A stretch of 64,000 bases of DNA, taken from positions 372,001-436,000 of the forward strand of contig NBIV01000017.1 in NCBI GenBank assembly GCA_003194525.1, in the 5' to 3' direction. Shown here in pieces: positions 1 through 64,000 of the stretch. Below the pieces are notes generated by a model, which was not told the origin of the DNA, ran no database searches, and saw only the letters and a program-made list of their open reading frames with translations. Source of the DNA: Gracilariopsis chorda (Eukaryota; Rhodophyta; Florideophyceae; Gracilariales; Gracilariaceae). Both the position numbers and the translations under genes were made by a program. Each line of letters starts with the position of its first letter. Positions within the stretch are counted from its first letter, which is position 1.

Positions 1-141
1 ATAAACACTCTTGGTTTTTTGTATTATTTCACGTTCACTTATCAATATTAAAAGGCTATTGAAGTAAAAATAAGGTAAACATTAACACAACTGTATAGTA
101 CTTAAGCATACACTACGGTGTATTACTTGACCTAGTTCATC

Positions 142-1917
142 ATGCCGCCCCTTAACGGAAATTTTACTAGCAACGTAAGATATGCAAATCAGCAACAACG
201 ACAATATCTCGAATTCATTAAGAACATTCATGAAAATAATACCGCAGCAGAGCCTGTTCAAATAATTGAACTTCTGAGAACTGAACACCCCCCACACAAG
301 CTATTTACGTGTACAATTTTAAGTAATGGGCTGCTTATGCGCAAGTTTGCAAAGTTTTTTGAAGATCGCAGATTTGGTTTTGCAGAACATGTAAGCGGTA
401 ATCTCTTGAAAACAATTGCCAAAACTCTTTTTGAGGAGTCTAATCTAGAAAATGCTTTCACTGCTATAGATTTACTCGAATAGAAGCCGGCGCCTGCCCG
501 AACTGCACGAAAACAAGCCCTGAGATATGCTGAAGGTGAAGAAGACACCGAGGATGGGCACCAACGGGAGCTCTCACCTCCAAAAGATGTCATTGAACAA
601 CATCACCAAAGCCAGGCGTGGCGTCCTCAAAACCTCAACATTAAGCCACAGAATAACTTCGGAGACAACAGAGATACGCTAGCGTATTACATTTCGCTTC
701 GCTTCAAACATGACTCTTCGAAGTTTTCCGAAGCTCTTGGTGAGTGCTGGGATGAGTTTCTAAGCAAGTACAAATACGTTCCCTTAGATTCCAAGCTATC
801 CAACCATCAGAAACTTCAGTATTTACACCATCTTTTGCGTGGAAATGCAAAACGGTTTTATGTAAGACATATTGATGGCAGAGTGCGAAGCTTTAGAGAA
901 GCTTCAGCAATCATGGAAAAGGAGTACAATTCGCTCTCTCGTCAGAATCGCATTGCTGCCTACGTTCGTAATTTACGAATTCAGAAATTTGTGTCAGACA
1001 GTTCCTCATTAAGTACCGCTTTGGAGAAAATTCAAGGAGAACTTTCGAAACTTGCCCCGCAAGGCCCCATGCACAGCCGCTCCGAACGCAGTCGCATTGA
1101 GTACTTACAGAACGCTTTAATTGGCCGTTCTTGGGCGCGAGATGCATGCAGCAGAGCCAATGCGGGACCGATTAGCTATCACTAAGTCTATGAACAGTTG
1201 GAAGCCGCAATTCAACTGGATCAGGAGGAGAAAACTGGTCGTATGCGAGATCAAAAGAGTCTGCACTTAGAATCAATCTTCACAAGTGATTTCCAAAACT
1301 CCGACACGATTGAAACCTTTTCTGCTGGCCAGTTTCGATACGCACGCCATCAGCGTTCCTCATACCGGACAAACTTTCGTCAATCCAATAGCAGACGGAA
1401 CGTTCAATGTTGGAATTGTGGTAAATTCGGACATGTTATTGCCGAATGCAGGCAACGCGAGGACCTCACCAACAATGCCGCCAACCTTGTGCAATATTTG
1501 CAACGTAATGGATGCAAGGATGAGAACAAGGCTTTGAAACACGTCCTGTGTGAAATCTGCCAACTTCTCGAAGAGTCCAGTGATTGCGATGATTTCAAAA
1601 GCGCGGAAACATTCTCTGCTTCCAACGGCGAGGCAGATATTAATGCAGACAACGAAAACTCTGATCTTTCCAAACAATGTTTTGCGTCGCATTTTGGAAC
1701 GCAAAGTACCGACCTCTTCCTCTCGAACTGTCTTCAGCATTTTGAACTGGGGATACTAATGAATTCTGGCGTAGTGCTCCTCCCAAGCCGCAGAACAAGA
1801 AAGGACCAGACAATTCCTTCACTGGGTCACCTCGAATCATTCGTCTTTGTACACGAAAGCAAGTACGTTAGAGTTCTCAAACAACTCGTTGGAACCTTAT
1901 TGACATTCACAATGTGA
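142..1917 (+). pseudogene. copia gag region with zinc knuckle (fossil)
   Basis: Gag-like coding remnants run through this stretch. The clearest mark is a CCHC zinc knuckle (CWNCGKFGHVIAEC) encoded near 1408-1450, the nucleic-acid-binding motif of retrotransposon Gag proteins. Broken; described only as part of the copia fossil. Confidence 0.7.
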
Positions 1918-2359
1918 AGACAAGTTCATTCGACAGAAAACGACGCGAATTTCAGGGTGCATGTCCGGAATCTGGCGCACAACAATCTGTACTAGAAAAA
2001 AGACAGGCCCAAGCGTATTATAAACTTGTAAGCATTTTATTAAAGCTGAGGCACTCCAACAAAGCCTCTACAATTGGAGATGGCGTTTTATTCAGCCAAG
2101 GAACTATGCAAGTACGCATTCCGTGACCTGGTAACACTTTCCTTGTACTAGAGATTGACGTATTGACGTTGTTGACGCCTCTGTACCTCTCCTTATTGGT
2201 CTAGAAACTTTGGACCTACACGCTCTTGTAACTTATAACGCGGACAACATGCTAGTCAACAAGAAGCTCAACTGGTCGATACCAATCACGAGGAAATTCG
2301 GTCATATGTACTTAGAATGAGATTAATCTGAGATTCTTTAGACCAAGAGCGAACTCCAA

Positions 2360-3280
2360 AAAATGCATATGCATTTCTACCATCCTAGCGCAAACAAGTT
2401 TTTCAACAACTTTATCTCCCAAGCAAAGCCAGAAAATGCCACGGCTGAGACCAGGAAACTCATTGAGCGTATCTCATATTCATGTGCCATGTGCCAGCGT
2501 TTAACACCCCGGCCATAGTCCTTCCAAGTCTCCATTCCAGGCAAAATACTATTCAACAGTGAAATTACTTTGGATCTTATGTTCTTGGATAAAATGCCAG
2601 TTGTACACGTTGTCGACACAGAAACGCACTTCAGCTCTGCAGTTTTCCTCAAGAGTCAGATCACTGAAGCAATCTGGTACGCATTTCTCGGTTGTTGGGC
2701 AACATTATACACCGGCTATCCAGACAAGATGAGACTGGGTAAAGGCAGATAATTCACATCCGCTGGATGGAAAAACCTGACAAGCATGGCTGGAATCACC
2801 TTACAAATTTCAGGCGTTGAAATTCATAATTCCCTTCGAAATGGTGAACGGTACCATGAACCCTTACGTCGTATGTACCAAAAGATTCGATACAGCGAGC
2901 CCAATGTCCCCATCGCCTTAGCCCTCCGACTTGCTGTCAAGGCTATGAACGATACAATGAACCCCGAAGGACTTGTACCTTCGCCACTCGTATTTGGAGT
3001 TCTTCCCTGCTTCCCGCCTTTTAACACAGAACTTCCAAACCATGACCAGCGAATGAGAGCTCTTCAAATTGCGCGCACTGAGATGGAAACCATCACTTCG
3101 GAACTTAGTTTGCGCCATGCAATCGTCACTCGCATTCCATCTGCCGCATCGACAAGCTTGAAAGTTGGACAAGAAGTTCTAGCTTATCGAGAAGATTTGA
3201 AGCCAATAAAATGGACTGGACCCTATAAAATTGTAAGAATTGATAAGAAAACAAGTCTTTACCAATCGCAATGGTGAAAC
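2360..3280 (+). pseudogene. copia integrase region (fossil)
   Basis: Remnants of the pre-integrase zinc segment (HP...C..CQ pattern near 2375-2500) are followed by an integrase core with VVDTETHFSSAVFL near 2600 and a C-terminal segment near 2800-3280. These are hallmarks of copia-group integrases. Broken. Confidence 0.75.
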
Positions 3281-3559
3281 ACTCCAAAATTCTATTGCGC
3301 AGGTCAACCCTTTTCATCGTGGCGAACTAATGGACAACCTTTATACTTGTCTCCAAACAATACTTTCTAGTGATTTCGAACTCTATGATGTTCAAATCAC
3401 TGAAGTGTTAGGTCTTTCCGATCACCGTCGGAACCTACCAGCATTCAGTGAAGCCAAACTAAAAGAGCTGGCAGGATTAGTATCCTGCGGAACGTGGAAA
3501 GTCAGTAGGCAAGTTGAACTGTCAGAAGACGCCAATATCCTCACTGGCCGCTTTGGGCT

Positions 3560-4714
3560 ATGGTGCAACGCCCCAAAGGGGAGAAACACCAAAAGACGTT
3601 CGGGATCTTTCCTCCGTGGAGGTGAACCCAGTTGGGTAGAGCTCTCCCAGAGGTGTCACGGCGAAGCCGGTTTGTAAGACCAGGGACACCGGTCGCGACT
3701 TGCGCAGGGAGGTGAAGGCGAAGAATCGGTATCCGCGTGAGCGGAGTGTGATCCTCAGTAGAGGTATGTTTCCACGTAAGTGGGGGTGTGTGGACGGATT
3801 CACACACGAGGGCCGCGGATAGCGGGAGCTGCTACCCTAAAAAGGGGAAAAAGGAAGGGCGAAGAGGAGGAAGAGAGGACGATGTGAGTGTGGTGCAATG
3901 CCCCAAAGGGGAAAAACACCGAAAGAAGTTCGGGATCTTCCTCTCACGAGGTGAACCCAGTTGGGTAGAGCCCTCCCAGAGGTGTCACGGCGAAGCCGGT
4001 TTGTAAGACCAGGGACACCGGTCGCGACTCGCGCAGGGAGGTGAAGGCGTAGAATCGGTATCCACGTGAGCGGGGTGTGATCCTCAGTAGAGGTATGTTT
4101 CCACGTAAGTGGGGGTGTGTGAGCGGATGCGCACACGAGGGCCGCGGATAGCGGGAGGTGCTACGCTAAAAAGGGGAAAAATGAAGGGCGAAGAGGAGGA
4201 AGAGAGGGCGAAGTGAGTCGCGAGAGCGACGGGGGCGAACGGTGATGCCGGTAACAATATCCCTATACAGGGCGAAACACCAATGCAATTGGAATAATAT
4301 GACTCCCAGTGATGGGTCCCTTTAGATCTGCAAGGGGGTTAGATGTCCCGTGGTTCACGGCGTTTCCCTCCAAGGAGGAGTAGAGTACGCGCGCAAGCGG
4401 CAACAACTAGAGCCAATTCCCCAGGTTGGGGTCCCTTGTTGGGGAAGGTTTACTGGTGCGACGGCAGTTCGCCGTCGCACTAAGTACTAGCTTCCCAGAA
4501 ATGGGTGTGAAAATAATAAATAATATCAACTAAAATACTCCACATTTCGTGGCAACATCCACTACTGTGGCCAACCGCCAATTGACCCAAAACCGTGTCC
4601 CACGTGTCCATATCCACCATTGTGGGGCGTAGTTCATATACACACTACACAACCGATAATATCGGGAAAGCATTCAAGTACCAAGAATCCCTCCCTGAGG
4701 GCGTTGCACTTCAT
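3560..4714 (+). mobile_element. hairpin-chain inverted-repeat element, copy A (1155 bp)
   Basis: An insertion in the copia fossil. It is flanked by a perfect 5-bp direct repeat GGGCT (3555-3559 and 4715-4719), and copia coding sequence lies on both sides. Its ends are inverted repeats: ATGGTGCAACGCCC at the left and, read inward, ATGAAGTGCAACGCCC at the right. No protein is encoded. Most of its length folds into consecutive short hairpins: CCCC-AAA-GGGG (3571-3581), CCTC-CGTG-GAGG (3611-3622), CGGC-GAA-GCCG (3659-3669), CCGTG-GTT-CACGG (4348-4360), and a 10-bp stem GTGCGACGGC/GCCGTCGCAC near 4455-4480. Many loops are of GNRA type (GTGA, GTAA, GCAA, GAAA). It contains a 330-bp tandem duplication that the second copy lacks. 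By structure it is a non-autonomous inverted-repeat element; I cannot assign a superfamily. Confidence 0.72.
3562..4222 (+). repeat. two tandem 330-bp units inside hairpin element A
   Basis: The unit starting GGTGCAACGCCCCAAAGGGG at 3562 recurs at 3892 with about 90% identity by eye. Subtracting one unit from copy A leaves 825 bp, close to the 811 bp of copy B, so the duplication arose after the two copies separated. Between units the stem CCTC/GAGG is kept while its loop changes from CGTG to TCAC. Confidence 0.85.
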
Positions 4715-4719
4715 GGGCT

Positions 4720-6064
4720 CGCCATCAAAAATCATGAAACTGATGAAGAGATATTCAAAGCCAGATTTGTCGCCCAATGGCATAAAGATCCAGAAAAAGC
4801 TTTTCTAGTGCACAATTCACCTAATCTAAGACAATATTCAACCCGAATTCTCGTTACCATCGCCGCTATTCTTGGATATAGAGTATGGAACACAGATGTT
4901 CGTCAAGCATACTTGCAAACCGCACAGAAGTTCATGCATAAGGTATACCTGAAGCCTCCGTAAGAACGGGAACTTCCAGCACACATGTTTTTGGAACTTC
5001 TCCGCCCTCTTTATGGACGTTTAGACTCTGGGGACTATTGGTACAGAACAATAACAACTCATCTGAAAGAAGACCTAGTAATGACCCCGAAAAACGGAGA
5101 TCTGTCACTGTTTATGAAACTAGAACAGGCAAAGCTCATTGGCTTAACCGGTGTTTACGTAGATGACCTCTTTCAATGCTGAACCGATGAATTCCTGCAA
5201 CAGGCAAAGCTCACCGATCAAAAGTTTGAATCAAAGGACTTAGAAATGGATTCCGCTTTATTCGCGGGCGTCAGAGTACGCAAAACCTATAACGGATTTG
5301 TCCTAAGTCAGGAACATTATGCCAAACGATTGCGAATTTATCCAAAAGATTGCACCTTCTCTGAGTTTCGTTCATTGAGACATAAACTTGCTTGGTTGGC
5401 CCGCACGCGACCATATATTTGCTGTGCTCTGAAAAAGGGTGCTCAAGGTACGGAAAAATCTTTTTCAATAGAAAATGTGAAAAACATCAACAAAGTCAAA
5501 ATGTAAGTTTGAAATATGTCAAAGTTGATGTCAATTTACTTCATGTCAAGGTATATTCTCAGTCCTCATTTGCCAACAATGCAGGAAACTCATCTCAGAT
5601 CAGATTCATCATTCTTCTCGTAGATAAGTTCGATAACTGCAATATTCTTCATTTCTTAAGTCACAAAATCCAGCGCTTTACCAGATCAGTTTTAGGACGA
5701 TATTTATACGGATTTGCAGATGCATTTGATATAGCTTGTGTTATCAAACATGACTTAGAGTCAATAATTGGAAAGAAATTTCCAATCACAATGCGCACTG
5801 ACTCAAAACGTTCATTAGACGTAATAACAAAAAGCTCATCGACATCTGAAATGCGACTAATGATCGACATTTAAGCAGTTTGTGAAGCCTACTCAGATTA
5901 CGAAATTCCTGATGGTAAGTATATCACCTCCAACAGCAACCATGCCAATCGTTTGTTTTTCTAAAGTTGAGAGCTGTGATGCTTTGATTCAAATTTTAAT
6001 TACTTCAAAATTCGTTTTAGATATTGATAAATTAGATGTACGTGATTTTGTGCGAGAATTGTAA
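4720..6064 (+). pseudogene. copia reverse transcriptase and RNase H region (fossil)
   Basis: Copia-type RT remnants: KARFVAQ near 4765, the TDVRQAYLQ block near 4900, and a YVDD catalytic box near 5157. RNase H-like remnants follow to about 6064. This is the RT signature of the Ty1/copia group. Broken. Confidence 0.85.
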
Positions 6065-6140
6065 GCTATACAAAAAGAAAAGGGATTGTCAGGATCAATT
6101 TTCTTTTAACATCCTTTTTAGATGGTGAGGAAGAAGAAGA

Positions 6141-6460
6141 TGTATTTAACCATCTCAGTATGGTTGGGGATGGTGAGAAAGCGTCTCGGCTTCTCACCAT
6201 CCTCGAGGGTGGTGCCATGGCTGCTTACAATGCCGCGTTTTGTGCGAGCATGTTAGGACTCTCATTACTAAGAAAGACGAGTAGCGTCTTTCGCTCTGAG
6301 TATAAAAAGAGAAGATAGAGCTCGGACTTCGCCTCTCGTCTGTTCCCCAACCCGTTTTATCATCATCAACTATACTTCCCCAAGCAAAGAAACCTTCTGT
6401 TTTGGGCCCTCTTTAGCTACCACTACAGGCCGCCCCTTTTTTTTTAAACGTATTATTTCA
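6141..6460 (+). repeat. 3' LTR of the copia fossil
   Basis: It starts TGTATTTAACC directly after a purine tract (GAGGAAGAAGAAGA, 6127-6140) that fits a polypurine tract, and ends in CA at 6459-6460 at the sequence shared with the 5' LTR tail (1-31). It holds a perfect 12-bp stem (6168-6179 with 6191-6202), a 7-bp stem AAAGACG/CGTCTTT (6273-6291) and a TATAAAAAG box near 6300. The ACCATCC strand of the first stem could instead pair with GGGTGGT just downstream, giving two mutually exclusive folds. Confidence 0.75.
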
Positions 6461-6762
6461 CGAGATAACCCTTCGTAACTGTGTATAGGTTAGGATTGCT
6501 AACCGTGTATCATTGCAACTGGACAAGAACGGGTCGATAACCGGCCGGACGTCCTCTTCGTGCAAAGGCGCCGTATCTTACTGCACTTGTGCACACGTGC
6601 GCACCGCTCGCATCGGTTGGCGACGCGCCACCTAGAGATGACCGTCGTCTCCTCCGCTACAGAAGGGGCCCGACATGACCGCAGCAGTGTCCTCCCCTCA
6701 GCGCCCCCTTCACAATCATCCGCGCGCACCATGAAACCCCCTCTTCAACACCTGTACCCACG
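6461..6762. other. upstream region of the PP2C gene
   Basis: A 302-bp stretch between the copia LTR and the phosphatase start codon. Open frames exist here but carry no recognisable domain. It presumably holds the promoter and leader of the PP2C gene. The LTR with its TATAAAAAG lies only about 460 bp upstream on the same strand, so an LTR-derived promoter for the gene is conceivable. Confidence 0.4.
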
Positions 6763-7917
6763 ATGGAACCGCCGTCAATCCACCACCCTCAACTCGGCTC
6801 ACACACCACCCCCGGTACACGCGGACGCGCCGCCAATTACCAGCATGACCGCTTCATCTGTTCCGTCCATCACCAAGCTACCGTGCTGGCCGTCTTCGAC
6901 GGGCACGGCCTTCCGCACAACGGTCACCTCATTTCAGACCATTGCGCACACAACTTTCTCCCTTTGTTACAGCGTCAACGCGCGTGGCAACAACCTAACA
7001 CGACTAGAGAGCAGCCCGACCCTGACATGAACACCGCGCTTTTAGAGGTTACTGCACAGCTTGAAGGTGAGAGTTTGACCGTTTCAGACCGTCATCGACA
7101 GTTTGCTGGCACTACTCTATGCGCTGCTGTCATAAAGGACGGCTTTTTGTACACGGCTAATGTGGGTGATTCTCGCGCTGTGTTGGCCATTCATGGCGCG
7201 CAGCAGACGATGTCATCATCGCCCGCAGCAACTGCTATTCGAGCCACGCAGCTGACGCGTGACCATAATTGCACGGAAGAGGAGGAGAAGGCACGCATCG
7301 AACGCAATGGCGGTTTTGTAGAGCGTGATCGACTGAACGGTGACCTGGATATGAGTCGAACCATCGGTGACCATGAGTTTAAAAAGTACAGAAATCATCC
7401 TCAGTTCAACCGAACAGGACGCCACTTCGGGGCCGAGCTGCTCGTCGCCACGCCGGATATCACCTGCCGCAAACTCAGCGATGACGATGCGTTCGTGGTT
7501 GTCGCCACGGATGGGTTGTGGACAAAGGAGATTCATAATGAGCTTTTGGTAGTGCTTGCGGAGGGCATGTTCAAAAGGGGAAAGAGCGCCACCCAAGTTG
7601 CAAAGGGGCTTTCACAGTTCGCCATGGCCAGTGGCTCCACCGACAACATCACCGTGCTTGTGGCATTGCTCAAACCCATTGCACCGGGCCGCGCATTTTC
7701 GCTGGCGGATCGCAGACTGTTCAGACGCTTTGGAGCGCGTTTCACAGAGGATAACGCGGCGGCGGATGGGGAAAACGGTTTGCGCATGCCGCGTCGCAGG
7801 GCGCGGGTGCGCTCCCTGTTCCACAGACGCACGCTGCGGGAGGAGGACGAACGCACCGTGCACGGCGAGCATCATTTCTCAGAAGAGCTGCAGATGGAGG
7901 ACCCCCCTTCTACATAA
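6763..7917 (+). CDS. PP2C-type Ser/Thr protein phosphatase, 384 aa
   Basis: Metal-dependent (Mg/Mn) phosphoserine/phosphothreonine phosphatase of the PPM/PP2C family. The family motifs appear in order: FDGHG (residues 45-49, metal-binding Asp), AGTTL (115-119), ANVGDSRAVL (132-141), LTRDHN (164-169), MSRTIGD (197-203), VVATDGLW (247-253, metal-binding Asp) and GSTDN (291-295). All metal-ligand aspartates look present, so it should be active. The catalytic domain fills residues 30-305; an Arg-rich, probably disordered tail of about 80 residues follows. No signal peptide or membrane span is evident, so a soluble cytosolic or nuclear enzyme is likely. The start is the first ATG of the frame and leaves only a short N-terminus before the domain. 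There is no intron. Substrate unknown. The helicase gene lies 206 bp downstream on the same strand. Confidence 0.95.
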   Translation: MEPPSIHHPQLGSHTTPGTRGRAANYQHDRFICSVHHQATVLAVFDGHGLPHNGHLISDHCAHNFLPLLQRQRAWQQPNTTREQPDPDMNTALLEVTAQLEGESLTVSDRHRQFAGTTLCAAVIKDGFLYTANVGDSRAVLAIHGAQQTMSSSPAATAIRATQLTRDHNCTEEEEKARIERNGGFVERDRLNGDLDMSRTIGDHEFKKYRNHPQFNRTGRHFGAELLVATPDITCRKLSDDDAFVVVATDGLWTKEIHNELLVVLAEGMFKRGKSATQVAKGLSQFAMASGSTDNITVLVALLKPIAPGRAFSLADRRLFRRFGARFTEDNAAADGENGLRMPRRRARVRSLFHRRTLREEDERTVHGEHHFSEELQMEDPPST

Positions 7918-8123
7918 AACATAAAAACGTATATCCTTATCATAATTACCAACCGTAGAGCGGCGCAATTGCCGCGCGGCTTGAACAATGCCACTTTTCC
8001 CTTTGATCCGCGCCAGTCGCTCTCCGCCGCCAACGTTCGAGCGCAAACGTCCCTCCCCCGACCCCGTCAACCCCCAGGCGCTTCTTTCCCGCGCCTTCAC
8101 AAGCCGCATGGCCGCCCGACACC

Positions 8124-11100
8124 ATGAACGGCGACAGCGACTTCCCGGCCGCATCGGCTCTTCCCTCCCCCTCCCCGTCCTCATCCCCTTCTCGCAAACA
8201 TACTCACCCGCCTAACAACCAGACGTCGCTGCGCGCTTCGCCAAGCGACCAGCGTCACCTCCCCGCTTTCAGTTGTGACAACTTTCCCAACCCTGCTTTA
8301 CTCGTTTATCAGCAATTGCTCACTATGCCCGTTTCAGATGCAGCCCCCGTTCGAAGGCAGCTCTACGGCTCGCTTCAACATTGGTTTAAAGAAGAACCCC
8401 TCCCAGTTGCTCACTGCCAAACTGGCCCTACCACCGCGCTTCGGCCCTCCGCTAAATCCAATGCTGTCAAAAATCAAACCCCTCTCAACTCCACTAGTAC
8501 CACACAACCGAACCCTGTTGATGATGTCCCGCCTGATGCCAATCATCACGATGCATTTCATCCAGATCAACGGCAGAAGCACCGCCGTATTCCTCGGAAT
8601 TCATCACGTCCCACTCCTCCCGCTGCACCCCCAACCCCGGCCAAGGAAGCAGAATCGCCTATCCACCGCACGGTCACGGAAACTCACCGCTCCCTTCAAA
8701 CCTGCACACCAATCGGCATGCAATCGCATCTCCAACCGAAATCGCGCAAACAAGTCGAACAGCAATCTATCCATTCAACGCCCGTCAAGCGCTATACTTA
8801 CTCTATTAACCGTCTCAACAACCTCCGTCACCGCGACAGAGCCTCCTTTCCACATCTAACATCACAACACGCCGCCATTTTGCAGACCATTGAACCACCA
8901 TCATCAACGCCCGCTGAGACTTTTCCCAACTTAACCTTTGCGGACATGCATTTACCACCGTCAATTCTCAACGCATTATCCGCTCTCAGCTTCCACAAAC
9001 CTAGCCCCATTCAGCAATGCGCCGTACCTCGCGGTCGTCTCGGAACCGATATAATCGCCCATGCGAGAAGCGGCACGGGAAAAACTCTTGCCTTCACAAT
9101 CATCGTACTTGAAACTTTGCTCGCTCTAAAGTTCACCGCCAAGGCGATTACATCTGTGCTCATTCTCGTTCCGACTCGAGAACTCGTTGACCAGGTGGCG
9201 GCCGTCTTTCGAGGGCTCACCCGCTTTATGGAAACGAAACCACGAGTCCAGACGCTCAAGGGAGGCAGAGCGGAAAGTATTGATGCACAGGAGCTTTCAC
9301 TTTCGCCAGCCCACATTGTCATTGGTACCCCCGGTCGAGTCATTGCACTTATAAAGAAGAGCATATTGGTAGTGGATCATGTCAACCTGTTTGTAATGGA
9401 TGAAGCGGACCGTCTTGTGGATTCAACGTATCTGCACTCCGTTCCGGAGATATGTGCATTGCTTCCGTCTCGTCGACAGACACTTGCATTTTCCGCCACT
9501 TATGAACCTTGGTTACGAAATGTACTTATGGATGTTATGCGTGACCCGGCCTATTTCAGTTTTCCGAATTCTGAACACCCCAGCGATGAAACGGATATGC
9601 TACGTAGAGCGGTACTTGACCACGTGCATCAGTACAAGGTTGCGGTGGTTGGTGGGATCAATGACAAGTTAAAAGGTGTTTCTGACCTACTCAAGAACAC
9701 CTTGTTCAATCTCTGCATCACATTCATTAACGACAAGAAGTACGTCGCCAAGGTTGTCATGCATTTCAAGACATTTGGTTATCGCACTCAGATCCTGAAT
9801 GCCAGTCTGGAACAATATCAACGAGAACGCGCGATTGCGGATATCCAGAGTGGCAGGGTGCAAATTGTGGTGGCAACCGATCTGCTTGCTCGAGGTGTGG
9901 ATTTTGAAGCATGTGATTTGGTGATTCAGCTTGATGTACCGCAGAATCCAGCTACCTACCTTCATCGCGTAGGTCGAGCCGGCCGATATGGGAAAGGCGG
10001 TTCTTCGTTTCTTTTCTACAATCTAAGAAGTGACTGTATTCAAGTTAGGGCGCTGGAGACAAGCTTGGGGTCGCCTATTCTCGAGTACCATCGCGATACT
10101 GATTTAAATTCGACCAAGGGTAATCAGCGTTTGGAGGTCCGAGCTTCGGGAAACAGCGGTTCCGTCCTTCACTCAGATCCCTCTGGCGAAGTTTTGAATA
10201 AGACACAAAGGACCAGCTGGAATCCGAGAAAACAAGCAAAAGGTCGAGAAGGAGAACCAGTCAATCGCAGTTTGACAACCCCGGTTCAAGGATTGGCAGT
10301 AAATTGGAAGAAGCCTGCCGGTGATAATACTGCAACTGATGCCGCTGGTGAAGCTGTGGTTGGCGATGAGCCCCGGAATGATTCTCCTTCGCTTCGTCCT
10401 TCGAGCGTCATAGAACGCGAGAGTCAACGAGGGGAAACCAAAGGAAGAGGTGGAAATGGTCAAGATACTTACGGCGACGGACATGGGGGTCCACCATACA
10501 AATCCGGAACACTCGATTCACGCTCTGTAGGGCGCGGCTCGACTTACGACCCATTGGGTATGAAGTCGATTCCACCACACAAGTCGCCATTGAAGAAGCG
10601 GAGAAGTTTACCGCGCAGAGGTGCCGGCCGCGGCGGACGCAATGGGGCTAGTCTTGCCGGCGTCATGAGAGATCCCAGACTACTTGGACGACATTCTTCT
10701 GCTGCTCAGACCGCGAATGGTGATGTAGAAAGATTACAACACGCAAACATTTGGAACAGAGATGCTGGACAACTTTGCCGGCGTTTCTCGGACCCGCAGT
10801 GCATGAACAACATGGACGCAACTCAACATCCAACAGCGCCCAACTCAGGTGGTGATCTTGGATCAGGAGGCGAGAAATCATCGGTTCAGAACCCTGAAGG
10901 TGGGGGAGGCCTTATAACGCCACGAACGACGACTCCTGCTGTTCGCCGCTCAACGGCATTAATAACGGACAGTAGCGCACCACGCCGGGCGGCCGTTTCA
11001 GTTAGCGGTAACGATTCTGGAGTGGAGAAGGGACAGTCGCAAACAGCGCCGCACGCAGTACAACCGGTACAAGGTGCTGATCAGCAACATGCAGCAGGGG

Positions 11101-11429
11101 AGACGCGCCGTGATGATTTGGAAACAGGAAAAGATAGTTACGCTGAAAGCTTATCTGTCAGTCAGGATGAGATTGCTACGCGAACTTATTTGGTTTCGTC
11201 GGAAGACGGAATGGCACGAGCTGAACAGCGCGATGATGGGCATCCGAACGTGGTCACTGGTTCAAACAATGAGAACAATGGCGCCAGATATGAAAGCGGA
11301 GAGACGCATTCTGAAATGTGGAATGCCTACGCCAAAGACGCGTACGCTGTTGGCTACCGCGAGGCGTACAGAGAAGCATTCCGTATGGCACGTGAAGTTG
11401 CGGACCGCGCCAGAGCGACGCGCACATAA
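8124..11429 (+). CDS. DEAD-box RNA helicase, Gemin3/DDX20-like, 1101 aa
   Basis: ATP-dependent RNA helicase of superfamily 2. The first 270 residues are Pro/Ser-rich and probably disordered. The core follows: Q-motif region (290-298, KPSPIQQ), motif I ARSGTGKT (314-321), Ia PTREL (350-354), TPGR (402-405), DEAD (426-429), SAT (457-459), ATDLLARGVD (584-593) and HRVGRAGR (614-621). All catalytic motifs are intact. SATYEP followed by MRDP resembles the SATYPE...MRDP block of DDX20/Gemin3, the helicase of the SMN complex in snRNP assembly; that assignment is an inference. The tail of about 460 residues is Gly/Arg/Ser-rich. It ends in an aromatic repeat, YAKDAYAVGYREAYREAF, that recalls oligomerising YG-type boxes. 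The start at 8124 has a CACCATG context. No intron. Confidence 0.93.
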   Translation: MNGDSDFPAASALPSPSPSSSPSRKHTHPPNNQTSLRASPSDQRHLPAFSCDNFPNPALLVYQQLLTMPVSDAAPVRRQLYGSLQHWFKEEPLPVAHCQTGPTTALRPSAKSNAVKNQTPLNSTSTTQPNPVDDVPPDANHHDAFHPDQRQKHRRIPRNSSRPTPPAAPPTPAKEAESPIHRTVTETHRSLQTCTPIGMQSHLQPKSRKQVEQQSIHSTPVKRYTYSINRLNNLRHRDRASFPHLTSQHAAILQTIEPPSSTPAETFPNLTFADMHLPPSILNALSALSFHKPSPIQQCAVPRGRLGTDIIAHARSGTGKTLAFTIIVLETLLALKFTAKAITSVLILVPTRELVDQVAAVFRGLTRFMETKPRVQTLKGGRAESIDAQELSLSPAHIVIGTPGRVIALIKKSILVVDHVNLFVMDEADRLVDSTYLHSVPEICALLPSRRQTLAFSATYEPWLRNVLMDVMRDPAYFSFPNSEHPSDETDMLRRAVLDHVHQYKVAVVGGINDKLKGVSDLLKNTLFNLCITFINDKKYVAKVVMHFKTFGYRTQILNASLEQYQRERAIADIQSGRVQIVVATDLLARGVDFEACDLVIQLDVPQNPATYLHRVGRAGRYGKGGSSFLFYNLRSDCIQVRALETSLGSPILEYHRDTDLNSTKGNQRLEVRASGNSGSVLHSDPSGEVLNKTQRTSWNPRKQAKGREGEPVNRSLTTPVQGLAVNWKKPAGDNTATDAAGEAVVGDEPRNDSPSLRPSSVIERESQRGETKGRGGNGQDTYGDGHGGPPYKSGTLDSRSVGRGSTYDPLGMKSIPPHKSPLKKRRSLPRRGAGRGGRNGASLAGVMRDPRLLGRHSSAAQTANGDVERLQHANIWNRDAGQLCRRFSDPQCMNNMDATQHPTAPNSGGDLGSGGEKSSVQNPEGGGGLITPRTTTPAVRRSTALITDSSAPRRAAVSVSGNDSGVEKGQSQTAPHAVQPVQGADQQHAAGETRRDDLETGKDSYAESLSVSQDEIATRTYLVSSEDGMARAEQRDDGHPNVVTGSNNENNGARYESGETHSEMWNAYAKDAYAVGYREAYREAFRMAREVADRARATRT

Positions 11430-11720
11430 TCTGTACGATGTACTCTGAACTAGTGGTCTTAAACTGGAGGGATCGCTTGAGGGAGCAGAACTAAAGGGTT
11501 GCCTTTTGGTACACGCAAAGTAACAAGATTCATGTACACTGCTAGAGGACAGAAGAAAGTGTTGTAGACAAGCGTGCAGGAGACTTCATCGTTTATCGTG
11601 GGGCTGTATGTCTTAGAAGACAGGTACAGACATGAAGCACTCGTGACACGACAAAAAGAAGAAACGAACTGAGAAGCTATTTGGTGCCACATGTGGCTAC
11701 TGCTGCATCGTTGGCGCTTT
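11430..11720. other. intergenic region between convergent genes
   Basis: Sits between the 3' ends of the helicase (+) and the radical SAM gene (-). It should hold both 3' UTRs; I see no gene or repeat. Confidence 0.5.
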
Positions 11721-13436
11721 TCATAATTGGTCGCGCTCATTAAGTAAGTCCAGTTGAGCTTCGGACGCTGGTGTGGGTGGCTCATTCAACGGGAGCTGTG
11801 TTGCCAGCTGAATGTTTTCGACGGGGTCGTACACACTATGCTGCACACACGCCGGAACGACACGCCCGTGCTCCGGTTGTGCCATTGCGTAAGAACACGC
11901 AGAAAGTCGCTCCATAGTCTCTCTGATACGCGGACCAGCGCGATCTACACGTGAGTCATCGAGTTGAACACCGTCTTGCATCAACTGCCACGCGACGCTA
12001 ACATCATTTGCATCCATGAATCGATGCATGACAATGGTAAGGGAAGTGATTCCGAATCTTAAAATGGGCCATATTCCACCTGCGCGACGAACGACACGCG
12101 CGATCCAACAAACAAGAGGCCATAACAGCCACGGCTTTCGAAGGATTGTGCGCAACGCCTTGATGTAAAGCAGGCGTGGTCTAAGTGCGATGTTTCCAAT
12201 CTCGGTCATAATGAGATCGCGAATACGATGATCGGGTTGACAAAGGTCATCAAACAAAGGGAACACTCGTTGTTGGTGCGGTTTTGCACGATTGGCGCCG
12301 ACAATTCCGCAGGCGCACATTCGATTGCAACGAACATCGCCCATTTGAAAGAGCGAGTAAGGCAATCGAATTCCCATACCGTGTTCAATTTGTTGCCACA
12401 CGATGTGGCCATGGTCATCTGCGACATCTCTCAAATTGGATACCCAGCGTTGTTGGGCGCCCTGCTGAGCAGCCGGTTGAAAGGATAGCAATCGAAAGCC
12501 AAGCGTTTTGAGTTGACGAACTGTATCTGCCAAGTAGGGTAAATTGGACGGCTGCACAGTCATGTTGTGTGCGAGATAGTAGCGAACGCGATGGTGTTTG
12601 CGGAGTTTTCGAAACATATTGACAAAGCGACGTCGAAAGGGCATGAGTTGCAACTCATGGCGCACATGTTTGGCATGACGTCTTCCCCTCATGCCCATGT
12701 CAAAGTGGACGGCAAAATCAAGGCGATCAAAGCGAGGGGTTCCATCCGGCAACAGCGCGAGTCGTTTCAAGTAGTCAAAGTCGAAATCGCCGTGCGTAAA
12801 ACTCATTGGGATGCGGCCGAAAAAGCGCATCGTTTGCAAGGCCAACGCGTGATCATTCGGAGACAACAACGAGACCTCGCCGCCGATAAGCTGGCAATGA
12901 GCGGATTCTCCTCGAAGAGTTTTCAAGAGGTGCATCTGCCTGGCCACCTGGGTGACGGTATGCATGCCGTCCACGCGCACACGATTGGCATGTTCGGAGT
13001 GATAGCACGGTTTGCACGCAAAGTTGCAGCGGGGGAAGACACCTTTGGTGCCCTCACAGCCCGGGGAGAGCGTGCCCAGCATCTGGGAGGGGGTCTTGAC
13101 GTGGTGCGGGAGGAGGTCGAAGCGCGAGGAATCGAGGTTCGGACGCGACGCGGGGCGGGTGAGTCTCTCGTAGTGACGCATGGAGCGCAGGATGGCGCGT
13201 ATGGAGCGGAGGGGGGGGGTGGGGCGCGGGGGCTGCTGGCGGCATGCTGGCGGGGAGCGTGGACGAAGGCGCTGCGGGCGACGAGGCGCTTGAAGCGGGG
13301 GAGCGGCGACGAAGACGGCCGAGGCGGCCATGACTCCGACACACACACGCGCACGCACATCTCGCCGACTGCGCGCACACGGAGCGGCGGCACAAAAGAG
13401 GACGACGAGCTGCGGCGGCGCCAATCCGCCGCCCAT
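11721..13436 (-). CDS. radical SAM family protein, about 571 aa
   Basis: The radical S-adenosylmethionine signature CNFACKPCYHS (Cx3Cx2C, Cys near residues 137, 141 and 144) binds the 4Fe-4S cluster that cleaves SAM. A GGE motif (about 185-187), which binds the SAM amino group in this fold, follows in the expected place. A second cysteine group, RCNRMCACG near residue 370, could hold an auxiliary cluster. Substrate and pathway cannot be told. The first ATG (13436) gives an Ala/Arg/Pro-rich N-terminus of about 115 residues before the domain, which could be a transit peptide. An ATG at 13331 (MAASAVF) is an alternative start. It diverges from the membrane-protein gene; 13437-13714 lies between the two starts. 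The core resembles bacterial radical SAM proteins, so an ancient transfer is possible but unproven. Confidence 0.85.
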   Translation of the reverse strand: MGGGLAPPQLVVLFCAAAPCARSRRDVRARVCVGVMAASAVFVAAPPLQAPRRPQRLRPRSPPACRQQPPRPTPPLRSIRAILRSMRHYERLTRPASRPNLDSSRFDLLPHHVKTPSQMLGTLSPGCEGTKGVFPRCNFACKPCYHSEHANRVRVDGMHTVTQVARQMHLLKTLRGESAHCQLIGGEVSLLSPNDHALALQTMRFFGRIPMSFTHGDFDFDYLKRLALLPDGTPRFDRLDFAVHFDMGMRGRRHAKHVRHELQLMPFRRRFVNMFRKLRKHHRVRYYLAHNMTVQPSNLPYLADTVRQLKTLGFRLLSFQPAAQQGAQQRWVSNLRDVADDHGHIVWQQIEHGMGIRLPYSLFQMGDVRCNRMCACGIVGANRAKPHQQRVFPLFDDLCQPDHRIRDLIMTEIGNIALRPRLLYIKALRTILRKPWLLWPLVCWIARVVRRAGGIWPILRFGITSLTIVMHRFMDANDVSVAWQLMQDGVQLDDSRVDRAGPRIRETMERLSACSYAMAQPEHGRVVPACVQHSVYDPVENIQLATQLPLNEPPTPASEAQLDLLNERDQL

Positions 13437-13459
13437 CACGCGCCGTGGTCACGCGCATT

Positions 13460-13520
13460 TGGCAACGTGGCGGCGTGGCAACGTGGCGGCGTGGCAACGT
13501 GGCGGCGTGGCAACGTGGCC
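13460..13520 (+). repeat. 16-bp tandem repeat in a divergent promoter
   Basis: TGGCAACGTGGCGGCG is repeated at 13460, 13476 and 13492, with a partial fourth copy at 13508. It sits in the 278 bp between the divergent start codons of the radical SAM (-) and membrane-protein (+) genes. Each unit carries an ACGT core, a common bZIP-type contact. A role as a clustered binding site is inferred from position only. Confidence 0.85.
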
Positions 13521-13714
13521 AGCCACATAGCCGTTACGCCCGGTGGCGCATCACTGCGAGCGCGAGCCGTGCGAGCGATGACGCCGCGCCTGCGCGCTTC
13601 GCGTCTATCGCGCGGCCGCGGAGGGCACCACCCCCGTCGCTCGCGCGCGCACGCACTGCCGCGCACGCCGCCGCCGTCTCCGTCACTCCCCGCTCGCAGC
13701 CGCCCCGTCTCCGC

Positions 13715-14710
13715 ATGGCTCCGCCCCCGCCCCCGCCCCCGCCCCCGCCGCCTCTCGGCGTCGCCGCGCGCTCGGCCGCGCTGCGCACGCCGCTCCACTC
13801 CGCGTCTTACCCCGCCGCTGTCGCCGTTCCGCTCTGGCTGCTGCTCGTCCCCCTCTCGTTTCGCGCCGCTCCCGCCGCTCTGCTTCGCCTCGCTCTCGCC
13901 TCCCTCTGCGTCCTACTCGCCTTGCATGCTGCCCAGCCGTCGCCGCTTCCCGTCGTTGCCCACCTTCGTCCCACCGCCAGACAGATCACCCAGCCGTTGA
14001 TCTCCCCATTGCCACCCCCTCCCCCACCGTCCCCGCAGCCCAGTCCGTCGCCCCAACCCGACCAGCAACAACCGCCCACAGAGCCGCCGCCGCCGCCCAC
14101 TGAACCAGCGCCTATCCAGCCCGTCCCACTGTCACCATCTGGCGACGTTCAGCTGGAAGCAGTGCCTCCCCTGTCTGAATGCTCGGGCGGCTTGAAACGC
14201 ATGCAGCTTATCTTGTTACTCGAACTGTGTTTTGAGATTTTGTTCCTCTTCTTGCTCTGCTTGGTGGCCAGAGAAGAGCGCGACCAACCCTCCGCCACCT
14301 CCTCAACAGCCTCCACCCCGCCCATTCAGATGAACTTTCGAGCCTTCATAATCGTCAGAGCCATCTACCTCGTCCCGGTACTCATTCTCAACAGCAGCAT
14401 CTACTGGGTGGGAGGGGGACCCACAGGCGCATGCATCTCTAACTACTCGGAGATTCAAATCCCCTTTGTTCATCTCATCTTCTATCTGCTCTTCTGTCTG
14501 CTCGTTGTGTTCATAGGCGCGCTCCGACTTTCGCAGTGGCATGATGATAGTACTGATACATTGCGCTCGCCTACATATCGCTCAAATGCACCTCCCACAC
14601 GTACCACCAGTTACTATCGCTTTTCTCGCCCCGCCAGACACACTTCCTCTACAAGTTACTCTGAACCCAAGGTTCGGTGCAACCTCGGTTGCTGTGCGTT
14701 TAACTTTTGA
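13715..14710 (+). CDS. proline-rich multi-pass membrane protein, 331 aa
   Basis: No family recognised. The ATG at 13715 is preferred because the upstream part of the same frame crosses the 16-bp promoter repeat. Visible features: a Pro-only run at residues 3-13; hydrophobic segments at about 34-49, 55-73, 163-184, 208-227 and 251-271; and a disordered linker at 95-150 rich in Pro, Gln and Ser. Between the last two spans is a short loop with an Asn-X-Ser site. The C-terminal tail is Ser/Thr/Arg-rich and ends in a Cys pair. The layout suggests a small integral membrane protein of the endomembrane system or plasma membrane; its function is unknown. The stop codon is 45 bp from that of the convergent kinase gene. 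Confidence 0.7.
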   Translation: MAPPPPPPPPPPPLGVAARSAALRTPLHSASYPAAVAVPLWLLLVPLSFRAAPAALLRLALASLCVLLALHAAQPSPLPVVAHLRPTARQITQPLISPLPPPPPPSPQPSPSPQPDQQQPPTEPPPPPTEPAPIQPVPLSPSGDVQLEAVPPLSECSGGLKRMQLILLLELCFEILFLFLLCLVAREERDQPSATSSTASTPPIQMNFRAFIIVRAIYLVPVLILNSSIYWVGGGPTGACISNYSEIQIPFVHLIFYLLFCLLVVFIGALRLSQWHDDSTDTLRSPTYRSNAPPTRTTSYYRFSRPARHTSSTSYSEPKVRCNLGCCAFNF

Positions 14711-14755
14711 TTGCCCCTTTCCGTTTTACTGTCTAAATATAATAAACGTTGCCCA
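14711..14755. terminator. shared 45-bp convergent 3' end
   Basis: Only 45 bp separate the stop codons of two convergent genes. It contains AAATATAATAAACG, an A/T-rich sequence that could serve as a polyadenylation element. The two transcripts probably overlap at their 3' ends. Confidence 0.4.
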
Positions 14756-16864
14756 TCATGCTCCTCCCGCGCTCACACTGGATATCGTTGTTTGCAACTC
14801 GTCCAACTTGGCCTTGTCGCTGTTGCAAGTCATCGCCGCCTCACCAACGCTACTGCCCTTGGTACCGTGCGTGATCACACGCTCACTTTCAAACAGCTCC
14901 AACTCCGAAATCACCTCGTCAAATAACGGACGCTTCTTCTTCTCCTCATCCCAACACCGCTCAATCAACCGTCCTATCCGCGCAGGAATCATCTCTCCTT
15001 CTCCTTTATAACTCGGTCTCAGTCCCGAGCTCGCCACCTGAAACATCACCTGCGTCGCGCCCATGCCTTCAAACGGCACACTCCCAGTAAAGATCTCAAA
15101 CAACAGCACCCCAAAACTATACGTATCGTCCTGTTTTTCATAACATTCTCGCCGAATTACATTCGGCGACATGTAACTTGCTGTTCCCATCGTGTGCTCA
15201 CCGTCCTCCCCGAACAATTGGCAAAGCCCGAAATCACAAATCACAACGTGCGGCGCCCCGTCCTTCGCCCTTCGTTCGCCCAGCAGCACGTTTGTCGACT
15301 TCAAATCGCGGTGAAGAATGCTCGGTTCACTCGAGTGTAAGTAGAACATACCTCGACCAATTCCCAAACCAATCTGAGTAGCTACACTAACGCTCGGACA
15401 AAACTCGCTTTCAGTGTGTAAATACTCGTAAAGAGAGCCGCCATTGAATAGTTCGCATACAATGCATAACGGGCTTAAAGGGTCGCCGCATACTCCCATG
15501 TAAAGCACCAAGTTCGGGTGTCGTACCACGCTCATCATTTCGACCTCGCGCACAAAGTCGCAGTACTTGTTCTGCGAATTGATACTTGCAAAACGCTGCA
15601 GTTTCGTCATGGTTGACATTCGACTAACATCAGTGGGGCTATGGCCCTCTCCTCCCTGTCTAGAGCTCGCACGTGAGGAAATGTTCACATGGAACATCTT
15701 CACGGCCACGGGACTCATTAGAAACGTGCCCTTGTATACATCTCCATACGCACCGGATCCGATTTTCTCGCCGAGTGTGAGTGCCGAGTAGTCAATGTGA
15801 AAGGGGCTCTTTTTGCCGGAAGCGTCGTTACTACGGCTCACTACCGCGGATGGTTTGCACGTCCCATTTGACCTTCTGCCGAGTACGTTCATATGTTGTG
15901 GGCTGTTCAAGGGGTATGAAAACGGTTTGGGACGAATGGCAGGTCCTCTCCTTCGATCCGCGAACACGCTTTCTTCTGGCGGTGTTAATTGAGGCTCGGA
16001 TGCAGATGGCGACGCCAGTTTGTCAGAATCGGGGTTGCTCACCCCCAGGCCTTGATGAGAGTCCGCAACCGCGGGTATTGATCCCCCGCTCAATGACGAG
16101 CGCAACTCTGAGAGTTGTGCAGAACCGCCCGGCTGCATGCGAAGAGAAATGGTATGCGTAATAAACTGGCTTAGAACGCGACTATCTTCTACGAGTACAT
16201 CCCACTGCGGCATTTCGGTATGTGTATGAGCTTTCTCAATGACACATGTGGTAAGAAGATAACCTATGGCTCGTAACTTCAGCACCATCCCGCCGTCATA
16301 TTGTCTCAACATGCGCACAAACCCTTGGAACGAAATGGACGGTGAAGACATGATCGACTTACGCGGCCAGGCCCTGTTGAGAAGGTATTCAGCCTCTTCG
16401 GAAGGCAGTGAATCCGAACCTCCTATGGTGTGACCGAGCTTGGATGCAAACCGATGCCATTGTTTCCAGCACAGATGAGTAGCGGCTTCAGACCCTGCCG
16501 CGGATGTGAAGATGAAGTACAAGATCTCTTGCAGTGCGAGTTTAAGCGCTGCAGACGGTGCAAACGCTAGGCGACGCAGCAGCGCATAGAAGATGAGTAG
16601 ATGATGACATTTAACGTGACCGATGTTGCACACGTCTGCGATCTCGAACAACGCTTCTGCGAAGAGCGGGTCATCGAGTCGCAGAGCTTTCAACGTCTTG
16701 GTGAGGGAGAGTAATGTGATCTGTGAGAAATCGTTGTTGAAGGAGCGCAGAAGATGGATTTCGGCGGGTGGCGTATTTGTGACGGCTGTGGCGGCGCAGA
16801 AAGCGATGGCGGAAGTTGGACGAAACTTGTCTCGTCTTCTGAATGGATGCGACCACGTGAACAT
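14756..16864 (-). CDS. tyrosine-kinase-like (TKL) Ser/Thr protein kinase, 702 aa
   Basis: The kinase domain occupies residues 362-680. It has the glycine loop IGSGAYGDVY (368-377), VAVK with the ATP-anchoring Lys389, catalytic HRDLKSTN (518-525), DFG (544-546) and YSFGVLLFE (582-590). HRDLKSTN and YSFGV are typical of the TKL group (Raf, CTR1, DRK types). The usual APE motif is replaced by SPN (566-568), so the Glu that normally salt-bridges to the later Arg is missing; catalytic residues are intact. Residues 1-250 are helical without a domain I can name, and 250-355 look disordered. A basic insert of about 35 residues lies between beta-3 and helix C. No transmembrane span, so a cytosolic signalling kinase is likely. 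Confidence 0.92.
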   Translation of the reverse strand: MFTWSHPFRRRDKFRPTSAIAFCAATAVTNTPPAEIHLLRSFNNDFSQITLLSLTKTLKALRLDDPLFAEALFEIADVCNIGHVKCHHLLIFYALLRRLAFAPSAALKLALQEILYFIFTSAAGSEAATHLCWKQWHRFASKLGHTIGGSDSLPSEEAEYLLNRAWPRKSIMSSPSISFQGFVRMLRQYDGGMVLKLRAIGYLLTTCVIEKAHTHTEMPQWDVLVEDSRVLSQFITHTISLRMQPGGSAQLSELRSSLSGGSIPAVADSHQGLGVSNPDSDKLASPSASEPQLTPPEESVFADRRRGPAIRPKPFSYPLNSPQHMNVLGRRSNGTCKPSAVVSRSNDASGKKSPFHIDYSALTLGEKIGSGAYGDVYKGTFLMSPVAVKMFHVNISSRASSRQGGEGHSPTDVSRMSTMTKLQRFASINSQNKYCDFVREVEMMSVVRHPNLVLYMGVCGDPLSPLCIVCELFNGGSLYEYLHTESEFCPSVSVATQIGLGIGRGMFYLHSSEPSILHRDLKSTNVLLGERRAKDGAPHVVICDFGLCQLFGEDGEHTMGTASYMSPNVIRRECYEKQDDTYSFGVLLFEIFTGSVPFEGMGATQVMFQVASSGLRPSYKGEGEMIPARIGRLIERCWDEEKKKRPLFDEVISELELFESERVITHGTKGSSVGEAAMTCNSDKAKLDELQTTISSVSAGGA

Positions 16865-18205
16865 GGCGCCGGGAGAGAGCGACTACTGGGTTTGCATGAG
16901 AGAAGGGGAAAATCGGTCAAGGATATTATTAGACAGTGACTGCTGAGGTTCCTTGATTTGCTGTGGAGAGAGAAATGTCTCTGAACAGATGCGTTTGCCC
17001 TTATGTCGTAATTAGACTCTAAGGATCCACAATAAAGAAGAAGAAAACCTGTGCACGTCCGCACTTGAACACAAGAAACCTGCACCGAAAAACAGCTATC
17101 ACGGCGCAACTTGATCATGGTAGAGTGCGAGTCATTAACTTTTGGTTTGCAACAGAGTTAGGGTTAACCGAACGTCTCGTTTTTTAAGGGTTTCCTAAAG
17201 ATAGTTTTCTGCAACTTACCGCTGTACGCGCTTCGGGTGAGGACTTGGATCGCTAAGGTGTGGCGGATTAGCCCAAAAACTCTTTGGCCTTCCCCGCCTG
17301 TATCTCTATGAACTGTCTTAAGGTTATTCTAGTTGCGTGCTTACTGTAGAAAGGCGGAAGCACTTTTCGTGAGGTGAATACCAAGTTCGTGAAAGTCCGC
17401 GAAACGGACGTTTTTATGAGGTCTTATTGTGATGAGGCTAGGCGTTCTTGAATATGAACAGTTTCGAGATCTTGCGGCGAAGTGCAGGGGCAAAAGCGGC
17501 ATTAACACCATGCAATCATAAAGGGCGCGGCCGTCACGAGGGTGAAAGTGGAAGAAGTCCGTTCCACCGACACTCAGCATTTGGCGAATCTCAATGATTC
17601 GTCCTGGTGGCGGTTTTGCAAAATGTCGCTTGCTGCTTGGGCTCCACGTCTTTAATGCTATTATCGATTCATCACGAACGGTAAGGTTATCCCTCTACCT
17701 ACGGTAGGGCGCCTCCTGTCGAGACTTGCGTGAGTGTATTCGTACTGCAGATACTTGGCGGTCCGATGTGGGAACAGACACGGGGCGACGTGAAGCATAT
17801 CCGAGAATCGTGAGCTTGGCTGCCACCCCGTCACGTAATATAGAAATCAAGTATTGGCGTCTTTGGCACAAAGCGGAAGCCTGTAACCCGCAAAAATGTA
17901 GTTTGCTTTGGCGTATGCCACCCATAATTGCCCGTCGCGAGCACTAGGGAGACTAGTCTTACAGAACAAGGTGTCCGCGCTCAGTCCCGTTCATATCTAC
18001 CCAGGGGTAGATGATTATCAGGATAAAGGGTTTGCGGTACCGCTAACCTTTTACCCCTGTACTTTGGACTGTGTGACGGTACAAGCAAACAGAATGAAGT
18101 TGGCAGGACCAGAGTATCTATCTCGGATGTGGAAGGTAGCTAGATACATGGGCGGAGATATTCTGGCGGTGCCTGATTCGTAAGGTGGAATTCCAAGTGG
18201 CTATA
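16865..18205. other. 1.3-kb gap without a recognised gene
   Basis: Small open frames occur on both strands, for example 17341-17580 (-), 17726-17947 (+) and 17908-18183 (+). None shows a domain, and they overlap in conflicting frames. The first 100-200 bp should contain the kinase promoter. The rest may be decayed mobile DNA. Confidence 0.4.
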
Positions 18206-18943
18206 TTACTGTGAATATGCGTCATAATCGTTGTGATACTCGTGCTGGTGAATATCATAGGCATAGAAAGTGGCATCACGCATGCCCAGACCGCACGGGC
18301 AATGCAGCGTACAGTGCGAACCGTGCTCGCCGAGCGCGGGCGATGAAGCGTACGATGAGGTTTGCGAAGGACTTTGGTCCGAATGCTGCGGCGTGCTTGG
18401 ATAGTCTATACTGCGTGCATCCTGATCAGAGGTGTGGGTGCTGCTTGTGTCGCCATCGGATTCAAACAGATCGATTTGCTGCGCGTCAATGTACATGAGC
18501 GTTTCATCTTGATGTTGGTCCGTTTGTGGTCTTGCATTCTGTTCCGAATCCAATATGAAAACATCGTACGTTTGAGTTTGTCGCATGCGATCGTGCTGAC
18601 TGAGTTGCTGCTCAAGGGGATAAGAAGGACTTGGTAGCTCGAATCGAACCATGGGTTGATCGTTACACAAAGGTTGTGACTGCGGTTGCAGCGCATGTTG
18701 CGGCTGTGAAAGCGGCGCGCAGTCGAGGTCAATAATTCTTGTATCCTGTCGTTGTAAAATCCGATGCGCTTGCTGCTGCAAGTGAACGCGACGGAAGACG
18801 AGATGGTCGACTGCTTCAGCGTGTTGGGAGGCATCTGTTTGGGCAGTTCGCCTCCTCTTCGGTGGGAGACGCACCTGGACGGTGTCGACGACGTGCTCGC
18901 TTCTCTTTCGTTTGAGGCGGAGAACGGGCGTTTTGGCGAACAT
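18206..18943 (-). CDS. Iwr1/SLC7A6OS-like protein, 245 aa
   Basis: The N-terminus MFAKTPVLRLKRKRSEHVV matches the pattern of the Iwr1 family (human SLC7A6OS starts with a similar VLRVKRKRS block). Iwr1 binds assembled RNA polymerase II and carries its nuclear import signal. A second basic cluster, LPPKRRR, follows. The middle is Gln/His-rich; the acidic C-terminal part has YDVFILDS and, later, a D/S/T-rich run ending in DYPSTP, resembling the acidic Tyr/Asp-rich region of Iwr1. Similarity is by motif only and identity is probably low. An upstream ATG at 19000 would add 19 residues; 18943 is chosen because the conserved block begins there. About 300 bp separate it from the divergent acetyltransferase gene. 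No intron. Confidence 0.5.
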   Translation of the reverse strand: MFAKTPVLRLKRKRSEHVVDTVQVRLPPKRRRTAQTDASQHAEAVDHLVFRRVHLQQQAHRILQRQDTRIIDLDCAPLSQPQHALQPQSQPLCNDQPMVRFELPSPSYPLEQQLSQHDRMRQTQTYDVFILDSEQNARPQTDQHQDETLMYIDAQQIDLFESDGDTSSTHTSDQDARSIDYPSTPQHSDQSPSQTSSYASSPALGEHGSHCTLHCPCGLGMRDATFYAYDIHQHEYHNDYDAYSQ

Positions 18944-19240
18944 GGTTTCGGGGCGGAGCTTTGGGCGCGCTGCAAACCCTTCGTGCAGCCTATCACACAT
19001 GGTGCTGCCGCGTTGGTTTCGAAAAGACGTACATGCGTGGAACCACGTGTGCGTGTGTGCCACGTGTGCGTTTGTACCACGTGTGGAACGCCGTCACTTT
19101 GTCTCGGTCACGCACACCTCGTCAACTCACAGCTCCGCACCTATAACAACTATCCAATCGTGTTATTGTTCTCCTTCAGCGTCCTTCTATAATGAGCGGA
19201 GAGCCCCTGCCTCGCGTACAATTGAAAGCGTCCCACTGAC

Positions 19241-20215
19241 ATGGCCACTACTCGCTTCGAAGTTCAATTGCAATATGGCCGTCACGAGGTCTTGTGTCAT
19301 GTGAAACAGCTGTTACAAAACAACACACACTGGACTTTCAGCGGTGCAGAATTCGACCTCATTCCGCACCCAGCAACGGTTGCCCTCGCCCGTGACGAAC
19401 AACATACCATTGTAGGCTGTGCAGTGCTAGCGAATCCCGTCCGAGACTCCACTACTTATTGGGTCGGTTTGGTGATTGTGGCGAAGTCGTATCGACGAAT
19501 GGGAGCTGCAACTTCCATGCTCAATAAACTGCTCAGCGGGGTCAGCAATGGATACGTGGCCCTTGCGGCTGCGCTTATGGCTGTTCCACTGTATCATTCG
19601 ATTGGATTTCGAGAGCTGACTCATTTGACTATTGGCTACTGGTGCCTTCTTCTTGACCAGGGAGGGAGCGAAGAAGCTTGTCACATTCAAGATGACGATG
19701 GCCACAATGTACGAACCATCACAGATCACAGCGACGCGTTGCATTCAGCCGCGAAGAGATTGTACACAAAAGTCGCTGGAAACAGAGCTTTCGCTTTGGA
19801 TTACATCTTGAAGCACGCCGTAAAAGGTCAGTGCGTCGCATACCTCAACGAGGACCAACGCAACGTATACGCAGCAGCGTGGATAAGATCTGTGCAAAGC
19901 GAGGGCGGAACTGGTGTGGAAGCATGGTTAGGACCGTTTGTCGGCGGCACTGATCGCACACGCTTGAAACGTGTTCTGCAACGAGTGGCAAGCGAATGTG
20001 CGCGTATGCCAGGCGTGCGGCGGGTGTGTTGTCTTGGTTCGAACGAAGCGCTGTTGGCGGAGGCTGAATTTGAGAAGGTACGCCGCGTTCCGATCATGGC
20101 GCTGCGCGTTGATGACGGCGTTCGCACTGGTTGTGATGTCATGGACCATGTGGAGCTTGCCGCTTCTTCCCCAACACAACGTTATCATGCCCTGTGTGAC
20201 TGGTTTGCCGGTTGA
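19241..20215 (+). CDS. GNAT-family N-acetyltransferase, 324 aa
   Basis: The GNAT fold is recognisable from the acetyl-CoA pyrophosphate-binding motif VIVAKSYRRMGAATSML (about 78-94; the R/Q-x-x-G-x-A type) and the following LYHSIGF (117-123), the usual turn after motif B. An N-acetyltransferase transferring acetyl from acetyl-CoA to an amine is expected; the substrate is unknown. The C-terminal 150 residues have their own alpha/beta pattern and resemble the second domain seen in some two-domain bacterial GNATs (Acetyltransf_18 type), which is an inference. No signal peptide or membrane span. The start is the first ATG of the frame, 45 bp downstream of a TATAATG-like sequence. The neighbouring pogo-like transposon begins 165 bp past the stop. 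Confidence 0.8.
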   Translation: MATTRFEVQLQYGRHEVLCHVKQLLQNNTHWTFSGAEFDLIPHPATVALARDEQHTIVGCAVLANPVRDSTTYWVGLVIVAKSYRRMGAATSMLNKLLSGVSNGYVALAAALMAVPLYHSIGFRELTHLTIGYWCLLLDQGGSEEACHIQDDDGHNVRTITDHSDALHSAAKRLYTKVAGNRAFALDYILKHAVKGQCVAYLNEDQRNVYAAAWIRSVQSEGGTGVEAWLGPFVGGTDRTRLKRVLQRVASECARMPGVRRVCCLGSNEALLAEAEFEKVRRVPIMALRVDDGVRTGCDVMDHVELAASSPTQRYHALCDWFAG

Positions 20216-20798
20216 GAATCGTCGCGAGTGCGAAGGCATAGTCACGCTGTCACGCCCGCGAGCAAGTGGGAAAATGCTTTCCAGGAAAACCCAGTCCGAC
20301 AAAGTGACAAAGATGTAGCCAATGGGCTCCTTCAAAATCAAACCACACTTGCTGAAGGTTTCTCAGAGTAGAGGGGGTACTGTTCCTAAAAGGCTAATTT
20401 TGGACACTTTTCACGCAAAGTACGTGTAGCTTCAAAACCGTTTACTTTCCAGCTTCACAAACTGTGGCAATCGCTTCTGCGTGGTCACTTTCACTGTCTC
20501 GGGACCTCTCAACATTCCAGGACAAAAACCCCAAGTGTGACCGGCGAAACATGTTCTTCGACCAAGCCATGTTCAAAAGGCTTTCACAAGGTCGGCTTTG
20601 GAAAGTCACCAAGACCAACTACGCGCAACACTACGGTTCCAACAACTTCTGACGCTACGTGCATGGCCTCTAACCCTCTTCTCTTTCGCTCGGCCGACAA
20701 CCCATCCAACTCTCTTCGACGTACCTTTTTTTGCGCTGCCAAGCGCTGCCTTTGTACTACAGTTTCTGAACATGCGCACCTGTTTCTCTCTACCCAAC

Positions 20799-21104
20799 TC
20801 ATCTCGACGCTCGCGAACTTTTTCTTTCTGCATTTGTTTCGCTTGACCTTTTTTTATCTTTACGCTGTGCCTCCCGCGCGTTTTGCTTTTCCTTCTCCCG
20901 CTTTTCCGCCAATTTCTCTCTCCTTTCCTTTAACATATCTCCAACAGTTTTGTACTCCGCCGGGGCGCCACACTCAAACGGTATGGATGACGGCTTGGTG
21001 TAACCGGATGACACGAGGAGTTCTTTTCGAGTTTGCACCGGTGTAATAGTCTTCATGATGATGTTATGAGTGGTTTCAGCGTTCTGGAAGAGCTGTGTGA
21101 GCAA
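20799..21104 (-). CDS. charged coiled-coil-like ORF inside the pogo element, 101 aa
   Basis: Lies in the same reading frame as the transposase, downstream of its stops. The C-terminal half is a Glu/Lys/Arg run (KERREKLAEKREKEKQNA) that would form a charged helix. It may be the tail of a once longer transposase or a second small protein of the transposon. No domain recognised. Confidence 0.4.
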   Translation of the reverse strand: MLTQLFQNAETTHNIIMKTITPVQTRKELLVSSGYTKPSSIPFECGAPAEYKTVGDMLKERREKLAEKREKEKQNAREAQRKDKKRSSETNAERKSSRASR

Positions 21105-21245
21105 CTGCAGCTTTCATTCTACACTATAATGTCCATCAAAAATGGAACGCGCCTTCTCACATACTTCTTTGTCCGTCCGCCGGCGCTGCACACTGCACAA
21201 ACGTGACGATACCGAAGAGATTTTTTGCTCGGAAAGCGAACATTA

Positions 21246-22580
21246 TTACTTTTTGACAACTTTGAAGTTGTCCGAAAATGATGGAGAAAACGGGAACAGT
21301 CCGGTAGACTCGAACGAATCCTTGACGAAATGTGGTGTAATGGTTTCGTGAGCATATACAGCGCAAGCGAGGTTGAACTGTGCGTTCCGTGTCTCAGGAA
21401 CTGCAGAGCGATTGAATGCATCTCGAATGTGACGAAGAGATTCCTTGAATGTCTTGTTGGTCTTTCGATCACACGGTTGAAGTAGGTGTTAAGTATTTGC
21501 AGGCTTCATGACAGGTAAGCACCCATTCTTCTCGCATTCTATAACCCATTTAATCCCTTTTCTGGATGAGTGGCCATCCATTGTGAGAAGGTATGATTTC
21601 TCTTTGGGAACGTGCTTCCGTACGAACTCATTAACGTGCTTAATGAAGATTTCCAGGACTTGGCTTGTCATGGAACCGTTCTCGGACACCACCACCACGG
21701 CATTTTCGGGAATCCACCCTGGTCTTTGGAACTTGCTGCATATCTCCCCACTTTTTTCGTACACAGGTGGTAACGGCTCAAGCCAGCCTGACATACATTT
21801 ATTTCCAGAGACAATATAGAACGGGGGAGCCTTTTCCCCTGATGCAGAGCAGACAATAACGGCGGTGATGTGCTTGTCGACTCCCTGAACTTTGAATGCA
21901 ACTTTGCAACCGCCATGCTTGGATGCCGCAGAACCATAGGCCTTCGTTGCTTTCCTCCACGTAGCATCCAACGCAGTTTCGCCCATGTTCCAAATACGTT
22001 TTGGATCCTGAAGAAGTCCGTCGTGTTGCTTCCCTAGATTCTCTACAACGTCAAAGAACGTTTTGATGTGTTCATAGTTTTCACCTTTGATCTTGGCGTT
22101 ATCCTCGGGATAGTGTGTTTTGTACGAGAGTTCCCTGTGTCGAGCACGAAACGATCGAACAGCATCGTTGGAGGGCAGTCCATGTTTCCACCCTTTACGC
22201 CCATCTGATGCAATACGTCCCATAATGTACCGGAGAGCTTCATTGTCTACGGCAAACCCCAGTTCGGCTGCTTCTACCATGCAAGATACAATCAGTTTTT
22301 CTTCATCTGCGGACAGAATGGTGTGCCGGCCAGCCATTGAATGTGGCAAAACGGAGATGTGACGTGCGATTTCTTCATGGTCCTTGGTTCGTAGAAGGTG
22401 TTTCAGGGTGTATACTAGGCTTTTGCTGAGGGATGTGTGCATGCTGATGTTACGAATAGAGTAATTACGTTTAACATCTTTCAGCATTGCTACTGCAAGT
22501 CCTTTCATTCTCTGCCTTTCTTGAGCAGAAGCATATCGGCGTTTGTGTCGCAGTGTCTGACGACGCATTGAAAGAGCCAT
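21246..22580 (-). pseudogene. pogo-like DDE transposase, inactive
   Basis: A helix-turn-helix N-terminus (residues 1-150, basic, with RRQTLRHKRR) is followed by a DDE_1 catalytic domain. The usual first catalytic Asp is replaced: the NMDET-type motif reads NMGETAL, with Gly near residue 200. VSENGSM and TMDGHSSR (second Asp) follow. The third Asp lies in LLQPCDR, beyond an in-frame TAA at 21489-21491. The frame then ends at a double stop (21243-21248). Total about 444 codons including the stop, usual for pogo transposases. The enzyme is expected to be dead because of both the early stop and the lost Asp. Confidence 0.85.
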
Positions 22581-22930
22581 TTGATCAACGTCTGGCTGTT
22601 AGCGCTCTCAATAGCTTGAGTGGTGAGCATTTCGTTGCTCGCAAGCCTGGGGTTTGTTGTAAAATGATGTCACAGTACTTAACTATTTGTTGGCTTTGAG
22701 CGCGTCTTGTTTGAAAGCGGCGCGTTTTTCAATTCAGTCTCTTCGTCTCATTAATCCAAAACGAATGAGCTCTATGGATCTGGGAACGAACATTGTGAGC
22801 CGATGCTACGGGCCGAAGAAGCTCACTTTCCAATACCGACCCTTTTTGCAAATCGAGCCTTTTAGGAACGGTACGTTGGCCCCAATACAAAACTCCAAAT
22901 CTCGTTTCCTTCGTAAGTCACACCATAGAT

Positions 22931-22952
22931 TGGGAGGATCCAGGAATTGACA
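22931..22952 (+). repeat. left arm of a perfect 22-bp inverted repeat
   Basis: GGGAGGATCCAGGAATTGAC plus one base on each side occurs here and, inverted, at 31535-31556. Similarity continues for about 20 bp inward with an 8-bp gap. The arms bracket the Harbinger transposase, the SCC3 pseudogene and the Myb-like gene, and may be subterminal repeats of one PIF/Harbinger element. Confidence 0.7.
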
Positions 22953-23200
22953 AACTGGGAGAGTGACACGCTTGTATCCAATATGGCGTCGCAAAAACAA
23001 CTTCACTCGCTGCAAGTTTGTCTTTTTGCAGCGGGGTTCTGGTACCCGCTGTAGAACGACAAACGCTGATATCCAGTAAGTCACAAGCAACAAACTCTCC
23101 TTTTACGAATATCAAACCCAACCCACCTCCATGTAACTACCGTCTCCTCAGCTGTTCTACATTATTAACTTCGACAATATGCACTGCGATATCTTTCAGG

Positions 23201-24380
23201 ATGAGAACTGACACAAAATTGTTTGTTATGCTCTTTCTTCTCTGTACTATGTGGTGGAATACAACCATTTTTCGTTTGAACACAGTTTACGCTCTTGAAA
23301 CGCAACAACGCATCTCGAAAAAGAAAAAGTTGAAACGATTCGGGTTAAAAGAAGGTATCCACGCTCAATTCAGCACGTAATGGTAAGAACTGTTATCCTG
23401 TGGGAAAGATGACAATTTTATCGTTTATTTAAAAGTTAACAGATGGCGGTTCTTCCACGATCTTCTTCCTCAAGATGAGACCGTGCGTCAAACTTGTGAA
23501 TATTATTTCCCAAATTCCAAGCATGGCAAGAAGAGAAGACGAAAAGCAGGTTTGCGATCAGTGGACCTTTTGGGATTGGTACTGTGGTATGTGAGAGCGG
23601 CAGATTTTATGTACTTGCTTTGCCCAATATCGGGCCTTGTGCCTTCTAGCGTGAATGCGTGGTTAAAAATACGGATTGATGTTGATTTTGAGAGCTCTAA
23701 AAGCCGGAACCGTACCGGAAGCTCGAACTGAATGGCCAAGTATAGTGGAGATGCAGGATTCTTCAAAACGTCGGGAGCAGTCAAAACCAGAAGCAGCCAT
23801 ATATTTGAAGGGGATATTTGGCGTTGTTGATGGCAGCCGTTTCCGTTGTGCAAGTAACGATCCTTCAGAACTCAGAAGTCGAAGGGTATACGCAGAATAC
23901 AGAGTTTACAAACCTGTTCGTGTGGAACTTCTATGGGGAAATCATCCATGCAGCGATCAACTACCCAGGCTCATGGCACGATTCGAAAATAGCAGGACTT
24001 TCTGGTCTATACTGGCCACGATTGTCTGACGAGGTCACGCCACCGGGGTACGCAACATTGGTGATAGTGCATTCGCAGCCATCATAACAGTAACAAACGG
24101 GAAGTTGTTGCGCTCTAGGAAGTCGAACGATGCGAAACAGGTGCCAAGGTCTATAGAGATGGCGGCAGTAGACTGTGTACTTGAGAAATTATATCCCGCT
24201 TACCGCCAGACTGCGGAGTGGGGTGTGAACGCCTTAAAAATTCCTTTCCGAAGACTTCGTACGATACTGCCAGCTGATTGTGGAAGACGGTTTGATATAA
24301 TTGCGATTTGCTATCACCTAATGACTTATCGAACACGTATAATTGGACATAATGAGATACGGCCAGTGTTTGAGGTATGA
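23201..24380 (+). pseudogene. PIF/Harbinger (DDE_Tnp_4) transposase, degenerate
   Basis: Catalytic blocks in order: GVVDGSRF (first Asp, near 23820), NYPGSWHDSKIA (near 23970), GDSAFAA (second Asp, near 24063) and AEWGVNALKIPFRRL (Glu, near 24215). This is the DDE_Tnp_4 pattern of HARBI1-like transposases. An ATG at 23201 begins an exon of about 176 bp. A 66-bp intron, GTAATG...TTAACAG (23377-23442), joins it in frame to exon 2. Exon 2 carries frame changes near 23665, 23880 and 24060, so no full-length product is possible. All three acidic residues are still encoded, which suggests recent loss of function. The family normally works with a second, Myb-like protein; such a gene lies at 30450-31234. 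Confidence 0.8.
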
Positions 24381-24406
24381 AAATGTTGCGGATGTGGTTG
24401 GTGGTT

Positions 24407-24799
24407 TCACTTACCTGCAATACATGCATTTTTGAACCCCCTTTTCCTCTTAAGCGGCAGCAGCAGGTTCTTGTAGCCGCAATCCGTGCATTGGTACGCA
24501 TGCACATCAACCTTTGCTGGTTCTCCCGAGTGGGGGACATAATCTGGATGTTTCTTATCCGACTCTTGGTCATGTTCTGCCTGTACAGCGGCCTCTTTGG
24601 CAGCCTCTTGCTCACGCTGCTTAATGCGTTGTTGCACGACGCCATCAAACAGCAACTTGGCATGCGCCTCATGCAGACGTAAGGCTGCTGTGGCTGCCAT
24701 GGGTGCTTGTTGCATGTCTTTATGCTCAATTTCATGCGTCACTTGTTGAGCGCAGCTAAGAGTTTCCAAACCCCCCAATGATAACTCTGACAATACCAC
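24407..24799 (-). CDS. hypothetical exon with a Cys-pair motif, 130 aa
   Basis: Unrecognised. A helical Gln/Glu/Ala-rich middle is followed by YQCTDCGYKN, one half of a possible zinc-binding site. The frame runs into ATTGCAG|GTAAGTGAAACC near 24413, a near-perfect 5' splice donor, so this is probably an exon whose partner, perhaps with the second Cys pair, lies further downstream on the minus strand. It overlaps nothing but ends 27 bp from the Harbinger stop on the other strand. Confidence 0.35.
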   Translation of the reverse strand: MVLSELSLGGLETLSCAQQVTHEIEHKDMQQAPMAATAALRLHEAHAKLLFDGVVQQRIKQREQEAAKEAAVQAEHDQESDKKHPDYVPHSGEPAKVDVHAYQCTDCGYKNLLLPLKRKRGFKNACIAGK

Positions 24800-24964
24800 G
24801 TCACATAACGACGAGAAAGAAAATAGTAAAGGGAAGTCTGGAAAAAAGAGAAGAAAACTCGTACTAAGTGCACCGTAACCCGCTTGTATGCATTCCGTAC
24901 TCCTAGCAACAGCTTATAGAATCTTCAGCAACGGTGCCGAGACAAACTGGAAATAAAAGCCGGT

Positions 24965-27900
24965 TTACCATCTTCTCACTATATGCCTTCGAATCAAACC
25001 TTGCTTTGACGTCGGCTTCACTTGCCGTTTTGCATTGCTTGGGGCGTCATTCTTGTTTTCCTTTCCCGTTCTTTCGTTGCGGTTTTCATTAGTTACATCA
25101 TTTTTTTGGCTCGGACCATCTTCGTCACGAACATGAGTTCCCTGCGCCAATCGTTAAGGCCGATTGATTGTGCGTGACCCGCGGCTTCGTTCGTTGGATC
25201 CAAGATCACCAGTAGAACCTTCGACATTCCTGTCAGAAGTTCCTACAGAGATTCTTCCAGCAGACTGCTCAGAGGGTGTACGCTTTCGTCTACTTCCGCA
25301 TGTAGCGTACTTACTTATTTGTTGAGATTGCTGGTTTTCGCGCTGTGGTACGGTATCTTGTGAGACGCCCTGCGATTCTTTTCCACCCCCATCCATCAAC
25401 GATCTTGCTGGACTAGAATATGTTCTGCCCCATCTCTTTTGGGTGGCGCGAGGACTTGCTAGAGTTCCACCCCTATTCCCGGACCTACGAGCCATATGGT
25501 GCTTTTGCTGTGATGCGATGGCTTCCTGTTCTTCTCCGTCGTGGTTGTCACTCTGCAGGTCCGCTCTTCTCGATGGTTCGGATCTGTTCGAATTCAAGTC
25601 GGAAATCTGTTCTTCGAGAACTCCTGATTCATTACCTTGAGAGTCTCTTTGATCGCTATTATCTTGGTCGTTGGGCCCAGCTCTCTGGGTGGCTTTGGGA
25701 GCATTATTTCGAAGGTCCGAATAAGTCCCCAAATACTCTGGTCTTTGCAACTTTGGGCTCGTTTCTCTGTTGTTTGACGAATTATTGGTGCGTCTTGTTC
25801 GCTTTGGGGGATTTATGGATGCATCTGGAACTTCTCTGTTCGCTCTCTTGCGAATTGCGACCGGGGAGTTCTGATACTCCATCATGTTCCTCGCAACATC
25901 CGCTGCTGTCGTCGTGGTTGTCCCATGATCATCTGAGTCCTGTTCAAAGATCCCTTCCTCATATCCATCTTCGTTGTCATCGCTGGAATAATTCTCCATT
26001 CTAGCATAATCTACTCTTGCCTTCTGCCTCGAGGACTTTATAACGTTTGAAGGCTCTGAAGGCGAGGTCTGTGAACTGGGAGAAGTAGGCCGTCTTCGTC
26101 TTCTCTTAGGACGTGGCCCACGTGGGAATCTCGGTCTTTCACTTGCCCTCATCATGGGAGGCAGCTCAGGAGACCTTCCGTCAGCGATGGCTTCAAGAGA
26201 AGAATGGAAATGGTCAAAGAGATGGATCAATTCATCTTCCAACGCTTCTGCATACTTGTTTCGAAGGTCATCAATTGTGTACATCGATCCCATTATACCT
26301 TTGGCATCTTCCTTGGAAAAATGGGGTATCAAGGCAAAACTTGAGAAAGGCAGAACGAACAGTTTTCCTAAAAAGTCTGTGGCATCTGATGTTTCGGCAC
26401 AGTGATCAAAGAGAGCGTGAAGCAGGTCTATAGATCCTTTCGCCTTCAAATCCCGACGATGTTGGAATGAAACACAGATATCGGCCAGTTCGCTGATTAT
26501 ACTCTGCCGTTCTTTCTTATCACACTGCAGCTTGAGCACCTCGTGCAGCGCTCCAACAATGTCTCTTAATAGAGCGTTCCAACGTATTTGGCGCTGTTGG
26601 AGATACTACCGCTACACGCGAAAAGCTGTGTATTCGTTACTTTCTGCTTTGACTTCTTTCCGGGGTTTGATAAGAACTCAAAAAAGTGGAAGGCGAGAGA
26701 TATGTCACGAAAGCAAAGACTGCAAAGATGCCTGAACAAGAGATGCGAAAAATTCTCTTACTTTTCTTTCTTGAAGTGCTGCTTGGCCACGATTTCTTCC
26801 AGATCCTCTAGGGGAAGACAGTTTCAACTCATAGTCAACAAGGGTGGTGACCACGGACCTGATCATGTCCACCAACTTTGGGATCGTTTCTTTAAGGGAA
26901 AGCAAGTCGAGGTCGGGATCTGCAGGTGATTGGTTGTCCGATTCTGTTCGCTTCCGCAAGATCATCAGTGACATATTCTTTTCAATGCCACGACATAGTG
27001 TTAAAATTATAAGAATGCATCGCGAACAAAGTAGCATTACTGCCAAAGGAACATAATCACAGGCGCAGATGTGTTGCAAGATATCAATTACATCAGCACT
27101 TTGGTTACGATATTCTTGAACTTCTTCCAACTCCAGTATCTTTTCATGTGATGTTTGGGACGAGCCCGTCGTAATCAACCGAGATCTTATATTTGACAAT
27201 GACCACATGGCAAAGGCGCATGCTGACCGAGATGCATCAATTGTGACATGATCATTTAGCCCGGATTAATCGCCGTTTCTTTCTTGGAACTCCAAAACTT
27301 CCTTCACAACCTCATATGTGGAAGAGTCAGAATCTACAAGTTCTGTCAAGATTCACGATTGAGACATAAGAGCTGCCACATTATCCGGTTCAGCCTTGGC
27401 GATATCTGTACGGATTTGCAGTGCAATCTCTTTGGAAACTCGTTGACCGCAAAGCTGCAAGGAAGTACAGGTCGCCTTTTTCAAAGGATTCTGTTCAGAC
27501 AGAAAATTGCTTAGTGTCTTTGCGCAAGCTGAAGAGACCTCTTCTGAACCAGTGTGCTTCACCAGTACCCCCAATGATACGCTCTAGCATCGGGGAAAAA
27601 TGGCCATCATGGCCGTGTTGCTCAAATTTTGTGATTGTGAAGTGCCTTGGTACCTGCACCAAAGTACTGATTGTCTTCGGTTCGGATTGGTACTGACTTA
27701 GTAACCTAGGCAGCGGAGGCTGAAAGTGTTTGGACAGCAGAGTCCCCCGGTGTTTCGGGGTCCTAATATTCCCTTTCTCAACTATCCTTACTCGCATAGG
27801 ATCTCCTTTTCTACTGGCTTCCGCTGCAGAGGCCAAGAGCATCTTACGCAATACACCCTTTTCACTATGACTCAAAGCTTGTCCGTCTTTACTCGCCATT

Positions 27901-29410
27901 TCAGGTTCTTGGTCTTCAAGCAGAAGCTCTTCAAAGGCCTGCCAACACCGAACGGAAGGTAAATAATCCCAAACAGCATCCACAGCGAGTGCAGCATCTA
28001 CCCCATCATCTCCTTTTCCTACAATAGCAAATTAGAGTTCCCTTATGTCCTCTTGAGCCCGTTAGACAGGGGGGATTTCTAGCAAAAGTGTATTAAACGG
28101 ACCAGTGGATGTATGCTTCCCGTTCTGTCTTCGTTGGACTTGGCTCCGCTTCAACGCGGACGAAGGAACGTCGCCAATGTCCATCGTAACCATATTTGTC
28201 AAGAATTCTCCTGCCGCACGTCAAATGTCTGTGTGATGATCTTCAAGTGCAATATCACATATCCACGCACACTGAGCAGGTCTCAAGAGTTTGTCAGTAC
28301 TGTTATGTGGCAAACGGAAATTAATCAAGCGGATGGCAGTTGCAGCAACGGTGTCGTCTTTGTCACAAGCCATTTCAATGATGCTATCACAGAAACGCTG
28401 CAGAAATGTTTCGAAGTTCGCAAAATACTCTTTCTTCTTTAGCATACGATGTAGAACCTCGAGGCTTGTCTTTCGAACGACAGCGTCTTTATCATCTGAT
28501 GTACTTGTTATCGGTTTCATCCAAAAACTGATCAGGAAACATCATGATCCATCCTCCCAATGCTGATAGCGACATGGAGCGCACTTCGGCATATATATCG
28601 CAATAGCGGCCAATGAAGATACTTCTGTATACTCTATCTGAAAGTTCTGTGAGCTCACTGTTCTTTGTAGTTAGCTCATCCACCTTGTTAGCAAGTTCCT
28701 TCCCCTTTGAAGAGAGTTCTTTCTTCTTTTCTTTCCCTTGAGCTGCTCGTTTTTTGGGAACGCGCGTGGTGTCGTTACGTTGACTCATCCCAGTACGTCT
28801 CTTTTCTGTGTTCAGTTGTCCTTGAATGCTAGCAAGCCGTTTTCGTAACTGTGTGCCAACTTTTATGAACAAATGTACAAGTCGATACGCAGCAAGGGAA
28901 GCGGAAACTCTGAGAGCTCGAATCGGAGAACTAGACATGGACTCAAGCCAAGGAATAATCGTTTCAAAGCAATCAGTGTCATACAAGACTATATCCGAGG
29001 CCTCAGAGGCAACGTGGGGCCAAAGTCTTCGTACGTTCGACGCACTCTTCGAGATGGCGTATCCTTTGCTAGCACGACGACTTTCTCGGGTGCATCAACG
29101 GCTAGGACTTGGCATAAGTCCCTAACGCTTTCTTGTGGTTCATTGGCGATAATCATGTCCGAAGTGACCAGCTGCTCACGGGAAAAGGTTACAGGTCGCG
29201 CCGCGCTGATGACAAGGAACAAGATGGCTTTCATGGCCTCTGGGCCATTGATAGATACATGAGACATCCAGGCAGTGACAAGTCCGGGTGAGCACGACGG
29301 CTTGTGAATCATACCGTAAAATAATAAAGGAGACTGAACAGAAGAATCTTGGTTCGGTTGTTCGAGAGCCTGATCGTCTTGAAAAGGTTCGTACACAAAA
29401 CCGAGGCATG
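24965..29410 (-). pseudogene. cohesin subunit SCC3/STAG pseudogene
   Basis: SCC3/STAG is the HEAT-repeat subunit of the cohesin ring. Recognisable blocks in order on the minus strand: WMSHVSINGPEAMKAILFLV (near 29240); IRALRVSASLAAYRLVHLF and RYCDIYAEVRSMSLSALGGW (28600-28930), the STAG-specific segment; KDAVVRKTSLEVLHRML (near 28450); RAAGEFL (near 28200); AVWDYLPSVRCW (near 27960); PLPRLLSQY and LVKHTGSEEVSSACAKTLS (27500-27700); and a long acidic, Ser-rich tail (24965-26539). The reading frame changes near 29000, 28490 and 27580, the last at a run of five Gs. About ten in-frame stops interrupt it, near 28220, 28070, 28035, 27352, 27265, 26704, 26672, two near 26600, and 25153. Those around 28050 and 26560-26700 could lie in small introns; that near 28220 cannot easily. 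A TATATA box near 29474 fits a former promoter. An intact copy must exist elsewhere if cohesin is essential here. Confidence 0.75.
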
Positions 29411-29671
29411 GCTGCGACGAATGAGAAGCGGTTAAGGGAGGGTGTGTGATGTGGGCGACGGACAGAGGCGCAATATATACGAAGGCACGGTGGCGCTTGG
29501 CGCACACAGCGACGAGATTGGCAGCGATCTGACAAGCGCAAGATGCAGCGTAGCGCCAGTGCGGCGCCCGCTGCGTGGCCACGTGGTGGGGCCACCATAA
29601 AAGGACCTGAAGAGCAGAGCACTGGCGTGGAGCGCAACTTGCCGATATGACACCTACGTCATAGCATTGCA

Positions 29672-30300
29672 ATGGGCGAGCGGCTGTCGGAGGTGGTGAT
29701 CCCTGCCATGCCCACGCCCTCGCGCACGTGCACGAACGGCACTGCCACTGACGAAGACGCCCACGCCCACACCACCATGACGGCGAATCGCACCCCACGC
29801 CCATGGTGCTTCACACAAGCGCGGACGACTCGTCCGACCAAGTGCTCATGGCGCGCAACATAGTCGCCGCCGCCAGCACGACGCAGCTCAGCACCTTTGT
29901 GTTACATTTCCACCCTCCGCCGTCGCGTTCGCCGAGTAAAACGCCCCGCCGCGGGGTTCAATTTGCGCCGTCGCCATAGCGCCGGACGCGGCCGTGCTGG
30001 TGCTGCTCATTGCCGATCACTCTTCCGCTGTGCTCACGCTGTTGTGACCGCGTTCGCTGCGTCGATTGCTGCGCCTCGGCTAACCCTCCACACCCTCACC
30101 GTCCGTCTCGGCTGCATTCTTCTTAGCCCTGTCTGTTCGCCCGCTCGATCACTTCGCGCTTCGCAAACACATGTTGCCCCCTAATCAACGCGCCGCCTTC
30201 CACTCTATCTCCAAACAACACCACCACCTCCGTCCTCAACAACACACCCCTTCAGGCGCCTGCGCGCCCAATTGGCTTGTGTTCGCCCTCGTCTTTTGCC
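29672..30300 (+). other. GC-rich stretch, possible remnant of a divergent host gene
   Basis: Starts with an ATG at 29672 and diverges from the SCC3 pseudogene. Protein-like composition (for example VLMARNIVAAASTTQLSTF near 29850 and HMLPPNQRAAFHSISKQHH near 30170) appears in more than one frame, with no family recognised. It could be a decayed gene that once shared a promoter with SCC3, or chance frames in GC-rich DNA. Confidence 0.25.
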
Positions 30301-30449
30301 TATCTACTCCTTCTCTCTGATTATTCCCGTCTTCACTCCTATTCCACCCACAAACTATCGCACACATCCGCCACGCTCGTCTTGCTGCCCACCTTGCCAC
30401 ACCACCACCACGCCCCATTGCTACGCGTAAACTGCTTTCTGCACATTTC

Positions 30450-31234
30450 TTACTCATCCGTAGTCATATATTCCTCTTTACTAATTCCAATCCAAACCCA
30501 TCGCATGTACATCTCATTCTCAGATTCTTCTAAACATTGTCCTAGTTCAGACGGGGATTTGAATATCTCTCCTATACTCGGCAGCACTGCTGGCGCACTT
30601 GCTGGAACCGGATAAGTTTTCTGTCCAGGTAAAAGCTCCTTACGAGCTGTACGCATTGCGGCTTCCGTTCCTTTCCGAACCAAGTCCTGAACAGCGGATA
30701 TAGATACAACACTTCCTTCCTTTTGCACAGAGCTCTTTATACATTGAGCAATATCGAGCATGGTCGTCGTCATAGTTTCTATTTGTTTCGCGATATCTAC
30801 CTGCATCCGTTTCGCCAATGGTAGCCTGGGATTATCTACCAATCTTCCTTTCCTACTTTCACCGACAACACCAGATGTTCTTCTCGCATTCTCCATTTCT
30901 TTCTAGGACGGTGCAAGGTTTTCATCGTGGTTTCCAAGCACAGTGGCCTGTGCTTTGGCTTGAATATCACGATATATTCGTTTTGCAGGGCGCAATTTGG
31001 GTGGAATATGTGGATCTCTGGTTGGTTTCCGCGTGTAAGCCAGATGATCAAACATATCCTTCAAACTGTCTGCGGTTCTTCTTGGTTGGTCGTTCTCTTC
31101 AGCCGACTGCATGAAATTTTCTGCAACTCTGGCCCAATGGTTTCTACCAAGTGGTCCAATGTCCGCTACCAAATCAAGGAGCTTCCGCATATCTTCTGCA
31201 TTGTAGTTGACACTACCGTGACGAGAGTGAGTAC
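30450..31234 (-). pseudogene. Myb/SANT-like DUF6818-type protein gene
   Basis: The N-terminal region has RKLLDLVADIGPLGRNHW, then FMQSAEEN..RRTADSLKDMF, TRKPTRDPHIPP and AKRIYRDIQ. This is the pattern of a Myb-like domain family found in oomycetes and fungi (DUF6818 as I recall it). A helical C-terminal part follows in the same frame after one in-frame TAG near 30900. The domain's reading frame is open upstream of the first ATG (31190) to about 31234, where TTCCAG looks like a splice acceptor, so a first exon is missing from view. In PIF/Harbinger elements a Myb-like protein partners the transposase in DNA binding and nuclear import. Its position, pointing toward the transposase at 23201-24380, fits that role. 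Confidence 0.6.
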
Positions 31235-31534
31235 CTTTCTGGAACTATTTATCTATCTCGCTCATCGTGTAAAGTAGACGGTTATACTTGTATTTTTAAC
31301 GGAATAGGTGAGGCAAGGAAGGAAACCAAAGGAAAAAGCTGTACGCTTCACAAGAAGTTGAGTTGGATAGGAAGCGCGAGCGACACTCCATGCTGGAAAT
31401 TTGTACAAACAGCCATGCTTCTTTGTTGAAGCATGGCCATTTGTAGGTTTCCTTAACTGCGTAACCGTTTTTTTCTGACAGTGGTAAGTGACCAAAAACC
31501 GGCAAGACCATATCCCCTCCCGAGTTTGTCGTTC

Positions 31535-31556
31535 TGTCAATTCCTGGATCCTCCCA
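31535..31556 (-). repeat. right arm of the perfect 22-bp inverted repeat
   Basis: Inverted counterpart of 22931-22952. It lies about 320 bp upstream of the Myb-like gene, as the left arm lies about 250 bp upstream of the transposase start. Confidence 0.7.
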
Positions 31557-31904
31557 TTCTCCCTTATTATGAAAACAAGCAGCAACCGAACATCTGAGTA
31601 CTACTTGTGAAGATCGCGGCTTGAGCCCCCAAGAGTCGAGTGGAGCGCAACCGCCGACCGCTACTTTGAAGGCCCCCGGCACACCTTGGCACAGTGCAAA
31701 ATAAATAGTTATGTCCCTTGCCACGTAACAATAGCACCTTTGCAAAGTCCATGCCACACGCTGCGCACTCATAACGAAACCCAGTTTGGAAAGCCACCCT
31801 GCAATAAGACCTATTTCGTATATTTTTTACAGTTCCACTGCTGTAACAGGCCTGACCAGCACTCAAGCATTCGCGCGCTTCTGAACGTGCGAACATGTAT
31901 GGAG

Positions 31905-32525
31905 GACTATTTACCGTCGTACATACGCGCAGTTGTCGCTCGACTACTACTGCTCCATACACATTACAAGTCCTTAGCCAGCTATGGTCAAGCAACCACC
32001 GCCGCCATGTACGACAGAACTTTTTCCTGTCGTAAATTTGCGTAGTGGTCGCTTGACCACTGGCGCTCCAAAAACTCACAATGTTTTAACCTGCAGTGGT
32101 CGAGTGACCACCGCTGCCTTGTACGACAGAACTGTTTTTTATCCTACATGTGTGCAGTTGTCTTTCGACCACTGGCGCTCCAAACAAGTACAAATTGTTA
32201 GCCTGCAGTGGTCAAGCGACCACCGTGGCCATGTATGAGAGGAAAAGGTCCTGTCGAACATGCGCGCAGTGGTGGCTCGACCACTAGCGCTCCAAAACAT
32301 CACATTTCTTTTTTAGGCTGCAGTTATCGAGCGAGCACCGCCGTTATGTACGACAGAGCTTTTTTCTTTCGTAAATTCCCGCAGTGGTCGCTCGACCACT
32401 GGCGTCCCAAAATCTTTACAGTGTTTTTGTTCTCAGTGGTCTAGTGACTGTCACCGCCATGTACGACAAGACAGTTGCCTGCGGTAAATAGCCGGATTGG
32501 TCGCTCGACCACTTGTGGCCAAAAA
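31905..32525 (+). repeat. tandem array of a 112-115 bp tri-hairpin unit
   Basis: Unit starts at about 31979, 32094, 32206, 32321 and 32434, preceded by a degraded unit. Each well-kept unit has three hairpins: GTGGTC-NNNN-GACCAC (for example 32096-32111), a central TACGACAG/CTGTCGTA stem (32010-32034 in the second unit) and a second GTGGTC-NNNN-GACCAC (for example 32045-32060). Loops of the outer stems vary (GAGT, AAGC, GCTT, GCTC, ACCC) while the stems mostly stay paired. No gene. Confidence 0.9.
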
Positions 32526-33072
32526 AGCCTTAATACCCCGCTGCAATCGGATCGCAGGTTGTATTCCTGACGTTCAGACCCCAATATTTCCGTCTTTACA
32601 TCCCTTTCCCCTAAGCGATTTTTCACGTTCCGTATCTTTATGCTTCTCAATCTTTACTTCCTCTTCTCCCATTTTTAACATTGGTGTACTTCACAACCGT
32701 TACGAGACGATTTCATATTACGCACCAACGCCCGCTCCGTTTACGGGTATTTGACCTGCATCCTTTTACGCTTGCGAACCTCGTTGGTAATCAGACGACC
32801 GCTTGCTCACGACTTTTGCACGTATATAAACGTCAAGATCGTCGTACCAGGTGCTCATTCGACCGGCTGCGAAACGCAATTGCCATAATGCCCAACTACA
32901 CGAAGACCATCTTGGCTCTGTTAGAGCTACGCTATAAGTATGTGCATGAACGAACTCCAGGCGATCGTCCTAAAAACGCCAAGTACGCCACTGTCGTGGG
33001 TCAGGCGACTCGGGTGCGAAGGAACTCCACTGCTGCGTGCGAGCTCTGCTCCAAAAACTTACAATGTTTTAA

Positions 33073-33250
33073 CCTGCAGTGGTCTAGCGACCGCTGGCGC
33101 TCCAAAAAAATACAATTTTTAACCTGCAAGTGGTCGAGCGACCACCGTCGCCATGTACGACAGGAAAAATTCCTGCCGTACATGTGCGCAGTGGTCACCC
33201 GACCACTGGAGCTCCAAACTGTTACAAGTTTTTAGCCTGCAGTGCTCGAT
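33073..33250 (+). repeat. second block of the tri-hairpin tandem repeat
   Basis: The same unit reappears 550 bp downstream of the main array. It includes GTGGTC-GAGC-GACCAC near 33130, a central stem with AAAAATT loop, and AGTGGTC-ACC-CGACCACT near 33192. The DNA between the blocks (32526-33072) shows only weak traces, so the array was probably split by insertion or decay. Confidence 0.85.
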
Positions 33251-35428
33251 TGATCTGACCCGAGTTTTGATTACGACGGAGGGTGTTTTGTCACCGAATT
33301 CCTGTCTGAAGCGAAAGCAGAACTCTGGGACATATGAATACATGTCTAACTACGGATAGCGAAAATTATCAACGACACAAAATGAACACGAATCGTATGG
33401 GTCGCTGGAAGGACGTCTTCCGTCGCAGGCTTGACCCTCTTTCTAAGGTTTAGAGACATTCACCGCGTACTTGGTGCTCTACGATTGTGTCTAGGCGTAC
33501 TGCTTTGCGCCTTGTCCAGTTCAGGTCTCCTAAGACCTGTCAATCTTTGACGCCGGAGTCTCGCCTTCTTAATCTCTCGCTTCCGCTTGGCAGCTGGATT
33601 TCTAGCCCGAAGCGCTTTCTGGTGTCCTTGGGTATGACTTTGGGCAACGCATTCTCTGCCCTGTCGAAGAGTCCAGAAAATTTGTTCCGTCAGCTGAAGC
33701 TCAGATGAACTGCTCTAAGTCTTCCCGTTGGCTCTATACCATTTGCTCTTTCCCTGCATCTCTTTTCACGCTTTCGCTCCTTCTTTCCTCCTCGTTATCT
33801 TTTTCCATGTTGGCTGTAACGTGGCGACTGCTTTGTGTGATTGGAATTATGGCGGTTGCTGGTTGCTACAGAAGCATTATCTTCTTGCCTTTGACGGTCA
33901 AAAAATTGCCTCTAGACATATTCTGCAGAAAGAGACGTAAATCTAGGGAACACAGCCTGCCATGGAATGGATGTCGTATGGATGTCTCGCGCCTCGTACA
34001 TTGAGACAGCGTCCCGTGTTTAGTACTCCGTCTGCTTTAGTACTCGACAAATAACCTGCATGTATCGGGAGCGGGCATTTTTATCTATGCGAAGAGCACT
34101 GCCGGGATGCACGAGCAGGAAATCTTACGGTAGTTCTTGATTATTTGCTGGAATGGGTTCGAACCGTCTGTAGTAAAATACTACGTCCTTTGGCCAACTA
34201 GAGTTGCAGTCTACCAAAGAGTAGTAGCAGCATAGAGCCAGCCACTGGGGTGAAAATCTACTGGGTCTACTTTTGTTGCGGGCACCAACTGGCAGCGAGG
34301 CGCAATGAGCGGGCCCTATCTCCATTCCCTATAGGTAGGGAGAGTGGTAAAGATGGCTTGGAGGCCTTGGGTTTTCTACTGGCTGCGTTTGGCGGCAAGA
34401 AGATGGCGATGGTGCTTACCTTTACTCTTCGGACGTCAACGACACTCCAGCAAACCTATATGGTTGGCGAGGATCTCCGACCTCTGGTATATATCGTTAA
34501 GAACTAAATAGAGCTACCTCCATAAGAAAACATATTCTGTTCAGATAATCTTCACTTTCACTTGAAGAAGATTTCTCCAATATGGATACCACATATTCTT
34601 GCGTCCCACTACTCATGTGTCTCACCGTCACTGGACAATGGTACCGCGCCATCCACATATACTTCTATTCCATATTAAAGGAGCTCCGCATATGTAATAT
34701 ACAGAGCTTTGGATGAAGAATCGATGCCTGTACAGATTGTGGACGACCCGTTAATTTATCAGGAGCACAGAGGTTCCAGCAATCCCTTGAAATTTAAGGC
34801 GGGCATTCATTAGTTTGGCCCTAGTTGTCGTCTTGGAACTCTAACTGCGCTGTGAATGAACCCTTTCAAAAATGTAGTCAACATATCTATTCTCACCCAA
34901 GAGATATTTCGTTCAATCGTCTCCTATTTCTTACTTGAAGACCTTCGCCAGCTCACTACGTTCGTTCAGGACCTAAACTACACGCTATTTTCTAAGACAA
35001 CTAAAGGCACGGTTTGCACATAATAATTTTTGACAACAAAACTTGACTTTAGTACGAAGCTGAGATATTCAGAAAACCGCGCGAAGCATCAGCAAGTGCC
35101 TCCATCCATCAATGAACTTGAAACATTTTCCCTGCCCCTCCCTGAACCCATGCACTTCCTTCACACATCCATACTCCCGACCCTATGCATGTCAAAAGTT
35201 GTACACACGGACGGGCCTCGACCGTTGATCTACTACTACTACTACTACTTCCTGATTCCCCTAAGCACGACTTCTTCCAAATTCCAGTTCCATGGTGGAC
35301 TCATGACGAGACTTCAAGATCGTCCAAACCCCCAGCCAACTTTGGCAACGGCACGTTAAAAAGCGATAGCGTATTGGTAGCTACCACCTCAAAACAATTG
35401 CGTTGTTGTACGGTGAGGGCGTTCAGGT
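33251..35428. other. no recognised gene; short TAC microsatellite
   Basis: About 2.2 kb with only short, unlinked frames. The one distinct item is a (TAC)6 run at 35231-35249. GGTTCGAACC near 34150 looks like a tRNA B-box, but no tRNA can be folded around it. Confidence 0.4.
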
Positions 35429-38400
35429 TCAAGTGAAGCTGGTGAGGTTATGTGTGAAGCTTGAAATTTTTGTCACTTTGTTACCGTTCTGGGAACTTGA
35501 TATCCTGATTTCTGAGCCATCGAACAACTTGTCCGTGGTTGGGCCTTCGAATTGCATCATGTGGGGCGTCAAATCGAAGCGCAACTCCAGTCTGTCCACC
35601 GAGAGTGGCAGTATCGCCCAGAACCAGGTAGGTGCATATAGGAAGAGATGTTCCCGTCCCAGGATTTTTCGGCGGTCGACCAATTGGTATAAAACCTTGC
35701 GAAAAGATAAAGTCGAATGGTCACCGCTTCGTTTCGTCCCCTTTTTCCCATCGTGATTTTCATCGTTGCATAATGTGAGCGACGGCTTAAGGAATCCAAA
35801 AATACGACATCGCCAACCTTCAGCTGTAATAAGTCTCCTAATCTAAGGTACCCCTCAAATATCAATAACGATACAATTCCAACGTCTGCCAGGCCATGAA
35901 TAAGCAATTCATATGCTAGTGCGTACACCACAATTTCCGGGCATACTCCGTGATGTGACATAGGCCTACTCACGCCCCATCCGCGCAAGCTTAACGCAGA
36001 AAGAGTCAGTTCTCCTTGTAGTTGCGGCATATAAAACTCTAACGCAGCCTTTGCCTGAGCTGCCCCCGAATACTTCAAATCATGATTTTCGTTGTAGCGT
36101 TGCACACAGTAACGTGTGAATAACCGATCGACGTCTCCAGCGGTGGTGATGTGCCGTTCCGACTCGCTCAAGGTTTCCGGCCACGCCAAAAATTGATGCA
36201 GGTGGCTATTAAAATTGCGCAGCGTGGACGGCTTTACTCGTTTGTGGGCAAGTTCACAGAACCTGGGAGGGCCTGTCAGCTGGGTTGGTATCGCCTGGGA
36301 TATGGATACAATCTATGTATAAGTTGCCCACGAGGAGTAAAGCTGCTGTGCGCCGACACACTCGATTGAAACTCGTTACGATGCTACGTCCTTTACGGAG
36401 AGCACCAATTAGAGCCTGATTATCTAGAAAAACAATCATTTGCGTCCCATGAGATTTCTGTTGCCGGAGCGGCCTTCTTATTCCAAGAATCAGAGCTTCG
36501 CCTTCGAGAAGATGAATGGGCATTCTTTTGCGGCAACGGTGCCTGATGGCGAGCTTCCAGTGATGATTGGGTACTAATTGCCATTGACGTTCCGCTGATT
36601 GAGAGAGTAGGTGTAGCGCATCTTCATACGGACTATATACCACTCCTCCAACCCAAAGACTGGCATCCGTGCACAGAGCATAGACACAAAATGGCGTGGT
36701 GATGGAAGTGCGTATCAACCCAGATAGCTCGACCAGATGTATTAGTTTCTGTGCGGCAATCTTGGTGTGTTGGACTGTACAGGAGCCAGATTGGCTCAAC
36801 TGGTACATGCTTTGCAGCACCGAGAAGAGGTGTCGACGCAAGAGAAGAAAACACGCCCACTTTCCCAAGATACACTGCAGCTCGCGCACTTTCCAGCGTC
36901 TTCGCTTCACGAAGCGTACCGTCCGCAATGTACGGCATCGCATCTTAATCGCGTTCGGCGCAACCCGTTTTCAAGAACTTCGATTCCCAGAACTTCAGTG
37001 CAGGACACTGTCCCTGGCCACGAAGCTTTCCGTGGTTGGGAGGGTAGCTCGCATTGCTCGGACTCCCGTATACCTGCTTTCAGTGCCATAGTCGCTTCTT
37101 CCATATTAGTGCCAAGGGAGAAGTAATCATCGACAACGGCTCCATAGCTCCATTCCGAAACGTCGATAATAACTGTTATCCAGCCTCTAGACGATAAGCC
37201 AGAAGACTCAAGCAGCTTCCGATGAATTGTTTTTGCCACGAACACAGAGTGTGAGCACCCCATGGGCATGGAACGCATAACAGGGTTTAGCTGCAAATCA
37301 CGCGTTTCTATCGGAGGTAGACCAAAATAGGGGCTTAACCATTCCAGTATCTTCATCCGATGAAACGGATTCTCCATATCCGATTTACCGACATATAGCT
37401 TCTGACCGGAGGGCATCCACACACGTGCAAGGTGCCCTGGATTCTGTAGATCAATTTCACCAAGCGCAATAAATACTTTATTCGCGTTGCGCGCGTCAAT
37501 GATCAGCCTCTGGCTTCCCTTATTACTCTTCGGTAGCGCAAGAACTCCGTTAATAACCTTCTGTTGTTCCTTAGTCAGCCGGAGTTGTCGGGTCTTTCGC
37601 AGTTTTAAGACCAAAGTTCCGTAATCTTCATTGCCAATGCCGCAAAAAGGCGTTTCCATTGGCTCGCGCTCGTACGCGGGCTTCAGTATTCCACCTTCTG
37701 CAGCATACGTTCCTCGGAGGTGTTCTAGTAATATCGCAAGAATATTGGATGGGGCTGCCAGACCATCAGCGGGCAAGGAAACTTGCTCCGGGTACAACCA
37801 CACCCATTTATGTGGGGGTTGATATCCAAAACTAATGTCCTCGTCCTCTACAAAAACCCCACATCAAAATAGATGCGGTGGAAGGGTTCCACTCCGATGT
37901 CTTGTACGAAGTTGGTCGCCAGCCATTGAATAGCGTTTTTCTCTCCTGATGTCAGATGATATGAGAAGACATGCCCGGCACTCAGGCCATTAAGGCCAGC
38001 TACCAGTTTTTGCACGATGTCCTTAAGCATTCTCCGTTTTTGAGGACGCTGATTTTGTCGCGTGCCTGCACAATCTGGGCGCCTCGTTGTATCACCAACT
38101 ACCCACTGCACGGGAAGCATATCCCGCTCGTTCATCGTACCTCAGTGCACGATATGTTGTTATCTTGTTTCCAAAGACACCTCAAGCCATCTATCTGTCT
38201 TCCGACAGGGCAGAATTATCCTTTTTCGTCGATGTCGAGAGTTCTTTTCTCAATCTTGCCGACTTAAGCAAGTGTCGTCAGTGAGTTTCACTCACCAAGT
38301 CATCCTACTCTTCCTCCAACTCACGCGCTGCAGACCAGGTATCGGTTCTGTCCGCGATTACTACAGCCGCCATACGACAAGCTCAACCGCAGGATCGCCC

Positions 38401-39640
38401 TTCGCCCTCATAAAGCACAGAGAACTAATGATGCAGTTGATGATGTTTGTCAGTGTGGCGGCCTTGTGCGTACTTTGATTTCCACTGAAATGCTGAGCTT
38501 CAGTCCAAGCGGAGACTGTCGGGTAATTGTTCAAAGCCTTTCTGAACATGTTCTCCTATCCCAGAGATTCCACGAGAGTTGCCTGATCCTAGAAAGGCCG
38601 GTGAATCACCTTCTTAAAAGAATTGTTTATTAGAATTTTTGGAAGTCGACGCAGAATGTTGCGCGCTCGAAATGTCGTCGGCGGAGTGCAAAGTTCCACT
38701 TGCCTCATGGTCGTCGCTCCTTTCAACCTTTTCACGCCTGGCCAAACTCAGAACTTCCAACCAATCCTTCTGTCTACTAGCATTCTGGGATTTCAACCTC
38801 TGAAGCTCTCTCCGAAGAGAAGCATGCTCTTTGCCTATTTCATCGCGATCCTGTTAACGGTCGCGTTGTATCTCCGCTAGAGCCTGCATTACTGACGCCA
38901 AGTCATTGTGTTCAGGACGAAGTGGAGTACGGGGTGCTATCCTCTCACTTCCGTCGTAGCTACTGCTCTCCGAAGAGGATTCCTTTTCAGTTTCGTTCGG
39001 ATCTCTTCCTTTTCCAGAGCTATTCTCCTTTTCTACTAGGGGATAACTCTCGTTCTTGGCTTGCAGCAGGATAGAGGCAACTTCATCCCATTCGGGGATC
39101 CGATCAACCTCCTTCGGCAAAGTATTAAGCAGCGCGACTTTGCTCTGCTTGCTTTCTCCAAGATATTCGGCCTCCCGCTGGATAAATTCTGCCCTGAATA
39201 GTTCCAGGGCTTGTACGCGACTGCTTTTGAGTCGAGCACACAGTTGCGAACAAACGTTCAGTACTGTTGTTGTAGGAGGTCCTTCATCTTGTCAAGCGGC
39301 TAACCCAGACCACTCCGAGGGCAGCTTCACCCCGTGGCACAGGTTTGCGCTTTTAAGGCGGCCTGCTTCCAACTGCGCGCTGCATTAATAAGGCCAACTG
39401 TCACCTGTCGCTCTCCTGGGGCATATACCAGGCCTCGTACTCGACAGGTCCCTGAGACGAGCGCCACAACGCCTCAGTTACTACTGCTCGGGCTTTGCAC
39501 CACAATGCAATGTTACCAACACCAATTCTCTTAGAAAAGCCAGCACAGACGTTTTTCCCACTTCTGCTGACACTCTCTTTAACTGTTTCTTGTTTTGTCG
39601 CCGTTCGAGAGTCACCGAAATCACGGATTAGAGACACGTC
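35429..39640 (-). mobile_element. DIRS-like tyrosine-recombinase retroelement fossil
   Basis: On the minus strand, 5' to 3': a gag-like charged region (38614-39637), reverse transcriptase (36907-37803, with PLVL..KK-type and DDYF-type segments), RNase H (36254-36943, with DASLWVGGVV, EGEALILG and FLDNQAL) and tyrosine recombinase (35569-36189, with FEGYLRLGDLLQLKVGD around the first catalytic Arg). RT plus RNase H plus tyrosine recombinase instead of an integrase is diagnostic of the DIRS/Ngaro group. It is broken at several points; the recombinase and RNase H domains are still easy to read, so it is not among the oldest elements here. Terminal repeats were not located. Confidence 0.8.
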
Positions 39641-40378
39641 TTAGGCCACTCCATTAAGGCAATTTGAAGTACCAGAGGCACGCATCGCGCCAAAACTAGA
39701 CAGCGGCGGCTCACAAGGAGATGCGCTGACGCCCCACTTAAGGACCGCCATATGCTGCTTCCAGGTCTACTTCCTAGCCTTATAGCGCTAACCTTCTCAA
39801 GTATTGAGGATGGCTACCTCTGGAGCTTATATACTTAGACATTTCGTCGAACCTATGCCTTGACGCTTCCCTGATTGTCGAGACTCCAATTGAAAGAAAG
39901 AGAGCCCACTCAACATCATTCTTAGCCTACCCTGGGTGCACTGCAGGTTCACCGTTGCCGGGATCCATACACGGAACGCAATCGCATTCTGGCCTTGTGA
40001 CTAGAGAAGTCAGTCCTTCCCCACTTGCCCCTTTGTACAGCTTTGGTGTCCCGCCGACTCGCTGTCCCGTCGACACCAATATGGAGGTAGGGACTCAGAT
40101 TTACGTCGGCAGTAGTCAAAGCGTCACGGGATATTCCACTCAGAAATAGTATTACCTACGTTTTCACTCTGTAATACAACCATTATCCGCACGAGGTCTC
40201 TCGCTGTATTCATCTGCGAGGCTATGGAAAGTAGCTCTACCATAGAGAGCTGCATTCCATCCCTTCGACTCCATTCCCCAACCTCTAACCATGTGAAAAA
40301 ATGGCTGATGTTATGATTCTTCAATGGTGCTAGGATAATCAGCATCAGAGCTCCCTCTCGGTGTCTTCCATCCATACT
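39641..40378. other. no recognised gene
   Basis: Spacer between the DIRS-like and gypsy fossils. Small frames only. An imperfect hairpin GTATTA...TAATAC lies near 40149-40175. Confidence 0.4.
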
Positions 40379-40628
40379 TGTAGTGGATGCTACGCATCGA
40401 CTTCATCTTGGAGCACCGGCACCCATCCATCTTTGTCTCTGTCATCCACGCGTGGGTTGCAGTTGACCGTCTGCCCCGTAGGTAGCATTTCACCTCTATG
40501 TGTTTCCGGATGAGGAAACACCATCGGTGTCCCTAAGACACCAATTAGCGCACGTCCTCAGTAAACTTGGAGGCATCGAACTCCTCCACTTTCATCTCAC
40601 ACCCTGAGCTTCAACCGAACAGCGCACA
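40379..40628 (+). repeat. 5' LTR of gypsy fossil 1
   Basis: Starts TGTAGTGG and ends CGCACA. It contains hairpins GATGC-TAC-GCATC (40386-40398), GTGTTTCC/GGAAACAC near 40499-40520 and GGTGTC-CCTAA-GACACC near 40525-40541. Confidence 0.9.
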
Positions 40629-43600
40629 GTTATCACTGCCAATACTACGGTTGTATCGCATTTTTCCGTTCGATCATGGCGTCCGCATTGACGCCAGTAG
40701 CATCCGCATCGACGGCAGCCGTGTCCGCATTGACACCAGCAGCGTCTGTATCGACGCCACAGGCAGAATATTTAGAAGGGAATGACTATATCCTTCCACC
40801 TCCGTCTCCAGTTTCTTTTTCTATCAATCATCCGAAGATTATGTCTACCACACCAAAGTCCATACAATTATTTCTTCCTCAGTACTATCAGTATTCGAAA
40901 GAGGTCAAATTCAGGGCCCTAAAACTTGCAGTCATTGACTCCACTACAACCTAGCCTGTTTGCCCCCTCAGTCTTACGTACTGTGTTTACGCCGAATGGC
41001 TTAAATCCTCAATTAAATTGCAGTATATCTCCGGCATGAAGAGTATTGCTGAGCTCACAGATGAAAACCTCCGCAAATACTTAGAGTGGGAAGCTGAGGA
41101 AGATAAGGACAGGATAACTATCACCCAAATCGATGAAATTATAATGAATGAAATCTCAATGGACATGACCGATACCTCTTTGAGATCGCGTCTGAAACCT
41201 TTGTTCACAAACTAAGTCTCCGCTTTTGAGACTAAACAGGCTTTCATAGGTCATAAAAGACCACCTGAAGGTGGCTGTCAAGCATCTGGTGTCCGCAGTG
41301 AAGCCTAAGCCGTTGCAGAAACGACATAAAACTGACTTGGAACTTGCGTACACCTCCATTGGTCATTGCGGAAGTATTTCAAATCATCGACAGCGGCTCG
41401 CCATCAAAAATCAAAGGTTCCAAACACCTTGGTGCATCTGCTGGCGAGCACAACAAGTCAATCACGGACCGTATGAAAAGAAGCGCTACAGCTTCCGCTT
41501 CGTTAAAGCGCTCTTATCGTACCGGTTCTTCACGCATGCTTCCTCCGCCCTGTCCCAATCCACCTTGCGAAGAACTCGATGACCGTCATTGGATCGACGA
41601 CTGCACCAGGTCTACTCCTGCTGAGAAGGGAATTCTGAAAGCAAATTTGAAGGCAAAGCTTTCGGAAAAGAAGGCTCACGATGGACCATCAAGAGGCACC
41701 CATTCGCAGAAAAGAAAATCGAACCAAGGAAAAGATGGTACTTTCGCCCTTCTGAAGACAACCACGAGGCAAAATTCTTGTAACTGCTCTGTAACCGTTT
41801 CAGATGACAGGAATTCAATCGAATCAACCGGTAGATACGAAGAGGAAAGTGACGACAGCATTGTGTCAACCAAACTGTCTGAATCTGCCGCAATCAAATG
41901 CATCAGCCAGATGTCTCCAATCCAGAAGGTTTCCCTCTCTGCTGCTTTCAAAAATGGGACAACGGATTCCGCTGGAAGTCTTTCGTTTTCGAGGACCTGT
42001 ACAGTGCGAAGGACTATCCTTCACCTCGCATCAGGAAACCTGGCACTAATGGACATTTCCTTCCTGGTCGCCAATGACGACTTGGCCTGCGAGGGTCTTC
42101 TAATTGGCCGAATTGTCTTGCAACAACTCTGGGTGGACACAAACAGCTTACTCGACAACAATCGGTTCGCAATAAATGGCGCAGACTGCTCGGAAGTTAA
42201 ACTCCTACATCTCAGTCTACTGGCGGCTATGTCAGCCGTCTTATGATCGCCCAGTTAAACAAGAAGGATACTAGAGAGTCAACACAACTACTGATAGAGC
42301 GTCCAAGAGTCATGTATGACTCTGCAGGACATGACAAGGACCCCTTCTTTGACCCAGCACTTCTCCACCCAGTCTATAGCGATCAACACGAAGATATTTG
42401 CAAAGCTGCCGAAAGAATGATCCAGAACGCTGCAGATAATGGCATGTTGGCCAAGCATTCCAAAGAATTGGGGAAACTCGTCCAGTAACACACTAATATC
42501 TTTCGCAGATGGCTTTCCTCGGGACCACCGGCTTGTGTCGCGCCTTTGAAGATTACCCTTTCCCCTGATGCACGTACGATACGAGTGTGGCTCCGAAACA
42601 ATTCACAGGACTAACGAGAATTTCTGGATAACTTTGTTCCCAACCTCATTTGGACAGGAATGGCACATCCCAACCCTGCGTCCCCTTGGGCTTCCACACC
42701 ACTGATTGTTCCCAAACCCGTTCCAGTACGCTTTCGTTTAACAGTTGACTTGAGACCGATGAACCAGTGCACTGTGAAACACCAGTTTCCAATCTCGAAC
42801 ATCGAGTAAAAGCTCCCGAAGCTCTCTAGATCTCGTTACCTCGCAAAATTTGATCTCTCTCACGGCTACTGGCAATTTGCTCTGGAGAAGGACTCCCAAA
42901 AACTTCAATATTTTGTCAAACCAGACGGACTTTTTTCACCGACAAGAGTACTTTACGGCACCACAAACGCCACGACGCACCTTCAGTCCGCTCTTGCCGC
43001 AGTGTTCCCAAAGGAACTCAAGAAGCATCTATTGTACTGGCTCGATGAGATTTGTACACAGCTCTATAACTGAAGGTCTACTGGATTGGATCCGAACTCT
43101 TTTCCGCACATGGGCACAGTTTTCCATCGGTCTACACCCAAGTAAATGCATCCTTTCTGCAACTTCAATTCGCTGGTGTGGTCGAGTAGTTTCCTCTGAC
43201 GGCGTGCGCCAGTACCCACGTCAGTTAGAAGGCCTTGTCAAGATGGAACCATCCACCACACGAGCAAACTTGCGGCAATTCATTTGCGCAATGCAGTGGC
43301 TCAAGACCGGGATCTCTGCCTTTGCAGAAACCATAAGGCCCCTGCATAAGTTCATGGAACCCGTCTACGAAAAGGCTGGAAGACGAACGAAATGCTCAGT
43401 AGCATTAGTACAGTTGAGTGACCTGGACTGGAACGAATCGGAAGCAAGCATATTTAAACACTGCAAAGCAGCTCTCAAGAACCTTGTTACATTGGTCCAC
43501 CACGACGAACATCAAAGGTTTTCCATCTACACGGACGCTTCCGGCACATCTGGCCGAGTATAGTTACTCAAGCTCCTCAAGAAGTCCTGTGTAAGCCTCA

Positions 43601-44149
43601 CAAGGAACACCATCACGGCCCACTGGCATTCTGCTCCGGACAATTCAATGCCGCGCAGATGGGCTGGTCCACACTTGAGAAGGAAGGCTACGCGGTCATG
43701 GATACAGTCAAACGAGTGCACTGTCTTGCCGCAACGTCGGCGGGATTCGGCTTGTTCACGGACCACATCAATTTCATATTCTTGTTCGACCCTCTTTCGC
43801 TCCTGGCCGACCTTAGCCCATCTTCAACCAGGAATGTTCTATGTTGGGTGGTTCGACTCAGTCCTTATTCTTACACCTGTTTTCACATCAGTGGTCTGGA
43901 CAACATATGTGCAGATATTGTAACACGTTTGTCGGCTCCCAAAACAGTTGTACGACTCATCACAGTACCGGTCCTACCCTCCGAGGTCTCAGAAACATTT
44001 TGCTGGTCTTCCTCCGATGAAATGGCAAAGGAGCAGAAGGATAACTTAGCACAGCTCCCAGCCGAAATGAAGTTCATCAATGGACTTTGGAAAACGTCCA
44101 ATGGTGCCATCTGGATTCCAGAGAATACAGAAGGCATCTAACTCCAACT

Positions 44150-45470
44150 TTACATACTTGGCCACACAGGACCTGCCGGAAATCGACGAAAACCAATCCT
44201 CTTGCAGATTTTCAGCAACAACTACCACTGGCAAACACTTCGGGAAGACATTCAAACGTTTGCCAAAGCCTGTATTCACTGCCTCTTGAGAGGTGATGGC
44301 GAAAAAGTCCCAAGACCGTTTGCGCCAGCATCGCACGGAACCACGCCCGATGATCTCCTCCAGTTCGACTACATCGACATTGGGCAAAGCCTTGCCGGTG
44401 CAAGTTATATTCTGATTCTACGAGATGATCGTTCTGACTACAAATGGTTTTGCGCTACTCCCGGAACTGCAGCAGAGAACGCTGCATTAGCAATAGTCGA
44501 CTGGTGTGCTGCGTTCTCGGTTCGTCAGAGCTTAATGTCGAATGGTCCCACGCATTTCAAGAACGAAACAATTCTGCTTATCACTAAGGCTTTATGAGTT
44601 CCGCATCACTTCACTCTGCCCAATACTCTTTGGAGCAAAGGGGCAATCGAACGACTTGGGAAAGAGGTCGTACGAAGCTTTCAGGCACTTGTTTCAGAGT
44701 TGCAGATGGACTTCAAGGAGTGGGCAGATCTTTTACCGGTGATTCAGAGCGTCTTGAACTATGCAGCTTCCGCTCAGAGCAAGAATATTGCACCAGTCAC
44801 AGCATTTCTTGGCATGGGCCCTACTCCTCTTGTTGCAACTTTTCTTCGCACCACAGAAGCCAAACCGATCACAGTCACGGCAGCGCAGCTTGAACGATGT
44901 GTCAACGTGAAAACTCCAGGAAAAACTAGGCAACCTTCACCCAAGGTGCACAGTTCTTCACAGTGCAACAGGATGATATCAAGATCAAAGGCCTTGAAGG
45001 GCAAACTAACGAACTTCGAAAAGGGTGACTTTGTGCTTGTTGCACGAGAAGAATTCTTCAACGGGAAGAAACCCGCACTACGTTGGAGTGGTCCACGGCG
45101 CATCGTGCAAGTTCTGTCAAACTACGTATTTCAGGTAGAAGACTTACGCAAAGGCATGCTAGAAGAAGCGTATGGAACTCGTTTGAAGTTTTATCGCGAC
45201 GCGTCACTGGATACGGAAGCAATCATGTCTCCCGTTTTGGCATCAGAAACAGGAATAGGAATGCCCGTTGCTCGCCAGTTAAAAATGGTCGTTGAAAAGG
45301 ACGATCTCTTTGTTCATGTTCGCTGGAAAGATTTGAGTGAATCTCAAGATACATTGGAACCGTTCGCGAGGATATACGAAGATGTCTCTGAAATGGCCGC
45401 AAAACTACAGAGAGGCAAAAACACGCCTTCCCACCTGGCCGAGCGAGCGAAAAAGAAACTTGGTCTATGA
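44150..45470 (+). pseudogene. gypsy integrase with C-terminal chromodomain (fossil)
   Basis: The integrase zinc and core regions lie at about 44150-44800. A long readable C-terminal segment (44700-45470) ends in VHVRWKDLSESQDTLEPF, the core of a chromodomain (V-x-W-K...T-x-E-P). Chromoviruses use this module to direct integration to modified histones. Confidence 0.8.
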
Positions 45471-45480
45471 GGAAGGGGAT

Positions 45481-45730
45481 TGTAGTGGGTGCTACGCACC
45501 CACTTCATCTTAGAGCACCGGCATCCAACCACTTTTGTCTCAGCCACTGACGTGTGGGTTGCAGTTGACTGTCTGCACCGTAGGTAGCACTTCACCTCTA
45601 TGTGTTTCCAGATTGGGAAACACCATCGTTGTCCTGAAGACACCGGTTAGCGCGCTTCCTTAGTAAACTCGGGGGCATCGAACTCCTCAACGTTCATCTC
45701 ACACCCCGCGCTTCAACCGAACCGCGCACA
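45481..45730 (+). repeat. 3' LTR of gypsy fossil 1
   Basis: Same length as the 5' LTR. The first hairpin has lengthened to an 8-bp stem, GTGGGTGC-TAC-GCACCCAC (45485-45503). At one stem position A-T in the 5' LTR is G-C here, a paired change. Confidence 0.9.
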
Positions 45731-48560
45731 ATAGTGCTTCTGCACCAGTGTCTGAATTGTTAATTTAGGTGACAAACACCGTAACGGGATCAAATATGGG
45801 GATTGGAAGAGCTATTCACACTCAGATACTAGAGATGCTGGGGTTCGGCGAACGGAATACATTATATTGGTACCGTTCTACTTACATACCGGCTCCCAGT
45901 AATAGGGTTTCATGTTCTCTCAAGGACGTGTCACTTAGATGTTGTCGATAGCTTTTTGGCTTCGGTTGAAAACATTCTTCATACATCTGGACACCTTAAC
46001 TATTAAGAGCTGTACATCTTCTACATGGTTTTTCGTGCAATTATGCCTAATATAATGTTTTGGGATCGCTAACAGAACAAACCGGGTGGAATACTTGCCC
46101 GAGTTCCCTCATTTAAATCGGGGATGAAGAATATGTACGACAAAAGGGGACGGCCATATGTACTCTTGGACGAAGCTTTGGATATGTTGATTGTAAGAAT
46201 TCTGAAATCACTCAACGTTACAATGCTCTCGTATCGCGAAACCGCTAGCGCTTGGATTTTATCGGTATCAAATTCTCACAGAATGATCAGAATGGTAACA
46301 GCATCATATCGTGCGTACCAAAACAAACTAGGCTCTGGAGATGGAGATGAGAAAGTGAACCCACTTCACTTTTCTGATAAAGCTGCCATTTAAAGCTCAT
46401 CAGTTCGCAGAATGGTTGAACTAATGCGAAAAGACGGCTTTCCTTCTCAGGAACATCGAGAATGTGCATAGCTAAGGAAAGTATTTGGTGCTTCCGCATA
46501 AGATCTAAACAACGACAAGGTTCAGGAGGAAATCATGGATGTGGACTCTTACGGAGCAAAGAGTGTTGAGCTTCTCATATCTGCTTCACTTGAGAAGCTC
46601 CTTGGGTCTTCGTCGGATGCAGATGTAAAAGATTATCTCAATGGAAAGTTACCGAAGTGATGATGGACAAAACAAAGACAAATTCAGACCATGGGCTTCG
46701 CCATGGCACAGGAACTGGATTAGTCTATAAAGAATAGGAATGCAGCTCCAAGTAGAAGAAGGTGTCGTACACTTCAAGTTTTAATTTTGAACTGCCTTAA
46801 AAACGAATTGAAGGTGTCGTACACTTTTTTGTGTCGTGAGCAACGAAGGAAGCACATTACATCCTATGTTTATGATTATCATATGATGCGTTACAGAAAA
46901 GTTATGTTCGATGTGATGAAAATTATTTGGAGTAAAAGAACAGACGGAAGACGAGGTAATACGCTGTTCGTGGTGACTGTTTTGAAGATGAAGCATATCA
47001 TGAAAAGGTGGTTTGCAGGCACGAGCGGGGAGAAACTACAGCAGGTCCACTTGCACATGGATGGTCTGACATTGCTGATGTCGCAGAAGCACAATAAACA
47101 ACGCGAAGGAGATGCTGTTCGTATATTGAATGTATAAGCAAAAAAGAGCGCGGGTGAGGAGCTTCGGCAGATTAGGTTTCCTCTTCGTTTCTCTCCATCT
47201 TGGACATCTTTGGTGCAGTCCAGAACATGTGGAGGTTTCATTGCGACCTTGCACTCATTTTGTGGCGGGGTCAGAACGTGCAGAATAGTTTCAAAGAGAT
47301 GTGGATATTTATTTTCATAATGGTTGTTTTTCTCTGTTTGTGGATTGTGTAGGACTGACATAAAAAATTTGGAATGTGATCTGGCATTAAAGGATGAAAC
47401 TATAGAATCCCACGCGAAGGAGAGGTATTAATCAGCTGAAAACACCATTTCATGCACAGCTGGTTTGCAAATCTTATCAAGAGTGCGGAGACTATAAAGA
47501 GCAAGTTTTATCCCAACCGAGAGAGAGAACTTTAGTTTTCGGGAAGAAGAGTGGACTGCAAATGTCTAAATCAAGTATATTACACGGGGTGTCCGAAAAG
47601 AGATTCTTAGCGACTTTCAAACATTATGTTCTGCCCTTGTTGAAGGACAAGGATTGTCGTGACACATTGCAAATCAAAGAGGCCAGCTTTGTAATCATAT
47701 CAAGGGATACAGACGTTACTGGTATTATACCACTCCCAGAGTGTATATGCAACTAGAAAGTGTTTCATTTGCTTGGAGAGTGCGTTTTTGACATCGACAT
47801 GCTTTGTAGAGAACTTTCATGGTGCAAGGCATGCCTAATCTTATTTACTTTCGTGAATGTACTTGCAAGGTGCGATGGAAACATGCTCAGTTGTTATGCT
47901 GTGATGAGAACGACATGGAGCCAAAATGTTTTGAGACAGTTACTCTTCTATCATATCTTGAACATAACCAGAAAAATAGACTTGGAAGCGAGAATATTGC
48001 AGTGACTATTAAAGGAGAATGCGCGGTGGATAGAGTCGACTTAAGCAAAGTCAGTATCGGGATGAGAAGTGTGTTTCTAGGCGATCATCATGTCGCTTCA
48101 GTGGATTGGTTTCTTGACGTAAGGCGTTCTCGTGGCAGACAATGCAAATTGCATTATAGATCTTATTCCCCAAAACGTACACGCCATCTTGCAAGGGAAT
48201 CGAGCAAAGCAAATTGTTCTCAATTACCGGATTAAAGCACAAACAGATAGTCTTTCTCCACTGATCGTTGGAGGCTGTGACCAAACTTGTGGGCATAACC
48301 ATGATGGAACAACACCATTGGAAAAATCTGAAGACTTTTACGATATTGAGCATAAAATGAAGCTATTGGGGTCAAAGTGTGGCTGCAAAGGACAATGTAC
48401 ATCAAGAAGTTGCTTCTGTGTGAAGAGAGACATGACATTCTTAGGTTGTGACTGTGATCGGTTGAAGTGTGAGAATAGGCTTAAATTTGCTCCTTCCAAT
48501 TATCGGAATGGTAACGATGACAATATTGTGGAATACATAGACCCCAAAAGCTGGCTTTGA
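45731..48560 (+). pseudogene. decayed mobile-element-type gene with DTDV and CXC motifs
   Basis: Protein-like remnants run along the + strand: 46124-46393, 46510-46650, 46787-47137, 47562-47756, 47819-48235 and 48132-48560. The segment near 47690 reads VIISRDTDV and that near 47815 reads ELSWCKAC. The end (about 48366-48480) has GCKGQCTSRSCFCVKRD...CDCDRLKCEN, a Cys-rich CXC (tesmin-like) module. The order DTDV...CXC recalls a family of repeat-encoded proteins with a PIN-like core and CXC tail common in animal genomes. This link is from memory and tentative. Frames change several times, so it is not functional. Confidence 0.4.
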
Positions 48561-48746
48561 ACTCCTTCGATAGTATTAGGGATATGATTGAAAAAGGCTC
48601 ATCAAACACTTGCACTCTGGACTTCACTGAAAAAGGATAAATGAATCTCCAGGAGATAGTTAACATCTAACACAAGAAATCAAAGGCTGCGAATTCGTGA
48701 AGACAGTCGATCATAAGTTTTAATGCAGTTAGCGTGTAGAAAGGTA

Positions 48747-49322
48747 TCAATTTGTCTTTTTGAACAGACCGAGTCTATCACAGTCAGCACTCAGTGAATG
48801 TGGAAATGCTTTTTGAAATGCAGGGATATCTAAAACTTTAGAGTGTTGCCGACAGGCTTTTGAAACCCAGTGAAAGTAAAGAACCCTCAACTTCCCGTGG
48901 AGGGGGTACTTCTCCAGGTAGGGTAAGTTACGCCATATGAAGAGTCCTAATTCATGAAAAATATTGTATTCTCCAGCGAAGTTTCCGGTGAAGAACCCTT
49001 CTTGATACATCAACGTTAGAAATCCGGGTGGAATACGCACGAGAAGTATGCCTTTCCAGGAAAATGCTTTCATCTTCTGTTGAAGGCCATAGAATGTTCC
49101 TAAAGGTAACAATGCACAACGATAATATGGTGAGATAGGCCTCTCGGCGGGGACATTCTGCAAAGAATTTGCCCACCAGAGATCTTTCCATAAGGTGCAA
49201 TACAAGCTGATTTTACTCGCCGTATTCTGATTCACCCTCCCGTTATTGAGCATGTGGGGTAATTCTACAAACACCAAACTGACCCCTGCTTCCTCTTCGA
49301 AGCTCAACTGCTTTGCGACCAA
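48747..49322 (-). CDS. unrecognised ORF, 191 aa
   Basis: Open for 191 codons in an AT-rich stretch where chance frames should be short. The composition is protein-like, with many Trp, Tyr and Phe (for example FHELGLFIWRNLPYLEKYP). No domain recognised. It runs across the left end of the putative pogo element at 49262, which argues against one intact gene. Confidence 0.3.
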   Translation of the reverse strand: MVAKQLSFEEEAGVSLVFVELPHMLNNGRVNQNTASKISLYCTLWKDLWWANSLQNVPAERPISPYYRCALLPLGTFYGLQQKMKAFSWKGILLVRIPPGFLTLMYQEGFFTGNFAGEYNIFHELGLFIWRNLPYLEKYPLHGKLRVLYFHWVSKACRQHSKVLDIPAFQKAFPHSLSADCDRLGLFKKTN

Positions 49323-51981
49323 CCCAAAAGCGAGTCAGCGGCAACCGCCGCCGACTCATTTTCATTTTCTTTACATTCTGACCGCACCCTGCATAGTTTC
49401 CGCGCGGCCATCATCGGCAAACTATCCTCCGTATCTAACGCTTTCTCCAAAGCCATACAATGAAATCTGTGTCCGGCAGATCCAACATTCAACCCAGTTC
49501 TACTACCATTGTGCTTGCCCCTGTTCCCTAAACTCTTCCGATTCGTCACATCTCGTAATGGAGCACGATTTTCAGCAATGTTGCGGGAGCTCCGCAAGCA
49601 TTGGCGGTTGAGTTTTTCACGCAACGTACAGGCGCTTCAAGTGGCGCCACTTCCTAGAGAATGCAATGGAATTATCGATTTTCCTGCAGCGTTTGCTCTA
49701 TTTCGCAAACAACTGCGCTCGGCATTCTTTCCGCTGGACGAAAAACTTATTTCTTTAGTACAAGACGCGGTAACTTGTCCACATCCTCATTTTCAACCTT
49801 TTTTCCATGGAGGTGTGAAGTATAACCCGAAACTTTTTGTTTCGTATCATGTCTCCGGCTCAAAGTATCGACAAACTGGAACTCCATAGGTCACATACCG
49901 GTAATTATGACATTCTGTTGGGCCAACTGACTATCCAGATACCTATATCCCGCGACTCAAAGCTTGATTTTGAAAGCAATATTAGCATTGCTATATAGTC
50001 CCGTTCGCACAAGAATGTCTCTAACCTCTCTGTTAGTCTCCTTGAATCTCTTATTAATAGAGGAGTGAAATGGTTGGAAGATATAAGAGGTGTTGGCAGG
50101 CAGCTGCAAAAAAATAATGTTGACTTTCTTGCAATAAATGGAAAAAGGAGATTTGCGTGCATGTGAAGCATCGAGTGGCTTCCTCCAGGCCGGCATAAAA
50201 ATTTGCCTTGTGGAGCAATGGAATCCGTGATGTCGGGGATGGCTTCATTCAGGTACACTATAGTACGTCGCAAGGTGACGTGGATATGGCTACGAGGCAC
50301 AGCCCATTTTGGGTTGTTTTGGAACGGGAAGTAATGGTAACCATCACAGGTGAATTGGATGTCCAACCTGCGTACAAGTGGTATACGGTGTACGCTGGAT
50401 ACCTCAAAGGTGAATGTGGGCGGCATAACCGTGCGAGAGCACCCTAACAGCGAGCTAGGCACGTGTGTGGACTACGCGAGGTGTACAAAGATGCTTAGAT
50501 ACTTATTACACTTTTGCAGTGGTAGACCCTACTTAAGGCAGGTTGAGCTACCCTCACCTCCCCCACAGTAAAGGATAACTGAGTCCTGTTTTATTCCTGA
50601 AGACCAGATCATAGTCGTAACCATCTGCCTAGATTTACAGCTCCTCGTGGAAGGTAACCACGTTGAAATCTTGTGCCTCTACACCTCAGGGTCAACTAAG
50701 AAACACTTTATCATTTGTCACCTTCTTTTCAGGGACCAGCGTCGTCCCAAGACTCCGATCGGTTTCAGTTCCCGTAAAGGATATTTCTTTGGCTAATATT
50801 ATCACTGTCACTCTGCCTACGGACCTGTTCCCGCTTGTTGCACCGTCCGTGGCATCGCTCCAGGTGTTTTATCCCCAGGACACTCACCGTCCTACGGTGC
50901 CACTTGCTGTCGTGCTTTGCCCCGTTTCACTCAGGTTCGCCGCCAATTCCGTTGGTCATATTATCTCTTCTTTCCCATCTCTGTAGGTATATCAAGTAAC
51001 CGTCTCCGGTCTTAAACCCGCCGTGCCTAGCACTGAGCACGGACAGAGGGCTCTTCCCGCTGCACTTCGCCTCTCAAGGGGGCGGACCGCGGACATCCGG
51101 TGGACATCACCCATCGCAGGGTTTTGCTGTACATGCCTGGTGCGACAAAAAGGGTGGTGCTATCATACCAGATGCAGATCCAGCTATTACCGCCGTAACA
51201 TGAGCTCCGTGTTCTTCGATGTTGTGACACCTTTCTCCATCGCTCTTCGTTGCGCTTGTAAATACCTTAATTCGTTTCCGGTATGTCGCGTTTACCGCAG
51301 TTGCCTCTACATTCCAAATTCGATTCGGGTCTTTGAACAATTCTAGATGTTGCTTTTTGAAGTCCTTCAGGTGGTTGATATTTCCCCTAGGAAGTATTTA
51401 TGCCTGTGGTTTTTAGATTTCCATAGGGTTATTTCACGATTGTTAGCTCGGAAAAAGCGGGCTGTATCGTCACATGGAAGGTTATTCTTGTCATTCATGG
51501 GTCCATCGTTGGCCATCTCGCCCATAAAGTGCTTTATGTGATTATGCCAACATTTTCTGTTCTTTTGCGAACAGAACAGAAGGCTGGCCGCCATGAAGTG
51601 AAACGCGGTTCAAACGCATGTCAAGCCAAGCGCTGTCGATGGTTTTCCAAGCCTTGCGAATATGGTAGACAATTGCAGCCGATAAGCCACATGTTGTAAC
51701 CACGTTAGTAGCCTTGTGCTTCTGCTTCACAAAATCTGAGGCGTGTTAACGAGTGGTCCGTTCTTGCTCTCTTTTGGCCCCACGTCTTTTTTGTTTTGCA
51801 GTTTGTTGCCGCATAGACTTGGGCATGGTTTGTAAGGCTGGAATTATGCGTGGAATCGTAACCCGGATTGCTGAGACGGGTGAAGCAGCATCAACACCTT
51901 GTTTACCATAACTATAAAACAGAGTGTGAAATTGACAACGTGTGGCTCCGGCCTTCAATATAATTACCCCATTTGTAGAAT
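49262..51981 (-). mobile_element. second pogo-like DNA transposon, strongly decayed
   Basis: The right third (about 51020-51830, minus strand) holds transposase pieces similar to those of the element at 20380-22871: PKSMRQQTAKQKRRGAKREQ matches its SMRRQTLRHKRR start, and KDPNRIWNVEATAVNATYRK matches QDPKRIWNMGETALDATWRK. GGGTAATTCTACAAA at the left and its inverse at the right put ATTCTACAAA ends next to TA at 49260-49261 and 51982-51983. The 1.7 kb between the left end and the transposase has no recognisable gene. The ends are short, so the boundaries are less sure than the transposase itself. Confidence 0.5.
51107..51826 (-). pseudogene. pogo-like transposase remnant
   Basis: Starts at an ATG at 51826 (MPKSMRQQ). 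Similarity to the first pogo transposase continues in changing frames through HTH and catalytic parts to HVTAVIAGSASGMIAPPF. The first catalytic motif reads NVEATA where NMDET is expected, so the Asp is also absent here. Several frame changes; not functional. Confidence 0.65.
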
Positions 51982-52090
51982 TACCCGCCTAGAGGGTTAC
52001 CCCTGACGCTGCTCCCAAATATGTCTAATATGCTTACTAAAAGTTCTGGTTCAAAAGGTGACTTATTGCCTGCACTTCCACAGTATGCTA

Positions 52091-52353
52091 AAGCTGCAAC
52101 AGTTTCTTCTCACAAGAATCTGACTCGTGTATCAGGTGCAAGTTTACAGTGCTTGCATTGCTGTCAAAAATTTATACTTGGGTTTCTAACAGAATATGAT
52201 AATGTGTCACGCTTATTTCGTGACTCAACTAAACCATGAAAACTTTTAGTTTCTTTCGTCTTAGGTTTTCCCACATATACCAGCAATGCAAGCACTGTAA
52301 ACTGGGAACTGACCAACGGTTCAGATTATTGTAAGCAGAAACTGTTGCAGCTT
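52091..52353. repeat. 263-bp foldback inverted repeat
   Basis: Left arm 52091-52163, right arm 52281-52353. Each contains two perfect blocks: a 17-mer starting AAGCTGCAACAG (52091-52107 with 52337-52353) and a 23-mer containing TTTACAGTGCTTGCATTGCT (52141-52163 with 52281-52303). The arm parts between them are about 70% matched, and a 117-nt loop separates the arms. It could be a small foldback element or a hairpin RNA precursor. No gene. Confidence 0.85.
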
Positions 52354-52359
52354 GAAAAG

Positions 52360-53190
52360 ACCATTACCAAACCGTGTTTCTACATTAAAGCGTTATTTAA
52401 TTCTTGCAGTCTAGATTGTGCCGAAATGTCTTACCGCAGGAGTTCTATCTACAAAACTGCTCCATTCCCTAATAATTACTAAGGAAATGAACTGAATTAC
52501 TAACTGTTTTCCTATAAATCGTTTAAAGTAACTTTTCGCCATAACAAATGAGCGAAAATACGCTTAAAGTCATTATCTTGCTATAAACAAATGATACTAA
52601 AATTTGTACAAATCTCTTATTCATGAAAATCTTGCCATGTTCTTACTTCTACGGTTTGAATAATGAAAGCGCGGAAAAGAAGATGTTCAGTAAGTGTCGT
52701 GAAACAGTTTGTCAAAGTGCATGCGTAGACATGGCAGTGTAATGGCAAAAGAACTAAATTTGTACAATTAAGATGTCATGAAAAGAACAAAGCGTCACTC
52801 TTTGCGTCTTTTACTGTTCAAGAGAATAAGGATGTTTAAATTGTGAGTAATTATATGGCAATAATTAGTGTTATAGCCTTTTCACACAGATCCCTTTCGT
52901 CGGCCGGTTGGGCATTCGCAAACGCATCGCGCGTTGCAGAGAAGAAGGCAAAAGGTTGGGCATCAAGTAAAGTCCCAACCTAGTGGTGGATGTCCGCAGA
53001 CCTCCATCGGGGAGTCATGTATTCCTTATTAAGTAGTTTTCTGCCTGCCACATACGGGTCGTCGGTGGCAGGCATTCTGAATTTCTGTTAGAATGTGCCG
53101 GATTTGCATGTGCCAAACTCTGCATTCGCGTAACTGGCTTGATCGTCATTCGCGAAGCTACCGCTGGTCGCGATCATCTTGCACTCAAGG
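52360..53190. other. AT-rich gap with one 10-bp-stem hairpin
   Basis: No gene seen. At 53042-53074 there is a perfect 10-bp stem TGCCTGCCAC/GTGGCAGGCA with a 13-nt loop. Confidence 0.6.
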
Positions 53191-53255
53191 TGTTGCAAGA
53201 GAGTATTCTTGCTAGGTCTGTTATGGCAGCCGTTTTTGTGGTTGCAAGTGTAGAG

Positions 53256-54499
53256 CAATGCGTGCGGGCATACCCTTTAGGCGATGTGGATCATTAATGA
53301 TTCAATTCCGATGTGGCATCGGTTCAACTAAGGTATGAGTGGGCCCTCGGAAATATTGGGTCAAATTCGATAGGAATTTTAATTGGTATTTTTGAAACCT
53401 TCATAGGTGATTTCTGTGGTACCTGGAACAGATGGACGCGTGGCAAGCGTACGGATATTATTCATGGCTGGCATGATTAAAACGTGCCACTTTGTGCCGT
53501 GGCCGGCAGGGCTGCCAAGTGACACCTGTGTGTGGACCACAAGTATGGCACACTACAGTTGTTATGTGGTAGTCCGACATCTGACTGATGTTCACTGTCG
53601 TTGGTGCAGTGGGAGGACGCTCGGTGTAACAACCAAACATACGGCACAAGTCTGCCGGGAGCTTCTGGTTGCTCCGAGAGATTTGACGCGGTTTAAGTAG
53701 AGATACTGCGCGACCATTCGGTTACCAGAGAGACTATCGTTGTACGTATGTATACGTACATGTTTGCTAACTTCGTATCAAGTTGTACGTGTTCCTCACC
53801 TCGCCGTGAGCTTCCGGTACGTCACCCAATCCACAAAAGTAGTAGTATTCTTAGTTTACTGTGACCCATTAGTACTTAAGGGAGGACGGCCTTACTTTTT
53901 CAACCCGAACTAAGAATAAGTTGTGACTCGGCTCTGCGTTTATTGCCTGCGCGAAGTGACCAACTACTGCTGGGGTTTCACCGCGTTGAGTCTCGTTATA
54001 CTCACCCGCACAGCATCAGAAAGGACCGCTGATATGTCTGCTTCCATGGGTACACCCAATGTTCACTCTTTTTTACCGTCTTGGTTGCTGTTAATTGTGG
54101 GAACAGATAGCTATTCGATTCAGTATTGATTTTTGTCATTCTGACTGAAAAGCAACACCTTCCAACGCCGGATCTCTTTCAGCGTTCCACACGACCCGAC
54201 GCGTTGTACTTTATATTTCTGTCTCTCCCCTTTTTCTCTTTTCCCTTTCTGAATTCTCCATTGACTGGGACACCGCTCACAGGTACCTGTGCACTACGTT
54301 GAACAGCTGGTAACCCAATGTTTGGTATGAACTTCATTGGTATAGCCAGAAACCATCTCGGTTTTTCACCCGAACTCCGTGTGGTATGGATGTCCCTGTT
54401 GCTGCGCTTACCACACAGGAGAGCAAGGCTGCGAACACATTGGGAGGATTTCCCGCCCAGGGATATTGCTTGACAGCAAAGAAGTGTTTTTGCTGGATA
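53256..54499. mobile_element. 1244-bp insert in the 5' LTR of gypsy fossil 2
   Basis: Flanked by the 7-mer TGTAGAG (53249-53255 and 54500-54506), with LTR sequence on both outer sides. It has no inverted ends and no recognisable protein; the longest frame is 53407-53700 (+). Compared with the 3' LTR, about 60-80 nt of LTR near the junction are also missing, so the insertion came with a small deletion or the copies had already diverged. Type unknown. Confidence 0.5.
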
Positions 54500-56526
54500 T
54501 GTAGAGTTCATGCTCAGTCACGAACTCTTTTCTCTCACTAGTACTTAAGCCTCTCCCTCGAACACATCATAGGAAACGAAAAAACACCATTTTTTATGAT
54601 CAATGAAACAGAGTCCTTTACTGCTCTTAGGTTTGGTAGCATCAGCTTTTGATTTCGGAACAGCACACGTTAGCAATACGTCGTCCTACTTGTAACCACG
54701 ATCCCGAAAAACCTTTTCCAAATGAAGAACCATCCTTAGCTCAGTTACAGCACCAAAATCAACGGGTACAAAACACATTACAGCAACAAGCATAACTTAC
54801 TCAAAGGCTACGGAACGCTAAAAACGGAAATAATTCCTTCTGCCACAAGTCAGACCAGACATCCTCTCTAAGTTCCAGCTTTAACGCTTCTCCAGTTCCT
54901 AGATTCTATATTCATTGGGAAATCGTCTGACAAAACTCCTGAAAAGGTTCGAAGTTTTTCCCATTCTATCAACAAGTATGGAACACTTCATAATTACTCG
55001 CCTGAGAACATGCTGGCACTGGCAGACTTTTAAGTTCATGATTTTGCAGCTACTTGGATAATTTTCTCGAACAGAACCACACAAAACCGCAAATCGTAGA
55101 GGATCTTCGAACCACTATGGCAGAGAAATTCGTTCCAGCCAACGAAATTGCTCATGCTCGTGTTCAACGTACGGAGATAAAGCGCAATGACTTCAAGAAG
55201 CTACAAGAATATGTTTCTAAATTCGAAGATTTAGTAATGCTCTGCATGACGGAGATTAATGAGGCATACATATACTTCTTCAGCAGCCTTTCACGTTCTA
55301 TGAAAGAAAACGTTACCGAGAAGTTTCCCATATCTCAGTGGAGGACAGTTATGGAAATACCAATACACAGGCAGCATATGAGTATGTCAGAACTCTACAG
55401 CTCTCCATGAAAATGTCTGGGACGTTGCAGAAAACCAATAAGATAATAAACGTTTTGGAGGTGAAAGATGGAACAGAAGCACGAAGTCCAACGGAGAGAA
55501 CCATACAGATAATTTCGAGCTTTCGAACAGAGTGAAAGATACAGACGCTATCTTTTAGGGACTTGCAAAGAAGGGCCAAGGACCTTTATACGGTTCTAAT
55601 GACCGCTGTTGCATATGGGACAGAAAGCCATTCAGTGATACGATTCATCCTTCTCACAAGGGCATCGACGAGCAGAAAGAGAATCGAGACTTAAAAAACC
55701 GACCTTGCTGCACGTTCATGCGGATTCCAGAGATGACAACAAAAAGTTGTCTTCTCAATTCTTTGCTATAAATCTGGCGGAGAAAGAAGAGTAGATGTAC
55801 AATGCAACACTCGCAGGAAAGTCATTGGAAATATTGATGGATTCATTGGCATTCCACAAATTCATGGCTCACAAAGACGCCTTGGAAGTCAGAATACACA
55901 TCAAAACTGTAAAAGATCTGAAGTTCGGGCTCAGAAATGGCTCAAAGGCAGGGATTGTTGGAGAAACCACAGTAGATCTCAACACGGAGGGACAATTATC
56001 AACGGAGAGCATATAAGTCATTCATATGCAGGAAGACAATGTAAATCCGCTTCTGATGTTTTGGCCGGAGACATGTATGGCTCAAAAAAATAATACTGCA
56101 ATAGAATGGAGAGCAAATACGTTCACACTTACTTTACCAGACGGAACGGGACACACGATCAGGGCTAAGGAAGCCAAGTACAGTACTACTCGTGCTTCTT
56201 CTTTCAAAATGATGTCCTTCCGCAAACTACCCAAGGCCATGAGAAGTGAAAGCTTTGAGGTGTAGACAGTCCAACTCAGCGAGACACTTACCGACAGTGT
56301 AAAAAACGCGGATTGTGCACCTCCATTTCGTGAACTACTCTCCCACTTTCATGAAACTTTTCGTAAAGAAATCTTTCTAGACCTGCCTTCAACTAGTGGA
56401 ATTGCCTTGGAGATAAATCTCAAACCAGGAGATACTCCTCCGATTAAACTAGTTTGTCCAACTGTCTACGTCTGAACTCAAGGAACTCAAGAAACAACTA
56501 TGGAACTCTGCCATCGATTCTAGTAC

Positions 56527-57215
56527 AAGGTAAGGTTGGAGCAGAAGCGTATGAAATATGGCGGAAGGATGCACTATAAACGGAAAGAGAAGCAGTGCCT
56601 GCGGAAGTCAATTTTTGCTCCTAGAAAGCAGAGATTCGCGCAATGGATGCAGCGTTAGATAAAGCTAGCGAGGAAACCAAGAAGGTCATAAGAATCTTCA
56701 CGGATTATTACGCAGTTGTCGAAGGGCTGCAAGGAAATCCTGGTTCTCAGTGCACTGGATTGCAGCGCTTAGATATGAAGCTTCATGCACTTGGAAAACA
56801 ATGCGAGGCCTATGTTGTTTGGGTTCCAAGCCACTGCGGAACATCGCAAAAAGAGCGTGGGGACAGACATGCAAAGTCTGGACTTAAGCTGCCACTGGAA
56901 CAGCAACGTGTGGTGCTGGTGGAGTTTGCGGACGTGAAAGCACAACTAAAAGAGAAGAGCAAGAGCAAAATTATTTTAAAGAGTAGTTCGGAATACGAGA
57001 CAAGAGAGGCAAGAACAGCAGAAGCAACGCTCGCTCAGTTCGCGACGAGGCATGTCCCTTCCTTAAACCCAGTGGGTTCTTATCTGAATAAGAAAGTAGT
57101 GCGTCTTGAGTGTTGCACGGCAGTCAAGAAAAATGTGGATCACGTTCTGTTCCGCTGTCTGCGCACTAACGGAACCTGTCACAAAAAACTCCCCCGCGGA
57201 TAGAGAAAGAAAAGA
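56527..57215 (+). pseudogene. LINE-type RNase H and Cys-rich tail
   Basis: RNase H signatures: KAEIRAMDAALDKA (Glu), IFTDYYAVVEGL (Asp) and VWVPSHCGTSQKERGDRHAK (the V-P-G-H-x-G block with the last Asp). Then comes a segment LAQFATRHVPSLNPVGSYL and LECCTAVKKNVDHVLFRCL, the C..C/H...C tail found after RNase H in I/Jockey-type LINEs. It lies where the RT body of gypsy fossil 2 should be. The segment 56643-57203 is still one open frame. Confidence 0.65.
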
Positions 57216-58166
57216 CAAATCGCTTATAGAAACGATTAGAAAATGGCCATCAAAGTTTTCGCCTTCTTCAAGAAAGAGAACTACCTGTAATTAAATAGAT
57301 ATTCTATACCCTCAAAATCAGAAGCGACAGACCATACTAAAGAATAAGAACTACGGAAACTCTTAGACAAAGTATTATCCTCAAACCAACGGTCAATCGG
57401 AGAACATGATCAGAACTTTGGTTAAAATGCTTCGAACCTGCATTCAAGAGAACATTACAAATTAGGACAGCATGTTCTGCGAACTCCAGTTTGCATACAT
57501 CTCTTCCCCAAACAAGAGTACAGGCCTATTGCCGTTTGAATTTGATCTAGGTCGTATTCCAGACTCAAATCGTTCTCATGAATTGACCACTGGTTCAATT
57601 CAGTGCCAGGCAGCTGCTACAGATGCAGACACGCGAAGAGTTTTTCGAGAATTGGCCTGTGATAATCCTTCAAACCCTACAACAGCTCAAGCGTTTTATG
57701 ATGGCCATTTCAACATGGCTTTCAAGCAAACAATTTGGATATGCTTAAGGTTGATAGAACTGGCGTTTCATCTCGTTCAAATCTACCGTAAAATGCCAGC
57801 CAAAAGTTATGGGTCCTTTCAGAATCTTAGAAAGGTGAAGAACTCTAACGTATCGAATCGAACTACCACCGTCTATGAAAAACGCACATAATGTTTTCCA
57901 TGTGTAGAAGTTGAAGAAATTTATTCCTAATGAGAATGACCAATCATGGCTTTCTACTTTAATTGATGCAGATGGAAGCACTCAACAAGAATACATCTCT
58001 ATACTTGAAAAGAAAAAATTTAAGCATTGAGTACATTACTTTGCACAATTCGAGGGCGACAGTGCTGAAGAAGCTATTTGGATGCAAACTACCAGACTCA
58101 AACACTGCCAAGGAGCTAACTCAAAAATTTAAAGAGTCTCTGTGGTCGTCGAATTCGAAAGCAGGA

Positions 58167-58388
58167 TGACTGCAAGAGAGTATTCTTGGTACGTATTTCA
58201 TGGCAGCCGTTTGTGTGCTTGCAAGAAAGCATTCTTTCTTGATGTGTCATGGTAATCGTTCATAATGCTCTGCATTTTCACAATTGTTCATTCTCGAAGA
58301 GTTCATGATCAATCACGCACTCTTTCATCTCACTAATATTTATTCCTCTCTCTCTTTGGTATCATAGTAAAGAAAGAGAAAGCATCCA
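58167..58388 (+). repeat. 3' LTR of gypsy fossil 2
   Basis: Starts TGACTGCAAGAGAG and ends in CA. It matches 53191-53255 (TGCAAGAGAGTATTCTTG; ATGGCAGCCGTTT) and 54500-54589. It contains an 8-bp hairpin CAAGAAAG-CATT-CTTTCTTG (58222-58241). Confidence 0.75.
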
Positions 58389-58399
58389 ATGTAATGGTC

Positions 58400-60690
58400 A
58401 CGCCGAACGGTTTAGCCAGGCTTACCCGGCTACTCTTTGTTCCTAAGTAGCTGACAAACCAAAAAGTGTGACTTCAATACCGATTTATTAACATTTGCAT
58501 ACAATACGCAAATTCACCACACTACCGAAGAATCACCGTTCTTAATGGTTCTATCTCGTTTACCTTTGCCTGTTAAGTTGCAAGCTCAAGCTATTTTGGA
58601 TACTTTCCCATCTATGGGTCGCTACCGCCAAAAATGGAAGCAATGTTTCACTAAGCTAGTTCCCATAGCGCAGAAGTCAATATAACGTGCACAAGCCGCA
58701 AAGAAGCGGGATGCTCACGTTCGTGTACGAGATGATGTTCTTCCAATACCGTCTAGTATCTATGTCTTCATACGGAAGGAATAGTATAAGCTTCGACCTA
58801 GAAAACGCCACAAGCTCTCACTTGTGGTAGATGGATCATTTATAGTGATATCCATTAACTCCGACTCTGTCGTGGTGGAAGTGGGCAAGACGCAAGTACA
58901 GATTTCCGGCAATGGTGTTGTGTTTTATCCCCCTTCCTGGTCTGCAGTCGTCCTGGATACCAAGGGACACGTTTCTACGGACTCAGTGATGTCGGAAACG
59001 TTCGGAGTAAATAGATTGACTATTCTATCTCACAATACCAGTGGCCTCTCAGATTTACCAGTTCTGTCGGAATTCCCGGCTTAGGCGGACCTTTCAGGTC
59101 GTAATGGAACTTTACCTACTCCTACCTCGAACGCTTCTTTTGCGGGCATTTACACTTGCCATGTAAAGTATCCTACTGCTACTATTTATGCTCCGTCTAA
59201 GGAAAGAGAGAGGTTCTGTCGCTCTGATGGAAATCTATCGCCATCCTAACGGGATTCACACTGTGAGACACGAGAAAGTACTATTGAAACTCCGTGTCAG
59301 CTGAATGTCTCCACAAAGGTGGCATCACAATGGATTTCTGAACGTGAAACACAGAATGTCGACGAAATATCGCAATGCCCTACACAGGATTTTGGAACGA
59401 CGCTAAAACAGAGAAAATCAAAACGTATGGTACGAGACAGTGAACCCACATCGTGGTCCAGACCCCTGCATCATTTCAATTCCTTGAATCAGGAAGGGAG
59501 CGGTACCGTTTGGCAAACCTCCCACCAGGGTGTAGTTGTAGAACCGTCGCCAACAGCGTTTCAATAACGGTTTCCCCAACCCCATCCACACCGCTGGTAG
59601 CGGGTCACGTACGCGCTGGAACACCAGCAATACTACGCAATGAACAAACCCTCTCGAGGGAAAAACGCAGTAACGGATCTCTCGCCCCACGGGCCCTGGC
59701 TCTACAGTGCCGGAAATGCCCAGCGCTCAAAAGGGGAGTGTGGCCACATCTTTGGGGATCAATTTGATCACGTCTCCGTGCAATCGCGGTGATAAACCGA
59801 GCGTCTTGGAAACCTCTGTAGTCGTCGCCAGAGTTAAACCGGTCGTCCCAGATTTTACACCTCTCGAAAAAGACCTCACACCTCATTTAGAAGCAAAGTC
59901 CCCAGAAAGGGTGTCCACAGTGCCCGGTGTAAACGCCCCACCAAGTAGCTTTACGCAACATTCCGGAGTCCCAGAAGGAACCACTGGACACCAGGTGCCG
60001 GCTCAGCAACACACCGTGCCGCCGGATAGTGTAAGGCCTTTACCGAAGGAGGCGGATCGCACGGAGGCACTTCAGAATCAGGTAGGGTGGGTGTCATGTG
60101 CACACATGGAGGAGACGCACCATGGGCCAACCACCAGGCAACGTGGAACGCCATACCAGGAAATGATCTTGGGACGCTCGCCAAAACAGCAAGATGCCTG
60201 CAAGCTTGCGTTTCAACCAGAGTACCGTCAACATGGGAGGGAAGGCCCCCGCATACTAGGGATACGAAAATATTACTGAGAAAGCGGAAACAATCTTTCC
60301 TGAACCAAAAAGGCAATACGTCAACCGTTCTATGAGAACACCCTCTTGAAGGATATTATTTGGCACTCCACGCCCCCTTCCATAGAGGCTGGCACAGATC
60401 CGTTGCATCCCGAGACCCCTTTGAGGAACTTTATTCCGTACCACGGGTAACACTTGTTAGGGGAGTTCACAACAACACGGCGAGGGCAGCAATTATACAA
60501 ACAGGAGTTTATCATTGACCGATTTGTCGGGCACACCTGGAACAAGGAAGGTATTCTAAGATACCGTGTCCGTTGGTACGGATATGCCGCGAACTAGGAT
60601 ACCATGGAACCGATCGAACACCTCCCCTGTTGGAAGGTGGTCCAATATAACAGCAGCGCGGGAAACGCAACTCTAGCTACGCTGGGCAAA
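58400..60690 (+). mobile_element. third Ty3/gypsy remnant, chromodomain end
   Basis: Mostly unrecognisable protein-like frames (58824-59084, 59319-59567, 59707-60279). The end at about 60504-60660 encodes FIIDRFVGHTWNKEGILRYR and VRWYGYA...TMEPIEHL, a chromodomain of the kind that ends chromovirus integrases. No LTR pair found. Very broken. Dense short hairpins lie near 59585-59680, for example CCGCT-GGT-AGCGG. Confidence 0.5.
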
Positions 60691-61598
60691 GCGGAAGTGA
60701 GATAAAAATGCCACGAAATCGGGGATGATAGGAAACAGGAGTTCCTCTTGGGAAGGACTCCTTCAAGGACAAGATTAAACGAAAGACAGCCGTTCTAAAC
60801 GTGAAAGTTTATTCAAGATCCTCACCCTTCTGTAAACATGCTCCACTACGTTACTGGCTCGGCCAGGGAAAGAGACCAGAATACTCGACTACATGTTCCA
60901 CTCCTCCCCATCTTTCTGGACGTGAACAACTGCAAGGCGGGAAGCCAATGCATCCGCCATCGCAGTGACGTCCCGCGAGACTTTGGCAGCGCACAAACCC
61001 GCTCCACGGACACAGCGGGCAATGAAATGACCTTCTTTGGCCGTACCCCCGCTGGGAAGTGAAGCTTGGCGCTCACAGTTGGAGGACTGGGGCCCAGAGG
61101 TGCACCCTTGGGGGAATCATGTATGATCATATCGGCAGCAACTGGATGGAACCACGGCGCAAGCCAGACCGGGAGGCATGACTCCGATACATTGTATTTA
61201 CTCTTCAAGGCCGCTATACGAAGGCCAAGTCGTTGCAGAGGTCGGTCCGGTAGGAAACAACGCTGATCGAAGTTGAAATGCATTGTACTGCAGTTCGACG
61301 CCTTTGCAGCAGAGGCATTGACCGGAAACCAGTTGTGAAGTTCCCGACCGGAGTCGGTTCCGGAGGTTAAGTGTTGTTCTTGTTCATACTTCCCTTTGAC
61401 AGGGTGGGATCTGAGTGAGTTGTGTTGGAGGGTCAACAGCTTGCACTTGTGGGACGATGATGTGCTGCGTTTGCAGGAGGTTGTTTCTCTAAAACAGAAG
61501 TTTTAACCAGTGACTAAGAGAGGCGTGGACTTCTAGCAACAATTTTTCGCTGGTATTCGCAGGCTTCCGCGGTTTCTTTGCAGACTTAGGAGGGGGAT
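60691..61598. other. no recognised gene
   Basis: Contains long frames on both strands (60846-61436 minus, 61066-61266 plus) that conflict with each other and show no domain. Probably mobile-element debris. Confidence 0.4.
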
Positions 61599-62409
61599 AT
61601 GAACTGTAATGCCTTCACGGAGGTATCTTTGGCACTTCGTTGATTTCCCGAACGTTTCGGTAATGCTATCATTGCGTGAACTACGCCCACTAATAATAAA
61701 TTGGACACCTGGAACACGGAAGAGTTAACTGGTGGCTGGCCACAGTAGTGAGCATGAACCACGAATGAGGAGTAATGTTATTTAGTTCTTTAGTTATTTT
61801 GCACCCATTTACACCCATTTCTGGGATAGTTACTAGTTAGTGCGCCTGCTAGTTGCCATCGCACCATTAGAACTTCCCCATTAATGGTCCCCCCGTATAG
61901 GGAATTGGATCTAGACCTCGCCGCCTTCGCATGCTCTCTACTCCTTCTTGGAGGGAATTATCGTAGCCTACGGAAAGTCTATCTCCCTTGGACGTCTAGA
62001 GGAGCCCAGACTTGGGAGAGTTATTCCAACTGCTTTGGTGTTCTCCTTTGTGTACGGTTTACCTACCGGTACTACCGTTTACCTACGTGACTACTCTCGT
62101 GACAGAATTCCCCCATTCCTTCTTCCCTCTACACTGTTACTTTTTTGCTGCCCATGGCCCGTGTTTGCATGTGCCAAATACTTGGAAACGTTTCCTCTCT
62201 CGAGGACAATGACACAAACACACTTCTTTTGCGGATACCCGATTATTGCCTCGTCCTCCCTTCGCCAGAGGCCACAGATGGCCTCGGCCTTACAACCCAA
62301 CATATTCGTACCACCTCTGGGATGGATTTACGCGAAAGGGGTAACCTCTAACGAGGAAAGATCCGAAACATCTTTCAATATTCTCCCGCTCAGGGGAATT
62401 ACACAACAT
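61599..62409 (-). mobile_element. hairpin-chain inverted-repeat element, copy B (811 bp)
   Basis: Inverted relative to copy A and alignable end to end with it by eye. Landmarks shared in order: GAGGAAAGATCC near 62353, a CTCC/GGAG stem near 61938-61952, CTACTGTGG-type and GGGCGTAG-type blocks, and an identical CCCAGAAATGGG hairpin near 61812-61823. Ends are inverted repeats: ATGAACTGTAATGCC and ATGTTGTGTAATTCC reading inward. No flanking duplication is visible (GGGAT on one side, TAATG on the other), so it is older or one flank is altered. It lacks the 330-bp duplication of copy A. Confidence 0.65.
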
Positions 62410-62639
62410 TAATGGAAAAATTTGTCGTTATTATTGCAGAGCACTGGCTTGGCAAATTTGTTTTAAAAACGGACGTCTAATGGTCCATGCAGCAACCAAT
62501 CAAAAAATGAAAGAATTTAAATACGTAACGTATGCACGCTATGCCATTGTTGTTGTTTTTCAGCCACTATACCGTCCATAAGGAAGTTTTGAGGAAGAAA
62601 AAAGATATACTAGTAGAAAGAATAGAATAAAGTGTTACA

Positions 62640-63239
62640 GATCAAAAGTTGAACTATCAGTTCTATGGAGTAGTTTAGATACTCTAATGAACTACGCTTG
62701 CGTATTACTAGATGCCGGTATTATGCATGAAAACTTTGACGCTTTCCATGCGGTGGCCAAAAAAAAGAATATTGAAATACATGTTACAGACATTGGAATT
62801 CTATCTGATGAGTACAAAACTAATTGGGCACTTTTACTTGACAAATATCAGAAAGCGAGAGAATTGTTCAGGGCAATACATACCGAAAAGACAACCAGAA
62901 TTGGCTTGCTTAGTTTGAATGGGTAAAAATGAGAATAGAAGAAATTCGTCAGATCGGATTATTGTGGAGAAATATTTTGGTCGCTTGTGCAATTTGTGGT
63001 CTGTTTTGTCTTTCACATTTAGAAGGAATAGAAAACGGTATGACAAAATTTTTAATTTTTGTTTGGGAATGAAAAACATGCATTTGACGTTGTCTCTGTT
63101 CCAAATTTTACATGAAGACATTTATGTGCGTATTTTGAACATGCAGTTTGATATTGGCGGAGATATCGGAAAAAAAGAAGGATGGCTGTTCAAAATGTCG
63201 CGAAAAACGCTAGCGCTGGATAGAAGTTCAGTTCCGTAA
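62640..63239 (+). pseudogene. C-terminal part of a DDE_Tnp_4-type transposase
   Basis: Reads DEYKTNWALLLDKYQKARELFRAIH (given in two parts: DEYKTNWALLLDKYQ and KARELFRAIH), the DKGY...RAI block of DDE_Tnp_4 transposases. After one frame change near 62925 it continues with SSDRIIVEKYFGRLCNLW, matching the terminal SSDR-IVE-x-FGRL-x-x-LW block (Glu = third catalytic residue). The N-terminal half and first Asp are not in view. It differs from the Harbinger transposase at 23.2-24.4 kb, so it is a second family. Confidence 0.65.
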
Positions 63240-64000
63240 TGTTGTGAGTGCTGACGAAACGCTGGATCCGCGTTTGTTATTGATAAGTACGTAAATTGCA
63301 GTTTTACTCGTGTGTCTAGCTAACTACTCTAGTACTACTCTTTACGATAAGTTTAGGAGTATAAGAATTGTTTGCATTACCTGCAATGTTGTAGGCTACA
63401 TTTGCATTAACTCTATATCAAAGCATATCCGACCTACATGCGCTTTAGTAGGGTAACTGCGTAACTGCTTTGTAGTCCTACTAGGTATAATTGCTGCGTA
63501 GAAGATGGTGTTCGTGTGAGCAAACGACTTTCAGGCTCCGCATGCTTTCCTGCATAATTCTAAGAAGTATAACTTTGACCACTCTTCTCTCGCAAGATGA
63601 GTGGAGGTGGCAGTTCTAGCAATCCGCGTATCAATCACCCTCAAAATTTTCAGTTTTATTCTTGGATCTAGACAGTTTCGTTGAGGTAACGCATTGCTAG
63701 CATTTGTTCTATAATTCGTGTTTGAACCAATGAATGACCGTCAACGATCGAACTACTTCGATGTAGGAGCTAGCGATGCTTTTCGAAGCAGAGCTGATAA
63801 AGACAATGTCATTGTATCAGCGGTTATATGCACGCAAGCAGAATGATCAGATTGGAACTTGCAGAACGACCCTGGTCTAAAAGCAATTTAAGCTCTATGT
63901 TAACTACGAGAAGCAATACACGAAAATGGACACAGAACAAAATTCGGCACTCAAGAAGGAGAAGGAAATTGGTAACAGTTTCAAGAAGAACAAAAAGGCT
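63240..64000. other. no recognised gene to the window end
   Basis: Short frames only. The last 100 bp are Lys/Glu-rich in one frame and may start a gene that continues beyond the window. Confidence 0.4.

Follow-up and report, generated by a model that had tools for sequence, protein, structure and literature searches.

A solo LTR of a Ty3/Gypsy chromovirus in Gracilariopsis chorda and the array of perfect mini-hairpins carried by its clade

Introduction

What kind of element is a stretch of 1155 bp that has inverted ends and a short flanking duplication, seems to lack a gene and is filled with consecutive small hairpins, and in which molecule would these hairpins fold? The question is raised by a locus in a 64,000-nucleotide stretch of the genome of the red alga Gracilariopsis chorda (contig NBIV01000017.1, positions 372,001 to 436,000; hereafter, the window). 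The original prediction for this locus was a mobile, non-autonomous inverted-repeat transposon with a folded RNA body, inserted into a copia fossil. Here, we follow up this prediction by comparison with other copies of the element in the same genome, by hairpin counts against shuffled sequence, and by analysis of the variation and pairing of the hairpin stems.

Results

The window element is a solo LTR

A search of the genome (91.3 Mb, 1081 contigs) with the window element returned at least 44 matches, a lower bound on copy number with 40 of 1910 first-look candidates scored, in agreement with the predicted mobile, repeated nature of the element. Thirty-nine of the 44 are other copies that run from query position 321–330 (window ~3880–3889) to the end of the query or nearly so. 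In the set of 21 other copies of this family (family A) used for flank analysis, namely 20 copies plus one in locus L028, the unit measures 824–828 bp and typically reads TG[A/T]AGTGCAACGCC...GCATTGCACCACA in the element sense, which is the minus strand of the window. Fourteen of these copies adjoin an internal domain, 10 as 3′ LTRs and four as 5′ LTRs. A polypurine stretch ending in ggata precedes 10 copies (the PPT side), while AAGTGGTCTCCCGACC... or a near form follows four (the PBS side), so that a PBS lies after the 5′ LTR and a PPT before the 3′ LTR, as in Ty3/Gypsy elements. The PBS of family-A elements begins TGGTCTCCCGACCTAGAA..., and PBS-like sites with at most 3 mismatches number 1344 in the genome, against 0 for the reversed control. 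The other seven copies look like solo LTRs, six with exact 5-bp duplications and one with duplications matching at 4 of 5 bp. Both the further copies and the repeated 5-bp flanks that had been proposed as checks were therefore found.

The same genome holds two full-length relatives of ~9.9 kb with RNase H, integrase, chromodomain, PBS and PPT. Their LTR pairs, on C3 and C13, lie ~9.1 kb apart start to start, are flanked by the duplications AGGGA and GTACA and are 98.3% and 99.6% identical within the pair, and their interiors encode RT_RNaseH, H2C2, an integrase core and a chromodomain on the strand opposite to the window's plus strand. In locus L023, RT_RNaseH, H2C2 and rve follow one another in the pol order, with the chromodomain in a different frame piece from the integrase core, and the chromodomain (PF00385) scored above its cut-off in two elements. 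The pieces scanned gave no match to the RT core domain, no Pfam family was matched for gag, and a scan of viral contigs with an RNase H–integrase piece found no relative. The PPT and PBS joins, the target duplications and the RNase H–integrase–chromodomain interiors of the full-length relatives identify the window feature as a solo LTR from a Ty3/Gypsy chromovirus, lying on the minus strand. The window copy itself has TGGGC on both sides and no internal domain, and copia RVT_2 pieces lie beyond it on the right (Table 1).

Table 1. Features of the window discussed in the text.
Feature	Position in window	Strand	Basis
Copia relic hosting the solo LTR, RVT_2 pieces at 4721–5179; no hairpin excess	1–3553 and 4719–6600		
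5-bp target-site duplication, left copy (TGGGC)	3554–3558	.	Read from the sequence; phase set by the LTR ends in 21 other copies
Compound solo LTR, made up of a full LTR and part of a second copy	3559–4713	-	blastn against genome copies
Partial LTR copy, 330 bp, element-sense positions ~496–825	3559–3888	-	93% identity (329 bp) to the corresponding segment of the full LTR
Full-length 825-bp family-A LTR; 26 perfect mini-hairpins over 40% of bases	3889–4713	-	~96–97% identical over its length to 20 copies
Longest perfect hairpin of the window LTR: 10-bp stem, 5-nt loop	4456–4480	.	Hairpin listing
5-bp target-site duplication, right copy (TGGGC)	4714–4718	.	As left copy
Element E (older relative from this clade), internal region, decayed	58386–61598	+	DNA identity, tblastx
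3′ LTR of element E, PPT-like stretch (aggagggggata) ahead	61600–62408	+	Sequence comparison, hairpin counts

Phased with the 21 other copies, the element keeps its predicted length of 1155 bp and its ends shift from 3560–4714 to those in Table 1; the duplication is indeed 5 bp long, but reads TGGGC rather than GGGCT. The statement that it contains no ORF is loosely right, seven ORFs of 62–145 aa overlapping the stretch. The inverted ends are real and, with the 5-bp duplication, speak for the predicted non-autonomous transposon with terminal inverted repeats and an RNA body that folds. They are, however, the usual short inverted repeats of LTRs, and PBS and PPT link the copies to coding interiors, which leaves that reading next to no probability: with 14 of 21 copies adjoining an internal domain, the stand-alone transposon gives way to the LTR of a chromovirus. 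A MITE or other TIR transposon, with TIRs as its sole mobility signal and no link to an LTR element, was rejected as well, since the full-length elements refute it. A ribozyme or known RNA family was also rejected, as Rfam gave no match up to E 1 in 3300–5000 and none at gathering score across the window.

The window LTR is compound, and its 3559 end reads TA on the plus strand, where family copies have TG...CA ends (minus strand). This form probably arose by nesting of one LTR in another followed by LTR–LTR recombination: a second LTR copy would have landed in the first and then recombined with it, and recombination between LTRs would have left a solo LTR behind. Our segment comparison did not assign parts of the compound LTR to particular copies. 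In L017, a full LTR is also joined to an LTR tail (from position 344), the full LTR there being a 3′ LTR with a PPT ahead, and L028 contains a solo LTR within a diverged LTR (duplication TTTAC). The predicted copia fossil was recovered in the right flank of the window LTR, where two consecutive frame pieces match RVT_2 (profile 25–101 and 115–172; E 9.4e-7 and 1.8e-4), both below the curated cut-off, and tblastx of three copia loci of the same genome against window 1–6600 gave no match.

A mini-hairpin array runs through LTRs and coding interior

Hairpins were defined as perfect stems of at least 4 bp with loops of 3–6 nt, and were counted against dinucleotide shuffles. The window LTR is filled with short hairpins, as predicted, with 26 against 7.9 ± 2.5 in shuffles (z 7.4), or one per ~32 bases, and its stem total was reached by 0 of 300 shuffles. 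LTR families C, D, B and E hold 27, 24, 16 and 14 hairpins against 8.4, 7.3, 7.4 and 6.3, with representatives of different families being 52–79% identical. Across forty 800-bp LTR-side stretches upstream of PBS sites, a subset of the 1344 PBS-like sites, the excess was present in all 40 (z 2.4–10.9; 60 shuffles each). Among these 40 are groups F and G and L065, whose alignment to the families above extends over short pieces only, and LTR group H (L076, one copy), which showed no alignment to them. The array continues inside the element: along two interiors, all 62 overlapping 500-bp windows, a few of which include LTR sequence at the ends, reached z 2.9–9.6.

The hairpins have a characteristic shape, with stems of 4–5 bp and loops of 3–4 nt in 3- to 6-fold excess through the coding interior. 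Among 4-bp stems, enrichment falls mainly at loops of 2–5 nt and is highest at 3–4 nt; for loops of 3 and 4 nt, we counted 62 and 67 in LTRs (17.9 and 17.0 expected), 93 and 95 in the interior (27.2 and 24.8), and 123 and 120 in 39 kb of host DNA, where the spectrum is flat (124.0 and 126.4). A few other loop lengths reached z 2–3 (loop 7 in LTRs, 26 vs 16.6; loop 20 in LTRs, 27 vs 16.8; loop 1 inside, 49 vs 34.3). Five-bp stems with 3–4-nt loops numbered 111 vs 19.4 in one interior. While loop length is constrained, loop sequence is free. The outermost pair of 252 A-interior hairpins is C-G in 189 and G-C in 28, against 752 and 763 in shuffles, a bias that is weaker in G (14 C-G, 5 G-C and 11 T-A). 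Seven nt is the modal spacer length between hairpins in LTRs A, C and D, and 6–11 nt the commonest range inside; the centre-to-centre distances peak at 18–23 bp.

This centre spacing, near two helical turns, would suit a function in double-stranded DNA, with the hairpins as dyad-symmetric sites for protein binding, cruciforms, chromatin or self-targeting of insertion, and so would the strict Watson-Crick pairing and the several LTR-in-LTR nestings. We consider such a function improbable, however. Loopless stems show no enrichment and one-base loops next to none (25 vs 23.5 in LTRs, besides the interior count above), and private, mostly post-insertion variants show no stem protection (see below). 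Moreover, there is no single binding motif because the arms vary, and the LTR insertion points in the window and in L017, judged by eye in these two cases only, lie off hairpin centres.

Among the loci sampled, the array is restricted to one chromovirus clade

Control tiles of the window gave count z values of −1.6 to 1.4 in 13 of 14. Over the entire 64 kb, 255 windows of 500 bp averaged z 0.33 (sd 1.38), and ten exceeded 3, eight of these at the two LTRs. The excess was missing from three copia loci and from six further Ty3 loci of the genome, two of which have a near-identical RNase H (z −1.2 to 1.3), from two linker-gene loci (z −0.1 and −0.5) and from the copia relic on either side of the window LTR (z 1.0 and 0.6). 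The genome has seven places with the phycobilisome linker domain, each scoring above cut-off; among 14 control genomes, a cyanobacterium alone gave such matches, and in a nuclear genome of 91 Mb they point to a red alga. A host-wide mutational habit was rejected on the grounds that the host tiles and the copia and other Ty3 loci are without excess. Of seven loci where an interior was located by its coordinates next to an LTR, six, belonging to B, C, G, F and A, showed the excess (ratios 2.6–2.9, z 6.1–7.6). The 1.6 kb of L105 taken as H interior had none (z 0.1); tblastx did not match it to the A interior, and it may not belong to an H element. Identity to A or F across the RNase H domain is 74–97% for the clade pieces from C, F and G and 35–46% for the hairpin-free Ty3 loci. 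The array is thus restricted to this chromovirus clade among the loci sampled.

The window holds an older relative of the same clade, element E, whose interior has 68% DNA identity to the A interior in blocks 58386–59088 and 60469–60817 and tblastx matches up to 61598. Its hairpin excess is weaker (interior, 32 vs 23.0, z 2.4; 3′ LTR, 13 vs 4.9, z 4.5).

Several further observations concern tiles and tandem arrangements. One control tile, 53001–53825, held 13 hairpins vs 6.8 (z 2.7); by stem bp its z was 3.5 (0 of 100 shuffles), and that of two further control tiles was 1.9. Locus L037 (G000:C40:302200-312199) consists of a tandem 1184-bp unit, composed of a family-B LTR (~796 bp) and ~388 bp of other sequence, with eight units and part of a ninth within the stretch examined; the one unit tested kept the hairpin excess (23 vs 7.7). 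RNase H or RVT_2 matches recur at near-fixed spacing (~5.68, 6.35 and 2.68–2.79 kb) in G000:C573, C883, C1001, C819, C509, C225, C755 and C383, which suggests tandem arrays of LTR elements in small contigs.

Stems vary less than their surroundings in the replicating lineage

In three A ORFs we counted 85, 61 and 52 hairpins against 31.7, 22.4 and 17.6 in synonymous-codon shuffles, which preserve protein and codon usage, and two host genes gave z −0.1 and 0.4 under the same shuffles. An amino-acid side effect was rejected, since the excess survives this null.

Variation was followed in 49 family-A LTRs, using hairpins present in at least 3 of the 49 copies; variants shared by at least 3 copies were taken as lineage-level, and private variants, by inference, as mostly post-insertion. 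In family-A LTRs, shared variants are scarcer in stems than in either loops or spacers: shared-variant columns amount to 13 of 232 in stems, 16 of 100 in loops and 77 of 493 elsewhere (stems vs rest, p 4.4e-5), making shared variants ~3-fold rarer in stems. Private variants are not rarer there (0.61 per column in stems, 0.46 in loops and 0.57 in others). Seven single reference copies gave 0.033–0.056 shared variants in stems and 0.153–0.193 in loops. Nearly all gaps fall in spacers (gap cells per column, 0.008 in stems, 0.009 in loops and 0.205 between). In small pseudo-stem controls, only one of the seven reference copies separated real stems from pseudo-stems at p<0.05. Pseudo-stems present in at least 3 copies had 0.094 to 0.250 shared variants per column, but at thresholds of at least 10 and at least 25 copies some were as low as real stems (0.04); ascertainment may therefore explain part of the stem protection. 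Since private variants go without stem protection, the constraint would seem to operate on the lineage as it replicates, and the stems appear to be conserved by selection while the element copies itself.

In pol, 22 of 42 hairpin positions are common to A and C (null 3.9 ± 1.9), and third-position divergence between the two is 0.31 in stems, 0.63 in loops and 0.42 in spacers (p 0.005; fourfold sites, p 0.04). A and F have 17 positions in common and A and G 10 (null mean 3.9; the A–G null maximum is also 10), with no fewer changes in stems in either comparison. Stem protection in A–C but not in A–F or A–G indicates that the hairpins turn over, their positions changing between lineages. Among four LTR families, two-sided changes that stay Watson-Crick exceeded expectation in all 12 directed comparisons, which are mutually non-independent, by 0.8–1.9 sd; the excess of paired stem changes that had been proposed as a check is hence present, but weak. 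For whole-MFE-fold covariation, one-sided changes were at chance and two-sided changes mixed, mostly slightly positive (z −1.5 to 3.2). Column-shuffled alifold gave z ~ −10 on both strands and was not relied on, because its null destroys dinucleotides, and a simulated tree null (R-scape-like), at 1.5 changes per column, had low power.

These data bear on a mutational origin of the array, in which the clade's reverse transcriptase would fold back and copy one arm from the other, so that short-loop palindromes accumulate without benefit. Such a drive would be expected to produce arms that vary in sequence but pair strictly by Watson-Crick rules, to give coding and non-coding parts one loop spectrum, and to yield an array confined to a single clade, as is seen among the sampled loci; it would also lead to stem protection at the level of the lineage and not after insertion, if the enzyme corrected stems in each cycle. 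Yet copying should turn many one-sided changes into pairs, and the compensated pairs in the 49 A LTRs comprise 0 shared variant types and two rare ones. Furthermore, hairpins are nearly fixed in family A (32 in at least 3 copies, 27 in at least 25), and the orientation bias of the outer pair (189 C-G vs 28 G-C) is not predicted by simple copying. We therefore regard mutational drive as an unlikely origin of the array.

Pairing and strand favour single-stranded DNA

RNA helices tolerate G-U, and DNA hairpins favour 3–4-nt loops. In the stems of this clade, interior G-U pairs are not enriched (LTRs, 9 vs 17.6, x0.51; inside, 48 vs 47.6, x1.01), and neither are interior A-C pairs (10 vs 15.1 and 52 vs 51.6), whereas all-Watson-Crick stems number 39 vs 11.3 in LTRs (x3.45) and 175 vs 35.3 inside (x4.96). 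One-sided changes between families are near the mutational expectation for both G-U (111 vs 117.0) and A-C (63 vs 74.5). Local folding of seven clade sequences, with pairing span limited to 24 nt, gave z −4.1 to −9.0 with DNA parameters and −1.9 to −6.5 with RNA parameters, DNA being more extreme in 14 of 14 strand tests; four folding controls lay at z −2.2 to 2.4. With the same span limit, four interior stretches reached RNA z values of −3.3 to −6.5 on both strands. The GNRA-type loops of the original prediction do make up 4 of 10 tetraloops on the plus strand of the window copy (GTAA, GAGA, GTGA and GAAA) and are enriched on that strand, but it is antisense to the element. In seven LTR representatives, GNRA loops number 14 vs 3.6 expected on the antisense strand and 2 vs 1.2 on the sense strand, and inside 12 vs 6.7 and 5 vs 5.3, in counts that include homologous hairpins, some more than once.

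The genomic RNA itself might form the hairpin chain, in the manner of the genome-scale ordered RNA structure of RNA viruses or of dispersed packaging signals. Hairpin positions common between families, together with some compensatory changes, are consistent with such a sense-RNA structure and are what stands of the predicted folded RNA body; a constrained loop length with free loop sequence, the 7-nt spacer mode of the LTRs and the CCHC zinc-knuckle pattern of one ORF, among four tested inside the element, point the same way. Stems should then accommodate G-U, which is neither enriched within them nor above mutational expectation between families, and the GNRA loops lie on the antisense strand, while RNA-parameter z values were the weaker ones in every strand test. 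As G-U is not favoured and DNA parameters are more extreme, folding of the coding-strand RNA is not the best reading, and we give it a low probability. Taken together, the pairing and strand data favour hairpins that would form in single-stranded cDNA, or a requirement for them on both strands.

Discussion

The element is of a known kind, a chromovirus solo LTR, and the genome-long mini-hairpin array is its unusual part. Like other Ty3/Gypsy chromoviruses, the lineage has TG...CA LTRs, a 5-bp duplication, a tRNA-type PBS, a PPT, RNase H, an H2C2 integrase and a C-terminal chromodomain; unlike them, it carries an array of perfect mini-hairpins through the LTR and the coding interior.

We lean towards the explanation that this lineage-wide array folds in a single-stranded replication intermediate of the chromovirus and aids its replication, a reading that we consider rather probable. 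The hairpins would fold in the single-stranded intermediate, most likely cDNA, or in both strands, and once folded would help the element to compact, package or protect the single strand, for instance by offering regularly spaced binding sites to Gag. Copies that lose stems would then replicate less well. In a bolder form of this explanation, which we put forward tentatively and hold to be possible, the whole element genome, protein genes included, would be selected as beads-on-a-string mini-hairpins in single-stranded cDNA, with synonymous codon choice serving the fold.

In the parts of the open literature covered by our search, including sections of PMC3601003, PMC6911290, PMC9784701 and PMC4918200, we found no description of such a mini-hairpin array. 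Genome-scale ordered RNA structure is described as a folding excess spread over coding sequence (PMC9784701). The present array is similar in its folding-energy excess along coding RNA, but differs in lacking RNA-type pairing with G-U, in its very short strict Watson-Crick stems with 3–4-nt loops, and in belonging to a retroelement rather than an RNA virus. Retrozymes are described as non-coding, with LTRs of 300–400 bp, hammerhead ribozymes, 4-bp duplications and Ty3-like PBS and PPT boxes (PMC4918200). They share with our elements a structured motif in the LTRs and the Ty3-like PBS and PPT, whereas here the LTRs measure 825 bp, the interior is coding, the duplication is 5 bp and Rfam revealed no hammerhead. 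In retroviral R regions and LTR-adjacent sequences, local stem-loops give paired conservation (PMC3601003); these, too, are local stem-loops in LTRs, but only a few are found there, unlike the array through the whole element in the present case.

A practical warning is that 'structured non-coding elements' of MITE-like appearance may turn out to be solo LTRs. If the favoured explanation is true, a retrotransposon clade has overlaid ~10 kb of its coding and regulatory sequence with a second code, a structural one, and it would provide a natural system in which many dead copies serve as neutral controls beside a replicating lineage. Such a system lets one ask what secondary structure does in reverse transcription or packaging, and on which of the two molecules, RNA or cDNA, selection acts.
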